Made by a program: the position numbers and the translations under genes. From Symbiodinium sp. CCMP2592 (Eukaryota > Sar > Dinophyceae > Suessiales > Symbiodiniaceae): 64,000 nt of DNA. Position 1 is the first letter of the stretch, and each line of letters begins with the position of its first letter. The notes below the pieces were generated by a model. It made no database searches. It worked only from the letters and a program-made list of their open reading frames with translations, and was not told the origin of the DNA. Of this stretch, positions 1 to 64,000 are shown piece after piece. The stretch is from contig CAJNDT010000313.1 of assembly GCA_905221615.1 (NCBI GenBank), positions 1,054,001 to 1,118,000 of the forward strand, given 5' to 3'.

Positions 1-360
1 CACACACACCGTGATCAGGCTGTCGGAATGTGCAGTGCTGAGCCCCCAGTTGCTGCATAGAGGACCTGCCCTAATTCGAGCTTCGGTTTTAAACTCTTCA
101 CAGCCGTCTGCCACAAGTGGATAAGCCCTGTACTTCCTCCACAAGGACCGTAGTTCAGAAGAGCCCCGAAAGCTCAGGATGTGCTGCCCGATGGGCCTGG
201 TACAGCTGTTCCTCGGCGATGTTATCAATCGGGTCAAACTTCTTCGGATTTCCTGTGCTTTTTGCGATCGGAACTGGGGGAGCCTCCATCCTCAAGGCCC
301 TACTTGTGGACCCGACGGTCTTGGTTCTGCTTCGGGGATGCTTGAACTTGCTATACTAAA

Positions 361-441
361 CTCGGGTTATAGGGCTTAGGGATTTAGGGTTTAGGGCTTA
401 GGGTTGAGGGCTTAGGGTTTAGGGCTTTAGGGTTTAGGGTT
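361..441 (+). repeat. Degenerate TTTAGGG telomere-like array
   Basis: About eleven tandem heptamer-like units of TTTAGGG, CTTAGGG and TTGAGGG occur here. This is the densest such run in the window. The units are imperfect, unlike a true chromosome end. Confidence 0.8.
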
Positions 442-555
442 AGGCTCTTAGGAACATGCTTCAACATCGGCGCCTCGCACTGAATGCTTGGAAGCGCACG
501 GGCTCTTAGCCTCGAGCCAGAACCCTAAGCCTTGGAGTGCAAGAGTTCTTAATAG

Positions 556-740
556 ACAGGCCTCAAGAATTACCTATACTATTTGCTGGGGGGGCTCCTT
601 ACCAGGATTCTAGTATAATATACCCTTAAAACCCTGTTCAATTTATGAAGGCTCCCATATTAACCCCTTGTAGTAGCCCTTATGGTGACCCTTATAGTCC
701 CCTTCAAAGGGAACCCTATTCTAATTATTAAGGCCCCTTT
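556..740. repeat. Dispersed AT-rich repeat, copy 1
   Basis: This AT-rich stretch (TATACTATT, TAGTATAATATA, CTAATTATTAAGGCC) shares a 23-base exact match beginning ACCCTATTC at 713-735 with 16045-16067. A diverged match lies near 13017-13041. I see no ORF or terminal repeats, so this is probably a short non-autonomous repeat family. Confidence 0.6.
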
Positions 741-1280
741 GTTGGGAGTTTCGGCCTCTGAGGAGCTATCTTGCAGGACGTGGTGCATTGGACAGCGCGG
801 TCTTCTGCTCCGGGGCCTCCACTAAGGGGGAAGGGAGATGAGGGCTCGATGCGTTTAGGGCTTGGGTTTCAGGTTTGGGGCCGTTTGGAGCTGCACTCCT
901 GAGCCGCCAAGTTCTACTGGCTACACCGTAGTCCCAACACCCAACAACGAAAGCCGTAAAGCCCTCAGCCACAATTTCTCAGCCCCTAAACCCTGAACCT
1001 CAACACCCTGCGAAACCGTAGTCCCCTGTCCCCAATGAAGCCGAGGCTTCGTAACAGTCCTGGTCTCCATCATCGGCACTGCTCTCTTGGCTGCAGGCTT
1101 CTTGGTTCATGAGCTAGGGTCTTCCAGGGAGACTTGGGTTTAGGATTTAGGGAGACTGGGGTTTAGGGTAGAGGGCGGGGTGTTTAGGGTGTTGAGGGAC
1201 TGCGAGAGGGCTTGAGAGTGTTGGCTTGGGCTTAGACTTCGGGCATTAGGGTGGCTTCAGTTTGAACAGTCGAGAAATAC

Positions 1281-1312
1281 GTTTTAGGGTTCAGGTTTAG
1301 GGTTTAGGGTTC
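1281..1312 (+). repeat. Short TTTAGGG-like run
   Basis: Four imperfect TTTAGGG or TTCAGG units in tandem. They represent the shorter runs scattered through 1-16 kb; for example 10917-10945 carries the complementary CCCTAAACCCTAA form. Confidence 0.7.
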
Positions 1313-3699
1313 CAGTCTGTGCACATGTTTCATGCCGAGGGATACCGAAGATCATTGAGGTGTAAGGTTAACATAGGTGCTTAACTAGTCACCAATACTA
1401 TTTTGGGGGTTCCGTGTTGTGGTAGAACTGTGGTTCAGATTTCAGTGCTTCTACAGCCCTTCCCACTGCTTGCCTCCCGGTGCGGGGGCTCAGTTTCAGC
1501 AGATTTCTGCTCCGGGGCTGGGTTTCTTGTGCTGAAAGCATGAGGCCCCCTGCGTGCACACTGCTTCAACTCTCGAACTTATTTTGTTGCACAGATGCAT
1601 TCGGCACGTCCTTCGGACCTGCAGCCTGCCTGAACGATAGTAAGGCCCCTAGATTACTTTCGGAACGGTGCAGATTCAAGGGCTTCTTGGCAGGGCCCAG
1701 GTATGTAAGAATCGTAGGTGCCGAAATCTCGACATCGAAGTTTTTCAGTGGGCATGAAATCGTGCTGGGAGGTGAAAATGATATGAAATTCGCTCCACGT
1801 GGCTATCTGTTTGTTTCGTTCAGTATCTTACTTGTCCTTGCTGTCGCAGGTTGGTGATTCGTGTACCTGAGTTGTGCTTCTGTCTTTCCTATCCTCTCAT
1901 GATCGGAATCTGGGTTTAGGGTTTTTGCTGCAGGGGTTTTGGCCGATAAGTTTACTAAGGCTGGGCAGCGCTCACACGAAGCGAGTTGCTCAAGTCCATC
2001 AGCCCGGTCTTCGTGCGAGCAGACTGAAGTTTGCAGGAGTTTCGGTGTTCGGAAGAAGAAGTAATAACAATAAAAACGACAGACGCCATGTCACTACAAA
2101 GGTGAAAGGCAAAATCACAACAGAGAATGACAGTATGACAGGTTAGTAGTACTCATCATCATAGTGATAGGTAAATGACCATACCGGCACGGTAGTGAAG
2201 AACTGCTTTACAACGGTGACAAGGGAGAATGACCCTTGACCCCATAAGCCTAAACTCTAAACCCTGAGCTACGCCGTAACCGTAAGCCCAGACATTCCAA
2301 CCTTCAACAGCACACCCTGGCCCTGATCCTGAACAGCGTGAGATCGGACCTCGAAGCACTAAGGTATCGTGCCAGCTGTTGGTTTACACTTCTGCTTGGA
2401 ATCATATGGATTGTGGCCAACTATTGTGATATCCTCAAGAAGCTGAACTATGCGGAAGGTGGGCATGAGATGATGTGAGTTCGGCTCAGCTGACCTTTAG
2501 GGAGTGACGAGAGACTGGGATTTAGCATTCCCGGCTTCTGAGCTGACTAAGAAGAGATGCCCTTCGCGCGCTGAGCTCGAAAACATGTGTCCGGCGCGTG
2601 ATTTAGGCGCTTGATTTATGCTGAGGGATGGAAACGTGCATGTCATGTCTATCCGCCTTCTCAAAAGGGTGAATTGCAGCTGGCTGCATGGATGCACAAA
2701 CACGTCCGACTGACTGCATAAAGTGCAGGAGAAGTGCATTAAGTAGGACAGCTATGCTCGGTTGCTTTGGGAGAGCGAGGTCTAATGCTCAGCCCAAAAC
2801 CCAAAATTGAAAGCTTACGTCTTAGGTTCTCGGGATCCAGCAAATAGGGTTGTGTTACAAGCCTTCCCGGCGTAGGGCCTGTCGCAAGGGCGTGTGACCT
2901 CGGCAAGAACGCGACAGTAGCAGTAGACAGGACAGCCAAAACAAAAGCTGCAGCTAAAGCAGTACCTCGATAGCCTTGTTAGCTACAAATGAGATTTTCC
3001 AAGTGTCTTCGCAACATTCGGAATGCTAGTATTGGGAGCAACACCCGAAACCGGACACGCGAAGCCCTCAACCCAGACTTAAACCTGAAATCACGAAGAC
3101 GCAGAATCCGTTCGAAGAAGCCCAGCCACTTTTAAATGCAGTGTTTGCGAGGGTTTTATGTGCTGGGATTGGAGGTTTAGAGCTTGGGAGCTTGGAGGTT
3201 TAGGCCCTAGGATTGTGGCGCTTCCGGGTTAAGGTTAAGGTTCAAGACGTACAGTTAAGAAATGAGGAGTTGGGACATAATTCTTGGAGTTGACAGTTCG
3301 GGATCTAGGATGCAGGGTTTCGAAAAACATAGGCTCTCGTGCCCTGGAAGGAGATGTAGGTCGGGACTACGCACCAGAAGCCGACTCCTTTAGCACAGCA
3401 TCCGGAGAGTTTAGGGTTTCGGATTAAGGGCAAGACATTGAGCATCGTTCACTCGAACCTTGCCCCAGAGGATCAACACTGACATGCAGTGTTTAGCGCT
3501 TGAATCGGTTCCCAGCAGAGGCATAGTCTCGACTTCCATGCTCCACACCTTCAGTTCCAAATTCCAAATGAGGAAGGGCAGATGCTGTGGCAGCTCAACC
3601 CTCCCAATTGGGATGAGACGCGCCGTGTCCTGCCAGAACACGAGTAGCGAAGACTCATCGCTGCCGCTGCAACTACGACTACCACTGCCACTACTAGAA

Positions 3700-3890
3700 C
3701 CACCACCACCACAACCACCACCACCGCCACCACCACCCCGCCGCCAGAACCACCACCACCACCGCCACCACCACCACCGCCACCACTGTCACTACCGCTA
3801 CCACTACGGCTCCGACGACGACTATCACCACCACCGCCGTCCACCATGATGGCTACTAGTATCACCACCACCACCACCACCACCACCACC

Positions 3891-3928
<38 letters not shown>

Positions 3929-4037
3929 CACTACCACTACCACTACCACTACCACTACCACTACCACTACCACTACCACTACCACTACCACTACCACTAC
4001 CACTACCACTACCACTACCACCACCACCACCACCACC

Positions 4038-4116
<79 letters not shown>

Positions 4117-4118
4117 GT
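3700..4118. repeat. Compound CAC/TAC/CACTAC microsatellite
   Basis: After an impure CCA-rich lead-in (3700-3842), the tract runs (CAC)n, then (TAC)n, then a hexamer (CACTAC)n at about 3929-4020, then (CAC)n, then (TAC)n. The block order is nearly mirrored around the hexamer core. Open frames across it encode only homopolymers (Thr on plus, Val or Ser on minus) and are not genes. Confidence 0.9.
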
Positions 4119-4408
4119 ACTACTTAAAATCCCCGTCCCGAAACCCGACAACAAGGCCTGGTCGTGATGGAACTGGGTCTGCCGCCCACTTGTTCTGGAC
4201 TTCCTTACAAGATTGTGTTCTTTGCTTCTTTAGGGTTTCACGTGCAGGGCAGTTGTGTGCATTCTCTTCTGCGCTGTGCTGCTCTCTGAGACTTAACATG
4301 GGGTTTGCATCACTCGTTTCCCGTACAGCCCTGCATAGCTAGATTTGTTTCATCGACCAAGGTACCCTATTTTAGCTACTGCGGCCCTGATGTTCGCTGT
4401 GTTGTTAC

Positions 4409-4500
4409 TCCCCCCCCCTGCCAGCCCCCCTCCCCCCCACCCCACACCCACACCCTCACACCCCCACCTCCCCACACCCCCCACACCCCCAACCCACCCC
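4409..4500. repeat. C-rich CCCCCA-type low-complexity tract
   Basis: An almost pure C/A strand-biased tract with C-runs up to nine bases. The complementary strand is G-rich and could form G-quadruplexes. A similar G-rich tract lies at 23404-23540. Confidence 0.8.
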
Positions 4501-6866
4501 GTGTTATTCGTCGAACTGACAGGCGGCGGGTAGACTATGGGGGCTTGGTACTGTAAGCAAGGTTCTAAGTAAGTAGCTCAAACTGTTGTTGCCTTTCCAA
4601 GAACATAGCACACCCTGAACCCTAAACCCTACATCTTCTGAGTTCCGCGAGCTTACTCTCAGCATTATGACGTTTGGGGATCCACGTTCTACGGCTTTAA
4701 GAGCTTAGGGCTCAGAGTGAAGGCCAGAACATGTGGGATTCAATGTCTCGGCTTGGTAAGAATCCGGCAGCGCATGGATCCTGTCAGGCTGAGGGGTGCT
4801 CGGAACCAGATCGGATGTGCGTCCACTGCCGACATATATTGTAGACTCCTGATTGATAGACCCCCTTTCTTTAAGGGCTCCCTATCAGAGGCCTTATCAG
4901 GAGCGGGGGCATTCCTTAGGGGTCTACTTACGGGCTTCATTAGCTGTGACCACGGGTGCCCTGAGCTCTGAAGCACAACATGTTGAAATTGAAGACGAGA
5001 CTCGTATTCCCTCGTTTCTCAAGTCCCCGGCCCCTAAACCCCAAAGCCACAAAACCCGACCCCTGAACCTTTTAACCCAAAACTGAAAAAGTTGGCCCAC
5101 TGCAGGTTTCACGGGTGAGGACTCTTGGATGCACCCTAAACCCCGAATGCTAAGCCGCTCAGGTGGTGCAGAGATGAGGGTTTATGGTCAGGGGCTTCGG
5201 GTTCTTGAATTCAAGGCCCCGATTCTGGGGCGGGCAGTCATGCATACATGCAGACCGGTCGGTGATACGAGCATTTCCCTGACTCGGACAGCACCCGATG
5301 AGAATCCTTCAGGATGCAAGGTCCATGAATACTGTGTACAAGTGGAGTTCTAGCATGCAGATCCATGCAGCTTTGCTGACAGAAAGCAGCCGCCCTTCCC
5401 CATAATCTCCTGGTCCTGCGCTTCTTCGGTGCGGGTGGGAGGAGGAAAGGGAGTTTCTTAACCCTCCCCCCTTCCCAAACACAATGCCCCAAGCACCCGA
5501 AGCACAGGACATGCTGATCGTCATTGCCAAGCCGCCCCACGTGATTCCAGAGACTGGCCCCGAGAGTAACCCGGCAGCTTCCATGACATAAGGGTCCTTT
5601 GAAGGTTACTTTTGGGGGCTTGCACTTAGCTTTTAGCTTTAGGGTCAGGGTTTTCTCAAGTGGGGCTACTATTTTGTAAAGGGTTGCTACAAGCATACTA
5701 CAAGGGTTGCTCTAACGGTTCTTTGAAGGGTTACTATAAGGGCCACTCTAATGCAGGGGTTCAAATTCCTTTGCGGGCTTTATATACACGAACCAAGCTG
5801 ACAAGGTTTACCATGTGCGGGGCAGAAAACTCAGCAACTGTCCTTTTGTCATCAATTACTGATTATCTTCGTGGTTCGGTGGTTCTGTCTCTTTTCCCGA
5901 CTTTAGACTGTAAAGCATTCTAAATTTTTAAAGCCTAAACCCTACCTAACCCGAAAGCCCTACATCTCCACTCTTGATATGACTCCACGTGTCGCATGAA
6001 AGGCTTAGGAACTGAGTGGCGGGGACGATCAGCCGACTTGGCAGGTCAGGTTGCAGGTAGGTCTTTGAGAAGCTGTAATGGTGATCACTCTCATAATCAC
6101 GGATCTTGGTAAGCACGGTTCCAAATAAGGTTACGAGTAGTCGAATTGCATCCGGAAAAACTCCACATCCCAATCCCTGAAAGACTCTACTTCCCAGAAC
6201 CAGAATTTTGCGGAGCTGGCACAGGGCGCGATACCCCAAAACCCAAAAGCTAACAGACTAAAGCCGCAAATCCTTAAAAACCCTCAAGAACCCCAAACCC
6301 ACCGCACAGGCCTGTCTGGTAAGCGGTGCCATATGGGTAAGGTTGGGTTAAGGGGTCGAAGTTCAAACGAGCACATAGTTACATGAAAAGCATAGCCCAA
6401 AATTGGTGAGGCTGGCTGGTAACCGTGTCAGGTTAAGCAGTGAGCTTCCAGGAATTGTAAGTGTGCTCGGTGGTGTTGTTTGTTGACTCAATTTGGTCTT
6501 ACTGATGCTTGCCTCTGCCCGCTGGGCTTTCTATCCCCTCAAAGATGCAGCTCACTATACCCCTGACACCCTACGCTGAAGATTGTAAGCTCCTACAATA
6601 ATCCTACCCTAAGCCCTAAACCCTGGATGTTGTTTGTGCGAGGTCGGCCTTTCGACCCCGACGACGCAGACAGCAGCCCTGTGTCGTCGCCGGTGAAAAG
6701 CTACTTTCCTGATGTTTGCAACTCAGTGTGAAGCCTAAACTCTCAAACCCGAGAGCCCTGAACCCCGAAACCCTCAAGGCCACATCCCGAACCCGAACTC
6801 CGATAATTACGCTCTAAACTCCTGAAACCCTCAACCCCAATCCGTATCAAAACTCGCAGAAGTAGG

Positions 6867-6985
6867 TTGAGAAGCAGCAGCAGCCGCAGCGGCAGCGGCA
6901 GCAGTGGGACGGGTGGTAGTGGTAGTCGTAGCAGCAGGAAGAGGAGGAGTGGTAGTAGCAGAAGTGGCAGCAGCAGCAGTACAGG
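6867..6985. repeat. Impure AGC/AGT/GGT trinucleotide tract
   Basis: Imperfect trinucleotide repeats (AGCAGC, GGTGGTAGT, AGCAGAAGT) are open in several frames as Ser/Arg or Val homopolymers. No gene is supported. Confidence 0.75.
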
Positions 6986-8935
6986 TCATCGTCATTGTCA
7001 AAAGTGTGCCAATGACAACAGCAGGCCTTTTACTGGGCGAGCAGGTATTTTCCATAGGCTTTGGGCCTAGAGCTAATGATCTGCTCTGTTGGGAGTTTTG
7101 AGGTCCTAGGCCACGGAGTTAGTAGAGGTTCTGCCTAAACGAAATCGGCCGGAGATGTTCCGCTAAGGCTTGTTTTCCAAAACTGCTTCAACATGTCTGT
7201 GTCAAGCTGCGCGTCCCGTAAACTGCACCCTGCGCCTCCAAACCCCCGCCAGTAAGCATCGGAGAGCGCTTTTCAACCACCAAACCCTTAAACTCCGGAC
7301 CCTGCACCAAAAAAGGTCTCTAACCTGAACCGTTCAGGATTCAAGGCTTAGTTTCGGCTATTAAATAGCCGCTATTTCAAGCTTCAAGCTGAGGTATTCC
7401 AGAAGAGAGTCACGATTCTCCGGAACGTTCTGGAACGGGCAGCAGCAACATGAGTACAGTGCCGCAGCAGCTTTATCCTAACCTCAAAAGGTTTAGAGCC
7501 CCAAAAGCAAAGTCTATGCTGTGATGTTGCGCGTAGGGCCTTCGTCTTTCGATCCAGCATTAGCCTTCAGACTGGGTGCTAGGCTAGGTAGGAAGGTTTA
7601 GGAAATTGTCGGGCTCGTGTTTCAGGATTTTGGGTTAAAGCCTAGAACCTCAAGTTACGAAGCTTTAAACCCAATCTAAGCCTAGGTTCCACTTCAGTCT
7701 TTGGTGCTTTTGGGGTTTCAGCTTTAGGGTTACGTCCTTACAGGGTTTCGGGTTGAAGCTTACGGTCACCGTGCGCCACAAATCTTCAGGAGGTTTTCGG
7801 CCAGCTAGAACAGATTGACGAACAAAAAATGGGACTTCCCAAGAGTTTGGAGTCGAATGCAGCTGGCCAGGTAACCAGGTTCGCACGAAGACTAGTGACA
7901 AGTACAGACTATCTCGACACCCTACACCCTAGCTGCAGTGACCTGAATTAGCCGAGGTTGGACTATCTATATTGAGAGTGTTTGGCCTTCCGCCCCTACA
8001 TACCTTAGCGCTACATCCCTGAAGCCTGGATTCCTGAACTCAAGCGCTTTAAAATCTTAAACCCCTAAACATCCGAACACGAAATCCCGGAAACCCGAAA
8101 GCTTTAGGATTAAGCTTGGCCAATGCATTGAGCTGTTCTGAGCTGTAAGAGATCGTCTGCGGTTGAAGGTTTAGTTTAGACCTTGTATGCAGAGTTTAAG
8201 GTTCAGGGTTATAGAGCCATATGGGGCTTCCATGTTCGGAGACCGTAAGTGAGCAAAAGCTACATGGGGCTCTTTTCCATGATGGCAAGGTGTATTCCGC
8301 AATAGATTGGAGCTGGGCTCTCTTTCGGCATGCTCCTTCACTATTTACGGTTAGGGGTTAGGCATGGTAGCATCACCAACGAGACTAGCACCTGGAAAAA
8401 TGGCACAGGCAACAACCGTATCGTTGTCGTTTGGAATTCGAGACACTTGTGGCTAGTGGGGTTGTCAACTAAGGCAGCAACAGGCAAGAATACGAGGCGG
8501 TGCAGCTTAGCAAGCGAGTTCTTAGCCGATCAGAACTGCTTTGACTGGTGAGAAGCAATACCTCGAACAGCCAGAATTGGGAATCATAGCAGGATGTCCT
8601 GTTGCCTTCTGGAAAGAACAAAGGATGCTGGAAACCCGTGTGACAGCAACAAGAACAAGAAATCGCAGCAACGACAACAGCCATCGCCCTGAAACTTCAG
8701 CCGTTGGGCTTGGGTTTAGTTTAGAAATCTGGTCGAATTCCTTTAACCCCCAAAAGCCTCTAGTCTTGAACCCTCAACCCCGAACGTGCCGTAAATGGAT
8801 CACAAAGGTCATGGCTGCCCTCCGATTCCGGAAGGCGCTTCGCAAGCAGACCAGCAGCTCAGCAGCAGGAAACTCTTTGAATGCTTGAGGGGCTCTCGTG
8901 ATTCAGGGCTCGGGTATTCACCACGACGCAGATTC

Positions 8936-9226
8936 TACTACACTATGCTGTGCAGCACTGCACTGTACGACACGGTGCTCTACTCGACCCTACCTGTCTA
9001 AATCATTACTGTAATATATACTATACTGTATTGCACTATACTGTAACGTTGTGCTTTATCGTTCTCTGCTCTACTATACTACTGTACTGCACTGTGCCGT
9101 TCTGTACTTTACCCTACTGTGCTCTATTGTACTGTACTGTACTCTACCCTACTGACTGTACTGCACTGTACTGTACCTCGCGATACTGTACTATACTGCA
9201 CCCTACCATACTATACTAGACTAGAG
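8936..9226. repeat. Degenerate TACTG/TACTA pentamer satellite
   Basis: Pentamer-based units (ACTGT, TACTG, TACTA, TACCC) repeat with heavy degeneration, giving tracts such as TGTACTGTACTGTACTCTA. The ORFs across it are Tyr/Cys/Leu-rich artefacts of the repeat. Confidence 0.8.
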
Positions 9227-12200
9227 ATACGATGCCAGGCTATACCATTCTGTGCTTCTCTCCAGTCTGCCCTACTCTTCTTTACTATGCTGGTACCCAT
9301 ATCAACAGTAACACCAACACAACACTAACACAATCACCGAGGCTTACACTAACACTGACATTTTCACAAAATACTGCACTATGATGTATTGTACTAAGAC
9401 TAATACTGGTACAGCTTCTAGTCTGACATTCACACTAGACTAAACTAGACTAGGCCACAGCTTCGTGTATCATACTGATTGGCGGAGAGACCACGCATGG
9501 GCCTCAGAGATGTTGGAGGTGCTTATGATTGATGAAAGTTGGTTTCACGGCCACGGCCCTGAATCTTAAACCGAAATCACCGAGCCAATCAACATCCCGG
9601 ACCTTAGCACGTGACCGCTCTGGCTGAGAGGGTCAGAGGTTTCTCAGTGTACGGTTTCGAGCCGCAGACAGGGATGCCCGATTATAGATTCATACCAGCA
9701 AGGGTTCTACGTGATTCGGACAACCTTCAGAGAGAAAGACCTTACAATCAGAATACCCAATCCGAGGCTTTTGGTCAGCCTCCGGCAGCACCGACTCTAT
9801 AGGCAGCTTGGTATCGTTCTTCCTTTGACCCTCGCTGTTACTGCTTCCACTCCTGCTGCCACTACTCGTACTACTGCTACTGCTTCTACAGCGATGACGA
9901 CGAAGAAGACGACTTCTACTGCTGCTGCCATAGTAAGTAATTGTAACTAGTATCCGTCGTGCAAATTGCTTGCTGTGATTTAAAGCTGGTGCTCACAGTT
10001 GAAAGAGTTTGAGGCCGGCAGCTAAGGGTTTCAAGGCCAGGGTGTGGGTTGAGTCGCAGGATGCGCGGTTTCGGGTTTGGCTTTCGGCCCGACAGTTTTG
10101 CAAGTGCCAAATTTGCACCAGACAACCCTCAAAAACAGAAGCCTGAGCCGTTTGATGGATGTTGCGGAGCATGTCAGTGGACATAGCAAAAAGGTATCTA
10201 CTTGGGATTGCAGGTCTCCTTACTTGGATAACCCCTTATTGTGATGCGCTTCTCCTACAGTTTCGGATTAGGGTTCAGGGCTGCGGGTCCCCGATCTGCC
10301 TGGCTCAGAAGCTTCTTCCGAAACTTCAGGTTTCAAGCTTTAGGGTTTGAGCAGAAGCATTTGCACACCTTCCTGCCTACTTCCCCAAAAGTCCGCTCAA
10401 CCGATACCCTAGAGATTATTGACACAATGCAGAGGTCAACAGGATCAGATGTAATGGTAAGCTCTTAGGCTGAAGGATAGGCCAGGCGGTTCTCCTAGAT
10501 CTGGGCTAGCGTTCATCACTATTAAACACTAGCGTGGAACCAAAGGCTACCAAGCAGAACCGGCGTCGCTCCATGAAGACCAAGCCGGCAGCTCCATGGG
10601 AAGCGCCGACGAGGTGTGACCGTCGCAAGAGAATGCAGTGGAGGAGGCCAGCTTGCGGCGGGCCGTGGTTCGACACGTGTCGCCTGACGTAGCTGAAGTA
10701 CCAGGGGCAGTCAAACACAAAAGTGCGGCGCGCACCGCGAGCAGGTGACGGAGCTGCCCATGAACTTCAGGAAGAAAGAGAAGTGTGCCATCATGGACGG
10801 ATTTGCCAGGGAAGGCTTCAAAGACCTGACAAGCATGTCGCACTCTCCACGGCGGAGCCGGGCAAGAACACCCAGGCGGAGACCAGCTGACGTATGGAAG
10901 AAGTTAGAAAGCTGGCCCTAAACCCTAACCCCTGAACCTTGAAGCCTAACTTCTAAAACCCTAGACCTTACATCCTCAGGGCCGAGCCTTGAACCCTAAA
11001 CCAAAAGAACCTAAGCCTCAAACCCCACACATCGGGGCACCAGGCAGCAATCCTGCCCCTTTCAGTGGTGCTGGCGTGTCCGGCCTTCACCGCGGCTCGT
11101 CTCACTGTTCAGGGTTTGTGCTTTTAGGTTTCAGGTTTTCGGGGTTGCATATCTGATTCAGGCTTTAGGGTTCAGGGTTTAAAACTTAGGTTTGGGGTGT
11201 TTAGGTTTAGACTTTGGTTGTACGGCACATGCAGAGCCTTTACAAGCGGCGGTTCTTTTTCGGGCGTGATTCGTTTGCCCGAGCCTTGTTTTCCAGTAGG
11301 CTCCTGCACAATGCTACAAGAGCGATAGACCAGGCAAAACCCTGCACCCTGCATGAACCCTCGTGAGACACAACGTTCTTCCCCCATAATACCAAGGCCC
11401 GAAGCCCCAAAAGCCTCGAAGACCCAAACCCCAACCACTACGACCCTTAAGACCCTTGAGCCAATGCCCACACGCCCCCAACGGCCAGCCGACTCCAAGC
11501 GAGTCTTAAGAGCTTCGGGTTGAAGCTTTCGGGCGTAGGGTTGAGGGTTTGAGGGCCCTGGTGTTTGGGTACAGGGTCTATTTGTTTTGGGGAGTTGCAG
11601 GTGCAGGTTGGAGGCTTTCGGTGTCTCGGTCGAGGACCCCAAATCCGAAAACCTTAAGTACAGAACTTTGGAAGTCTAAGCCCCACCCAATGCGTAAATA
11701 CTGCGCCTTGGAAATGCATCATCAGGAAACTCATCCGGCGGTGATCTTGAACACAGCATTTCCAGCCCCTCTAGGTGCGATTACAACATTCCAGATGTTT
11801 CGGGTAGTTTTGGTCTGGGTTTCGGAAGAGTGTGCTGATACAAGTAACAAGTGTACAGCATATGTTTACAGGGCTCGGGAGCAAATTCCATGCTTTGGGG
11901 TCAAGATCATCGGCTTGCGTCCTCTGCTACCTTACCAGGTTGCAGACACAAGGCGAACTTCAACATGAAGATGTAGTTCGGTATTTGCGGCAAACCTCTG
12001 AGTTTTGGAGCGATGCGCCCTAAAACCCTAGACCTTCTTTAAGGGGAGGGTTGTGGATATCTCGTCGAAGCATCCATCGTCACATGTTCGGTTACATGAC
12101 ACTTTGAAGCCTAAACCTCGAGCTGCCAGGGTGCAGAGCAGGCACGGGCTAGGATTTTAACGCTCCACCCAAAGCAACACAGAAAAAGCCCTCCTAGACA

Positions 12201-12945
12201 CCATAGAGCAACCAACCGAAACCCGAAAGCCGGTGCAGCCCTCCGGCCTAAGTCCCTAAACCTAAACTCCCGCAACCCTGCGCTTCGAGGTAAGGGCCTG
12301 GAAAATCCCGATCAGTTTACGGCTCACCAGATCTGGCTTTCTCAGACCAGCATGAAACGGTCTTAGGTAAAATTACAGATGGAGAAGCATACAAAATCCA
12401 CTGAACAAATAGTGGAAAAACGCCAAAACGCAGGCCCCGCAACCTGCTCTTCTGCATAAAATACGTGGGGTCTTTCGCTTGTTAGCTCTCCGGTATTGTT
12501 TTAGGATTATGGGATGAGGCCGTAGCAGACACCCAGCTTCTGCGAACACGCATTTTGAACGAGTAACATGAAGAAGTAGAGATGAAGCGCATGGCAGACA
12601 ATGGGCAGCAATCGTTTGCCGGACGGCAGGTCCACAATAACTCTCACGGGCAATTGGTGACAAGTGCAGAACATGTATCCGAATTGGGACACTTAAAACC
12701 CCCAGCGGCAACCTGATTTCTGCCAGATTGGCCAAAATACGAAGTGCCTCAACCCCGAAACCCCCAAACTTTCAAACCCTCAAGCTCTTCAGCCTTGAGC
12801 TTTGCTCCGAAATGGGGTAGGCTGGGCTTCTCTTCCACGGGCTGAGCCAGTTTCTTGCCGAAGGGCCGAGGTGCACCAGAAGCGCAATCGCTGTCAGTAG
12901 TAACAGGACTTACGAGACGAAGGCCGATTCCTGGTGTTAAATAAT

Positions 12946-13062
12946 ACAGGGGCTTCAATAATTACCTATACTGATTTTCGGGGCTCCTTATTATAATTGT
13001 AGTATAATGGGCCTCAAAACCCCATGCTAATCATTAAGGCCACTATAGTATGCTACTGTAGG
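12946..13062. repeat. Dispersed AT-rich repeat, copy 2
   Basis: The order of words resembles copy 1: TTACCTATACT, then GGGGCTCCTTA, then TAGTATAAT, then CTAATCATTAAGGCC. The shared order suggests common descent rather than chance low complexity. Confidence 0.55.
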
Positions 13063-13284
13063 AACCTGAGTAAGAAACCTTGCGCCTTTGTCAGGGTTTC
13101 GTATATGAAACCTACTATTTTGAGGTTGTAGACGCAGAGTTGCTTAAATTGGGTTTATCTACATGATGAAACTGTGTGAATGCAAAATTCAGCTTTGTTT
13201 AGAGAAGTCCGTTGCCCCTAAGCATGTATTCGCAGTATTTTCGATGTCTCCAGTAAACCATCCCCAATTTGTGTTGGAAGTGCA

Positions 13285-13291
13285 TTGAAGC

Positions 13292-13383
<92 letters not shown>

Positions 13384-13596
13384 TGTAGTAGCAGTAGTAG
13401 TAGCAGCAGCAGCAGGAGCAGCAGGAGCAGTAGCAGCAGGAGCAGTAGCAGCAGGAGCAGTAGCAGCAGGAGCAGTAGCAGTAGCAGCAGGAGCAGGAGC
13501 AGTAGCAGCACGAGCAGTAGCAGCACGAGCAGTAGCAGTAGGAGCAGTAGCAGTACCAGTAGCAGTAATGGTGGTAGTAGTAGTAGTAGTAGCAGC

Positions 13597-13627
<31 letters not shown>

Positions 13628-13654
13628 CTAGTACTAGTAGTAGTAGTAGTAGTA

Positions 13655-13691
<37 letters not shown>

Positions 13692-13729
13692 CAGTAGTAG
13701 TAGTAGTAGTTGTTGTTGTTGTGGTAGAA
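13285..13729. repeat. AGT/AGC trinucleotide microsatellite, 445 bp
   Basis: A near-pure (AGT)n block of about 100 bp is followed by a 12-15 bp higher-order unit (AGCAGGAGCAGT-like), then by (AGT)n interrupted by ACTAGT and ending in TGT units. All six frames are open or nearly open as homopolymers (poly-Ser, poly-Leu, poly-Thr, poly-Val). I do not call a gene. Confidence 0.9.
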
Positions 13730-15967
13730 GTGGCAGAAGCAGCAGTAACATGCAGTAGCAGGAGCAGGCAGATGTTGTTGTAGCAGTACAAAAGGCCGTG
13801 CTAAATACGGGTGAAATCATTCCGGTTCGCAGCCTGCTGCAAGCCACCCAGAATCCAGAATCCCAAGCCTCAGCTCCCAGATACCGCTAAACCCCAAAAC
13901 ACTGGAACCCTGCCAAAACCCAGGCACCGAAACCCGCCTCTGAGCCCTAATCCCTGACCCTGGCCCCAACCCACGCCCACAAAACCTTTAAACCCCGGGC
14001 CGCGGTGGTTCCCATTTCCGCTTTCCCAGAACACCAACAGGCTCTGTTCAGTCGGGTTTTTGACACTGTTAACCCAATTCAGATGGTTCAATTTTCAAGG
14101 TTTAGGGGTTTAAGAGTTTGAGGTTTGATTGGGTCAAACTGCACGAATCCGCAGGGGTCGTAAGGCGTGGGGCGAGCCTTAGGGTGGCAGGTTTTGAGGC
14201 TTAAGGTGTAGGTTTGGGGCTTACGCATTCCCGAAGTAATTGAACCGCAGAGTTTCGGGTTTGTGGTTTATGGTTTAATCGTTACGATTTTGGAACCGAT
14301 GCTTCTGGAAACACACCAGAGAAGCGTATTGAACAACTGGATGGCGGCTAAAACACTCGAGCTAAGGAGGTGGTATCGTGCATTGAACAGAGCATTTTGT
14401 TGCCGAGGAAAGTGCGAGTGGAAGGCCTTTCAACAGTGTGTCTTCTGTATTTAAAACTCCCAGGCTTGAAACTTGTCACCACATCTTCCAAATTTAAGCG
14501 TCCTTTGCTGAAGGGTTCCTTACTACCCATGCTTATCATGACTTGTGCCAGAAGCAAAGCTGTTGGAAACTTGACTCTAAAAAATGCCGCACGGAATAAG
14601 CCTCATCGTAAGCCTGTAACTCTCCAACCCTAAGTTCCTCAACCTTAAACCCTTAGCATCCCTAAATCCAAAGTCTTCAACCCTAGAGACCTGGAACCCT
14701 GAATCCTCGACAAGCCTTAGGGTTTAAGTTTAGCATTCCTGGCTTTGGATGCTGTGGAGTTTTAGGGGTTAGCGCGCAGGCTTAGGGTTTCGGTGCTTGA
14801 CAACCCTATTCCTACAAGAGTGTGTTCCCGTACTTGGTGTTTTGGAGAAGCATCGATCTTCACAGAGTCGAGCGCCTGCCATCTGTCCCTACAGAGCTTG
14901 AGATAAGCGGGTTTATACATGAAGTAAACATATGTCGCATGTTGTGTTTCGTAGTTCTACTTGGCAAGTCCCGCTCTGTGTGTATTTACAGCTGCATTCA
15001 AAAGGCAAGACGGATAGAGGATTTCGGGTTTAGGATGTGTGGTTTGTTGTTGCGGGGTTCAAGAGCCTAGACTGTGCGGTCTGGAGCTTGCGGTTCAGTG
15101 AGCAGCTCGAGTGGCGCTTGATGGCAGGGGCCCGCATTCCTTTAGGGTTCGGCAAAGCCGCAGCGCAGCAAAACAAAGTTCTGTTCTGGGTATTGCTTCA
15201 GCTTAGGCTAAGCCCTACACCCGAGCCTCGCTGGGGTAAACTCAGCTGTAATGCTGCGCTTGGCCTGATGGCTTGGGGCGAGTCAACCCTGAACCTCTTC
15301 AGCCCGAAAATCCCGCAAAGCTGGAAGGCAACTCTGGAAGACTCATACCCTCGGTGCCAGAGTAAACAACAGCAGCAGCAACAGCAACAAGAAGAATAAT
15401 GAGAAACAGAAGAACGACCATGGTAATAACATTTATATTAAGATCGATCTTGCCCACAATCGCAATAAGAGTAGGTACCAGCAGCTAGCCATGACAGTGT
15501 TACCAGTAACATCGTAGATCATCAGCAGTAAGAACAAGCTGAGTTCAACACAGTGAACAGTGCCCGACTGCTACACCATGATTTAGAATCACGAAAGAAA
15601 GGCACGACATCTTCTTTCCCAAGCCCACAGCCTCAAGCGCAAGTCACATAAGCCGCGAGATCAACATGTTTACTTTGTCACGAGGCTTTGCCTTGCGTTT
15701 GGTTAGTATGGTTACAGCTCGCATGATGATTTGGAGAGGCACTTCTGAGAAGCATGGCGATCCTGCTCCCTGACAAGGCCCCTGCATACAGAATTCAGGG
15801 GTTAGAAAGGATGAGAAGAAAGTACAGCCCACATCTCTGGCCCAAAAAACAACCCTAGCCATTCAGGGTGTAGAGTTCAGGGTTTGGCACTTAGCATGGG
15901 TTTGGCCTTGAAAGTCTGAGAGACCAACGGATCTAGGGATCCGACTTTCCTATTGTCTCCTAGGTCA

Positions 15968-16112
15968 TTTATTGTAAGGGCCTCAAAAATGAGAATTGGG
16001 TATGGGCTTTAGAAAACTATAAAATATAATAAGGAACCCCCCAAACCCTATTCTAATTATTAAGGCCGCTATACTGGTCGGGCTACAGGGACTCTACGAA
16101 GTATAGTTCGCC
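15968..16112. repeat. Dispersed AT-rich repeat, copy 3
   Basis: This copy carries the 23-base exact match to copy 1 at 16045-16067, followed by GCTATACTGG. It lies just before the scaffold gap. Confidence 0.55.
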
Positions 16113-16398
16113 TCTCGGGAGACAGTAAATCCTGGACTCACAGGGCTCACGATAAGGGGGGTGATTTCTTCATCCTCGACGGTTTTTCAACTCTTCAACC
16201 CTAGAAACATTCGGAACCCTAAACAGCTACCTGGGGGTTCAGAGAACGAATAGGCGACGGAACCCCGAATAGAAGGACCACCGATGAGAAAGGATCCTTA
16301 AACGAGCTGCCGAGCCCCTTGAGTCTAACTAACCCGATCAAGCCTTGATCGGGCAGAAGTCCCACAAAAGCCGGACAAACAGATGACGCCGTATAGAA

Positions 16399-16498
16399 NN
16401 NNNNNNNNNNNNNNNNNNNNNNNNNNNNNNNNNNNNNNNNNNNNNNNNNNNNNNNNNNNNNNNNNNNNNNNNNNNNNNNNNNNNNNNNNNNNNNNNNN
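16399..16498. other. Assembly gap of exactly 100 N
   Basis: A run of exactly 100 undetermined bases, the usual placeholder for a gap of unknown size. Sequence character changes across it: telomere-like non-coding DNA to the left, less GC-rich coding-like DNA to the right. Confidence 0.99.
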
Positions 16499-16543
16499 CA
16501 AGAGATCGCGCTTGGTGTCCTCCTCAACACTAAGTCCAGGTTC

Positions 16544-16915
16544 GTGGTCACTATGGTTTATAACCAAGATGGCAAGGCCGAAACCACAGATGCCGCAGTT
16601 ACCATCCCACCGGATGCAAATGTGCTGACCATGACCAAAGTTTTCCTCTCGGCAGTGGGAGGACACGGTTCACGACGAACTCTACCAAGAGTTGAAGAAC
16701 CAGATCCTGAAGAAGAGAGGCCAAGGTCACACATGACCATCTCAGACTTCATGGCAACGGGGAGCAATCCTGTGCAGTCCCATGCACAGCGTCTCTCCAC
16801 TAACGCGCCAAGGCCCGTAGGCATGGAAGATTTTGTTCGACAGAACAACCCTTGTTACATCATGCATGCCCCGGACCTTACAGGCATTATCCCAATCCCT
16901 GAGCAGGTCTGGTAG
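16544..16915 (+). CDS. Hypothetical ORF fragment next to the gap
   Basis: This 123-codon frame is probably the surviving 3' part of a longer gene cut by the assembly gap just upstream. The protein is hydrophilic and contains DPEEERPRSHMTISDF-type charged sequence with no family I recognise. The next ORFs on the same strand have a similar composition and probably belong to the same element or gene. The start is uncertain because the frame is open towards the gap. Confidence 0.35.
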   Translation: MVTMVYNQDGKAETTDAAVTIPPDANVLTMTKVFLSAVGGHGSRRTLPRVEEPDPEEERPRSHMTISDFMATGSNPVQSHAQRLSTNAPRPVGMEDFVRQNNPCYIMHAPDLTGIIPIPEQVW

Positions 16916-17148
16916 CCATCAATCCTCCTATCGCGGTTGTTTACCTCACCAGGTTCTTAAGCTCTTCGTGCTAATGAAAACAGTCGTTTCCAACAGGGAC
17001 ACTGGTCCGTTTTCAACGCTACACCTGGCGAATCCTATCCGACTTTGCCTTGCGTGCCACAAGCGCCCCTGCTTCCTAGTAAATTCGAAACACCGCAAAA
17101 TAAACGTAGTGACCGAAAGTCACAAACATTTGGCAGTCGCAAGCAGGT

Positions 17149-18156
17149 ATGTTTGCTACACCAGAGGTAGTGCACGCCCGTACTCTTAGCGCCGTATTTG
17201 CACCCTCTGAAACACTCTGGGTATCATCGCAATACGATGAGCTCAAGAGCATCGGACCATGGTGGGCAGACCACTGCTCCGAACAGATGCCGTCAGCGAC
17301 TTACGAATCGAAGAAATGGTGCTCAAATTACGGCCAAGAGATCGAATCGACACTTCGCAAGATGTCAAGGCGAAATCTGCCTCCAGAGCCTCCCAAGGCT
17401 AGATCTTCTCACAAGAAGTCTTTCTCTCTGCCAAATACAGCGGCTGACACAGCTCCAAACCTGGAGCAAACCGCTTCTGCAGGTGAAGTACCTCCGAAAA
17501 CGGAGACTACTGCAAAGGAGATCCATCCGAGATCCAAGCTCGCCCGGCAGGCCGAGGCCGACAAGGATCCGGACAGTCTTATGGGGCAGCTCTGGAACTC
17601 CGACGGCACCAGAAGCGCCACTGAAGTTCTTAAGATAACGACAGGTCACAAACCTCCAGAACCTGTGCAGGATACTTCTGCCAATGTAGTTCCTCCCAAG
17701 GAAGAATCTTCTGGAACAGAGACGGAACCTGAGGAACCAGATCCTAACCAGGATTGTGACGAAGAATCAGACGCTGAGTCGGCATCAAGCGAAAAGAGCG
17801 AGAAGAGCGAAAAGAGTTCAAAATCTTCGTCATCCTCAGAACTCCGAGTTGATGTTAATCCGTCTCACAAGACGAACTCAGCACCTGCAGCGTCAGAGGA
17901 AAAGAAAGAATCTCCCACGGAAGAGATCACAGAGAAACTTGAGAAGGTCAAACTTGACCAACCAAGGCCTGAAAAAGAATATGTTCAGAGCTCAGACGAA
18001 GAGCCAAGAAAACCAAAATCTCCTAAAAAGGAGAAGGAAAAATTCCTAGTTCTCTTCGATCCTGAAACAGAAACCTATTATCGAGTCAACAGAAGCAAGC
18101 TCAACCTCGAATACGAGGAGCCTGCTGATGAGGAAGACCTCGTAAGAGAACATTAG
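17149..18156 (+). CDS. Charged Ser/Glu/Lys-rich hypothetical protein
   Basis: A 335-codon ORF beginning at an ATG. The first 100 residues are mixed. The rest is low complexity: acidic stretches around residues 185-210, Lys-Ser-Glu triplets at about 212-235, and a Lys/Glu-rich region to about 300. A more ordered tail of about 50 residues follows, with FLVLFDPETETYYRVNRSKL. The tail is the only part that looks folded. I do not recognise a family. It is the longest open frame before the EEP-like ORF on the same strand and shares its A-rich codon use, so the two may be parts of one retroelement or one gene. Confidence 0.5.
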   Translation: MFATPEVVHARTLSAVFAPSETLWVSSQYDELKSIGPWWADHCSEQMPSATYESKKWCSNYGQEIESTLRKMSRRNLPPEPPKARSSHKKSFSLPNTAADTAPNLEQTASAGEVPPKTETTAKEIHPRSKLARQAEADKDPDSLMGQLWNSDGTRSATEVLKITTGHKPPEPVQDTSANVVPPKEESSGTETEPEEPDPNQDCDEESDAESASSEKSEKSEKSSKSSSSSELRVDVNPSHKTNSAPAASEEKKESPTEEITEKLEKVKLDQPRPEKEYVQSSDEEPRKPKSPKKEKEKFLVLFDPETETYYRVNRSKLNLEYEEPADEEDLVREH

Positions 18157-18453
18157 CGCATCAGCGCTCGAAATCGAGAATACCAAGCCACCGAAATCTC
18201 GAAGTCCCGTTAACCCGGCTATGCAACAGGAAATGCGAGGAAGAATCTGGGTTAGTCCCGATGGGAAAATCGAAAAAATCCGGGGACAAACAAAAAAAAA
18301 AAAGTCCACTCATTATCCAAAGATTTCTGAGGCTCATGAAACGAATCGGAGTGGGACAGACCCAGAAGTCGGCCATCTTCCGCCTCTGCACTCCTACAGG
18401 AGAGATTTTGTAGAGTACCAGGACAGCCATGAGCCTTAAACCAAGGCATACGA

Positions 18454-19737
18454 ATGTTTGCCTCGACCAGACAATCCTCTCTGCGATTCGCAAAAACATC
18501 CTACAGGCTGATTTGTGCTATTCCTGTGGAACGGCTTTGTGAAGGGCAGATTGGTCGACTTACCCCACAGGGTAAACAACGGATGTGCGAGTGCGTCTTG
18601 CCAATCGATTGCCTTGAGACCTCCAAAGTGAGAGCAGGAATGACCTCAGAAAAGCGTCAGTTTTTATACGAGGCCATCCTCACACATGAGGACGTAGATT
18701 TGGCAGTCCAGAAAATCAACATGTATTGCGAACACGCAAGAAGTCTGTTCGAAAAGGACCATCCAGGCGTTGATCCATGCAGCCTTGATGATATTAGGAA
18801 CAATCCTCCGAATACGTATGACAGTTCCACAGAGGCTCCAACCCTGGAGGAATACAAGAGCATCAACAAGAGTCACATCAACATCAAAGACTCTAGAACA
18901 AGCCACCCGGCTTCTTTTCTCTCTCTTACTGGCTACGAAGACAAACTGGTGCTCGACGCACATTACGAGATAGTTCGCAATAGGATGGCCGGTGTTAACG
19001 AGAAGAGAGAATACATTGAAGGCTCAAACCCAGACAGCGTATCGCTAAACCTAGTGGTATTCAACTGGGGAAATATGGATCGAGCGCCGGTTCCCGCAGG
19101 GAATCCCAAAAAGAAGCTCAAACCTGAGAAGGGATTCGATTATCACCCTCTTATTGACATGTGCTTCAACAATTCAGCTCATATTACCCTCGTACTCGAG
19201 GCAGGAGCACTTGCGTCAGAGTATTCGATCGCAACCATTCGACAACATGAATACAGGGGGATGCTAATCCATTCTCCTCCCAAGGAGCCTGAGGCACCCT
19301 CGATGTATATTGGAGTCAAGGGTGACCCAACAACAGACATCGCTCTCGTCCACCACTTTTATCGTCATCGAACAATGAAACCTAAGAATGGTGGTCCCAA
19401 GAAGCGACTGTGGGCATGCCACGGTGCGGTATGCCGCATCACCTTTGGGTACCACAGTACCATACCAGAGGCAAAAGAATGGGTCCACCCATATTCTGGC
19501 CAAAGGATGACGAGAGACGAGTTCATGCAGATTATCGGATATGACCCACTCAAGGGCAAAAATCCTGACAAGGATGGACCCACTGATGGCTCTTACCTCT
19601 CACCAAAGGCGTGCCTGACACTGTCGAACCTCGACCCCTCGCCGATTCTCTGTGAATGGAACGGCCATGTCGAGGGTGATTCGACCACCAGAGGAAAATT
19701 TGAGTCATACACGGAGATCTTCTCACAGAAGCTCTGA
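18454..19737 (+). CDS. ORF with N-terminal half of an EEP-like endonuclease
   Basis: A 427-codon ORF. Around residues 196-210 it reads SLNLVVFNWGNMDR, and around 240-255 HITLVLEAGAL. These match in spacing and character the Asn and Glu motifs that open endonuclease/exonuclease/phosphatase folds, as used by LINE retrotransposons. The remaining EEP motifs follow downstream in another frame (19738-20415). That makes this the front part of a frameshifted or spliced enzyme. Residues 1-195 contain no known domain. Assignment as a LINE-type endonuclease is inference; I found no linked reverse transcriptase in the same block. Confidence 0.5.
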   Translation: MFASTRQSSLRFAKTSYRLICAIPVERLCEGQIGRLTPQGKQRMCECVLPIDCLETSKVRAGMTSEKRQFLYEAILTHEDVDLAVQKINMYCEHARSLFEKDHPGVDPCSLDDIRNNPPNTYDSSTEAPTLEEYKSINKSHINIKDSRTSHPASFLSLTGYEDKLVLDAHYEIVRNRMAGVNEKREYIEGSNPDSVSLNLVVFNWGNMDRAPVPAGNPKKKLKPEKGFDYHPLIDMCFNNSAHITLVLEAGALASEYSIATIRQHEYRGMLIHSPPKEPEAPSMYIGVKGDPTTDIALVHHFYRHRTMKPKNGGPKKRLWACHGAVCRITFGYHSTIPEAKEWVHPYSGQRMTRDEFMQIIGYDPLKGKNPDKDGPTDGSYLSPKACLTLSNLDPSPILCEWNGHVEGDSTTRGKFESYTEIFSQKL

Positions 19738-20678
19738 ACGATTCTGAACGAGATGGGGTGTACAAAAAGGGCCTTCAAGTCAATCACCATCGCGGAATCG
19801 TCCATATCCACTCGTTCATGACTCAATAAGGAAGAACATAGACGCGAACTGGTTGACGCGTTTCCTCCACGGGTTCTCCCCTTTAACCGGATGTAATAGC
19901 GGGCGATCTCAATAATATTGCGTCGAGCTCACCTTAAAAGTGGATACTTTCACAGCCGACGAAACAGTTTGGTTTCTCTATACCTGGAGAAAAGAAAAAC
20001 TTTCAGCATTCAACACAATAGCGGACAAGACAGCACTCAACCAAGTCGGCGGGGTACAATCTCCTTTGCTTTGAACAACTCCGACCAGCAACAGACTGGC
20101 CACGTTCAGACCTTTTACCAACCGGCGGGGCGAGCCCGGCGAAGAAAGTTGCTGACCTTGACTGTATCAACAGTTATATCCTTGACTGGAGTAAAACGCC
20201 GCATACGGCGTCACCTAGTCCAAGAGAGGTCACACCTGCCGCTGAAAGAACATACTGGGAACGAATCTCAGATATGTGGCAGGACACGAACAACAACAGG
20301 GATATTGATATCCGTCTGTTTGTTTCAGTCAAGCAGTACTATTCAACTTTTTCTAACCTTGACCTATGGTTGGGTCCCACTGACAAAGATTGGCACAGCC
20401 CATTGGGCTTCACGATACAACCAATCCTTACAAAAGGTAAACACAACCGATCAGATGCCCAGGTCCAAAAGATCGCTGACAAGCGAAAGGCTTACAAGCA
20501 GCGTAATGCTGAATACTGGGGTTACAACGATTCATTCGTTTACTCATCCGGCAACAGCTGGTACGACAAATCGCAACCATCAGGTAGCCATCACAGATAT
20601 GGAAGATTCTGGGAGTGCCCACAGCCTGAACGTCCCAGCGAGCCTGAAGGTCCTCCTCCAAGCAAAAGGAACTCATGA
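19738..20678 (+). pseudogene. Broken continuation of the EEP-like endonuclease
   Basis: Beyond the stop at 19737, other plus frames give IVHIHSFM near 19799-19822, VIAGDLNN at about 19893-19916 (the classic EEP GDxN motif), and DKDWHSPLGF at about 20385-20414, which resembles the terminal His motif. These are in different frames with stops between them. From 20274 the frame stays open for 134 codons and ends Pro-rich. I read this as a decayed EEP domain; unrecognised introns are the alternative. Confidence 0.45.
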
Positions 20679-21164
20679 AAATCATCCGGCCTCTCTTCAC
20701 AACAATATCTAACCAAGATCAAGGTCAAGCCTCAAGAACAATTATTGTTTTGAAGCCAACATGTTCTTTTTTGGAAGAGCTGTGTACTAGTACAAGAACC
20801 GTTCACCAACAAAAAAGTTGACTCGAAGAAACACAAAGATAAAAGAAAACTCAAACTTGATTGTCCGCTCGAGAGATGAAGAGGAAAAGATGACGACGTC
20901 CTCAATCCTGAGGAGAAGAAAAGGAAGTGCATCGCGTCCACCGTTGCTCCGAGACGGCAAGGCACGCAGCAAACAGAGTAGAAGCACTCAGGGAGTAATG
21001 ACCCCACCCAAGAGAACGCTGCTACGCAGCGGGGTTTCTGGCTGGTTCGGACCACGCAACCGAGGTTGGAGCGAAACGCAGAGTCTATCAAGACTGATTA
21101 AACTTCACTTCCAAACTCACTAACCAGTGAGCAGGACTTCTCCGTCTTCAGCATCGCGTGGAAT
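20679..21164 (+). other. Lys/Arg/Asp-rich stretch without a clear gene
   Basis: Plus frames encode only short charged runs (KKHKDKRKLKLD, then DDDVLNPEEKKRKC in a shifted frame) broken by stops. It may be decayed coding sequence linking the EEP block to the next ORF. No motif was recognised. Confidence 0.4.
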
Positions 21165-22466
21165 GTGTTTCTGCTGCTAATGGGCTTACACTGGATGTGG
21201 AAGCAGATTACCAGGCCTCCTATCAGATGTAGGGAGCGCCAACAACCAAAATCAAAAGCAGCAGCGAACCAAAGAGTTCCATTCCTCGAACCCGAGGATG
21301 AACCGCAGACGCGTGAACCTTTAGGACCCAACAGGGTTAATTCCGGAGAAACAACTGATCTGCGACCTATTTGGCATACTTCCCGAAGCGAAGTCTACCA
21401 TCTCTCAGACAGCTGCTATCAGCTTAAGCAAGCAAGAGATGTTTGCAGGAAAGTGCTATGCAAAAACTGCCTCCATGCAGTACAAGTTGCGGAGATTCGT
21501 AGGAATGATCCTTTCCAAAGAGGTGATACACGACCACGTGGCACCGAAAGAGACATTGAGCGCTTCCAGACCTACGATGATGCAAGTAACACTCCTCACA
21601 TGACGCAATTATTTCAGGATGCCTTGCATGCACAAAGGGCCGAGGAAGCCATGCAGATCACCTACACATCGATCCCTAAGGGATCCACGGCAAAGGCCAG
21701 AGGTACATCTGCACTTCCAAGTGCCGCATCGTCATCAGCGCCCAAGGCAATGCCACCAGGGCCTAACAAGGCTAACATGTCACCTCCACCTAAGAGTCCT
21801 CCGCCGAAGGCGAAAGGAACAGTACCTTCTGATCCTCCAAGACCAAAAGGTCCTACCAGAAGAGGAGGTCAAAATCGGCGTATTCAACGAAAAGCAGCTA
21901 GAGAAGCCCACAACAGTGGACTCTGCACTTATGCAGACGCTGCACTTGACCAAGCCAATCAAGGCCAGGCAATTAACGTTACGTGTCGAAACATAGTATC
22001 AAGACACATCAGCTCTATCGATGCAACGGTAGAAGCATCCGGCCAGTTTACACAACGCGTGCTACAGCACGTAGAAACATATGATGAAGAGGAACCGTGG
22101 AGCACGGAGTTCCTACCAATCGTGGAAGTCCTATTCAGGAACTCAAGCGGCGATGAAACAACTGTCATACATGACAATCAAACGGTAACTATGCCTCTTG
22201 CGAAATACACAGACCTCCTCAGAATCGCACAAGCACTGCGAGGATCTATCCAGAGAGACAAGGAGGAAAGAAAGGAACATCTTGACACCATCCAAGATAC
22301 TCTATCCAGAGTAGAAATCCTCCTCACAGCACTGAAGGACTCAAGGACAGTCTTTAATCAATTGGTCAATTCCTCACTAGAGATAGAGCGAAGAAATAAC
22401 AATCTCAAAATGTCCTCGAGACACTCTTTGACGACCAAAGCTCTGAGGAAGACCATCAGAATCTGA
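21165..22466 (+). CDS. Hypothetical protein with Cys/His cluster
   Basis: A 433-codon ORF. Residues about 60-105 contain IWHTSRSEVYHLSDSC and later CRKVLCKNCLHA, a pattern of one His, a Cys, then CxxxxCxxC that could bind zinc. Similar short Y-H-x(4)-C...CxxC modules occur in dinoflagellate mobile-element proteins as I recall them, but I cannot verify homology. Residues 165-250 are Pro/Lys/Ser-rich and disordered, and the C-terminal 180 residues are mostly polar and helical. It follows the EEP block on the same strand. Confidence 0.5.
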   Translation: MFLLLMGLHWMWKQITRPPIRCRERQQPKSKAAANQRVPFLEPEDEPQTREPLGPNRVNSGETTDLRPIWHTSRSEVYHLSDSCYQLKQARDVCRKVLCKNCLHAVQVAEIRRNDPFQRGDTRPRGTERDIERFQTYDDASNTPHMTQLFQDALHAQRAEEAMQITYTSIPKGSTAKARGTSALPSAASSSAPKAMPPGPNKANMSPPPKSPPPKAKGTVPSDPPRPKGPTRRGGQNRRIQRKAAREAHNSGLCTYADAALDQANQGQAINVTCRNIVSRHISSIDATVEASGQFTQRVLQHVETYDEEEPWSTEFLPIVEVLFRNSSGDETTVIHDNQTVTMPLAKYTDLLRIAQALRGSIQRDKEERKEHLDTIQDTLSRVEILLTALKDSRTVFNQLVNSSLEIERRNNNLKMSSRHSLTTKALRKTIRI

Positions 22467-22860
22467 CAATGAAGAAGTCCTAACTCCTTCTGCACCACAG
22501 TACTGGAATAGCCTTTATGCCCACGCCTTATCTCCTTCAGGAGATGAAAGTGAAAGATCATGGGCGTCCTCAGACGGACAGCTTGAAAGAAGAAGGGCTG
22601 AACGGGCAAAGGCTAAGCAGCCGCAACCGGCAAAAGCCAAGGCAACTCCAGTCAGCTCACAAGCTGCTCCAAAGGCCGAGCCAAAGGCGACAACATCCAA
22701 CCATGGATATGATACTGCAGATGCCGCCTTCACCAGGGCTGAGAACAGATTACTCGGAATCTTTTCAAGTTCCGAAGAAGACCACTCAGACCCGGATGAG
22801 CCACATCCGAATGTCTACGCTCGAGCCTATGATCCAAACCTGGATCCTAATCTGAGATAA
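22445..22860 (+). CDS. Acidic/Ala-Lys-rich continuation ORF
   Basis: Reading from 22445 in the frame that ends with TAA at 22858-22860 gives a coding-like protein: SDNEEVLTPSAPQYW, an Ala/Lys/Pro-rich stretch, then HGYDTADAAFTRAENRLLGI and a Ser/Glu/Asp-rich end. The composition matches the preceding 433-codon ORF, which stops at 22466. I infer a frameshift or splice joining the two. The overlapping 22517-22855 frame is less protein-like. Confidence 0.4.
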
Positions 22861-23403
22861 GAAAAGTCTCAGAGTTTCACAATAGTGAATCACAAGGCTC
22901 TAACAAGAGCACAATGAGTGGCTGCATAATTCGGTAGTAGAACATCACCAGATCTGATCTTGTACAGATGATCTCTCTGACAAACATGCATGAGTGTGTG
23001 CGCAAAAGGAGTGGAGTTTCCTCAGCAGTATACTTCAGTGCTATACCTAGCATACTTAATATGCTGTTTTTATAATGAGTCCAAAAACTCCGCAACTGTG
23101 ACAGTGGGCATAACAGTATATGTTTGAATGTGCGGCCATGCTTTCGGTAAAAGAAAATTAGTGTCTGTTTGAAACCATAAACCTCTAAAGGGGTAGCTCT
23201 AACAGGTACCTACAGCAATGGCTGCATGCTCATACATATACATTCCGCTGCCCATTGGCTCACAGTGGTTTTACCATATTGAGACAAGACAAGCTCTCCT
23301 TGCGTAGCAAGACAAAACAACTACTGTCCGTGTGCAGGGCGCTGCCCTTTGATCCTTAGGGAATAAACTGGTCATACACCTCCTTACAAGGAGTATCCCT
23401 TGG
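22861..23403. other. Intergenic, moderately AT-rich
   Basis: No coding frame or recognisable repeat is seen. The stretch separates the EEP/Cys-cluster block from the reverse-transcriptase element. Confidence 0.5.
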
Positions 23404-23540
23404 GGGTGTATCGGCACAGGGGGTGGGTGTGCGGGGTGTGAGGGGGGTTGGGTGTGTGGGGTGGGTGTTGTGTGGGGCTTGGTTTCTCGTTTTTTTTGGG
23501 GGGGGGTGTGGGGGGTGGGTGTTGGGGGGGTGTGGAGTTC
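23404..23540. repeat. G/T-rich strand-asymmetric tract
   Basis: The plus strand is almost wholly G and T (GGGGTGTG, GGGTGGGTGTTG) with G-runs up to ten. It is the same class of sequence as the complement of 4409-4500 and has G-quadruplex potential. Confidence 0.8.
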
Positions 23541-24679
23541 CACGATGGTTGCCAGCCACATGAGGAGCAACTGCAGCTGCTGCAGACCTGGACAGAAGGC
23601 CAGGACCTCAGTGAGCCCAATCTGCTAGAAGTACTTTCGGGGCAACCTCCCCGGCTACGACTGCTACGGGCGATCCTCGAGGCTGCTGGCGACCCGGATT
23701 GAGACTTTCTACGTCGTGCCGAGGAGGGGCTACCTCTGGGGATACTGGAAGAGCTTCCGAGAACTCCACATGTTTTCCAAGACCAGACGTGTTGGAGGCT
23801 GGACAATGCTCCATGGGAGCCCGCGCTAGCCTGGGTGCTAAGTTCGACGAGGACGTCGAAGAGGGCCTCATGGAGAAGATGACCCTCGGCGAGTTCAAGG
23901 CGAGGTTTGGCGAGCACAGGGCGATAGCCTCCTTGGCCGTGATAGTCGAGACGAGGAGAAGGACAAGAAGAGGATAATCCACGACGCGACCCACGGTGTC
24001 AGGGTGAATCACCGGATACGCTGTATAAGATTCGAGCCCCGGGAGCTAGAGAGAAGAAGCAGATCCTTCGCGAACTGATACGCTGTGGCGAGGTCACCTT
24101 CTCGGTTGTGGGGGATATCTCGAAGGCTCACCGGCGATACAAGCACCAGGCTAGCGAACATGGCTACATGGGTTGCCAGATAGACTCTAGACACCGAGGA
24201 GACGATCCCGGGGACCCGGAAGCCAGATCGTCAATGTCAACAAGGTGGGCACCTTTTGCACTCGATAGCCGCGTGTGGGCTACGGGGCCACCCATCATCT
24301 GTTGGGCCCCGGCTACCCCATCGACCTCCTGCTATATGCCGATGACCTCGAGGCCGAAGGGAGGAAAGGGATTCCTCTGAGTTACCTCCTCCTTTCTGTC
24401 CTGGGATATCCCTTCAAGTGGGCGAAGACTCGTGGTGGCTATAGGGTGGAGCGAGACGGAGTACTCCTCCCACAGGCTAGGGATGTCGAAGAAGCGAGCA
24501 TCCTGGCTATCGACCTGGCTAAATGACTCCGGCAAGGTGACCGCCAAGGAGATGCAGCAGGGACTCGGAAGGCTAGGATTTGCCGCCATTGCTCTCGACT
24601 GGCAGAGACCCTTCCTGGGACCACTCCATGCCTCGAGTGCGGCTATCTAGGGGAATCTGGATACCTCATCATCCCGACG
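23541..24679 (+). pseudogene. Frameshifted reverse transcriptase
   Basis: RT motifs appear in order but in different plus frames. IIHDATHGVRVNHRIR lies at about 23974-24020. DISKAHRRYKHQ (motif A, catalytic Asp) lies at about 24112-24149. YADDLE (motif C) is at 24335-24352, followed by FKWAKT. KEMQQGLGRLGFAA lies at about 24546-24590. At least three frame changes separate them, so the gene as written cannot make one polypeptide. The family resembles the abundant dinoflagellate RT elements whose RNase H follows directly; that recollection is not verified here. Confidence 0.75.
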
Positions 24680-25384
24680 ATGCTGCGGGTCCTGATGCGA
24701 TGGCTAGCCGACAAGCTCGACCAGGGGGAGAGACTACAACGACCGGTGACCCTCTACACTGGGCTACCACCACTGAGCTTTTTCACAGACGCTAAAGCCG
24801 AGTCCGATAGGGCCTGGATAGGGGGCTTCCTGGAGAAATCCGAAGGGAAGCCGGGACCCTGGTTTTCGCTAGAAGTAGATAAGGCCTGGGCTCCTTGGGC
24901 CTTCTCGAAGGGGGACCCCAAGAAAGTGATAGCTGCGCTAGAACTGCTAGCGACCCTCGTGGGGATACGTCTCTGGGCCCCCGAGGGCGAGGATAGAAAG
25001 ACCTCGCGAGTGGCCATCCGTGGATATACGGATAACAAGTCCAATGAGGCACTTGTGAAGAAGGCTATGACGACCAAGTATCCATCCATGCTAATTTTAA
25101 TGGAGGTAGCCGAAGAGCTATCCCAGAAGAACTGTGAGCTACAGCTCCAGTGGATACGGCGAGACATCAACCAGCTAGCAGACGACCTCACCAACGAGGA
25201 ATTCAAGGAGTTTGACCCAGCTCAGAGGATAGATCTGAAGGGGGAGAACTTCGAGTGGCGAGTCCTTGGCCGGCTACTCGCGCATGCAGATAGCTTCTAC
25301 AAGGAGCTAGGCACGCGAAAGCGAGCGACTCCGGATAGGATGTCGAAGTTTAGCCGAAAGGCCAGGAAGCTCGATCCCTGGTAG
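24680..25384 (+). CDS. Retroelement RNase H domain ORF
   Basis: A 234-codon intact frame. Residues 35-42 read FTDAKAES, residues 86-92 contain ALELLAT, residues 115-120 GYTDNK, and residues 165-170 QLADDL. This order of Asp37, Glu88, Asp118 and Asp168/169 fits the four-acid RNase H active site. The C-terminal 60 residues are basic, ending near KFSRKARKLDPW. The ORF continues directly from the broken RT, so it is the 3' end of the same element. The ATG at 24680 is probably internal to the original polyprotein rather than a true start. Confidence 0.75.
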   Translation: MLRVLMRWLADKLDQGERLQRPVTLYTGLPPLSFFTDAKAESDRAWIGGFLEKSEGKPGPWFSLEVDKAWAPWAFSKGDPKKVIAALELLATLVGIRLWAPEGEDRKTSRVAIRGYTDNKSNEALVKKAMTTKYPSMLILMEVAEELSQKNCELQLQWIRRDINQLADDLTNEEFKEFDPAQRIDLKGENFEWRVLGRLLAHADSFYKELGTRKRATPDRMSKFSRKARKLDPW

Positions 25385-25400
25385 CCTGAGTGGCGATGCG

Positions 25401-25603
25401 TGGGGATAGATAGCCGAAGGCTATCAGATATCTCCAGGCAACCTGGGATAGTTGCCACTTCAGACAAAAAGTCCGTCAGTGCTAGCTGAGTGTGTTTGCG
25501 TTGTTTGGTTGTCGCTCGGCTAGCTCGCATGCTAACTATGACTACTACTACTATCGTCCTGGTGGAGTCCGGGGATGGTGGTGGGATATAGGAGCTAGTG
25601 CAC
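25401..25603. repeat. 203-bp direct repeat, copy 1
   Basis: Nearly identical to 25860-26062, with one mismatch in GTTTGCGTTG versus GTTTGCCTTG. It contains a perfect hairpin (GATAGCC-GAA-GGCTATC). It starts 17 bases after the RNase H stop, so it may be the 3' terminal repeat of the retroelement. Confidence 0.85.
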
Positions 25604-25859
25604 GTACCTCGTGACGAGGAACGAGTTACGACTATGTGTGCTAGCTAACCTACTCTAACGAAGCTATTGAAGGTAGCTTCGCTAGAAACGAAGTTTCGGT
25701 CGCTATCGTCGTTTGCAGGATAGTTGCGTTTGACATGCGAAGACAGGATAGCTGTGACTTGGAATGGCTACAATTGTTACAAGCATTTGTGACCGTGGCC
25801 ATTCTGGATAAAGTCCCCCAATCAGAGGGTTAATTTTGAAGTACCCGCCCTGCCCACCC
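25604..25859. other. 256-bp spacer between direct repeats
   Basis: Contains an inverted repeat, CGAAGCTA...TAGCTTCG, near 25659-25681. No ORF is seen. Confidence 0.5.
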
Positions 25860-26062
25860 TGGGGATAGATAGCCGAAGGCTATCAGATATCTCCAGGCAA
25901 CCTGGGATAGTTGCCACTTCAGACAAAAAGTCCGTCAGTGCTAGCTGAGTGTGTTTGCCTTGTTTGGTTGTCGCTCGGCTAGCTCGCATGCTAACTATGA
26001 CTACTACTACTATCGTCCTGGTGGAGTCCGGGGATGGTGGTGGGATATAGGAGCTAGTGCAC
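25860..26062. repeat. 203-bp direct repeat, copy 2
   Basis: Second copy of the 203-bp repeat, 459 bp downstream of the first. The sequences beside the two outer ends do not match, so I see no target-site duplication. Confidence 0.85.
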
Positions 26063-26369
26063 TGATTTCTTTCGCGCCGAGGCCGTAAGGCGGGCAATTG
26101 CGGCTATGCAGCCCCTGGCCACAGGCTGGCCTGGACTAGCGCACCGGCTCTATTTCCCCATGGGGCATCTTGCTGAGCTGCCTATCACGCGGCCTCGCTC
26201 GCCGCTCTTAGCTTCGACTCTACTTAGCTGGACGTCCAGCAACTCCGACTGACCTCTATCCGCGTGGCACTTGCCATGCGGTTGGCTATACATGGGAATT
26301 GCGCCACGGCGCTGGGTTCGATTCCGTCCTAGACACAATTTTCGGGCCCAGCTGTCGATGAGGATATTG

Positions 26370-27376
26370 ACCCCGCCCTTGCGCAACTGGGAAGCTGGGC
26401 TATGGGGCTGGGTGCCTCCGTTGGCGTTGCCGTCGGCCGCCCACACTTCACTCGACACGGCACGCCATATTCTCCATGTGCATATATATCTGGGTGTCTG
26501 CTGATCGACACCATCTTGCTGTGCATCCAGCAGCTCTGACTGCATCGGCCACGCTTTTCGACCATGTTTTGCAGGGCATCTGCTAGCTGCTATTTCAGCG
26601 GCCCTTGTCGATGGCCGGCCGTGTGGACTTTGCCCTTGCGAGACCCACTACTGGGAAGCTGGGCGGGGCGGATGCCCTACGTGTGTGCGCATGCCGACTT
26701 TTACCATTATTGTGTCGGCGTGGCACTATCTGCTTTCCCTGGTGGATTTCGACGTGGTATGGCTCCTGACCAGCATTTGGTCCCGGGGCCTATTGCTTCG
26801 TGATCTTTGCCTCTGCGCGACCTACGAGCAGGAAGCCAGGCTGGATGGCATAGCCCTCTTGGGAGTTACTGCCACTTACCCACAACTTCCTCTGGCGCTG
26901 CACTGGCGATGTCCTGTGCACTCCCCGCCCTTGCGAGGCCCGAGACAGGGAAGCTGGGTGGAGTGACACGTGTCGGGAACGCTCAAGTCCGATTTCATTA
27001 CTGCTCACGACAGATGCTCCGCGTGGTGCTGGCCCCCTTGGTGCGACTTGCTGCGCCTCCCTTTCTTTCTTGCTTAGGCAGCTGGGATGAAGGGCTTGCC
27101 CTTGGGTGATCCTGCCCACCACACACGATTTCATTACGCGTGGCACGAACATGTGCCTGGCACACTCCCTGCCCTTGCGAGGCCCGTTCTCAGGAAGCTG
27201 GGTCGGTTGGCATGAACTTTGTGAATGCTCTCGTCGCTGGCCTGCCATGTTGCGCACAAGAGACGCATCGCCCGGTGCCGACCCCTTGACACGATCCGGT
27301 AGAATCAGACCTACCCTGCGCGGCATTACTGACAGCATTCGCCATTGCGCGACCCAGTCTAACTGGGAAGCGGGGC
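26370..27376. repeat. Spaced CCTTGCG...GGAAGCTGGG motif, five copies
   Basis: A motif of about 30 bases, built as CCTTGCG, a short variable part, then GGAAGCTGGG, recurs near 26376, 26632, 26932, 27170 and 27343 (the last as CATTGCG...GGAAGCGGGG). Intervals are roughly 175-300 bp. The sequence between copies is not obviously conserved. No gene was recognised in 26063-27708. Confidence 0.6.
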
Positions 27377-27708
27377 ACCTGAGCGGAGCTGGGCTTCTCG
27401 CATCTTTGGCCGAACGATCCCTGCCGGCTTAGTCTGCAAGTCGCGGCCTGTCTCACCCTCTTTTAGTCTTGTACAGCTTCTTATTGGAGTTCTTGTCGTT
27501 CTTACAGGGACCGAGTGCAGCAACTGCTGTCTTTGAGGCCCGCCCACGCCAAAAAAAGGTTGAAATCCGTCTTAACAAGCAACTTCGGTTCACAGATCGT
27601 GGACTTTGCTGACAGGGCGCTGCGTCTGCTCGGGAGAAAGCTTGGAGATTTACGGCCTTGCTATGGCGTGCGCGCTTGCTCAATTTTGCTCGCCAGTTCA
27701 GGAGCTAA

Positions 27709-28285
27709 ATGAGCGCTAGGCAACTGACCTCTCCTGGTTCTCTCGCCAATCCGAAAATTGACTCTGGTACGGAAAATAGGCGAGCAAGGATTGATGAAAC
27801 ACAACAGCAGGCCGTTGCCAGCCATGGATGTGGAACCATGGATGCACCAGCTGCTGCAGCCTCTTTCATGCAGTTACGACTGCTCACAGCTAGACTCCAC
27901 CGCTTGGGCTTGTGGTGATTCGCGTTCCTTGTGGTGTTTGCCAAAGGCCCGTGGCCATCGACATCCAGAAAATCCAGCAAAAAGCTCAGGCAAGGCTTCG
28001 ATGTGGAGCGGATCAGGGTTTCCCGGCTGATCAGTCGCGAGGGTTCTGGACACAGGCGGCGAACATCGCAGCTGACGCGCTGGAGCCATGGATGTACGGC
28101 GTTTTCCTGCGCTTCGATTGGCAACGAAAGTCCACGGTGCATGTCTTAAGTGTTAAGACACATCAGTGCTAGCGTCCGAAAGGCAGAAGATTGATGATCG
28201 GCCCCCGTGGAGCAGATTGGATGTTGAGGCCGTGCACTTAAGTAGATGAAATATACACACAGATGCAGATCGCTGTGCGGACTCC
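27709..28285 (+). other. No confident gene; possible coding relics
   Basis: Two places on the plus strand encode a similar phrase, VEPWMHQ near 27830 and LEPWMYGV near 28081, and a third (AEPWMF) lies in the candidate exon at 28286. This hints at repeated or duplicated coding segments. No complete frame or domain can be assigned. Confidence 0.3.
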
Positions 28286-28441
28286 GTCGTTTGCTGCGAG
28301 GTGGCGAGCTTCAGGGACGCCTTGGAAGAAGCGGAGCCCTGGATGTTTCCTTACTTCCGGCCGCTGGCCCAGCTGGCTCGCAGGGCTTTGGGACATGTTT
28401 ACACATGGGAAATGCAACGTGTTGACTCACCCAACATCTGT
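28286..28441 (+). CDS. Candidate exon of an unknown gene
   Basis: This open plus frame reads like real protein, for example EVASFRDALEEAEPWMF and LAQLARRALGHVYTWEM, with amphipathic helical character. It is short and its boundaries are not defined by clear splice sites. Evidence is limited to protein-like composition. Confidence 0.3.
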
Positions 28442-31400
28442 TGACAGCGATGGACGCCTCGGAACCGAATTTAATCAACTAGGCAGGACCCATGTTAACG
28501 TGCGCATTTCGTCCAGCAGACGCCTCAAACTCTTGGTGGTTCCGTGCTTGCACCGAGGTCGATTCGATTGGGAGGCCAGTCTGTGCAACCCTTCTTTGTG
28601 CTTGTTCGGATAAGTCAACAAAAGCGCCAAATGGAAGCATTGTACATGCGGTGCGTCTCGGCAGTGTGGGCGGGGGCTTGAGGTCAGGAGGCTCGCAATT
28701 GTACCGGTTGGTTCTCTGGAGGCAAAATGACAAAGACTCTCCTCCCTGCGGAAGTCTTGAAGGCCCTGGCGTGACGACCCCGGCGAAGTCGGAAGTTCAG
28801 GCCGCGGCAGCGCCACAGTACCCGTGATTGCAGAAGGCGTCATTCGTATGCCGACTTGCGTAGTTCATAGATTATCACGGATCCTCGGTCGGGTCATTGA
28901 GCTCCGTGCATACAGATCGCAGGGCATGCAGGGGGACTTCAACACAGAGTATTCCCTCGTGGGTTCCCGCGAAGTGCGTTGCTTGCGCAGGTGCCGGTGA
29001 CCGCTCTTGATTTCATGCTGGAATCTGAGACAAATCTGTGCGCCTTGCAACATAGTGGAATAGCAAAGATGTTGCGGTGCTTTTGAGGCCAACGTCTTTG
29101 CCTATCAGGTGGTCTTGCAACAAAAGGCCCGGGAGCATCGCATCGGCATGCAACCGTCCCGCAGGATGGACTACGACACAGCCGTGTCCTCCTTGCAGAT
29201 GCACAGTCATGTCGTCAATGCAATTCGGCGTGGCTTGGCAGCTCAGGCCCCTTAGAGTCACATGTGCTTTGGATGGCTGCTTGGCGCCGTGGCACCTCTC
29301 CTGTTGGGCAGGTGCAAGTGCCGTTGGAGACAATTTCTGTTGGGCGCTCAGTTGCATCTATGTTGCATCCATGAGACCCCGAGCTGCGAAAGTGGCGGGA
29401 GAGGTGACTCTCCAGCCTGGACCCATGTTGGCTCATGCGCAGCACGTGCCCCAGAGAGCTGCGTTTGCAGAGGTGGCAGCTCAACTTACACGAGAGACTA
29501 TAGTACATGATAGTATACCATAGTATACTATCGTATATTATAGTATACTATAGTATACTTTGTCAGCTGGCAGGATCGACGCTGACAGCATGGAGGCTGC
29601 CTCGGTAGTGGCGAAACGTGCCACAAGTCGGGGTGGCAAATCCTTGCCGGCGTCTTGATTGCCGAATCGCTTCGAGATTCCATGCATCTGCCTTGCACAT
29701 GCTTGCACCTGTCACTCAGGGTGGGCCAAGTCAATGTCAACTTGGCAGAGGTTGGAAAGTCAGAACGTGTCCCACGCTTTTCCACGACTCTTGAAGCCTG
29801 AAAAGGTGCCGGGCGTCTCCAATGCTGTGGGCCAAGGGATCCTTCGCGTGAAGGCTGGAAACTCGGAGCACTCCCACCGCCCAGATTTTCCATCCTCTTG
29901 TCTGTAGAAATTCACTTTCTGTCATCGTCGATCTTTCCACGGTCTGACCTAGTTCCGATGTCCGAAACAGCAGATGGCTCGTGCCTTTGTCGAGTCCTGC
30001 GTGTCAGGTATTTTCCGCAACCACCGCGGCCTGTGATCGGTACGAAAGGCCACCACGACGTAAGAGTCCCGAGAGGAAGGCGCGGCCCAGGGATGGGGGG
30101 CTCGCAGCATGTGGTGTTAGGACGGTTCTTGCCCGGTTCCCATGGCCATCGGGCTGCGTTCGCACAGTAGATCACAGCCTGAGGGTCGCAAGAGCGTGCC
30201 AGGGAAGACGCGGCCGGTCGTCGACAGACAGGATGACCTTGAACAGCGCCTGTGAGGTGCAAAGAGCTCTGAGCGTAGTACGCAGGAGCATGCAGAGGGT
30301 GATCTTCCCATCGCGAGGCCGTCATGGCATGGGGCAGGGCGAACGGCCTCATCCCCGCCCAGTCACCCAAAAAGGCTGGAATCGGCATCTGTCGTCCGTG
30401 CGTATAGAGTAGCTAGGCCTCTCTGAGTCTTGAGCAGGATGCCTCTACAGAATCCACGGGGATCTACGACAGTGCAGCAGCGAGCTGAAAACAGAAGTCT
30501 AAATGAGGCTGTTCTGCCCGTGCTGTGACAAGCGATTGAACATTAAGTTTTGAGGCCCTGCTCTGGCCACTGTCGCTTGTAGACCGAAGGATTGAAGGAT
30601 CGCTTATACGCGCATGTTGTCATTCTGCCTGTCGCGCCGCATATGTGAGTGTCCGTTTGCAAGCATCCTCTTGCAATCAGCTCGGCTGGGGAATGCTTGC
30701 GACTTCTGGTGGCGCTCTACTCGACTGTCGCAGAATCATCGCAGCATGCTTCTCGGTAAGATCGTGCTTCATTGGCTTCGCAGAATGCTTTTCGTTTTAG
30801 GACCCCCGCATTGATTACAGATGGGTCGCCTTTGGGCAGTCCATTGCAGATTGCACATGTCACGATTACAAGGTCTCCCTGCCTAACTCGGCGTGGAAAT
30901 CCATGCTGCACCGGAATTTCAAATCACAAGGCCTTCTCCACACATTGCATGGTATACTCTAAGTTTAGCCCCACGTCTCCAACTCGTTGATCCTGGGCTT
31001 CACGTATCGACCTGGCATTGGTCCGACATCGTGGCATCGGGAGGTTGAATAGCATGCTTGACCGGCTCGATAGCCCAAGTTTCATGTCCGCCCCATGAGT
31101 CCGGTGACTAGTATTTCTTGCACTTCCGAGATGTGGGTATCGTTTTGTTACGGTATCTGTCATAGCATTTAATTTGTCAGAGCATCATGCAACTCGTAGC
31201 CTTAGCACGTTAAATGTGTGACAGGGAACGGTTTAGCACTTTAGCCCGCGAAATGCCTGACCTTGGCTGATCCAAGCCATGACTGTCCAGAACTGAGCGC
31301 GGATTGCAGCAGTGAGAGTGAGAGCCATGATCACAGTGAAAATGTGCTGTGCGCAGACATTGAATCTCTGTCTTCGACTCAGGTGCGTGGAGTGTCGTTC

Positions 31401-31719
31401 CCAAACACAGGCCCGGCTGCCAGCCGATGAGAGTTGGGGCATTTCGTGGCACCTATGAGGACGCAGTTACGCCACTTTGGTGGTAATCGTGTTCGTTTGC
31501 CAGGTTCTTAGCTCCTGTTTGTCTGCCTGCTTGTGCTGGCGGAGACAGGATTGCTTTGCACGGCCCAGGCTTCATGCGTCAATGGATTTCAGACACTCGA
31601 CCACGTGGATGCTTCGTCAAGGTCTCAACGCATACCGGTTCAAGTGCGCACAGTGTTTTTGGTCCATTGCGTGCTTTCTGGTCTGAGGCATTTTGGACAG
31701 GGAGAGGGTGGCATACGAA
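28442..31719. other. No gene recognised
   Basis: Short open frames exist on both strands but none carries a domain or coding-like composition I trust. A palindromic TATAGTATAC microsatellite lies at 29499-29562. Confidence 0.5.
29499..29562. repeat. (TATAGTATAC)n palindromic microsatellite
   Basis: About six imperfect units of a self-complementary decamer (TATAGTATAC, CATAGTATAC, ATCGTATATT), able to fold into hairpins. Confidence 0.85.
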
Positions 31720-32010
31720 GCCGTCCGAGCTGACACCAGCACGGAATGGCGTGACGAGAGGCGTGCTTCTCAAATTTCTGGGTCGTCGCGTGCGTGGCAA
31801 GGACACGTAACTGCACTTCATTGATTCTATACACGTTTTGGTGAGGTTAGTGCAGATTGCGAGTTTCCACGCAGCGTTAACGTGTGGGATCAAGGACAGT
31901 GTTCCAGAGGCTGGCCAAGCTGGGCCCGACGAGGCTGCCTTGTTGAATTTTCTGGGGCGCCTCGCGTGGCCGTCACGCAAGATTCCCAACTGAACTTGTT
32001 TGGCTGAGGC
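31720..32010. repeat. Diverged tandem duplication
   Basis: Segments near 31745-31810 and 31920-31995 are related. One plus frame reads GVLLKFLGRRVRGKDT-stop in the first and AALLNFLGRLAWPSRKIPN-stop in the second. A duplicated coding exon or relic at about 175-bp spacing is likely. Confidence 0.45.
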
Positions 32011-32430
32011 GGCGAAGGAAGAGACGTACTTGACGGCAACCCGAAAGATTGTGACGAGCCTTCGCTCGTACAGTGACAGAGTCATTGACAAGTTGCTGGC
32101 CACAGTGCTCCGTGCATTTAGCATGCTGTCTTTGTCTGTGTGTGTCCTTGCATTTGTCATCTTCATCAAGTGATGAAGGAAAACAGGCTACCTGATGAGA
32201 AACAGACTGTGACAAGTGACTAGGGTTCAGAAAGATCGCGCTGGTGCAAAAAGGACATCCTTCAGACACCGGTTCGGTTTAGTGCCCGCTTCTTTCCCCA
32301 CCAGCTCAATGTGGTGTTCAGCTGGATACTCAGTACTGAATATGCGTCAGACCCAGGGACGACGTCACCCTTCTTGTTCCTGCGAGGCATGAGTTGACGT
32401 GCTGTCTTCGTCATAGGAAGCATGAAGTAA

Positions 32431-32700
32431 CTAAACTTTTAACAACTCAAACCGCAAATACTGCCTATTATTGCCCTCAACTCTGTAATAATGTTGCCCT
32501 AACTTATTTTCAACATTTTCTATTGTATAAATATTCTGTGACCAGTTGCTTACTCTTTCTTTTTCATTGGTTTTCGCTTCCTAAATATCTTAACTTCATC
32601 CCCTACATCTAAATCGGGATATACACGGTTCTTCTTTCCCTTCATCGTTAAATTTAGTTTCACTTTGAATTGATTACTGGGTTTTCGGGCTTCTTTTGGC
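32431..32700 (-). pseudogene. Integrase C-terminal tail in an AT-rich island
   Basis: Read on the minus strand from about 32700, the sequence gives DLDVGDEVKIFRKRKP. After one frame change it gives SNWSQNIYTIENVENKL, then HYYRVEGNNRQYLRFELLKV and a TAG stop at 32431-32433. This is the arrangement of the SH3-like C-terminal domain of retroviral/Polinton-type DDE integrases (a V-G-D-x-V motif, then W-S-x-x-I-Y, then a YY core, then L-L-x-V). Only the last 80 or so residues survive, and the frame is broken by one missing base near 32553. The island is strongly AT-rich, unlike its GC-rich flanks, which suggests insertion of foreign or transposon DNA. The catalytic core is absent. Confidence 0.7.
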
Positions 32701-32913
32701 GTAAATCCCGTGGCCGAGTGGTGGGCTCAAGAGCGCGGCACCTGTGTTCGGCCAGAACTTCGGCTGCACAGACCAGTCAGCAAACTGACGCATGACAAGC
32801 ATTCACTAGTTCCAACTTAGGACACATGAAGCACTTGTGCGGAGTGTCCCTTTCCGACCTGGTGGATGCCTGAGTGACCTGAGTGACGATTGTCGCCTTC
32901 GGGTCTTTGATCT

Positions 32914-33060
32914 ATGTTTGTGTGGGTGATGAATCGATGCGATCTTGAGGATGATGACTTCGAAGACTGGATGTTCCAGTTCATTCAGGCAAGATTTGGG
33001 AGATTTCGAGTTCAAAGCGCAGGCAAGTCCTCGATTTGGAGGTATGCTTTCTTGATTGTT
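32914..33060 (+). CDS. Candidate exon, acidic start
   Basis: The plus frame from an ATG at 32914 reads DLEDDDFEDWMFQFIQARF, which looks like folded protein, and stays open to 33360 with weaker composition. No domain is recognised. It may belong with other plus-strand candidates at 34972 and 36922-37420 as exons of one intron-rich gene; that is speculative. Confidence 0.25.
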
Positions 33061-34971
33061 CCCGACACTTCGAGGCCTTCGAGCTGCGGAGAGGCGAGGG
33101 CCGTGGCAAGCGTCTCCGCGAAAGGACGGGGACTTTGCCACCTGAGGCCCTCGCGGCTGTCTATGCAGGGGGCTCGTGCCGTTCAGTTCTGTTTGTCGTG
33201 TAGCACGCTTATGCGCGGTTGGTCCTTCCTCGAGGCCCAATTCCACAATGTGGGGACTTCGACATCTTCCCGATCGCGAAGTGCGCAAAGCTCAGTTGAA
33301 TGTTTTTGTTGCATTTGCAATCATGGAAACCGTTGTGTTGAGGCCACTGCTGGCGGGTGAGCTTCAAGAACTACGGTGCCACCACGAGGCCAAAGCAATG
33401 GGAGTAATCTAAAGTCCCTGAGGGGCATGGCAACAAACGCAGCACAGGGCAGCAACCACTGGTGCAATTGGGGGACATCAGCGATTTCAGGCTTCAGTGA
33501 ACAAACCACATCAGGCGGTCGCAAGACTCGACGGTGTCTCCACATTCGGATTCACCGAGGAAGGCCCCGGGTTCAATCGGACGTCCGGCATACTTGGGTC
33601 TCCGCATCTTCTGTAGGTCGTTGAGTTTAAGTCTCTGTGCACAGGGCTGCGGTTCGATGCTCCTTGGCCAGAGCGGCTGCAATGTACCCGTTGCGCATTT
33701 CCTTAAGCGTTGCCAGTATTTGTTTGTCCTCGGCTTGCGAGGCTGGCATCACTCCAGATGGTGATGTTCAGGACCAGAGCATGTCTTCCAACACCCGGTT
33801 GAATCCTTGTTGTCCGCGTGTAAAGACTGGGATGACGCCCGCATGGAGGAAGCGGAGGGCGAGGAGCCTGCCCCGGTGCGCTCGTCAGTTCTTGTACGGC
33901 TTCATCCACCCATTTCGCTACTTAGGGAGTCTACCCTCCTCCAGGTTACATCTTTGTCAGTGTGGTGGAGTAGCCTTTATGAGAGAGTATGACCACTAGA
34001 CGCTTAAACGAGTCTGATGCCTTGTCGTCACCTTGAATAGCTGGTGTCTCTTGATGAAGCTGCCCTGGCCAGGTCTCCGAGCCGGCGGAAGGCGCAGCTC
34101 GCGAAGTGCAGCCGAGGCGAGGCAGCCTGAGATCCTGAGATCCGGCTTTCAGAATTGAAAGAAGGGGTCTGGTTCCGAGTTTCGAATTCCGAGGACAGCA
34201 CTTTTCCAAGTGCTTGCTAGCATACACATTACACATACACGTACACCTGCGCACGGACAGACAGGCCGAGAGACAGGCAGACATACATACAGTCACACAG
34301 ATATGCATGCGCCACACAGATGTACACTTCCCAGGAGGTGTGCATGTCAACGTCAGGGTTAAGAGAAAGTGTAAGGAAGGAGCAGCTGGCTCAGGATCCT
34401 GGGCTACGAGTGCGAAACGGGGCAAATCCACTTCAGCCCGACCTTCCACTTCAAGACCCTGTTGAATCGCTTCACAGCTCCAAGGCTGCAGGCATACTCG
34501 CGTTTAGCCTTAAAACCAGAAATAAAGGGTGTGTGTGTATGTGTGTCGCAGGGGACCTGGGATCCGAAAGGGTTTAAAGGCCAAGTGTGGGGCTCTCCTG
34601 TCGTCACAATGTGGCTTGGCAACCTACGCATTCCAGCCAGTCCCAGTGGCCGCTGAAGGTAGCAAACCGTTCGAAGATTGCACGTCCGCACAACTGGCGA
34701 ATCTTTCCGGCGAGCGGTGCTGCTTGGCTGTGCTCGGTATTCCTGTGGAAACATGGAAATCAAGCGTTTCTTTAGGGAACCAATCAAGAAGATCTTGCAG
34801 AGCATAATCTTCTGAGCAGTCAGGGCCTGTCTGATGTGCAAGAATCAATAGCCTACATAGCACAAGATGCTGTCAAAATGTGCACTGGCATCACTTCCGG
34901 ATGCTCAAAGGCTGACGTCTCGGCGACCATGTTGAAGCATAGATGCCAAGATCTTTGGATTCTGCTGCAAG
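33061..34971. other. No gene recognised
   Basis: The stretch contains one copy of a dispersed repeat (33490-33700) and a CA/GA-rich run at 34208-34325. The recurrent word TCGAGGCC or TTGAGGCC is frequent here. Confidence 0.45.
33490..33700. repeat. Dispersed repeat, copy A
   Basis: Diverged similarity with 35568-35725. Shared ordered words include GGCTTCAG-GAACA, GCAAGACTC, GGTGTCTC, AGGTC-TTGAGTT and ATGCTC-T-GGCCA. No ORF is conserved between the copies. Confidence 0.5.
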
Positions 34972-35104
34972 TTGGATGAAGGTACGGTGGCAGCGGGCAG
35001 CACCCCGGAGTTCCAGATTGAGTTTGCGCCGAAGGAGGTGGACGACTTCGTCGGGATTCTGGCCAGCTGGATGCAAATCTGCGGGCGGTCGGAACACGGA
35101 GTAG
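34972..35104 (+). CDS. Candidate exon with GTAAGT donor
   Basis: The plus frame reads TPEFQIEFAPKEVDDFVGI and continues as ILASWMQICGRSEHGV. It is followed by a consensus 5' splice site (GTAAGT) at 35105 and preceded by CTGCTGCAAG, a plausible acceptor. The frame continues past the donor with clearly non-protein composition. Function is unknown. Confidence 0.4.
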
Positions 35105-35567
35105 GTAAGTTTCTGTTTTATCGTCCAATGACCACCGCAGCCACGCCCAGGACGGTCGCATGCCAATCCAGGAGCGGGAGAGATGAGTTTGCTTTCGCAG
35201 CCGTGTGTAGCTCCGTGGGTGTTTGTGCCAGTCGCAGATGCGTGCAGACATGCAGACCGCGCAGATACCAGGGCAAGCACATGGCACATGCAGAGTCAAG
35301 GGCTGCCTCAACAGCTCTAAGCTGGACAGCTTGCCGCAATCGTGAAGTCTTTGGGGGTTGCTGGAGGATCCGATGCGCATCCGCTTGCAAGCTTCCGCTC
35401 TGCGGCCCTGGTGGCGCTTCGAGGCCAAAGCCGTCTGAGCAATCTAAAGCGATCCTGAAAAGCACCGGAAGCAGCAGACATCTGGTCGGGGTATGCCGGG
35501 GTCCCGTAGGTGCTCAGCGACTGCAGATCACGACGTCAAGCGGAGACGCCTCCGGATCCGAAGTGCC

Positions 35568-35725
35568 AGGCTTCAGCGAACACGCTACCTCGTTTGATCA
35601 TGGCGAGCAAGACTCAGAGGGTGTCTCACCGCATTTCCACAGGTCATTGAGTTCGAGTCGCTCGGCACGCGGGTACGGAACACCAAGCGGTTTTATGCTC
35701 ATCGGCCAAAAGCTACAAAGCACCG
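35568..35725. repeat. Dispersed repeat, copy B
   Basis: Diverged partner of 33490-33700, same orientation. Confidence 0.5.
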
Positions 35726-36191
35726 TGCTTTGCCGCACGGAGCATGTTTAACAAGGTCTTGTACCGCAACTCCGACACCTAGGAGTTGCATTGGGTGCCC
35801 GAAGAGTCTGACAACAGGGAGGCCGAGGACTCCTTCTGCTACTTCACGAAGCCATGTCCTCGGAACCTTTCGTGTTTTGCCACTTACAGTAGCCTTTTGG
35901 AGCAGCTCCATGCCTCCTTTGCGCGCGAGGCGGGGCATCATCCGTAAGACGTACGAGATGCTCTTCAAGTACCTGCCAGCAGCTTCCTGGATGCAAGTTG
36001 ACGCCCGGTATGGAATCTCGCGTGGCGACTTGGTTTCATCGACTCTTTGCTTTCAGGAGGACCATAAGATGGACGGGTTTCGGTGGCTCTTCTCACGGCG
36101 GACAGTGAAGGATCCTCTTATGGGGCCCCTCGGCCACTCGGCGACGAACCACCTCCAGGCCAATCGCGAAAACGTTTTCCTTGGTATGGCC

Positions 36192-36428
36192 TCAGGATTG
36201 GAGCGCAATTGCATCAAGTTCATCCGCTTTCGGCTCGGTGGGAAGACGATGGAGAAGGTCTGCGTTGTCAACAAGCTGCAGGCTTGAGGCTCCGTTGAAG
36301 CCCTGATGTTGCATTGCCGACAGGAACTCTTGAGTCTTGAGCTTTTTGGACCACGATCGCAACAGATCCGCGACCGCACGGCCGCCATCCATGTCCCCGG
36401 ACTCCGCCGTTGTTGGACGTGGCTCCAA
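36192..36428 (-). CDS. Candidate exon with SAM-domain-like sequence
   Basis: The minus frame from an ATG at 36428 (or 36392) reads GGRAVADLLRSWSKKL, EFLSAMQHQGFNG and LQLVDNADLLHRLP. This resembles the helical rhythm of a SAM domain, with an LxxWL-type opening, a central xxxGFxG turn and a closing LxxLxxxDL helix. It ends at a stop at 36192 without a clear donor. Homology is suggestive only. Confidence 0.35.
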   Translation of the reverse strand: MEPRPTTAESGDMDGGRAVADLLRSWSKKLKTQEFLSAMQHQGFNGASSLQLVDNADLLHRLPTEPKADELDAIALQS

Positions 36429-36921
36429 TCACAGTGTTCGTTAAAGTTCCCATTTCAAGTTCCAAAGTTGTTCGAGGTTTCATATAGAAGCCCCTGACAT
36501 GCAAGGTTGCAACAAGGAGCGTGGCATGCTGTGACCTCGGCTGTGTCTTGTCACGGCTGACGTTTTTCGTGCAGGGCACGCTTGACTCCCAGGAATCTGG
36601 TGCATTTGCACAGAGAGCTTGCCGCGAAGAAGTATGGTCTGGTCCGTGAAAAGAACTGCAAAGACGCAAGTGGGAAGCAAGCTGGAGTTCCTGGTGTCCC
36701 CTTCTGAGACGAGGTGCAGCAGGTGTGGCACCTCACCTGCTCGTGCAATGCAAGGGCGGAGAGTTGTCAAGATTTTCCAAGGCGTTATGGCTCGCATTTT
36801 CTACAGATGAGACACTGGATGCAGAGAGTCATGCCGACGTCGGACGCTTTGGATAACGAGGAAATTCGACACGGAGGCTGCCCCGCCCACCGCCTCCCGC
36901 GAGGTGGGCGAACCTCCGTGA

Positions 36922-37113
36922 TGTTGGAATTCAAACTGCATCAGAGGATGCAATCGTCAGCTTCCCCTTCGATGGGTTCCCCGCCGCAACCACTATAGTT
37001 GGCTTGGAAGCCAAACGAGTGCTTGGCAGAACCCCTGATCCACTTCTGGTGGACCCACGAGTCAATGTTGCAACCGGGAAGCAAGGTTTTCAATTCGTTC
37101 AGCTGGATGTTTA
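36922..37113 (+). CDS. Candidate exon
   Basis: The plus frame reads SEDAIVSFPFDGFPAATTI and continues to DPRVNVATGKQGFQFVQLDV before a TAG at 37111-37113. The minus strand is also open across this stretch (NIQLNELKTLLPGCNID), so the coding strand is not settled. Confidence 0.28.
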
Positions 37114-37221
37114 GGCGTAGGAGATTGCCGGAGCTGAACGATTGAACTTTAATGACTGCGGCGTTCCTGTGCATGATCCAGAAGTTCGCAAAAGGGCGTC
37201 GCCTCCTGGCCGGTCGCGAAG

Positions 37222-37420
37222 TTCGGGTTGGAGAATAATCTTACAGAGCCTCGTTGTCTTGATGTTGTTGTTTTCGGTTGGGCACCGGAATCTTCAGATT
37301 TCCTTGCTGCAGACCTTCACTCACATGGCTCCGAAATCGGAGGCCTGTTGCAAGGCATGCAAGACGATGGGTACAGGGAAGTTGGTTTGCGGGTTATCTC
37401 TCCAACGATGTCGGTGAGCC
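37222..37420 (+). CDS. Candidate exon
   Basis: The plus frame reads CLDVVVFGWAPESSDFLAA and continues with DLHSHGSEIGGLLQGMQDDG, protein-like composition without a recognised family. It may be the next exon after 36922-37113. Confidence 0.28.
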
Positions 37421-38019
37421 TGGGATATAGGAGCACTGACGTTCACTTATCATGGACAGTAAATTGTGTTCTGGGAGAGCGAGCCTGCAGAAGCAATTAC
37501 TTTGCAAGGTACTACTTGCCTGCTTGGCATCATCAGTATCAGTATGCTCTTTAGTATTTTGCTTATTTGCAGCAGTAGTTTTCTCAAAGGTAGCGGTGCT
37601 TTTCATTAGTATTGTTAGTTATTGGTCCGAGTATGAGCAGTAGCATGAGAATTGGAGTTAATATCAGGATCAACAGCATCAGTATCCGTACCAAAACTAA
37701 CAATCGCTTCCGTGTTGATATTAGTATGAGTGGGGGCGAGCTGGAATTTTACGATTGGCGTGGTCGGCCGCTCGTTCTGCCATGTCGTGAGATTTTGCGA
37801 ATGTTGTGCCGTAGAACTTGAGGCCGTGATTGAGGTTCTGACTTGTTACATGGCGAAGCCTGCTTTCTGTCGACTGCAGCACAGCTGACGGTCTCGTGTG
37901 CGAGTGACGTGGAGGGAAGTGGAGCTCGTCAGTGCTGTTTTGGGCCCGATCCTCGAGGATTCTGGTACTTCCCCTGAGCGATGGCTCCCAAGCTGTTTCG
38001 AGGGGATGCCTCGGCCGGG
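37421..38019. other. Intergenic, AGTAT/AGCAT-rich
   Basis: Contains a run of AGTATGAGC/AGTATTG-like words (37530-37730) on a moderately AT-rich background. No gene is seen. Confidence 0.45.
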
Positions 38020-38425
38020 CCTGGAGGATCTTTTATTTATATAAATACATAAATGCCTCAATCCCTGGCACGTCCCTGGAATCGAGGCATTTATTTATTT
38101 TTGTAAAAAAAAATCATCCGCGCCCGGCCGGAGCTTCAAGCCTGGCTTCGATCCCCACGACCTGCCGGGGATGGACGCATTTATTTATTTTTATAAAAAA
38201 AAATCATCCGGGCCCGGCCGGAGCTTCAAGCCTGGCTTCGACCCTCACGACCTGCCGGGGATGGACGCATTTATTTATTTTTATAAAAAAGAATCCTCCG
38301 GGCCCGGCCGGAGCTTCAAGCCTGGCTTCGATCCCCACGACCTGCCGGGGATGGACGCATTTATTTATTTATATAAATAAATCCTCCGGGCCCGGCCGGA
38401 GCTTCAAGCCTGGCTTCGACCCCCA
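38020..38425. repeat. 90-bp tandem repeat, about four units
   Basis: Units begin GCATTTATTTATTT at 38087, 38177, 38267 and 38357, exactly 90 bp apart. Each has an A/T half (poly-A run, AAAATCATCC) and a GC half (GGGCCCGGCCGGAGC, CTGCCGGGGATGGACG). A partial unit precedes the first. Because 90 is divisible by three, a 195-codon plus frame (37932-38519) runs through, but its composition is dictated by the repeat and I do not call a gene. Confidence 0.92.
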
Positions 38426-38694
38426 TCCCCGTCCACGACACGCAGGGCTGATGCAGGGCAGCCTAGTAGGGATTAGGGTTCTAGAGGGTTCGGGCCAGGA
38501 GGTTCGGGACTTAGGGTAACCGGGGGCTGCAGACCACACGAACCTGGAAGACATCGAACCGACCTGGGTGCAGGGCCAGCTTGCAGAACATGCCGATGCG
38601 CGCACACAGCAGGCAAAGCGGCAGGACTTTGTGCAGTCGCACAGCTCAGCGGCGAGGCCTTGGACCGACCAAACCCCACCCGAGGAGCGGCCCG

Positions 38695-39399
38695 TCAGCC
38701 ACGCAGCGTGGTCCTGTGTACAGACACCAGCCTGTACGCTGGGTCTTCCGGATGAGCGGCTCGGATTCTGTACGCCGCGCCGCTAGACATCTTTGCGAGC
38801 TTGCCAAGCCAGGCGTCGCCGAACATCGTTGTCAGTTCCCAGCTGAGGCGCTGAAGGGCCTGATCGATGTCCAGCGCCGGCTCCCGTAAGAACGTCCTCG
38901 TCACCGTGGCCGCGAAGGCACGGGACTGGCGGTAGCCTTGGTGCGTCCGGACTCGCCCCGCCAGCTCCTCGAGCCGCTGCAACTGCCGACCCTTGCAGCG
39001 CTCGAGCGCGATGTTCATCTCCATCATCTGCGACTCGAGATCAAAGGTTTCCGGATAGCAAGCAAGCCAGACTCGGCCTCGGAGGACGACGTGCGGATGA
39101 CCATTCAGGGTGTGGACGCGGTGCGAGATGAACAAGGCGGTCTCGCGCTCCACTTCGGCAAACGTGCGGCCGAGACTGATGCGCAAGCACTCCCGCATGG
39201 CGAGACTGCAATTGGCCAGCCGCCCGAGCGTCTCCACCCCGCCGAAATCCTCTGGTCCCACCACCAGCAGGTACTGGAATACCAGGCTCCACGGGATTTC
39301 GTGCAGGCGTGCGAATGGCACGCTGACTGCAGAGCTCCGCCCAGGCTGCTCGGTCCGCCTTGCCCGGAAGCCACGTGCGAGCTCCATGATCCGCTCCAT
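38695..39399 (-). CDS. Hypothetical protein, possible F-box-like start
   Basis: A 234-codon minus-strand ORF from an ATG at 39399. Residues 30-70 read LHEIPWSLVFQYLLVVG and later TLGRLANCSLAMRECL, a pattern like an F-box (LPxxLxxxIxxxL, then a short helix pair). The middle has long amphipathic helices (ESQMMEMNIALERCK, LQRLEELAGRVR). It ends near a stop at 38695. It lies downstream of the SF3-type relic on the same strand, about 320 bp away. Function is unknown; the F-box reading is tentative. Confidence 0.5.
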   Translation of the reverse strand: MERIMELARGFRARRTEQPGRSSAVSVPFARLHEIPWSLVFQYLLVVGPEDFGGVETLGRLANCSLAMRECLRISLGRTFAEVERETALFISHRVHTLNGHPHVVLRGRVWLACYPETFDLESQMMEMNIALERCKGRQLQRLEELAGRVRTHQGYRQSRAFAATVTRTFLREPALDIDQALQRLSWELTTMFGDAWLGKLAKMSSGAAYRIRAAHPEDPAYRLVSVHRTTLRG

Positions 39400-39717
39400 G
39401 AAGAGCTACAGAAGAGGCTGTGACAAGCTCGAGAGGGCACAAAACTAGCGCAGAAGCACGGCGTCAATGCAGCAAGCGAGGCACAGCTGCACTTCCGAAA
39501 AGCGAACCGGGCTCCAGGCATCCTCTGACGAAGGACCTGAGGGCGAGCCAGCAACAAGAACAGGCTTGCTGAAAGACCTACGGCACGACGGCAACAAGAG
39601 GCAAAGCTGCAAAGCCTGTCACTCGCGCTTGCGATGGGTCTGTGCGGCAAGCGTCGATCTGCAAAACAAGACCGAAGCGAATGGCACTTGCAGGCTACAC
39701 TTTCACCTATGCCAAAC

Positions 39718-42025
39718 CTAGGCGCCACTCGCTTCGGCACGGCCGGAGGCCGCAGGGTCTGGCAAAAGCCTCACGCCCATAACTGCATCATCGCGCTTCG
39801 TGGTGGCGACGTACTTCGGGCCATAGGAGGCCCCCAGGTTACCGGCCGCTGTCTTCGCCGCAGCATTGGTCCCCAAAGCCATGAAGCGCTGCAGCGCGGC
39901 CACCACATCGCCCAGGAGGCTCGCGTCCTTCTTGGGTACCAGCTCGCAGCACTGCTCCAGGAAAGACGCCTGCCGGGCGTCCGCACTCTCCTGGACGGAC
40001 GAAGGGGCAGGGACGAGGTCCAGGGCACTCATCTTCATCTCCGGCGGCTGAGGCTGCAGCTCGGTGCCCGGGTTGAGGTCGGAGCGCAGCGTATCCACGA
40101 GGTTCGCCGCGAAGTAGAAGAGGTACTTGTTGAAGTCGCCTCGATTGATGCGAGATTTCAAGTCGTCCACCGCCAAGGCCTCAGTCGCCGAGTCGGGGCG
40201 CAAGGTGAAGCGGACTGTCGTCTGGCACACACGAAGCCGGCGCAGCATGCCGTCGGCTCGAAGAACCTGGGGCGGCGAGTTCGAAGTGGCCACCAGCAGA
40301 GCCGTCGGCATGAAATCCCGAGGACCCTTATGCAGCTTCCGGCTTGTGACCGGCGCTCCTTCCATCTCACAAAATGGTTTGATAAAATCGTCTGCGAGGG
40401 CATAGTGCTCGGGGACTTCGCTTGCCCAGGCCAGGCGCTTCCCGGCAGTCCTCGCGTGGTAGGGGGCCGCAGAGTCCTTTGCGGGCGCGTGCCGGGTCAG
40501 CAGCACCACGTAGTCGCCCGGCAAGCTGACCGCGTAGTTCTGCTCGCCGTGGCCGAAGAAGGGCCTCCCCAAATGTAGTACATCTCGCAGAACCGTGGCG
40601 TGGCAGTGATCGCCCTCGTCATGATCCGCAGCTCGTAGAGCACGGAGTCCCAGTCCCCGTAGGCCTTCAGGTAGCCAACGATCACCCTTCTGCCGGCCTC
40701 GCTGCCCTCGAGAAGCCCACGCCCGTTGCCAGGTTTTGCCGCGCCCGGCCGAACATGACGTGGTGTCGGCATCTCTGGCGCAGCCGCGCGTACTCCTCCG
40801 TCTCCATGGACGCCCTCAGCTTCCAGTCCAGGTTGGAGAACATCCCGGCCGCCCAGACCCACGGATCCTCCAGCTCCTGCGTCGACACCTTGATGTCGGG
40901 CACGGCGGCGACCACGAAGCGGATGCCACTGCGGACAATCCCTACACTACACCGTCGTTCTGGTGATCGTTGAAGAAGCCGCCGCAGCCTTCCCGCATCT
41001 TGCCCAGGTAGATGTTCTCCTGGTGGGCATAGATCGGAGAAAGCGCCGGAGGCGCGGGAGCGCCCCTTGTCCAGATTCCACTGCTTCGCCTCCGTCATGG
41101 TCTCGAAGACGTCCGTGTGCCACTTGCGCGCCTGGGCCTCGAACTTGTAGAGCCAGGCCGCCAGCGGTCCGCGCACAGCCGCCGCGCCTTCTTCGAATGG
41201 CCCGAGAGCAAAACCTGCCCAATGGCTTCGAGCTTCTCCTCGCAGCGCTCCAGGTACTCCGCCAAGGCCTCCGGCAGCGGGACTAACTACCTTGTGGAGC
41301 AGCTGAAAGAAGGCGTTGCAGATGTCCACCTCGACCGAGTCCAGCCTGTGCCGCACGATGTAACGGACCAACTTTGTGAAGGCGAAGGCGGGCGGCGCCC
41401 CGGCCGCATGAGCACTGGCACCCAGCCTATGCCATCGGAGCCGAGCACGTCGAACAAAGCACTGTCGGGGCAGCGTCGGACCGCGTCCAGTCGCAAGGCC
41501 TCGGCGATCGTCACGCAGTCCACCCTCTGTGGGAAGAGCTTGTACTCCGTGAGGTTCAGGTCCGGGGCTCCGCGAACTCCCGTGAGGAGCCGGCTCGTCC
41601 TGTCGCTCCAGTCAGGCTCCTCGTCGGGGTGCACCGGCTCCTCGGACTGCGCCGGCTCTTCGGTCTGCAAGGGCCCCTCTAAGTGCGCCGGCTCCTCGGA
41701 CTGCACCGGCTCTTCGGTCTGCAACGGCCCCTCCAACTGCGCCGACTCCTGCAACGTCTGCAACGGCTCCTCGGACTGCACCGGCTCCTCGGACTGCAAC
41801 GGCTGCCCTGCCTCTTCGGACCGCACCGCCGGCTCTTCGGACCGTGCTCGCTCCTCGGACTGCCCTGCACGCTGGGCAGCCTTCATTGCCTTCATGAACC
41901 TGTCCAAGCCTGGGCCGATTGGCGTGGCTTGTGGCGCGGCCTTTGGCGTGGCCTTGGGCGTGGTCTTGGGCGCAGCCTTTGGCGCGGTAGTCGGCGTGCA
42001 GGGCTCGATGAAGTCGCTCCTCTAG
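39718..42025 (-). pseudogene. Frameshifted SF3/D5-type helicase (primase-helicase)
   Basis: This minus-strand coding sequence is spread over all frames. First comes a Pro/Ala/Thr-rich leader (about 42010-41900), then a QSEEPVQSEEPLQT minisatellite-coded stretch (41840-41640) and a folded region (LNLTEYKLFPQRVDCVT). Next is RYIVRHRLDSVEVDICNAFF, then GMFSNLDWKLRASM and RRVIVGYLKAYGDWDSVLYE, ending at YYIWG. The 40572-39718 frame (284 codons) then gives NYAVSLPGDYVVLL, RLAWASEVPEHYALADDFI, VTSRKLHKG and LLVATSNSPPQ...RRLRV. The last block matches the Walker B/motif C/Arg region of superfamily 3 helicases of D5 type. The P-loop expected between YYIWG and NYAV is missing. At least four frame changes are needed, so I call a pseudogene; introns could explain some of them. 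Confidence 0.7.
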
Positions 42026-42339
42026 ATCACTCATCGGGTCCCGGCGGATAGAGTCCGGGAACCATTTGCCTGTAGCAAGTCCGCGTGGTGCCTGCGAAGA
42101 GTCGGCAGCCGAACTTCGCAGCTGGCTGGTGGTCAGGGCTCAGCACAAGCTGCACCGCCAACGCTTGCGCCTCGCCGCTCATCATGACACCTATCCTTAA
42201 AGCTGGGGGCTCGGGAAGGCGCCAGCTGCGACGAATGCACAAGCACGCCAACCAGCCGGCTTCGAGAGGCGACACAGAGAGCACCGGGGGTCCAGGCGAT
42301 GAAACGTCCGTGAAGCGAGCCGCACCGAAGACTCCAGAC

Positions 42340-42680
42340 CTGCAGAGATGGCTTCTGGTCCGAGAATGGGGAGGTCCTGTATCGCCGCGATCCTGCAGGA
42401 CGGCTCCGTGGACGTTGTGGCCATCCAGGCGACAGACACGGCTTTTGCCGCGATCCTGAAGGACGGCTCCGTGCGGACCTGGGGCCATTCGACCAGCGAC
42501 CGTGCGGGCTTGGTGAAGGTCCGAGAGATCCAGGCCAACAACGCGGCCTTCGCGGCCATCTTGGAAGACGGCTCTGTGGTGACCTGGGGCGATGCCGAGT
42601 GGGCCGTCGGTGCAGAACGTGAGGTGCATACAGGCCACAAAAAGCGCCTTTGCAGCAATCCTGCATGATGGCTCCGTGGT
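42340..42680 (+). pseudogene. RCC1-like repeats, plus-strand part
   Basis: The plus frame from 42348 encodes at least two to three RCC1/HERC2-type repeats with the typical phrase AFAAILKDGSVRTWG, REIQANNAAFAAILEDGSVV and, after one frame change, IQATKSAFAAILHDGSVV. The repeat series breaks off at about 42680, where DGSVV should be followed by TWG but is followed by PEDLADLF. From that point the minus strand carries the same type of repeat. RCC1 blades usually mediate protein binding or GEF activity; no function is assigned for this fragment. Confidence 0.7.
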
Positions 42681-43093
42681 CCCCGAAGATCTCGCCGACC
42701 TCTTCTGCATCGCCCCATGCCACGACACTGCCATCCCATCGAATCGCGGCAAAGGCTCCTTGGGTGGCCTGGACGGCGATCACGCCGTCCACCAATCGAA
42801 CTAGGAGAATCGCCGTCGCCGGGCATAAGGGGCTTCGACCCGCCTCGGTCCGGGTTACCCCAGCAGTCGATCATGCCATCGTACCTTATGGCCACGAAGG
42901 CGCTGTCAGTGGACTGGAGTTGCTCGACCGCCGCCACGTCCATGTCTGCACCCAGCTTGCCGCCACAAGCTTCGTCGCCCCACCGCACGTTCCATCATCC
43001 AAGAGGGCTGCGAAGGCGCGGAGGGTGCTCTGCACCGCTTTCACCCCCTTTGCGCCACCTCGGCCGCCGCCAGCAGGGTCCCCCGCTGCCTCC
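42681..43093 (-). pseudogene. RCC1-like repeats, minus-strand part
   Basis: The minus strand, read from 43093 to 42681, encodes VKAVQSTLRAFAALLDDGT, then LQSTDSAFVAIRYDGMIDCWG, then IAVQATQGAFAAIRWDGSVV and AWGDAEEVGEIFG. These are three RCC1-like repeats spread over shifting frames. They converge on the plus-strand repeats at about 42680. The stretch upstream on the minus strand (43300-43100) is protein-like in places (GDVALSVQAACCVRRSQVK) and may be the N-terminal part of the same gene. Confidence 0.65.
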
Positions 43094-43614
43094 GCGGTGC
43101 CATCGCCATGCAGGATCGCGTCGCGCTCCCACTCGCAGTCGCCAGCGTGCAGGGCAAAATCGACTGGAACATCAGGACCTCATCCCCCAGCCTCGCCTCC
43201 TTCACCTGGCTCCGTCGCACGCAGCAGGCGGCCTGGACAGACAAGGCCACATCGCCCAAGCTCTCATCGGGCTCTGCCGGGATGGTGGCCTCGTGCCCAC
43301 TAGCCCCCTACCCTTGAACCTGCGAGCGCGGCAAAAAACAAGGTCAAGTGCAGGGGCAAGGGGAATCGCGCACTCACTTGCAAAGCACACAGGGCGAAAG
43401 GGGGCAACCTACCGGTGGGGCCGAAAGGGGATAGGGTGCCCTGAAAACTTAAGGGAAGGGAAACCCGGGGTTAGGGGGGTAATGGGGAAAACCATGCGGC
43501 ACACTTTTAAAAAACTCGCCCCCCTGACTGCAAAAAGCGGATGCTGCACTTCATCATAGCCTAAAAGGCCGGTGACTGCAGCACGCGGGGATAACAACTG
43601 GCACAATCGCCTAA
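43094..43614. other. No confident gene
   Basis: A GC-rich stretch with short minus frames, possibly the N-terminal region or promoter of the minus-strand RCC1-like gene. The 43330-43500 part is purine-rich (AGGGGGCAACC, GGGAAGGGAAACCC). Confidence 0.4.
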
Positions 43615-43656
43615 TTAGTCCATTTCCATCAACGACGACGAACCAACGTCGTCCTT
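43615..43656 (-). pseudogene. Displaced C-terminal tail of the minus-strand host gene
   Basis: Read on the minus strand from 43656, 14 codons (K, DDVGSSSLMEMD, stop TAA at 43617-43615) continue exactly in frame the Lys/Glu-rich ORF that is cut at 63308-63306 on the far side of the tyrosine-recombinase retroelement. The shared codon AAG (CTT on plus) is present at both junctions. The match supports one ORF separated by 19.6 kb of inserted DNA. Confidence 0.75.
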
Positions 43657-43774
43657 GTTTCATGTGTTTACTCATGGGTGTTTTACTTTACCATGTTCCA
43701 AACACAACATTTCGGCCCAAGACACGCGTGCTTCAGCATAGCTTAAAGCTTCGCTCCATGCTTTAAAATTTTGA
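43657..43774 (+). repeat. Terminal repeat A1 of the YR element
   Basis: 118 bp, starting GTTTCATGTGTTTACTC and ending GCTTTAAAATTTTGA. It appears identical to A2. Confidence 0.95.
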
Positions 43775-43841
43775 ACATGCAGCAGATTGCTTTTACTTTT
43801 CATGCACATGATTTACTTCAGCATGCGTCAGTTTTGCAGTT

Positions 43842-44351
43842 TTGTGCAACATAGCTTCTTTGCGTCCTTTGATGGACTCGGAGGCTGACCCTGCTCCACA
43901 GTCGGCAGAGCTTCAACAAACTTTACAGTGGTTGGACCTCCCTGTCAGGCAATTTGACATTGCATTGTGTGAGGCAACTTTATCTGACAGGATCGCTGCA
44001 TTGGAGGAGCAACTTTCCGCTCTCCAGTCGGCTCGCCAAACCTCTTTGGCCAAGCTGGAAGAGTACCGCACTTACTTTGACAGTAGTCTTTGGAGCCTTT
44101 TCGAAGGTGCCAAGAAGCAAGCCAGCAAAGAGAGTGCAGCGATCCGTGAAGATTTCTTTGCTGCTTTACTTGAGCTCCGCGAAGACACTCTCGAAGCTTT
44201 GGGCGGAGTACACGAAAGAGTAGATCATATTTTTCAGCAACGATTGCCTGCTTTGCATACAGACATTGATATTTTGAGTGCTCGCCTTCAAATTCTTGAA
44301 GGCCAACCGGAGCGTACAGACGGTGATTCTTTTCTGGATTCCCTTGATTGA
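43842..44351 (+). CDS. Coiled-coil ORF1 of the YR element
   Basis: A 169-codon ORF (an ATG also lies at residue 11, MDSEADPAPQ). Residues 40-140 form regular heptads (SDRIAALEEQLSALQSAR, LRILEGQ-type leucines near the end), consistent with a coiled-coil multimerisation region, as in many Gag-like first ORFs. It is the first ORF after repeat A1. The stop is followed after three bases by an ATG in the same frame (44355), so the next ORF is a stop-separated continuation. No nucleic-acid-binding motif is seen. Confidence 0.6.
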   Translation: MCNIASLRPLMDSEADPAPQSAELQQTLQWLDLPVRQFDIALCEATLSDRIAALEEQLSALQSARQTSLAKLEEYRTYFDSSLWSLFEGAKKQASKESAAIREDFFAALLELREDTLEALGGVHERVDHIFQQRLPALHTDIDILSARLQILEGQPERTDGDSFLDSLD

Positions 44352-44354
44352 GAC

Positions 44355-44645
44355 ATGGCAGATGCTTCCGATGATAGTCGCTTTCGTGTGAAACGTTACA
44401 GGCGACAACCTGAGGAGGCTTCTTTACAAGACGCTCCCATGGAGCGGGAAGACGGTAAGGATGATTCCAGCCCTGCTTTGACACTTTCTTCAGGTGATGG
44501 TTCCTTTGCTGTGGTGGAGGCCACTTCGGCGTTTGATTTGCCGGTACCATCATCCTGGAACACCCAAGTGGAAGCCTCGGCCTCGACCATGCTTTCCACT
44601 GGTGGACAGGCCTTCTCCAGCGGCTACGGCGCCGTCTCGGGGTGA
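44355..44645 (+). CDS. Small acidic/Ser-rich ORF of the YR element
   Basis: A 96-codon ORF in the same frame as the coiled-coil ORF, starting MADASDDSRFRVKRY and becoming Ser/Ala-rich. Its stop is overlapped by the frame that carries the YR N-terminal region, so a frame change is needed to enter that gene. It probably represents the start of the second protein of the element. Confidence 0.4.
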   Translation: MADASDDSRFRVKRYRRQPEEASLQDAPMEREDGKDDSSPALTLSSGDGSFAVVEATSAFDLPVPSSWNTQVEASASTMLSTGGQAFSSGYGAVSG

Positions 44646-45111
44646 TGTGCCCAAAGCTCGACCGGTTTTCTCTCAGCGCTCTGCCTTTACGCTGCGGTCT
44701 TCACAGGACGCAAGAGACAGACCTGCTTTTCGTTCTGCTCGTGATTACGCGGTCTTCCCCTCAGAATCCAGGCCTCCTTCGTCGGTCTCCTGCTTTTCAG
44801 GCACTTGGGACGAGGCTGGCAGTTCAGCTTTGAGTGACCCTGTGGTGGACAACCTCCTTCAGGCGGCAGATGCTTTTGCTTCCTCAGCAGAATATGCATT
44901 TCCTCCAGAATCACCCAAAGTACTGCCTGGCAAATTCGCTTTGCCAGCCCGGCCCGCAACCTCGACAGCACGGGTTACTTTGCAGAACGATGTGCATGCA
45001 AAGCTCCGCGCCAAGGGACTTCTTTTGTGGCGCCAGCTGGTTTTGCTCCTTGCACCTTTGAGCTCTGCTTTGCAGGAAATCTTGGAGTCGGCATCCTCAG
45101 AAGCTTTATGA
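44494..45111 (+). pseudogene. N-terminal part of the YR gene, cut by Copia insertion
   Basis: This frame is protein-like from about 44640 (ARPVFSQRSAFTLRSSQD, SSALSDPVVDNLLQAADAF). It runs to GCT TTA at 45103-45108, where the Copia LTR starts with TGA TGA and ends it. The same frame resumes after the Copia 3' duplication at 54971 (CTA GCT CAG CTG). Removing the Copia element and one CTTTA restores one frame across the junction. The ATG at 44494 is likely not the real start. Confidence 0.65.
45104..45108 (+). repeat. 5-bp target site duplication CTTTA, left
   Basis: CTTTA directly precedes the 5' LTR and matches 54966-54970 after the 3' LTR. Five base pairs is the usual duplication size for Copia integrases. 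Confidence 0.93.
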
Positions 45112-45418
45112 TGAAATGTGAGTCTCGCATGTCAGCCACCGGAGAGCAAGGTTACGCAGCAGGCACGGAGTGCCCAAGCAATTGCGTGAAGATCTTGAGT
45201 AAACCTAGCATGTCCCTGCACTTTGTACACTACGGCAGGTAGACTTCTAGGTAGCACTGTGTAAAGATGGTTATGGTAACATGCCATGATCGACAGAAGC
45301 CAGCACATGTGTGTTTGTGGGAAAAACAGCGATCTCAATTCGAAGCCATGGTTTTCTGAACTTCCGACCCCTCCAACGAAGAACGAGGACGATCCTACCC
45401 GGGTCGTGAAGTTTCTCA
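45109..45418 (+). repeat. Copia 5' LTR
   Basis: 310 bp, TGATGAAATG...GTTTCTCA. I see no clear TATA box. A 46-codon open frame starts at 45286 inside it. Confidence 0.96.
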
Positions 45419-45432
45419 GGTTATGAGCGCCC
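45419..45432 (+). promoter_or_regulatory. Candidate tRNA primer binding site
   Basis: GGTTATGAGCGCCC directly follows the LTR and resembles, with differences, the initiator-tRNA-Met complement (TGGTATCAGAGC) used by many Copia elements. The gag ATG at 45423 lies inside it. The match is imperfect. Confidence 0.4.
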
Positions 45433-47558
45433 AATCCACGCAATGTGGTGCGGGTGGAAGCAGAAACTTGGCAGGCGACGTACCTACCTACGGAGGTGTG
45501 GACCTGGGTGGAGCTCGTGGTCCGATGCCCAATGGTGGGGAAGCCATGAATCGAGCTATGGCTGAAGGCCGTGACCTACTGAACGGTGTGGTGAATGGTG
45601 GCCCGTTTGAAGGTCGCCAGGAACCACACGTGCCCGGTAGGTCAGGTCCGACGGGCTCGCTATCAACTACTCGGCCGACGGAAGCGGCCCCCGAACCATC
45701 GTCGTCAGCAAGGCCCCCTGCGGATCCTGTTCCGAGAACTACTGCGAGGAGTGCAGGAAGTTTGGATGGGCTCCTTGGTGTGGAGATGCCTACGATGGTG
45801 GGAACCGGAACTGGCGCGACGGTAGATTCCGGAACGGGCGCGAGCGCACGAAGGTTTCAGGGTGAAACGTTGGGGTTGAGGAGTAGGCCAGGTCAGCAGC
45901 CAGCGACAACTCCAGAGCAACACGACATCAGTACACCCCGACAGGTGCCTTCAACCTCACAACAACAGCCCCAACAGCAGCCACCGCCGCCGCCACCTCC
46001 AACACAGCAGCCAGCAGCACAGCCTCCTCAACGTTTGCAGCAGCAACCAGCGACTACTCAACCTGTTGTTCAGGATGGTTTGCTGGCGGAAGGCAACGTG
46101 GGAGTCAATGCAGGCCCAATTGCCGCGGCAGTGCCTCAGTTGACTGATCAAAGGAATGCCTTGGTTGCAGCACTTCAGGCGAGGGCGGCAAGGATGGTCC
46201 AGGATGGTGTGGGGGACAGTCCTGGAGCTGTGTCAGTGGAGTCGGGAGAGATGGTAGAGCACAACGGGGAGCAGATGGTTTGGTTTGCTCGACTACGGGG
46301 ATTTGTTCAACGAGGCTTGGAGAGAATGAGGCCCCCGGCTGCTTCCCCGAACTCATGGTACTCGCAATCCCCTACCTGGTCTATCGCTACGCCTAACTTC
46401 CCTGTACCGCAAGAACAACAACCTCGTCTCCTGCAAGGACCCTTTGCCCAGCAAGAACAGCAACCTCGACTACTGCAGGGACTTTCTGGAACGCATGAAC
46501 AACAGCCCCGACTACCTGCAGGGATCCCTCGTGAACATCCAGGTGATCAATCATCGACGGGCTCTATCCAACCGGAGGTTGTGCAAGAGGAGGTGAGGAG
46601 GGCGGTGCAGCAGGCTATGCAGCAAAGAGATCATCGTGTCAATGATTTGCAGGCGGAAAATGCGGAGCTTCGACAGCTCCTGGCGTCGATGATGGAAGTG
46701 AACACCGATGCAAGGGGAGTTCAAGGAGGCACAGGACCTATGCCAGGTGAAGGGTCGGGGCTTCAACCAAGAGGCCGGGAAGCCGATCTAGGCACAGGCT
46801 TCGGACCTCCTGAACGAGGTGAACCTCATCGGTCCTCGGACGCAGGTGCCGAACTTCCGCGTGGTCCTCCAGGTCTACCTCTACCAGCTCGAGGGCTCAG
46901 GGGTGATCTAGGTGGACTGCGAGGAGAGCAAGATCGGTGGATCAATGAGCCAGCTGGAAGGCGTCTGAGTGGTGGTGGCCAGAGTGATGCCACAGGAAAG
47001 CCCCAGGGCTACCAGGAACAAGGCGCCAGTCTCGGCGCTCAGGCTGATGGTCACCGACAAGATGATGGGAGGGCCCAGCCGGCCCCAATGGACCTCCTTG
47101 CGGAGGGGATCAAGCAGCTTCAGCAGCTGCAGCTACGACGGGACGGACATGATCCGGAAATCTTGAAGGGAAGCGTGGAGCTCCCCAAGCTCCCGGAGCC
47201 CTACCAGGACCAAAGTGCCATCGCGTTTCTTGAGTGGATCTACGAGGTGGGACAGGTCGTGGGCTCGATCACGGATAAGGCGGCGGGATGGTGGAGTGCG
47301 AACGTGGAGTTAGCGATGGAGGCCTACCACCGATTCCAGGCCGAGGTCCCTCTCAAGAGACTCCATGTGCAAGCCTTGGAGAGCCCGGAGGTAGATCCTG
47401 AGAAGTGGGCAAGATTGGAGCGGAGAGTGATGACTTTGTTATTGTCAGCTATGTCCCCTACGATCAAGGCGGAGATCACGATGCTCCGGATCAACCGTGT
47501 GAAGGATTGCCTCTTCAAGTTGTACACCACCTTCGCTCCATCCTGGAGGGGCGAGTGA
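45423..47558 (+). CDS. gag: Copia Gag polyprotein
   Basis: A 711-codon ORF whose ATG lies only five bases after the 5' LTR. Residues 1-175 are Gly/Ala/Pro-rich. Residues 175-220 are Gln/Pro-rich (poly-Pro and QQPQQQP). Residues 330-375 contain three copies of an EQQPRLLQG-type repeat. Residues about 385-425 form a coiled coil (RRAVQQAMQQRDHRVNDLQ). The C-terminal 160 residues are the likely capsid domain (SAIAFLEWIYEVGQVVGS, KAAGWWSANVELAMEAYHRF, RLERRVMTLLLSAM). It assembles the virus-like particle. The frame stops at 47556-47558 while the capsid fold appears to continue in the +1 frame, so a frameshift is needed to make Gag-Pol. Confidence 0.88.
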   Translation: MSAQSTQCGAGGSRNLAGDVPTYGGVDLGGARGPMPNGGEAMNRAMAEGRDLLNGVVNGGPFEGRQEPHVPGRSGPTGSLSTTRPTEAAPEPSSSARPPADPVPRTTARSAGSLDGLLGVEMPTMVGTGTGATVDSGTGASARRFQGETLGLRSRPGQQPATTPEQHDISTPRQVPSTSQQQPQQQPPPPPPPTQQPAAQPPQRLQQQPATTQPVVQDGLLAEGNVGVNAGPIAAAVPQLTDQRNALVAALQARAARMVQDGVGDSPGAVSVESGEMVEHNGEQMVWFARLRGFVQRGLERMRPPAASPNSWYSQSPTWSIATPNFPVPQEQQPRLLQGPFAQQEQQPRLLQGLSGTHEQQPRLPAGIPREHPGDQSSTGSIQPEVVQEEVRRAVQQAMQQRDHRVNDLQAENAELRQLLASMMEVNTDARGVQGGTGPMPGEGSGLQPRGREADLGTGFGPPERGEPHRSSDAGAELPRGPPGLPLPARGLRGDLGGLRGEQDRWINEPAGRRLSGGGQSDATGKPQGYQEQGASLGAQADGHRQDDGRAQPAPMDLLAEGIKQLQQLQLRRDGHDPEILKGSVELPKLPEPYQDQSAIAFLEWIYEVGQVVGSITDKAAGWWSANVELAMEAYHRFQAEVPLKRLHVQALESPEVDPEKWARLERRVMTLLLSAMSPTIKAEITMLRINRVKDCLFKLYTTFAPSWRGE

Positions 47559-50500
47559 GAGGGCAAGTTTGATCCGGCAGCTTGAGCACATTAGACCCGA
47601 GGGGAACATTGTGGACTTGATCGCCTCACTTCGAAAGTGGAAGAAGCTGACAGGACGGGCGGCTGAGATGGGAGTAGCTCTGCCGGATGGTTCGGTCCTC
47701 CTAATGGCCTTAGAGGGTGCGATCAAGACTGTGGTTGAAGGCAACAAGGATGTGGCGTTCAAGCTGAACATGGCGAAGCAGGAGCTGCGGCTACCCTACC
47801 AGCCCTCCTTGACTGCGGTTCTTACCTATGCGGACCACATCCTCGCAGAGCTCCAGCAAGTGATCCCCTTCAATGCCAAGGAGCAGGGCGCCAAGCTGAA
47901 GGGCATGACTTCGGATCCCGGATCTCCAACATCCTCGGCGTCCTCACCTACCGGAAAGGGCCAGGGGCAAAGGGCACCTTGCAAGTTTTGGCTGTCGCCA
48001 GAAGGATGTCGGCGTGGTGCTGCCTGTAAGTTCAGTCATGTGTTCGCGACCAAGGAGGACAAGAAGGCGAGATGCTGGACGTGTGGTTCTACAATGCACC
48101 GACAAGCTGAATGTCCGACCAAGCAAGGTGGCAAGCGATCACAGAAGGGCGACCCCGAGAAGAACAAGCAGGCCCCATTGGCTTCGAACCCCCAGGTGGC
48201 GTCGCTCACTGCACCCTTGCCGTCTACCGCGGTCCCGGTGACACCGGCAACCACAGCGAACTCAACCTTGGAGCACCCAATGGGCCCGCCTACGGAGAGA
48301 TCGCCTCTGACCTCAGCTACTACCACAGCGGATCCAATGGCTACCTCCAGTGGCTCCTCTTCTGCGGCTTCGACGGTTCTGTTTTCTGAGCAGGCTGCGG
48401 GGGAGGTTCGAGAACTAGCTGAGCAGTTCCTGTCGAAGATCAAGAGGCTGGCTCCGATGCAGGCGCAGACGGACGGAGCTGTGATGAACTTGGAGCTTCT
48501 TCTTCGTTCCCAAGGGCTTGGTGAAAGTCACGGTATGGCCCTACTGGATAGTGGTGCTTCGCATGCCTATCGGGCACCACACTCAAAGGAAGAGGCCTCC
48601 ACGGCCCGCAAGGTCAGAGTGCAGCTCGCAGATGGCAAGACGATCTACCTCCGCCAGAACAAGGGAGGCACTCTCCTTGCGGAGGAGGAACAAGGAGGAG
48701 GGACTATCCTACCACTCGGAAGCCTCGTCAGCTCCCTTGGCTGTGAGCTCAAGTGGAGCAGAAAAAAGGGGCTCCAGGTGCGACACCCGGTCCATGGGAT
48801 TCTGCCCACGAAGCTCGTGGGGGATACGCCTGTGCTCCGTGAAGCCGAAGCACTTCAACTCATTGCGGATTTGGAACAAGTGGAACTGGGAAAGCTTGAG
48901 AAGCAAACGGAAGAAGGAGTGCTGAAAATGATCGCGTCGGAAGAGGAGACGGTCACCACGTGGATAGACTGTGCTGAAGCATTTGTAGAGACCGGCGAAC
49001 GGGCAAGTTTGAGGCGGATGTTGTTGGACCCCGAAGCTCCTCTACAAGCTCCTTTGGAAGAAGACATTGCAGCTCTTCTTGGCGTAGACGACAAGCTTCT
49101 TCTCTCTGATGAGGCAGGTGCTCACTACTTGAAGGCACTGCCCTGGAACCGGACTATGAGAAAGAGGCTTCTCAGGACGAGGTGGATCGTCCACTTGTAC
49201 AATGGAGACGAGCAGGGTGCCGAGCTTTCCCGGGCAGAGTCTGATGATGTCACTGTGGTTCGGATGGACATCCGGAACAACAAGGCCTTCGACCTCCGCA
49301 CCTACACGCCGGCTGTGCGAGCCCTTATGTGGGCAGCGGCAAGGGGACAGATCGAAGGGATACTTGGAGGACCACCTCGAGGGTCAGAGTCCGGCTCAAT
49401 GCTGTTCCGCAGGATGATGCTGCTTTGGCTGGTAGCACATACCGGTGCCACCAGGGAGTGCTTGTGCTCCCCCTTCTTCATGATGGAGGCACCAACTTGG
49501 CACCCGGTGTGGACCAGTTTCACCTGGACCCGTTTCAAGGAGGAGTTTCGCTACCTCCGCTACCACGCCGTTGCCTCCAAGACCGGGGTGTACTTCATGG
49601 CGGGAACGCTTCCGATCTCGGATGGTTTGACTGTGGAGGAGAGTGAGATCCCACGGCTCAACTACCCCTCGCCGGAATCGAGCTGGCCTGTTGAGTTGAA
49701 GACCGGCTTAGCGGAGGCTATGGTACAGTGGAGAAATGGAAGCCGGCGACAACGAGAGGCCATGATGTGCAAGCTCGCCGGACCCAAGGAGATGAATGCG
49801 CGAGACTTGGCCTACTGGGAGAAGCACGTTGCCAATGGACATGTTCCCTATGATCGAAGGTGTCGGACTTGCGTCCGTGCCGCAGCAACTGGCCGTGCAC
49901 ACAGACGGTGCGTTGCCCCTTCGGCCTACACCCTGGGCATTGACATCGCGGGTCCCTTCAGGACAAAGGGAGAAACAGCAGGGGAAAGGGGCCATAGATA
50001 CCTCCTTATTGGTGCTTATTGCCATCCTCGTTTGGAACTGGCAAAGGACGCGGACCTACCGGAGGAAGAGGAGGAGGAACAGATTGAAGCCGAGATCGAC
50101 CCCTTCGAAGAGGACCGGAGAGACGCGGAGCAACTCGATGAGGAGGAGGATGAGGAGCAGAAGGCGATGAACGAACGCTTTAAGGCCCTCTACAAGGATG
50201 TTGGTGACGACATTGACTACCAGACTCTCCCCTTTGTTGTTCCAATGAAGACTCGCACGGCGAAGGAAGTGAGGTCACGGATCCAGCAGATCTACCTACA
50301 GCTACGACAACAAGGGCTTCCGTTGGTGCGCATCCACAGTGACCGTGGGTTGGAGCTAATGGCCCAGGAAACAAGGGAGTGGATGGCGAGTCGGGACATC
50401 CTGGCAACGACAGGAGAGAGTCAGCAACCTCAACAGAACGGCCGGGCAGAGGCGATGGTTAGGGTCATCAAGAGCCGGGTGAAGCTTCTGTTGAGAGCTG

Positions 50501-53500
50501 CCTCCTTGCCTATGTCCTGTTGGCCCCTTGCTGCGGAATTTCATGCCAAACGACAGCGAGACTTGGCCCTGGGTGACCGATCTGATGCGGCATTGCCGTT
50601 TGGAGCGCCAGTCCACGTGAAACATAAGAGGTTCGGGCAGGGTGGTCGATATGATCTTGCTGAACGCTGGCGTTCCGGTACCTTCGTTGGATACTCAGGG
50701 GACGTCCGTGGAGGACGCGTGGTGCGTCACGATGATGGGAGTTACACGACGGCTGTGCACATCAAGCCGTACCTCATCGACTCCGACGACTTGGTGAACC
50801 ATGGGCCCTTTGAGATGGAAGTGGAGGACCCAGTACGTCGAGTTAGGGGAAAAACCTCCTTGGCCCAATTCCTCCTGGATCCTACTACAGAAGTCGACCG
50901 CAAGGCCAAGGACCTCATGGATGCAGAGCTCTACGGGGTGGAGAACATAGTGGAACTGTGGGATGCCCTGAGGATTTACGCGAAGACTACTACACGAACA
51001 ACCCAGGGCGAGGGTCTGCAATGGCTGATGGGCCAGTACACCCATGGAGGACAATGTGGAGTCACTTTGGATTCTGACCGGTTTCCGGTGGTCACTGCCT
51101 ATATGGTCAAGGCCTTCCAGAAGATCACTGGGATCACGGACTTCACGTCCCTCCTCCTGACGGAGAATGTGGGAATGCAGATCCACCGCGACGTTCACAA
51201 CTATGTGGGAAGGAACAATGTGTTACTTCCTCTACTACCATGTGATCAGGGCGGCGGAGTTTGGGTGGAGTCGGATCCGGAGGATTATGATGTCGCCGAT
51301 GAATGGAGGCAGCTCCCGAGAGGGGACTGGCGAAGAGGAGGAGTTCGAGATCTACGACCTGGGCAACCCATCTCGTTCAACCCGCGGAAGTTCCATCAGA
51401 CAGAGGAGTGGAAGGGGAAGAGGTTGGTTCTTACGGCATATACTCCGAGGACATCGAAGATGAAGCAGCCCACCTACGACCAGTTGGTGGAGTATGGTTT
51501 CCAACCACCACCCTTGCCTCCGCGAGTACCTGATCAACTACAACGGGTAGTGCTCAACATGATGAATGTCACGGAGAACTTCCCCGAGTCGGAGGCGATG
51601 ATGTTCCAGATGAGCAGAACCCAGGAGGAGCGCAGTGAGAAGGCCCAGGAGCTAAGCCAGGAATTGCGGCAACTTCAAGAGGATGTACTTGGGCGACTAC
51701 AGGAACGCCGGGAATGGTTGCAAGACTTCTTGGCTGAGGAGGAGATTCTGGCGGAAGAGTTCAATACGGTGGGAGAGGTGATTCGAGAGGAGATAAAAGG
51801 GATCAACGAGGTGGTCAGGGACCTGATCAAGGATGTTGATGATCAAGTGAAGGAAGTGGAGTCCCGTTGCCACAACCTCTACCTCAAGGTGGCCAATGTC
51901 ATGGACGACAAGGAGATTGGGGACATTGAGGAATACCTTGTCAGCCTCAAGAAGGATTTGGACGTGACGCTGGATGTTCCGCTGGAGCAGGTGAAGGCGA
52001 ACATTGGCGACTGGATCGAGCCTATGGACAAGGAGCTCACCAATCTAGGGTCCAAGACGAACGCCATCGAGCCCCGAACTCTCACAGAAGCAAGGAGAAT
52101 GGTGAAGGAAGGATCTCTGATCCTTATTCCTGGCAAAGTCGTGTTTACCGTGAAGCCTCCTGCGCCGGAGACCAAGGCAGAGAAGAAGTCCACTGGTGCA
52201 AGGTGGAAACGCAAAGCGAGGATAGTGATATGTGGCAACCTCGCCAACCAGTCCTTGAGCGCCAGCGAGCTGTACGCAGCGGGCGCCTCCGTTGAGGCGC
52301 TCCGCTTGGCTCTGGCCATCGCGTCGGCACTTGGATGGATCGCTGCTGCTACTGATGTTTCAGCGGCATTCCTTCAGGCGGAGTGGCCGTCGAACAGGCC
52401 AACGTACGGTGTGATACCGCCTAAAATCCTGGTGCAGGCGAACCTCGTTCCGGAGGACATGGTGTTTGTAGTGAGAAGGGCACTCTACGGTTTGAGAGAA
52501 AGCCCGGCACTATGGGCCAACCACCGCACAAAGGTTTTGAAGGAGATCATGGTGCATTGCGCGGAGGGGTATTTGTGGTTGAGGCCGTTGATCACCGATG
52601 GTGAACTTTGGTTGATCCTCTTCATGCCGAACGGAGCGGATCGCCCCCAGCTGAAGGGGCTCCTGGTCACCTATGTGGACGACCTCCTTTACCTGGCGAA
52701 GAAGGCAATCATCTTGTTGCTGCATGGCAAGATCGCCTCGATTTGGCCCTGTTCGGAGTTGGAGTTCTCTGACAAGGGGCTCCGCTACTTGGGTATGGAG
52801 CTTGACCAGGACGGTGATAACTTCACATTGGGACAGGAGGCCTATGTCACCAACTTGGTGAGACTTCATGGTCTGGATCCCCAAGCTGCCGCAGGCCTGC
52901 CTTGCCCGAAGGAGTGGATCCAAGATGATGAGGTTGAGGGTGAGGTGGAGAACTTCAATGCAGAGGAGCTCACCAGGGCTCAGAAGGTCACAGGAGAGTG
53001 TCTTTGGCTAGCCTACCGCACAAGGCCTGACATTTTATTTGTCACGAACTACATGGCGGCAATGACGGCCAAGAGACCGGTGAAGGTCTACCAAGTGGGC
53101 TTGAAGGTGATTGCTTATCTCAACGCGACTGCGACGCTCAAGTTGAAGGTCGAAGCTGCAGCAGAGCCAACGCAGTCCGCAACAGCAGAGCCAACGCAGT
53201 CCACAGCAGAGCCCACGCAGTCCACAGCAGAGCCCACGCAGTCCACAGCAGAGCAACATGAGGCAGGTTTCCGTGTAGGGTTGTCGGGATTCAGCGATGC
53301 GTCGTTTGCTCCGTATGGTGGCAAGAGCTTTGGCTGTAGCATGGTTATGGTGGGTCGTACACCTGTTTCTTGGAAGGCTGGCAAGCAGAGCATGGTGGCT
53401 ATGTCAGTTTGTGAAGCAGAGCTGATGGAGGGATCCACGTGTGCCTTGCTGTTGGAATCCACTCAGGCAATGTTGAAGGAGATTTTACCGCAGGAGGAAC

Positions 53501-54597
53501 CGCCGAGCCTGTTCATCGACAACATGGCGGCCCACAACATCCTGAATGGTTCATCTGGAAGCTGGAGGACGAGACATTTACGCATCAGACATTCTTATGT
53601 GTTGGACCAGGTGATGAATGGAAGCCTACGAGTGGTCCACCTTCCAGGGGAGGACCAGCCTGCGGACCTACCTACCAAGTTGCACAGCCGTGCCCGACTG
53701 ATGCACTTGTTGGGTGTATGGAATATGGTTGGCCTGCCGGAGTTGAATGGAGCAAAGACAATGAAGTTCATGAAGCTGGGATGCTTGTTCCTGCTTATGC
53801 TGGCGGTGCAATCGTTGGCTGTGTCAGCCCAGAAGGAGCCTTTGCAGATGACTGGGTCAGGAGAGTTGCTGATGATGTTGCTTCTGACGTGTATTTCTGC
53901 TGTAGCTGTCTGGGAGGCGACGAAGTTGCTCTACCGCTATGCAGTGCATCATGTGTTTGGCACCAAGCGATCAAGGAGGATCAACAAGTTGAGGGAGTTG
54001 GCTAAGGCAGCAGCGGAGGCGGAGATCGAGAAGTGGGTGGAGCAAGACGAGCCTACATCCAGTGAGAGCGTGACACGCTCTCTACGACAAGTTCTCCGAG
54101 AAGAACGCGAGAGCCAGGCGCACACGCCCAGGCCCTCGCCTAGGCCTCTGGCTCCAATGAACATCGAAGACACCCGTGAAAGTGTTTTTGGAGGCCAGAG
54201 ACCAAGGACCCCGCCGTTGCCACGACCGTCGACTCCACCACCATCTAGACGTATGTCTACGCCGACGACCCCGGACTCCGCGGATGGTACAGGGCAATTT
54301 GAGCGTGATCGGGTTTGTCGAGATGTTCTAGGCCTACTTACAGTGAAGAACCTCAAGTCGGGCCTTGAGAACGAGGGCTTACCTGTCTCAGGTCTCAAGG
54401 AGGACCTGGTACGACGCCTTGCCATGACGATGGGTGATGAGACACCATCTTCGATGAGACCAACAACACGACAGTTGAAGTACATTTTGTACGTGTGGCG
54501 CCACCGTAGCCTCTCGGGGCGGACTGAGCTCTCTTGGGCAACCGTTTCCTCGAAGATTGCGACTTCGGAATGGTTGGCTCAATGGAAGGATGCCTGA
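47503..54597 (+). CDS. pol: Copia Gag-Pol continuation with extra domains
   Basis: Open from 47503; residue numbers count from codon 47569 (2342 aa). The end of the capsid region (1-100) precedes a CCCH zinc finger (138-157) and a CCHC knuckle (169-182). An Asp protease follows (LLDSGASH, Asp327). The HHCC and DDE integrase has Asp792, Asp925 and Glu961 (35 residues between the last two), with a Glu/Asp-rich insertion at about 823-866. A 2OG-Fe(II)-oxygenase-like module lies at about 1130-1295 (His1206, Asp1208, His1276, Arg1285), then a coiled coil (1353-1446). RT has Asp1596 and YVDD at 1702-1705. RNase H has Asp1910, Glu1949, Asp1984 and a late Asp2033. A C-terminal extension has two hydrophobic segments (about 2063-2083 and 2098-2118) and a SAP-like motif (2256-2290). 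No stop interrupts it. The oxygenase-like and C-terminal modules are not part of the standard Copia plan. Confidence 0.95.
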   Translation, partial: RIASSSCTPPSLHPGGASERASLIRQLEHIRPEGNIVDLIASLRKWKKLTGRAAEMGVALPDGSVLLMALEGAIKTVVEGNKDVAFKLNMAKQELRLPYQPSLTAVLTYADHILAELQQVIPFNAKEQGAKLKGMTSDPGSPTSSASSPTGKGQGQRAPCKFWLSPEGCRRGAACKFSHVFATKEDKKARCWTCGSTMHRQAECPTKQGGKRSQKGDPEKNKQAPLASNPQVASLTAPLPSTAVPVTPATTANSTLEHPMGPPTERSPLTSATTTADPMATSSGSSSAASTVLFSEQAAGEVRELAEQFLSKIKRLAPMQAQTDGAVMNLELLLRSQGLGESHGMALLDSGASHAYRAPHSKEEASTARKVRVQLADGKTIYLRQNKGGTLLAEEEQGGGTILPLGSLVSSLGCELKWSRKKGLQVRHPVHGILPTKLVGDTPVLREAEALQLIADLEQVELGKLEKQTEEGVLKMIASEEETVTTWIDCAEAFVETGERASLRRMLLDPEAPLQAPLEEDIAALLGVDDKLLLSDEAGAHYLKALPWNRTMRKRLLRTRWIVHLYNGDEQGAELSRAESDDVTVVRMDIRNNKAFDLRTYTPAVRALMWAAARGQIEGILGGPPRGSESGSMLFRRMMLLWLVAHTGATRECLCSPFFMMEAPTWHPVWTSFTWTRFKEEFRYLRYHAVASKTGVYFMAGTLPISDGLTVEESEIPRLNYPSPESSWPVELKTGLAEAMVQWRNGSRRQREAMMCKLAGPKEMNARDLAYWEKHVANGHVPYDRRCRTCVRAAATGRAHRRCVAPSAYTLGIDIAGPFRTKGETAGERGHRYLLIGAYCHPRLELAKDADLPEEEEEEQIEAEIDPFEEDRRDAEQLDEEEDEEQKAMNERFKALYKDVGDDIDYQTLPFVVPMKTRTAKEVRSRIQQIYLQLRQQGLPLVRIHSDRGLELMAQETREWMASRDILATTGESQQPQQNGRAEAMVRVIKSRVKLLLRAASLPMSCWPLAAEFHAKRQRDLALGDRSDAALPFGAPVHVKHKRFGQGGRYDLAERWRSGTFVGYSGDVRGGRVVRHDDGSYTTAVHIKPYLIDSDDLVNHGPFEMEVEDPVRRVRGKTSLAQFLLDPTTEVDRKAKDLMDAELYGVENIVELWDALRIYAKTTTRTTQGEGLQWLMGQYTHGGQCGVTLDSDRFPVVTAYMVKAFQKITGITDFTSLLLTENVGMQIHRDVHNYVGRNNVLLPLLPCDQGGGVWVESDPEDYDVADEWRQLPRGDWRRGGVRDLRPGQPISFNPRKFHQTEEWKGKRLVLTAYTPRTSKMKQPTYDQLVEYGFQPPPLPPRVPDQLQRVVLNMMNVTENFPESEAMMFQMSRTQEERSEKAQELSQELRQLQEDVLGRLQERREWLQDFLAEEEILAEEFNTVGEVIREEIKGINEVVRDLIKDVDDQVKEVESRCHNLYLKVANVMDDKEIGDIEEYLVSLKKDLDVTLDVPLEQVKANIGDWIEPMDKELTNLGSKTNAIEPRTLTEARRMVKEGSLILIPGKVVFTVKPPAPETKAEKKSTGARWKRKARIVICGNLANQSLSASELYAAGASVEALRLALAIASALGWIAAATDVSAAFLQAEWPSNRPTYGVIPPKILVQANLVPEDMVFVVRRALYGLRESPALWANHRTKVLKEIMVHCAEGYLWLRPLITDGELWLILFMPNGADRPQLKGLLVTYVDDLLYLAKKAIILLLHGKIASIWPCSELEFSDKGLRYLGMELDQDGDNFTLGQEAYVTNLVRLHGLDPQAAAGLPCPKEWIQDDEVEGEVENFNAEELTRAQKVTGECLWLAYRTRPDILFVTNYMAAMTAKRPVKVYQVGLKVIAYLNATATLKLKVEAAAEPTQSATAEPTQSTAEPTQSTAEPTQSTAEQHEAGFRVGLSGFSDASFAPYGGKSFGCSMVMVGRTPVSWKAGKQSMVAMSVCEAELMEGSTCALLLESTQAMLKEILPQEEPPSLFIDNMAAHNILNGSSGSWRTRHLRIRHSYVLDQVMNGSLRVVHLPGEDQPADLPTKLHSRARLMHLLGVWNMVGLPELNGAKTMKFMKLGCLFLLMLAVQSLAVSAQKEPLQMTGSGELLMMLLLTCISAVAVWEATKLLYRYAVHHVFGTKRSRRINKLRELAKAAAEAEIEKWVEQDEPTSSESVTRSLRQVLREERESQAHTPRPSPRPLAPMNIEDTRESVFGGQRPRTPPLPRPSTPPPSRRMSTPTTPDSADGTGQFERDRVCRDVLGLLTVKNLKSGLENEGLPVSGLKEDLVRRLAMTMGDETPSSMRPTTRQLKYILYVWRHRSLSGRTELSWATVSSKIATSEWLAQWKDA
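50956..51453 (+). other. 2OG-Fe(II)-oxygenase-like module inside Copia pol
   Basis: Between integrase and RT the polyprotein reads LLTENVGMQIHRDVHNYV, then NVLLPLLPCDQGGGVWVE, then PISFNPRKFHQTEEWKGKR. This gives an HxD (His1206, Asp1208), a Gly-rich GGxxWVE strand, and a distal His1276 followed by Arg1285, in the order and rough spacing of the double-stranded beta-helix dioxygenases (HxD, 67 residues, H, 8 residues, R). All expected metal and 2-oxoglutarate ligands are present, so an active enzyme is possible. Fold and activity are inferred from the motif pattern only. Confidence 0.68.
53159..53252 (+). repeat. 21-bp coding minisatellite between RT and RNase H
   Basis: Four to five in-frame copies of a 21-bp unit encoding AEPTQST. 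It forms a flexible linker and could vary in copy number between element copies. Confidence 0.9.
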
Positions 54598-54646
54598 CAA
54601 CTTAGTGCGCGAGACACGAATGTGGTCCAAGCCGCAGGCAAGGACC

Positions 54647-54655
54647 AAGGAGGAG
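54647..54655 (+). promoter_or_regulatory. Copia polypurine tract
   Basis: AAGGAGGAG directly abuts the TG of the 3' LTR, the expected place and composition for the plus-strand primer. Confidence 0.75.
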
Positions 54656-54965
54656 TGATGAAATGTGAGTCTCGCATGTCAGCCACCGGAGAGCAAGGTT
54701 ACGCAGCAGGCACGGAGTGCCCAAGCAATTGCGTGAAGATCTTGAGTAAACCTAGCATGTCCCTGCACTTTGTACACTACGGCAGGTAGACTTCTAGGTA
54801 GCACTGTGTAAAGATGGTTATGGTAACATGCCATGATCGACAGAAGCCAGCACATGTGTGTTTGTGGGAAAAACAGCGATCTCAATTCGAAGCCATGGTT
54901 TTCTGAACTTCCGACCCCTCCAACGAAGAACGAGGACGATCCTACCCGGGTCGTGAAGTTTCTCA
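54656..54965 (+). repeat. Copia 3' LTR
   Basis: 310 bp, apparently identical to the 5' LTR. From 54833 an open frame runs out of the LTR into the YR gene. Confidence 0.96.
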
Positions 54966-54970
54966 CTTTA
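54966..54970 (+). repeat. 5-bp target site duplication CTTTA, right
   Basis: Matches 45104-45108. Confidence 0.93.
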
Positions 54971-55867
54971 CTAGCTCAGCTGGTGGCGTCCGTGGCAGAC
55001 ACCACATTGGTCAGGTATGTGCAGAGTTGCTTGCAGTACTTTGCTTTGCATCAGGATCTGGGTTTTGATGCATCTCGGATCTCCCAGGTGCAAGCCTATG
55101 ATGTTATGATACAGCTTTACCGGTCCCCTGAGGATGAAGAAGAAGTTCCCACGTCATGCTTTCCCCTCAATACGTTGAAGGCTCTGAGGTGGATGGTCAA
55201 GGTGGCCACCATTTCCTTTCCGGATCTTTACACAGGCCTTTTTCATTCGGTGGCTCACCAACGTAACGAAGCAGATCGCCGAGAGTCAGTGCCTTTGCCT
55301 CTGGATTTTGTTGCTTACCTGGAGTTTTGCCTGCTTTCAAATACCTTTCCTGATCTGCAATTGAACATCGGGGCGCTCCTGGTTATGATTTGGGGCTCTC
55401 TGCGGTTCAGCGATGCCATGCATGTGAAGTGGGGATCTTTACTTTACGAACAAGAGGTGGGCCGTGGAATTTCTTTCCGGACCAAGACCTCAGTGCGTGG
55501 TGCTCCCTTTGGGGTGGTAGGAGTGGGCCTTCTCGGTCCATGGTTCCAGCTATGGCTTGCTTTACTGAAAAATGAATGGTGTCGTATTGGTAAGGTGGCG
55601 GGCCCTGTGGAGCCAGATGCCTTACTTTTCCATGCGAGCGACGACGAGTTGTTCGTTCCCATGACATATGGGGAGGGCCTTGCTACTTTACGTCACCTTT
55701 TATTGCGTTGGAACAAGCTTTCAGGTGCTCAGGTGCAAATGGAAGCAGATCTGGCAGGTGCTACTTTTCCTTTGGCATCGGACCCTGGTGATGTTGTGGC
55801 CCCAGAGAAGGCAACCACACTTCCTTTGCACTCGTCAGGTGAGTCAGGCAGCAGGCACTCCGGATGA
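54971..55867 (+). pseudogene. C-terminal part of the YR (tyrosine recombinase-like) gene
   Basis: Continues the frame interrupted at 45108. The N-terminal part is helical (TTLVRYVQSCLQYFALHQDL) like the core-binding domain of phage-integrase family proteins. IWGSLRFSDAMHVKWGSL (catalytic Arg codon at 55403) matches the first catalytic box of tyrosine recombinases, and RTKTS (Lys at 55484) sits where the beta-hairpin Lys is expected. The HxxR and Tyr boxes are not found: after ATLRHLLLRWNKL the sequence loses similarity and stops at 55867. A CAG/GTGAGT splice-donor-like site at 55836-55843 leaves open that the last exon lies downstream. An ATG at 54833 in the LTR opens a 344-codon fusion frame. 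Confidence 0.7.
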
Positions 55868-56376
55868 GCTTCTTTTCATCATCGCTGCCAAGACTATTCA
55901 TAAGGCGGTGGTTTGCTCGGAGCTCGACCGTTGCACTACTTTCCAAGGAGTGCATCTGAAACCTGCCTGCGGGTGTATAGTCAGTGTCTTTCAAGTTGTG
56001 CATTTTGCACCTACAGGTAAGAAGCTTTGCAGACACAAGGCATGCTTGGAGCTTTGAGCTTTTGCGGGAAAACCTTTGTCAGGTGCAGGCAGGGAGTGCA
56101 TGTGAGTGCAGTGCATATGCCTTCTCCTTTACTGCGCTCTGCCAGCCTCGCCTGTCACAGCCTCGGCTCGCTTCCAGCTTTAGCCACTACGTTCGGGGGC
56201 CGCCCGACTGCTTTGCGTACAAGGCTCGATGCACAGCTTGCGTGAATACTCAGCTTTTCTGCAGGGTGCTGTGAAGTGCAGGTTTTGCACGACAGTTGTG
56301 TACTCGCTTTCTCAGTCGGTCGTGACTACTTTACGCCAATAGCTTTACGGTCGTGCCCTGCGTTGTTATAGCGCCC
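55868..56376 (+). other. Non-coding or decayed stretch of the YR element
   Basis: Plus frames are short. CTACAG/GTAAG at 56012-56022 looks like a splice site, so intron sequence is possible. No domain was recognised. Confidence 0.4.
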
Positions 56377-56625
56377 TAATTTGCGTCAAATTGGCTATTG
56401 CGTCTGGCTTGCGTCATGATTCGCGCCTAATGTGCGCTGAATGCGTCGCTTGCGTCATCTCTGCGCCCACTTTGCGCCCTAATGTGCGCCAACGTCATCA
56501 TTTGCGTGGCTTTTGCGTCCTAATGTGCGCCTAATCGAACGCCGCATGCGTCGATTGCGTCACCTTTGCGTCTTAATGTGCGCCCTCATGTGCGCACCAG
56601 CGGCACTCTAATGTGCGCAGGCGTC
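56377..56625 (+). repeat. Degenerate TAATGTGCGCC / TTTGCGTC repeat
   Basis: The words CCTAATGTGCGC and TTGCGTC alternate about a dozen times with irregular spacing. The stretch is non-coding and lies inside the YR element. Confidence 0.75.
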
Positions 56626-56660
56626 AGCTTTGCGTTATTTCTTACGTTTCGTAAGATGCG

Positions 56661-56758
56661 TCAAACTCCATTCAAATTCGGAGCATATTCGCTTCAAATT
56701 CCACTCAAATTCGCTTCAAATTCCATTCAAATTCTTTCAAATTCGCTTCAAATTCCCT
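56661..56758 (+). repeat. TTCAAATTC nonamer array
   Basis: About eight copies of TTCAAATTC or TTCAAATTCGC, in places perfectly tandem. It lies between the YR remnant and the next ORF. Confidence 0.85.
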
Positions 56759-56978
56759 ACGTTACGGGCCAAGCTTTACTATGCTTTTCGCGTTCGTCAT
56801 GGTCGAGAGGTACATGCTTCTGCGTGCAGCTTTGCTTCATGTTTTGCACATGTCTGGCTTGTGCAGCATACGTTCGGATGCAGAACTTTGCTCTCATGTG
56901 AAGCTTCATGTTGCCGCGCAGAGCTTTGCCCGAGACTTTGCGCGCGTCCCTTCGCAACCCTCCGCTTTACTTTGCGTC

Positions 56979-58142
56979 ATGGCACAGAGTGACTACTTCC
57001 CGGAGAACTTTTCGGAGCTCTCGGCTTGGGATCTCTCTGGGATGCCTCGGAGCATTTTGCAGGGCGGGAAGGCTATTCCCGTGAGGAGTGGTTCAGCTTC
57101 TGGCGTTCAGCTTTGCAAGATCGAGTGGATGCTCCGACCCAGGAGTTTGGTTCTACTTTGCCTTCTCCTACCACGGCGGAGCCAGCACCCTCGGATGAAC
57201 TTGATGGGGCTACGACAGAGGATGCCTCTACTTTGCATACAGCAACAGAGGTTCCCTCGTCTGCTTTGCCAGCCTCAGAAGTTCCTTACCACGAATGGGG
57301 AACACTGGGTTCCGACACCGGCGCCTTCCTGGGAGGAAGAAACTTGGGGCCCCTCGGAGCCCTGGGTTCCCACTGAAATTACACAGCGCCTTGAGCGCTG
57401 GGACCCACGCCCGGATTCGACTACTTTGCAGACGACTTCCGAAGGTCCGGGCGAAACTTTGCCGTGCACCGTGGATGCGGATCCACCCGCCACACCGCCG
57501 GCAGCTGAGGTGCTTTCCACTGATGAGCCGCCCTCTTCTTTGCCTACACCTACCACGGAGGAGGCGGAGGACTTCAACTATGTGCCGTGGAACTTTTCGC
57601 AGCTTACGGAGTCAGAGTTGTGGCAGGCTACGGCATTCTTTGAAGATTGGATGGGGTACGATAGACAGCAGTGGCTGGAGTTTTGGCTTTCTTTGCGGGC
57701 ATCCCAGGGGAGTTCGGATACTTTGCACCCGACTCCAGATGGTGCAGCTGGCTCCACCGCGGATACCCAGCCGGATCCTTTACCTTCAGCGACCTCTACC
57801 GAGTCGTCCCCTCCCTTACGATCGTCGGCTACTTCGGGGACTACCCCAGCACAGGACGGTAGTTCTTTGCCGCAAAGCTCAGAGCCAACGGACGGTGATG
57901 GAACCCGACCTTTACCGCGCAACCAGCGTGTTTTCCGAACTGCGTGGGGTGAGACCCAGTTGATTCAACGGGCAACGGTATTTTGGTGCCGCGAAGGCTG
58001 CACCAACTGCTCAGGAGCAGGAACGTGCGGTGCTACTTTGCTAGACCCTCATCATCCTCACGTCCATCGTTGCAGACTCTGTTATGGAGAATACCGTCGA
58101 CGCCAGGGGCGCAATACTTTTTGCAATGCGTATGGGCAGTAG
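56979..58142 (+). CDS. Cys-rich ORF of the YR element, frameshift inside
   Basis: The likely start is the ATG at 56979 (MAQSDYFPENFSELSAWDL). The coding frame then seems to move to the 57026-57376 frame (GREGYSREEWFSFWRSALQD) and back by about 57330, so two compensating frameshifts are inferred. Two copies of a roughly 40-residue module occur: NFSELSAWDL...EEWFSFWRSAL and NFSQLTESELW...QQWLEFWLSL. Between them and after them the protein is Pro/Ser/Thr-rich. The C-terminus has WCREGCTNCSGAGTCG and HRCRLCYGEYRRRQ, a Cys/His cluster that could bind zinc and nucleic acid. A Gag-like role is possible; no known family is recognised. Confidence 0.55.
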   Translation: MAQSDYFPENFSELSAWDLSGMPRSILQGGKAIPVRSGSASGVQLCKIEWMLRPRSLVLLCLLLPRRSQHPRMNLMGLRQRMPLLCIQQQRFPRLLCQPQKFLTTNGEHWVPTPAPSWEEETWGPSEPWVPTEITQRLERWDPRPDSTTLQTTSEGPGETLPCTVDADPPATPPAAEVLSTDEPPSSLPTPTTEEAEDFNYVPWNFSQLTESELWQATAFFEDWMGYDRQQWLEFWLSLRASQGSSDTLHPTPDGAAGSTADTQPDPLPSATSTESSPPLRSSATSGTTPAQDGSSLPQSSEPTDGDGTRPLPRNQRVFRTAWGETQLIQRATVFWCREGCTNCSGAGTCGATLLDPHHPHVHRCRLCYGEYRRRQGRNTFCNAYGQ

Positions 58143-58414
58143 CCTCATACTTTACCGCCAGACGCGTCCTCCATGGTGCTTTTTCTGGCTGTAAAGTCCT
58201 TAATTGCGTCTGCTACTTTACTCTAGCGTTATGCTTCTTTTATGTACGCTTTGCTCAGCTTTGCACGGGCCTCCGGCCTCTTTTCTTTGCGTCTGGGACC
58301 CAGCAGCACGCGTCATCGACCTACTTTGCTTCGCGAGAAAAGATTCGGCTTGCTCTGATGCACTTTTGCGACATGGTCATGCATAACTTCTGCCACCCGT
58401 GCGATTGTCAGGTC

Positions 58415-59509
58415 ATGGATTCTTTATCCTCGAGATCTACGGTGCAGCAGTTGGCCACAGCTTTGCAGCTTTCCATTCCGGTGTCAGCTGCATCTCTCGG
58501 AGACTCCACACTGCTTTCGTTTGGCCTTGGCACTGTGAACCTGGAAGGTCTCGATGCTTTACTGGCATCCAAAGGCTGGTCACCTGATGCTGATGAGCTC
58601 CCTGTTCTCAGGATGCTGTGGGTGCAGGCCCACAAGATCTGTACTTTGCCGTCGGTGGCCTCAGATACCTCGGCGAGTACTTTGCACTCATCTTGGGCAG
58701 AGACCTTTCCTCCCAAACTTTCCACAGAAACCACTTTACAGTTGAAGCGTGATTTCGAGAAAGCCTACCCTTCCGAAGTTCTCGACGACACCAACTTTCC
58801 GAGTGCACGCCTACTTTCCCTTGCTTACAGGCTAAAAGGCACGACGGACTGGAAGTTCATCTCCTGGAAACACAGACTTTCCAAACAGCAAGAAGAAGAC
58901 TACAACTCGGCTCGGCCCAGAAAGTTGGCAAGATTTGAGAACTTTACCGACGTCCTTTACGACGACGTGCCCTCGCGTAACGTTGCGGAGAATATGGGAT
59001 TGTATGGGATAAGCAATTTACTTTCCATACATTCCAACGCCCTCGCGCTTGCGGACATTGCTCATCTCGCTACTTTACGTTCCTATGAGCGTAAGTTCTT
59101 GAAACATGTCCAGGCGAGAACAGACCCAACTTTGCGCCCACCAACGCACAGGAGTGCGAAGCCGCGGCTCGCTCCTTTCAAAGGCGGCAAGAAAGGGGAT
59201 GGCAAGGGTGGAAAGGAGCCCTGGAAGGGCCACACTCCCAAGGGGGGTAAGTCCACGGGGGGCAAAGGCGGCACAACTCCGGGAAAGGGGAAGTCTACCT
59301 TTACCAAAGGTACTCATGCCTTTGAGTGGGCAAACAAGGCGAAGATCAATGGAGAGACCAAGGTGCTTTGCATGGCATACAGTACCCACAAAGGCTGCAC
59401 TTCCAACAATTGCAAGTTTGAGCACCTTTGCCCCGTGATCCTGGAGAACGGTAAGATTTGCCTGCAGAAGCATCCGGCTTTTCAGCATGCACAAAAGGCA
59501 GGTGCATGA
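58415..59509 (+). CDS. CCCH zinc-finger Gag-like protein of the YR element
   Basis: A 364-codon ORF from ATG 58415 (MDSLSSRSTVQQLATAL); the frame is open further upstream to 57983 but that part looks non-coding. The middle is helical (TTLQLKRDFEKAYPSEVL, YRLKGTTDWKFISW). About residues 250-300 are a Gly/Lys-rich basic stretch (KGGKKGDGKGGKEPWKG). A CCCH finger follows: CMAYSTHKGC, then TSNNC, then KFEH (C-x8-C-x4-C-x3-H). This fits an RNA-binding Gag-like protein. Its TGA overlaps the ATG of the RT ORF (ATGA at 59506-59509), which suggests coupled translation or a former fusion. Confidence 0.68.
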   Translation: MDSLSSRSTVQQLATALQLSIPVSAASLGDSTLLSFGLGTVNLEGLDALLASKGWSPDADELPVLRMLWVQAHKICTLPSVASDTSASTLHSSWAETFPPKLSTETTLQLKRDFEKAYPSEVLDDTNFPSARLLSLAYRLKGTTDWKFISWKHRLSKQQEEDYNSARPRKLARFENFTDVLYDDVPSRNVAENMGLYGISNLLSIHSNALALADIAHLATLRSYERKFLKHVQARTDPTLRPPTHRSAKPRLAPFKGGKKGDGKGGKEPWKGHTPKGGKSTGGKGGTTPGKGKSTFTKGTHAFEWANKAKINGETKVLCMAYSTHKGCTSNNCKFEHLCPVILENGKICLQKHPAFQHAQKAGA

Positions 59510-61317
59510 GGGGGACCGGGCCTGGACTATGCAGGCGAGGAAGGCCTGGTTCCAGTTGCTTTGCCTGCAGATGCTACAGGAGATGCTCCTTTTCCACAAC
59601 CATGTGCTACCCCTCCGGAGCCCGTGGTACAGAGTACTCCTCAGAACTTTGCATGCTCTGTCTCGGAACTCGACTCAGGCTTTTTCCTGGACATCAACGG
59701 GGGGCCCGGCGCCCTCTTTCAGCAGCATTTCTTGGAGCTGGCTGTGATACTTTCTCGGTCGCTCCCGAAATTTTCCCTGAACGTGACCTTCTACAAGACG
59801 ATTTCTTCTTTGCCTTGCTCAGGGTTTGTCACTCTGGGCAGGTTGCCCTTTTGCACATCCTGCTTTGCGCCAGTGATTTCTCATCGAGTCTTTTCGAGCG
59901 CATGATTCAGATAGCACACGCATGCTTTGCGGCGGGTTCTCATGTACTGCTTTCTCAGCACTCTAATTCTGCAGTATGGAGCCAAGCTTCGGTGATTTTT
60001 CTTTTACAGGAGATGGGCGCAGACGCTATTTTCTGGGACCCACAACGGTTTGGTTGCAACTTTGAAGGCTTTGGGCTCCTGGCTGCATCCTTTTCAGCTT
60101 TGCAGTTTTTAGCCACTACATCCTCGACGGGGTCGTCAATGCAGGCCCATCGGGAATTCGACTTTTCTTCATTGAGTGCGGACTTTGTGCTCGCGGTGGC
60201 CGAGGGTTCTTTGCATCTTTTCGCTCAGCGAAGCCCGGAACCCAAAGATTTGCAGTTTGGCCACATTCCTTTTCTGAGGCACATCAAAGAGAGATTCGAG
60301 CCACCCTTTGCCAACCAGGATGGTGCTGGGATTTACTCGGTGCCTGATTGGAGTACGCCTCCGCCTGGGGTTCAGGATGTACTTTGTGATCTCAGGTCCA
60401 AACTTCGACAGTGGATCTTTGACGAAAAGATCCCACAACGTCTACAGGCCCATGCTTTACTGCACAGCTCAAAGCCACTCTTTCAGGAAGTTGAGATTCA
60501 GCATCTCAGACAGCTTTTCCAATCCTGGGTCTCGGAACAAGGATCGTCACATGTGGTTGACTGGACGATTCCGGATCATCAACCTTATGCTTTGCATGCT
60601 TTGAAGTTCTTCTCAGAGTTTGTCAAGGACAAGGATGATACACTTTGCCAGTGCCTGCTTGATGGTGTTCCCACAGGATACGACAGTGACATCCCGCTTT
60701 CCAAGGTTTTCATACCGCATCCGTCGGCACCGGAACTTGATCACCAGCTTTCCATTGCCAAGGACAACTGGCAGAGTGCCAATAATGACCCGGATACTTT
60801 GCGGGAGCTGGTGCATGCTGAGGTCCAGAAAGGATGGTTGTTTGAGATGCCTTCTTTGCAGGCGGCACAGGAGCGTTGGGGAGAGCGCGTTGCAGTAGGG
60901 AAAATGTCCCTTGTACTTTCTCCCCCGAGAGCTCCCAGGCTGGTGGTTGACTCCACTGTGTGTGGCACCAACGATGCATGCTCTATTCCTGAGCGCTATA
61001 CTTTGCCAGGTCTACAAGATGTTCGAGATTGCTTTCCTTTACGCCTTCATGCAGGCCTGTGTGAAGGCTTCCATCTCGACGTCAAGGCGGCGCATAAAAC
61101 GGTTCGTGTCAAAGAGGCGGACCAGGGACTGCTTGGTGTCACTTTACCGGGAGAAGAGGGTAAAGATGACAAACTTTTCTTTTACCGGAGCAAACTTTTC
61201 TGCTTTGTGGTTTCAACGGCTGGCGGGTATGCTTTTACGCCTCATGCATCTCTGGATCTTTGTGCGCCATGCTCTCATGGGTTACGTCGACGATTTCCTT
61301 TTCATCCAGGACCGTGA
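59506..61317 (+). pseudogene. Reverse transcriptase, first part, of the YR element
   Basis: The frame starts with an ATG overlapping the Gag-like stop. A poorly conserved N-terminal 380 residues precede the RT. KVFIPHPSAPELDHQL, then LVLSPPRAPRLVVDSTVCG, then FHLDVKAAHKTVRV (motif A, Asp codon at 61078) and GLLGVTLPG follow, ending at KLFFYR. Here RTs normally continue with a short PFG motif. In this copy a deletion of a few codons plus a frame change near 61185-61210 moves the coding frame to the next ORF, so the RT is broken. The style fits the DIRS-like RTs of dinoflagellates. Confidence 0.8.
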
Positions 61318-62542
61318 GTGCATCCTTTATTCCGCGTCACTCTTACTTTGCTTTACATCTATATTCGGAGTGCCTTTGAGCTGGGCCAAGTTGCAATTGG
61401 GGAGTTGCATTACCTGGATTGGCTGGACATTCAACTTTACCAGCGGCTCTTTTCATATTCCGCAAGAAAAAGTTGATAAGCTTTTCAATTTGATCAAGGA
61501 AGCTACACGGTCCAGAAGGGTTACGAGTGCTTTGCTCCACAAGTTGGTGGGACTCCTACAGTGGTTCTGTCAGCTTTACAGATCGTGCAAGCCTTGGCTT
61601 GCGTCTCTTTTCTCAGATCTGCATCGGCATTTGGCTTCCCAGTATAGCATATCACAGGGGCTCTGGCCTTCTTTGGCTAACTACCTAGATGATGATCTCC
61701 GCTTTACATCCGTACCTCCGGGTACCCAAGTTCCACTTGGAGGCAAGCTACTGGAAGCACGACATACAGAACTGAAAACAAAGCAAGACCTTTGCAAGGT
61801 ACGTACTTCCAATCGGATCTGGATACGGGTGACCAATCCCAAATCTGATCGGCGTTCTTTGTCACCAGCAACGCGGACCTTTCTTTCATTCTGGAGAGAA
61901 TGGTGTCAAATACCTCAGCCTTACACTGCTCTTTCTGTTCCTTTGCGACTCCAGGTTGAGGCCTTTGCGGATGCAAGAGCTGATGGCGAGCTTATTGGGA
62001 TTGGCGGTTTTATTGCTTTCCCGTCTGGTGCATACATCTGGTTTTCTCAAGCTTGGCAACTTTCCGATCTGTCAGTTTTGGGTTTGGAACTTCGCCGACC
62101 CGCGCACAAAGATATTGCCTGTTATGAGACTTTGGCGCAGATTGCTTTGGTACATGCTTACAGGTCAGTATTTCCTTCGGGTCGAGTGGCAGTTCGCCTC
62201 CCCTCCTTTTCTGACAACGCCTCGACAGAGGCATTGGGTGCGAAACTTTACACCGCCAAGTGGCCACTGGGAGCGTTTGCCCAGAAACTTTCTCTCATAT
62301 CCGCAGCTTCGGGTATCGAGCTGGATATTTCTCACATCGCCGGTGAGAAAAATGATGATGCAGATATGTTGAGCAGGTGGAATCAAACTGATTCTTTACC
62401 TGACAAATGGCGCAAAGAAGACCGGGTGGACTGCTCTCTCAAGTTCATCTGGTTCTTTCGCAAGGAGGTCCTTGTGTGGCCTTCCCACTTTTCTTTACCA
62501 GCAGTGACACAGGAACGACATGTGTCAGATGATGACATATGA
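61200..62542 (+). pseudogene. RT motif C and RNase H of the YR element
   Basis: Continues the RT in the next frame: GANFSALWFQRLAGMLLRL, then MGYVDDFLF (catalytic YVDD at 61283-61294), then the thumb region (FGVPLSWAKLQLG, LHKLVGLLQWFCQLY). RNase H follows: EAFADARADGE (Asp codon at 61970), ACYETLAQIALV, SDNASTEA and DDADMLSRW provide the Asp, Glu, Asp, Asp set. The ORF stops at 62542, 240 bp before repeat B1. RT and RNase H are therefore complete in content but separated by the frame break upstream. Confidence 0.82.
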
Positions 62543-62547
62543 CAGTG

Positions 62548-62692
62548 CCCGCAGGATCTTTGCCCGGGGCCTTTATGCCGCTGCTTTACGCCCGCAGGAT
62601 GTTTGCCCGGGGTGCAGCATGTGTTCCACCCGCAGGATGATTGCCCGGGGTGGCATGGTGCTGCTTTACGCCCGCAGGATTGTTGCCCGGGG
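62548..62692 (+). repeat. Four spaced copies of a 22-bp motif in the 3' UTR
   Basis: CCCGCAGGAT followed two bases later by TTGCCCGGGG occurs at 62548, 62591, 62629 and 62671 (spacing 43, 38 and 42 bp). Parts of the spacer (CTGCTTTACG) are also repeated. It lies between the RNase H stop and repeat B1. Confidence 0.9.
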
Positions 62693-62782
62693 TGCAGCGT
62701 TTCACTGAGCGAGCGCGTCAAACCCTCACTTTGAACGTTGGGGAACCATAGGGCGAGACTTTGACTTTGCCGGTTAAACTGT

Positions 62783-62937
62783 GGGTCTAAACTTTCGAAG
62801 CTTCGTTGTAGCTTTACTTTGCTTAGCTTTGGCTTGCAGCTTCAACTTACTTCTCGCGTTCCGGCAAAGTCAAAAGGTCTCTCTGCTTAGCTTTGCTGTG
62901 TAGCTCGTAGCGTGTCTTGGGTTAGGTAAAGTTGAAC
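62783..62937 (+). repeat. Split repeat B1
   Basis: 155 bp starting GGGTCTAAACTTTCG and ending GTTGAAC. It differs from B2 by one T and abuts A2 without a gap. Confidence 0.94.
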
Positions 62938-63055
62938 GTTTCATGTGTTTACTCATGGGTGTTTTACTTTACCATGTTCCAAACACAACATTTCGGCCCA
63001 AGACACGCGTGCTTCAGCATAGCTTAAAGCTTCGCTCCATGCTTTAAAATTTTGA
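62938..63055 (+). repeat. Split repeat A2
   Basis: 118 bp, apparently identical to A1 at 43657-43774. Confidence 0.95.
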
Positions 63056-63149
63056 CCCACCCGCCCTACCCTTTGTGATGTTGTATCTTAGCTGTTATCA
63101 TAGCTTTTTATACTTTTCGTACTTTTGTTGCTTTACTATGGGCGAGGGG
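63056..63149 (+). other. Spacer between A2 and B2
   Basis: 94 bp, T-rich, with no repeat partner in the window. In a textbook B1-A2-B2 layout A2 and B2 would touch, so this spacer is slightly unusual. Confidence 0.6.
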
Positions 63150-63305
63150 GGGTCTAAACTTTCGAAGCTTCGTTGTAGCTTTACTTTGCTTAGCTTTGGC
63201 TTGCAGCTTCAACTTACTTCTCGCGTTTCCGGCAAAGTCAAAAGGTCTCTCTGCTTAGCTTTGCTGTGTAGCTCGTAGCGTGTCTTGGGTTAGGTAAAGT
63301 TGAAC
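63150..63305 (+). repeat. Split repeat B2, right end of the YR element
   Basis: 156 bp. It ends GTTGAAC and is followed by CTT, the same three bases that precede A1. Confidence 0.94.
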
Positions 63306-63670
63306 CTTCTCGATCTCGCCCTCTGCCTTGGGTTTGTCGTCCTTTTTCTCGCCCTCTGTCTTGGGCTTCTCACCCTTCTTCTTCTTCTTCTTGTTTTTCT
63401 TCTTCGATTCTGACGAGGTAGCGGCGCCTGGGACAGCAACGCCTTCCTCTGGCTCTGGCTCAAGCAATGGCAGATCTTCATCGTGTTCACACCGTCGGCA
63501 GGCGGCGGCGTCATGCCTTGCAGCTGCTGCTGAAGTCGGGCAGCCATCGCCTGCTGCTGACGCTCGCTCAAGCCGAGGAACCACTCGCGATGCACTGGCA
63601 CTTGCCACACGCGGTTCTGCGCGTCTTCAATCGCAATGAGTGCCTCATGCTCACTCAGCTGCCGTGCCAT
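63306..63670 (-). pseudogene. Lys/Glu-rich host gene, N-terminal part, disrupted by the YR element
   Basis: The minus strand from ATG 63670 reads MARQLSEHEALIAIEDAQNR and LSERQQQAMAARLQQQL, a helical Gln-rich start. Near 63490-63470 the protein-like frame changes to LPLLEPEPEEGVAVPG, then a Lys-rich run and KKDDKPKAEGEIEK, which meets the retroelement at 63305. The reading continues in frame at 43656 (DDVGSSSLMEMD, stop). With the insertion removed the protein would be about 135 residues. The basic/acidic tail suggests a nuclear or nucleic-acid-associated protein, but no family is recognised. The internal frame change may be a mutation or a missed intron. Confidence 0.6.
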
Positions 63671-64000
63671 GTCTGGAGGGTCGAGGGCCGAAGGTTTCTG
63701 CCGTGGTTCTGCCGGGAGCTACGCAATGCAACCACTGAGTCGCTGCTGTGCCGCCTGTGCTGCTGTGCCGCCTATGCTGCTCTACTGTACCTGTGCTAAG
63801 CGTGCCGCCTACATGCTGCTGTGCTGCTATGTCATGCCTCGTGCTCTCCTAGACGAGCCGCGGCGCGGAACGACAAGTTGAAAGCAAAGACGCGGAAGAG
63901 GGGGCCTACGGGGTTAGGGCAGCAGGGCACTCGCAGGGACGCGGGGTGTCAAAGCCTACTGCTTGGGGTCGAAGGGGTTCGGGTACCCTGAACCAAACCA
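63671..64000. other. Upstream region of the minus-strand host gene
   Basis: No gene seen. The stretch contains TGCTGTGCCGCCT-type repeats (63740-63790) and would hold the promoter of the gene starting at 63670. Confidence 0.45.

Follow-up and report, generated by a model that had tools for sequence, protein, structure and literature searches.

The window, a 64,000-nucleotide stretch of Symbiodinium sp. CCMP2592 DNA, contains an intact long terminal repeat (LTR) retrotransposon. The element ends in identical 310-nt LTRs (100%) of the form TG...CA, with CTTTA on either side as a 5-bp target-site duplication. Its parts, in window positions, are:

45104..45108, no strand: target-site duplication, left copy (CTTTA)
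45109..45418, plus strand: 5' LTR, 310 nt, the same in sequence as the 3' LTR
45423..47558, plus strand: gag-like open reading frame (ORF) of 711 aa, in a frame that differs from pol; called gag by position only
47569..54597, plus strand: Copia pol frame of 2342 codons, stop-free from 47503, with an RVT_2 match
47977..48039, plus strand: CCCH zinc finger, pol residues 137-157 (E 2.3e-4, below the Pfam cut-off)
48073..48117, plus strand: CCHC zinc knuckle, pol residues 169-183 (E 0.0026, below the Pfam cut-off)
50233..50430, plus strand: integrase core, pol residues 889-954 (weak rve match, E 0.039)
50866..51498, plus strand: stretch modelled, pol residues 1100-1310, two N-terminal helices and a predicted double-stranded beta-helix
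50956..51453, plus strand: predicted 2OG-Fe(II) oxygenase domain, pol residues 1130-1295
51184..51201, plus strand: HxDxxN motif with H1206 and D1208 (Fe ligands by homology) and N1211
51253..51264, plus strand: conserved G1229 and W1232 in the GGGVW strand
51394..51423, plus strand: second His ligand H1276 and putative 2OG-binding R1285 (roles by superfamily homology)
51538..51981, plus strand: charged spacer between oxygenase and reverse transcriptase, residues 1324-1471, probably coiled-coil (weak Prominin and OmpH matches only)
52183..52875, plus strand: reverse transcriptase RVT_2, pol residues 1539-1769 (E 2.1e-13)
53767..53931, plus strand: two hydrophobic, membrane-like segments, residues 2067-2088 and 2096-2121
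54331..54420, plus strand: SAP-like DNA-binding motif, pol residues 2255-2284 (E 3.7e-4, below the Pfam cut-off)
54656..54965, plus strand: 3' LTR, 310 nt
54966..54970, no strand: target-site duplication, right copy (CTTTA)

The LTRs, the target-site duplication, an integrase before the reverse transcriptase (RT), and an RVT_2 match above the Pfam cut-off (50.9 versus 31.6 bits) identify a Ty1/Copia element, with a weak integrase match of its own. No Pfam family matches the gag-like ORF at E<=0.01. This ORF overlaps the stop-free pol frame by 56 nt (47503-47558) in a different frame, which suggests a frameshift between the two. The membrane-like segments near the pol C-terminus are present in four of eight relatives checked (P0002, P0003, P0006, and P0013) and absent from the others (P0005, P0046, P0055, and P0057). 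Copia copies with RVT_2 scores of 96-124 bits are numerous in the genome, versus the 50.9 bits found here. The best 150 of 5766 RVT_2 candidates and the best 150 of 4360 oxygenase candidates have no place in common within 6 kb (contig lists compared by eye). The comparison tells us no more than that the nearest relatives of the window element do not rank among the top RVT_2 scorers; these top scorers may have a more diverged oxygenase domain, or none.

The first-pass annotation had proposed a 2OG-Fe(II) oxygenase module between the integrase and RT of a Copia polyprotein. Translation confirms the stop-free frame and the presence of IHRD, GGGVWVE, and FHQTEEWKGKR in pol residues 1130-1295, with H1206 (51184-51186), D1208 (51190-51192), H1276 (51394-51396), and R1285 (51421-51423) where they had been placed, and the rve and RVT_2 matches flank them. 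The annotation also leaned on the HxD...H...R/K ligand motif, and this part of its reasoning is weak: the pattern H.D-x(50-90)-H-x(8-16)-[RK] occurs in 1198 of 2000 shuffles of pol and twice in pol itself. We rejected the bare motif as evidence, since in so long a protein it is expected by chance.

The model of the stretch from residue 1100 to 1310 is a confident double-stranded beta-helix (pLDDT 91.4, pTM 0.87), and 50 of 50 PDB structures among the matches listed are 2OG-Fe(II) oxygenases. Z scores in these 50 span only 11.7 to 10.2, and structural similarity to AlkB exists among them. A second predicted model is also a double-stranded beta-helix oxygenase, with TET third among its structure matches, so the proposed oxygenase identity stands in both models. 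Three features of the superfamily are present: the predicted double-stranded beta-helix, the HxD...H triad, and, following the second His, a basic residue at the place that binds 2OG in the superfamily. A Pfam scan of the window's own domain gives no family at E<=10, Tet_JBP and Asp_Arg_Hydrox included. From sequence and modelling, we conclude that the stretch 50956-51453 is a predicted 2OG-Fe(II) oxygenase domain, in frame between the integrase and RT of a Copia pol, because of the fold, the PDB matches, and an active site that is nearly invariant across diverged copies, and not because of the bare motif.

These copies are numerous. In the 1.1 Gb genome the best 150 of 4360 first-look candidates were scored as oxygenase matches, and all but 3 of these best 150 are stop-free in the matched part. 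Further relatives are found among public proteins assigned to several species or strains of Symbiodinium. We aligned the query with 105 copies (90 loci, including the window copy, and 15 public proteins that in some cases probably duplicate loci). In the 106 rows H1206 and N1211 are kept in 106, D1208 in 105 (one Gly), H1276 in 102 (one Tyr, three gaps), and R1285 in 103 (one Cys, two gaps; 103 of 104 ungapped rows). Ten domain columns are invariant in 37 diverse copies, whose identity to the query is 27-39% except for two at 68-69%: G26, G31, H77, D79, N82, G100, W103, G128, H147, and R156. A set of 69 public proteins, which shares 15 members with the first alignment and comes partly from the same genome, keeps the first His in 61 of 65 ungapped rows, the Asp in 66 of 66, the Asn in 63 of 65, the second His in 57 of 59, and the Arg in 53 of 61. 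The claimed conservation of the His, Asp, His, and Arg positions thus extends to diverged relatives. A chance motif or assembly artefact, which the chance expectation of the bare motif would favour, has next to no probability given the 150 scored copies and the relatives from several species or strains; we rejected it as refuted by the genome copies, the invariant columns, and the predicted fold.

The eight Arg exceptions among the public proteins (8 of 8) form a short-protein branch, P0025-P0031 and P0033, and six further public rows (P0023, P0024, P0032, P0036, P0054, and P0055) depart at a His or Asn. The short proteins are predicted to have 173-245 aa and keep HRDxxN and the second His, with Met, Val, or Ile at the 2OG-binding Arg position. 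P0031 represents 45 sequences. The fold might have a structural role alone, as a non-catalytic spacer or binding module within Pol. Both groups of departures would fit this, but the ten invariant columns include the residues predicted to bind metal and 2OG, and we consider it very improbable.

Selection was measured in 54 loci at which an integrase, the oxygenase, and an RT are all present, from the 49 of 1431 pairs that fall within five dS bins (loci are shared among pairs). Median dN/dS across the bins is 0.046, 0.059, 0.044, 0.103, and 0.071 for the oxygenase and 0.000, 0.047, 0.046, 0.032, and 0.096 for RT. A stop codon occurs in 4 of 69 oxygenase copies. Purifying selection on the oxygenase is of about the same strength as on RT. 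Selection had been proposed earlier from the ligands and the identical LTRs; the dN/dS of 0.04-0.10 bears out the selection, but we rejected LTR identity as evidence for it, because identical LTRs show recent insertion only. Among 45 copies kept after near-identical ones were removed, oxygenase distances correlate with those of RT (Mantel r 0.86) and of integrase (0.79), each matched by none of 999 permutations; integrase and RT correlate at 0.95. Integrase lies upstream and RT downstream of the oxygenase in 65 of 70 loci. Within the sequence examined, four of the remaining five are without integrase or RT and one (L070) is without both. Because the distances track RT and most loci are flanked in this way, the oxygenase was captured early in the Copia lineage and then co-inherited with integrase and RT.

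The domain also occurs outside Copia. The ten best Tet_JBP matches in the genome (L091-L100) are at least 90% alike and are not Copia elements. Locus L101 has a tyrosine-recombinase-like ORF (named by eye), a gag-like ORF, and a 1283-aa ORF (L101:2911-6762), a gene order that we take to be that of a DIRS-like element. The 1283-aa ORF encodes the oxygenase followed by a methyltransferase-like domain, RT, and RNase H (the last by eye). Apart from the Tet_JBP match on its oxygenase and RVT_1 elsewhere, the DIRS ORF matches nothing at E<=1, and the methyltransferase-like neighbour has no Pfam match at that threshold. By eye, this neighbour resembles C5-methyltransferases in motifs I, IV, and VI (VFSG...APPCGTAS...ENP); compared with a profile built from 11 bacterial enzymes of that class, the stretch reaches only 1-8% (reversed control up to 1.1%). 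We regard it as a candidate methyltransferase on the basis of these motifs. All ten loci L091-L100 have a stretch of this kind after the oxygenase, and in a profile comparison their versions and that of L070 resemble each other at 93.6%. L070 (L070:1-3423) is a recombinase-type element that encodes in one frame an RNase H-like domain, the oxygenase, a methyltransferase-like domain (GPVCSSFS...ENPHGS), and a recombinase-like domain. In profile-profile comparisons with the Copia domain, the DIRS domain scores 99.9% (E 2e-31) and the short proteins 99.9% (E 6e-32), so that the three, judged by their sequence profiles, are plainly homologous.

To which oxygenase subfamily the domain is closest is less clear. 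The 37 diverse members match 15 Pfam families at E<=1, and AlkB (PF13532) is not among these. Tet_JBP is matched by nine members (best E 8.3e-4), Asp_Arg_Hydrox by eight (1e-4, the best single E-value), and 2OG-FeII_Oxy_3 by two. A profile search of the PDB places TET2 first, aligned over HRDxHN, at E 0.17. Public relative P0045 exceeds the Asp_Arg_Hydrox (PF05118) cut-off (27.8 versus 22.6 bits). The Tet_JBP (PF12851) profile has 61 matches in the genome at E<=0.1 and none above its cut-off of 34.9 bits, and in a control search of 14 genomes E. coli was also matched at E<=0.1, below the cut-off. The best relatives reach 25.7-29.6 bits on this model. This cut-off is a poor guide here because the phage protein Nigel gp2, which we take to be a TET/JBP protein, scores no better (26.5 bits) than the DIRS copy (25.7 bits); two relatives of Nigel gp2 are annotated as Tet-like J-binding protein.

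For profile-profile comparison we built sets of 11-25 phage TET/JBP-type, 20 AlkB, 18 aspartyl/asparaginyl hydroxylase-like (AspH), and 25 Oxy_3 sequences. The TET/JBP set was drawn from phages because a sample of 299 bacterial genomes gave no Tet_JBP match and its controls were equally silent. In Mycobacterium phage Zemanar (L254:1852-2823) a TET-like gene adjoins a match to an amino acid:DNA transferase (ADDT, E 5e-9). A tblastn search of the domain against phages gave matches only at E 4-10, and PHROGs and NCBIfam each gave two isolated, unrelated names. In the first comparison the Copia profile scored 89% with TET, 84% with Oxy_3, 61% with AspH, and 3% with AlkB (reversed controls at most 0.8%). 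Other alignments and settings gave 74-86%, 83-89%, 65-68%, and 3-4%, respectively, and the order changes. With DIRS and short-protein members added, TET reaches 78-87%, Oxy_3 74-80%, and AspH 9-32%, and TET is ahead in most, not all, settings. The DIRS set alone scores 0.1-0.7% with all four families and the short-protein set alone 6.5% with TET. On these profiles TET/JBP and P4H-like appear tied, and AlkB, well behind, is disfavoured. The earlier proposal of an oxygenase is upheld at the level of the superfamily, and the substrates it offered (DNA or RNA of the element, or host DNA or proteins) stay hypothetical. We class the domain as a new, retroelement-borne family within the 2OG-Fe(II) oxygenase superfamily. 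Most members are without a Pfam family above its cut-off, a possible reason for the domain having escaped notice.

P4H-like and AspH-like hydroxylases have protein substrates. The domain may accordingly be a protein hydroxylase of either type, acting on a host or element protein such as a chromatin protein that the integration complex encounters. The level Oxy_3 scores and P0045 fit such an enzyme, but TET is mostly ahead in the wider family, the DIRS oxygenase matches Tet_JBP and no other family, and in DIRS-like elements the domain adjoins the methyltransferase-like domain; we hold a protein substrate to be somewhat unlikely. An AlkB-type demethylase acting on RNA or methylated bases has an analogue in an orchid Gypsy lineage, but the AlkB profile-profile (hhalign) score is 1.5-4.3% overall and the Pfam family is missing from the 15 matched, which makes this improbable.

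We give slightly better than even chances to an active enzyme in Copia Pol that most likely acts on a nucleic-acid base to adjust a host silencing mark. The oxygenase would travel, like the rest of Pol, in the virus-like particle and integration complex, where with Fe(II), O2, and 2OG it could hydroxylate a carbon, most likely of a methyl group. The substrate would most likely be a base in the cDNA of the element, in its RNA, or in chromatin at the target. The reaction may be of TET/JBP type, for example thymine to 5-hydroxymethyluracil or the oxidation of 5-methylcytosine. The host mark that silences repeats could thereby be adjusted, either by giving new copies a host-like mark or by altering or further oxidising a repressive one. 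A base is favoured because of the TET/JBP resemblance, the methyltransferase-like company in DIRS-like elements, and the biology of the host. The hydroxymethyluracil enzyme of dinoflagellates is reportedly a putative TET/JBP homologue. The Asn that follows HxD has a base-contact role. A passage on CcTET describes this contact (PMC12730594). In dinoflagellates 12-68% of thymine is replaced by 5-hydroxymethyluracil, which is enriched on repeats and whose primary role is possibly to modulate repeat activity, according to passages of PMC11071213. We count against base oxidation the tied profiles, the DIRS set that alone matches no family, the Asp_Arg_Hydrox matches with their best single E-value, P0045, the narrow Z range, the third rank of TET in the second model, the genome search for Tet_JBP with its E. 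coli match and nothing above the cut-off, and the lack of a Pfam match for the window domain.

A broader reading, which we think unlikely, is that dinoflagellate Copia and DIRS-like elements hold a very large, selected pool of new TET/JBP-like pyrimidine dioxygenases that write or rewrite 5-hydroxymethyluracil (or oxidised 5-methylcytosine) on their own DNA and share an origin with the host hydroxymethyluracil system, one captured from the other. Dinoflagellate DNA is heavily modified and such marks may control jumping genes. A catalytic-type domain that abundant retroelements have kept so well should be of use in their life cycle. If the element-borne oxygenases are of the same kind as those of the host, an arms race or self-marking becomes directly testable.

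Among the matches listed in open-licence literature other than preprints, no title reports an oxygenase in a dinoflagellate Copia element. Passages of one study name AlkB homologues in dinoflagellates and neither TET nor JBP (PMC6680887), and another, citing earlier work, mentions heat-activated Copia elements in S. microadriaticum (PMC11453091). In Symbiodinium, retrotransposons with a DNA methyltransferase (DNMT) are likewise dinoflagellate retroelements with a DNA-modification domain, but this is a methyltransferase and lies in DIRS and LINE elements; the same account says that Copia elements, which are abundant, have no DNMT (PMC5890265, in part). For streptophytes and dinoflagellates taken together, DNMT3 members are reported in Copia and DIRS elements (PMC12344493, in part). 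In PMC9289625, which screened 121 genomes of angiosperms, every extra domain lay in a Gypsy-type element, and fixation of an extra domain in LTR elements is considered rare. The orchid Ty3/Gypsy lineage described there is, like ours, an LTR retrotransposon with a 2OG dioxygenase, but its domain is an additional ORF of AlkB type, is called recent, and is found in Phalaenopsis only. Fungal TET/JBP carriers are also mobile elements with such a dioxygenase, but are DNA transposons and Helitrons in the sections concerned (PMC12730594).

The 2OG-FeII_Oxy_3/P4H-like and AspH-like hydroxylases have the same fold, and their C-terminal half aligns alike; Oxy_3 scores level with TET, and when DIRS and short-protein members are added both score below it under most settings. 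TET/JBP dioxygenases (PF12851, including the mycobacteriophage gp2 type) resemble the Copia domain in fold, HxDxxN, GG strand, second His, and Arg. Unlike these, the Copia domain has a core of about 165 aa, lies inside Pol, and has no genome match at the Pfam cut-off, and its second His and Arg are 9 residues apart versus 14-16 in the phage TET/JBP set.
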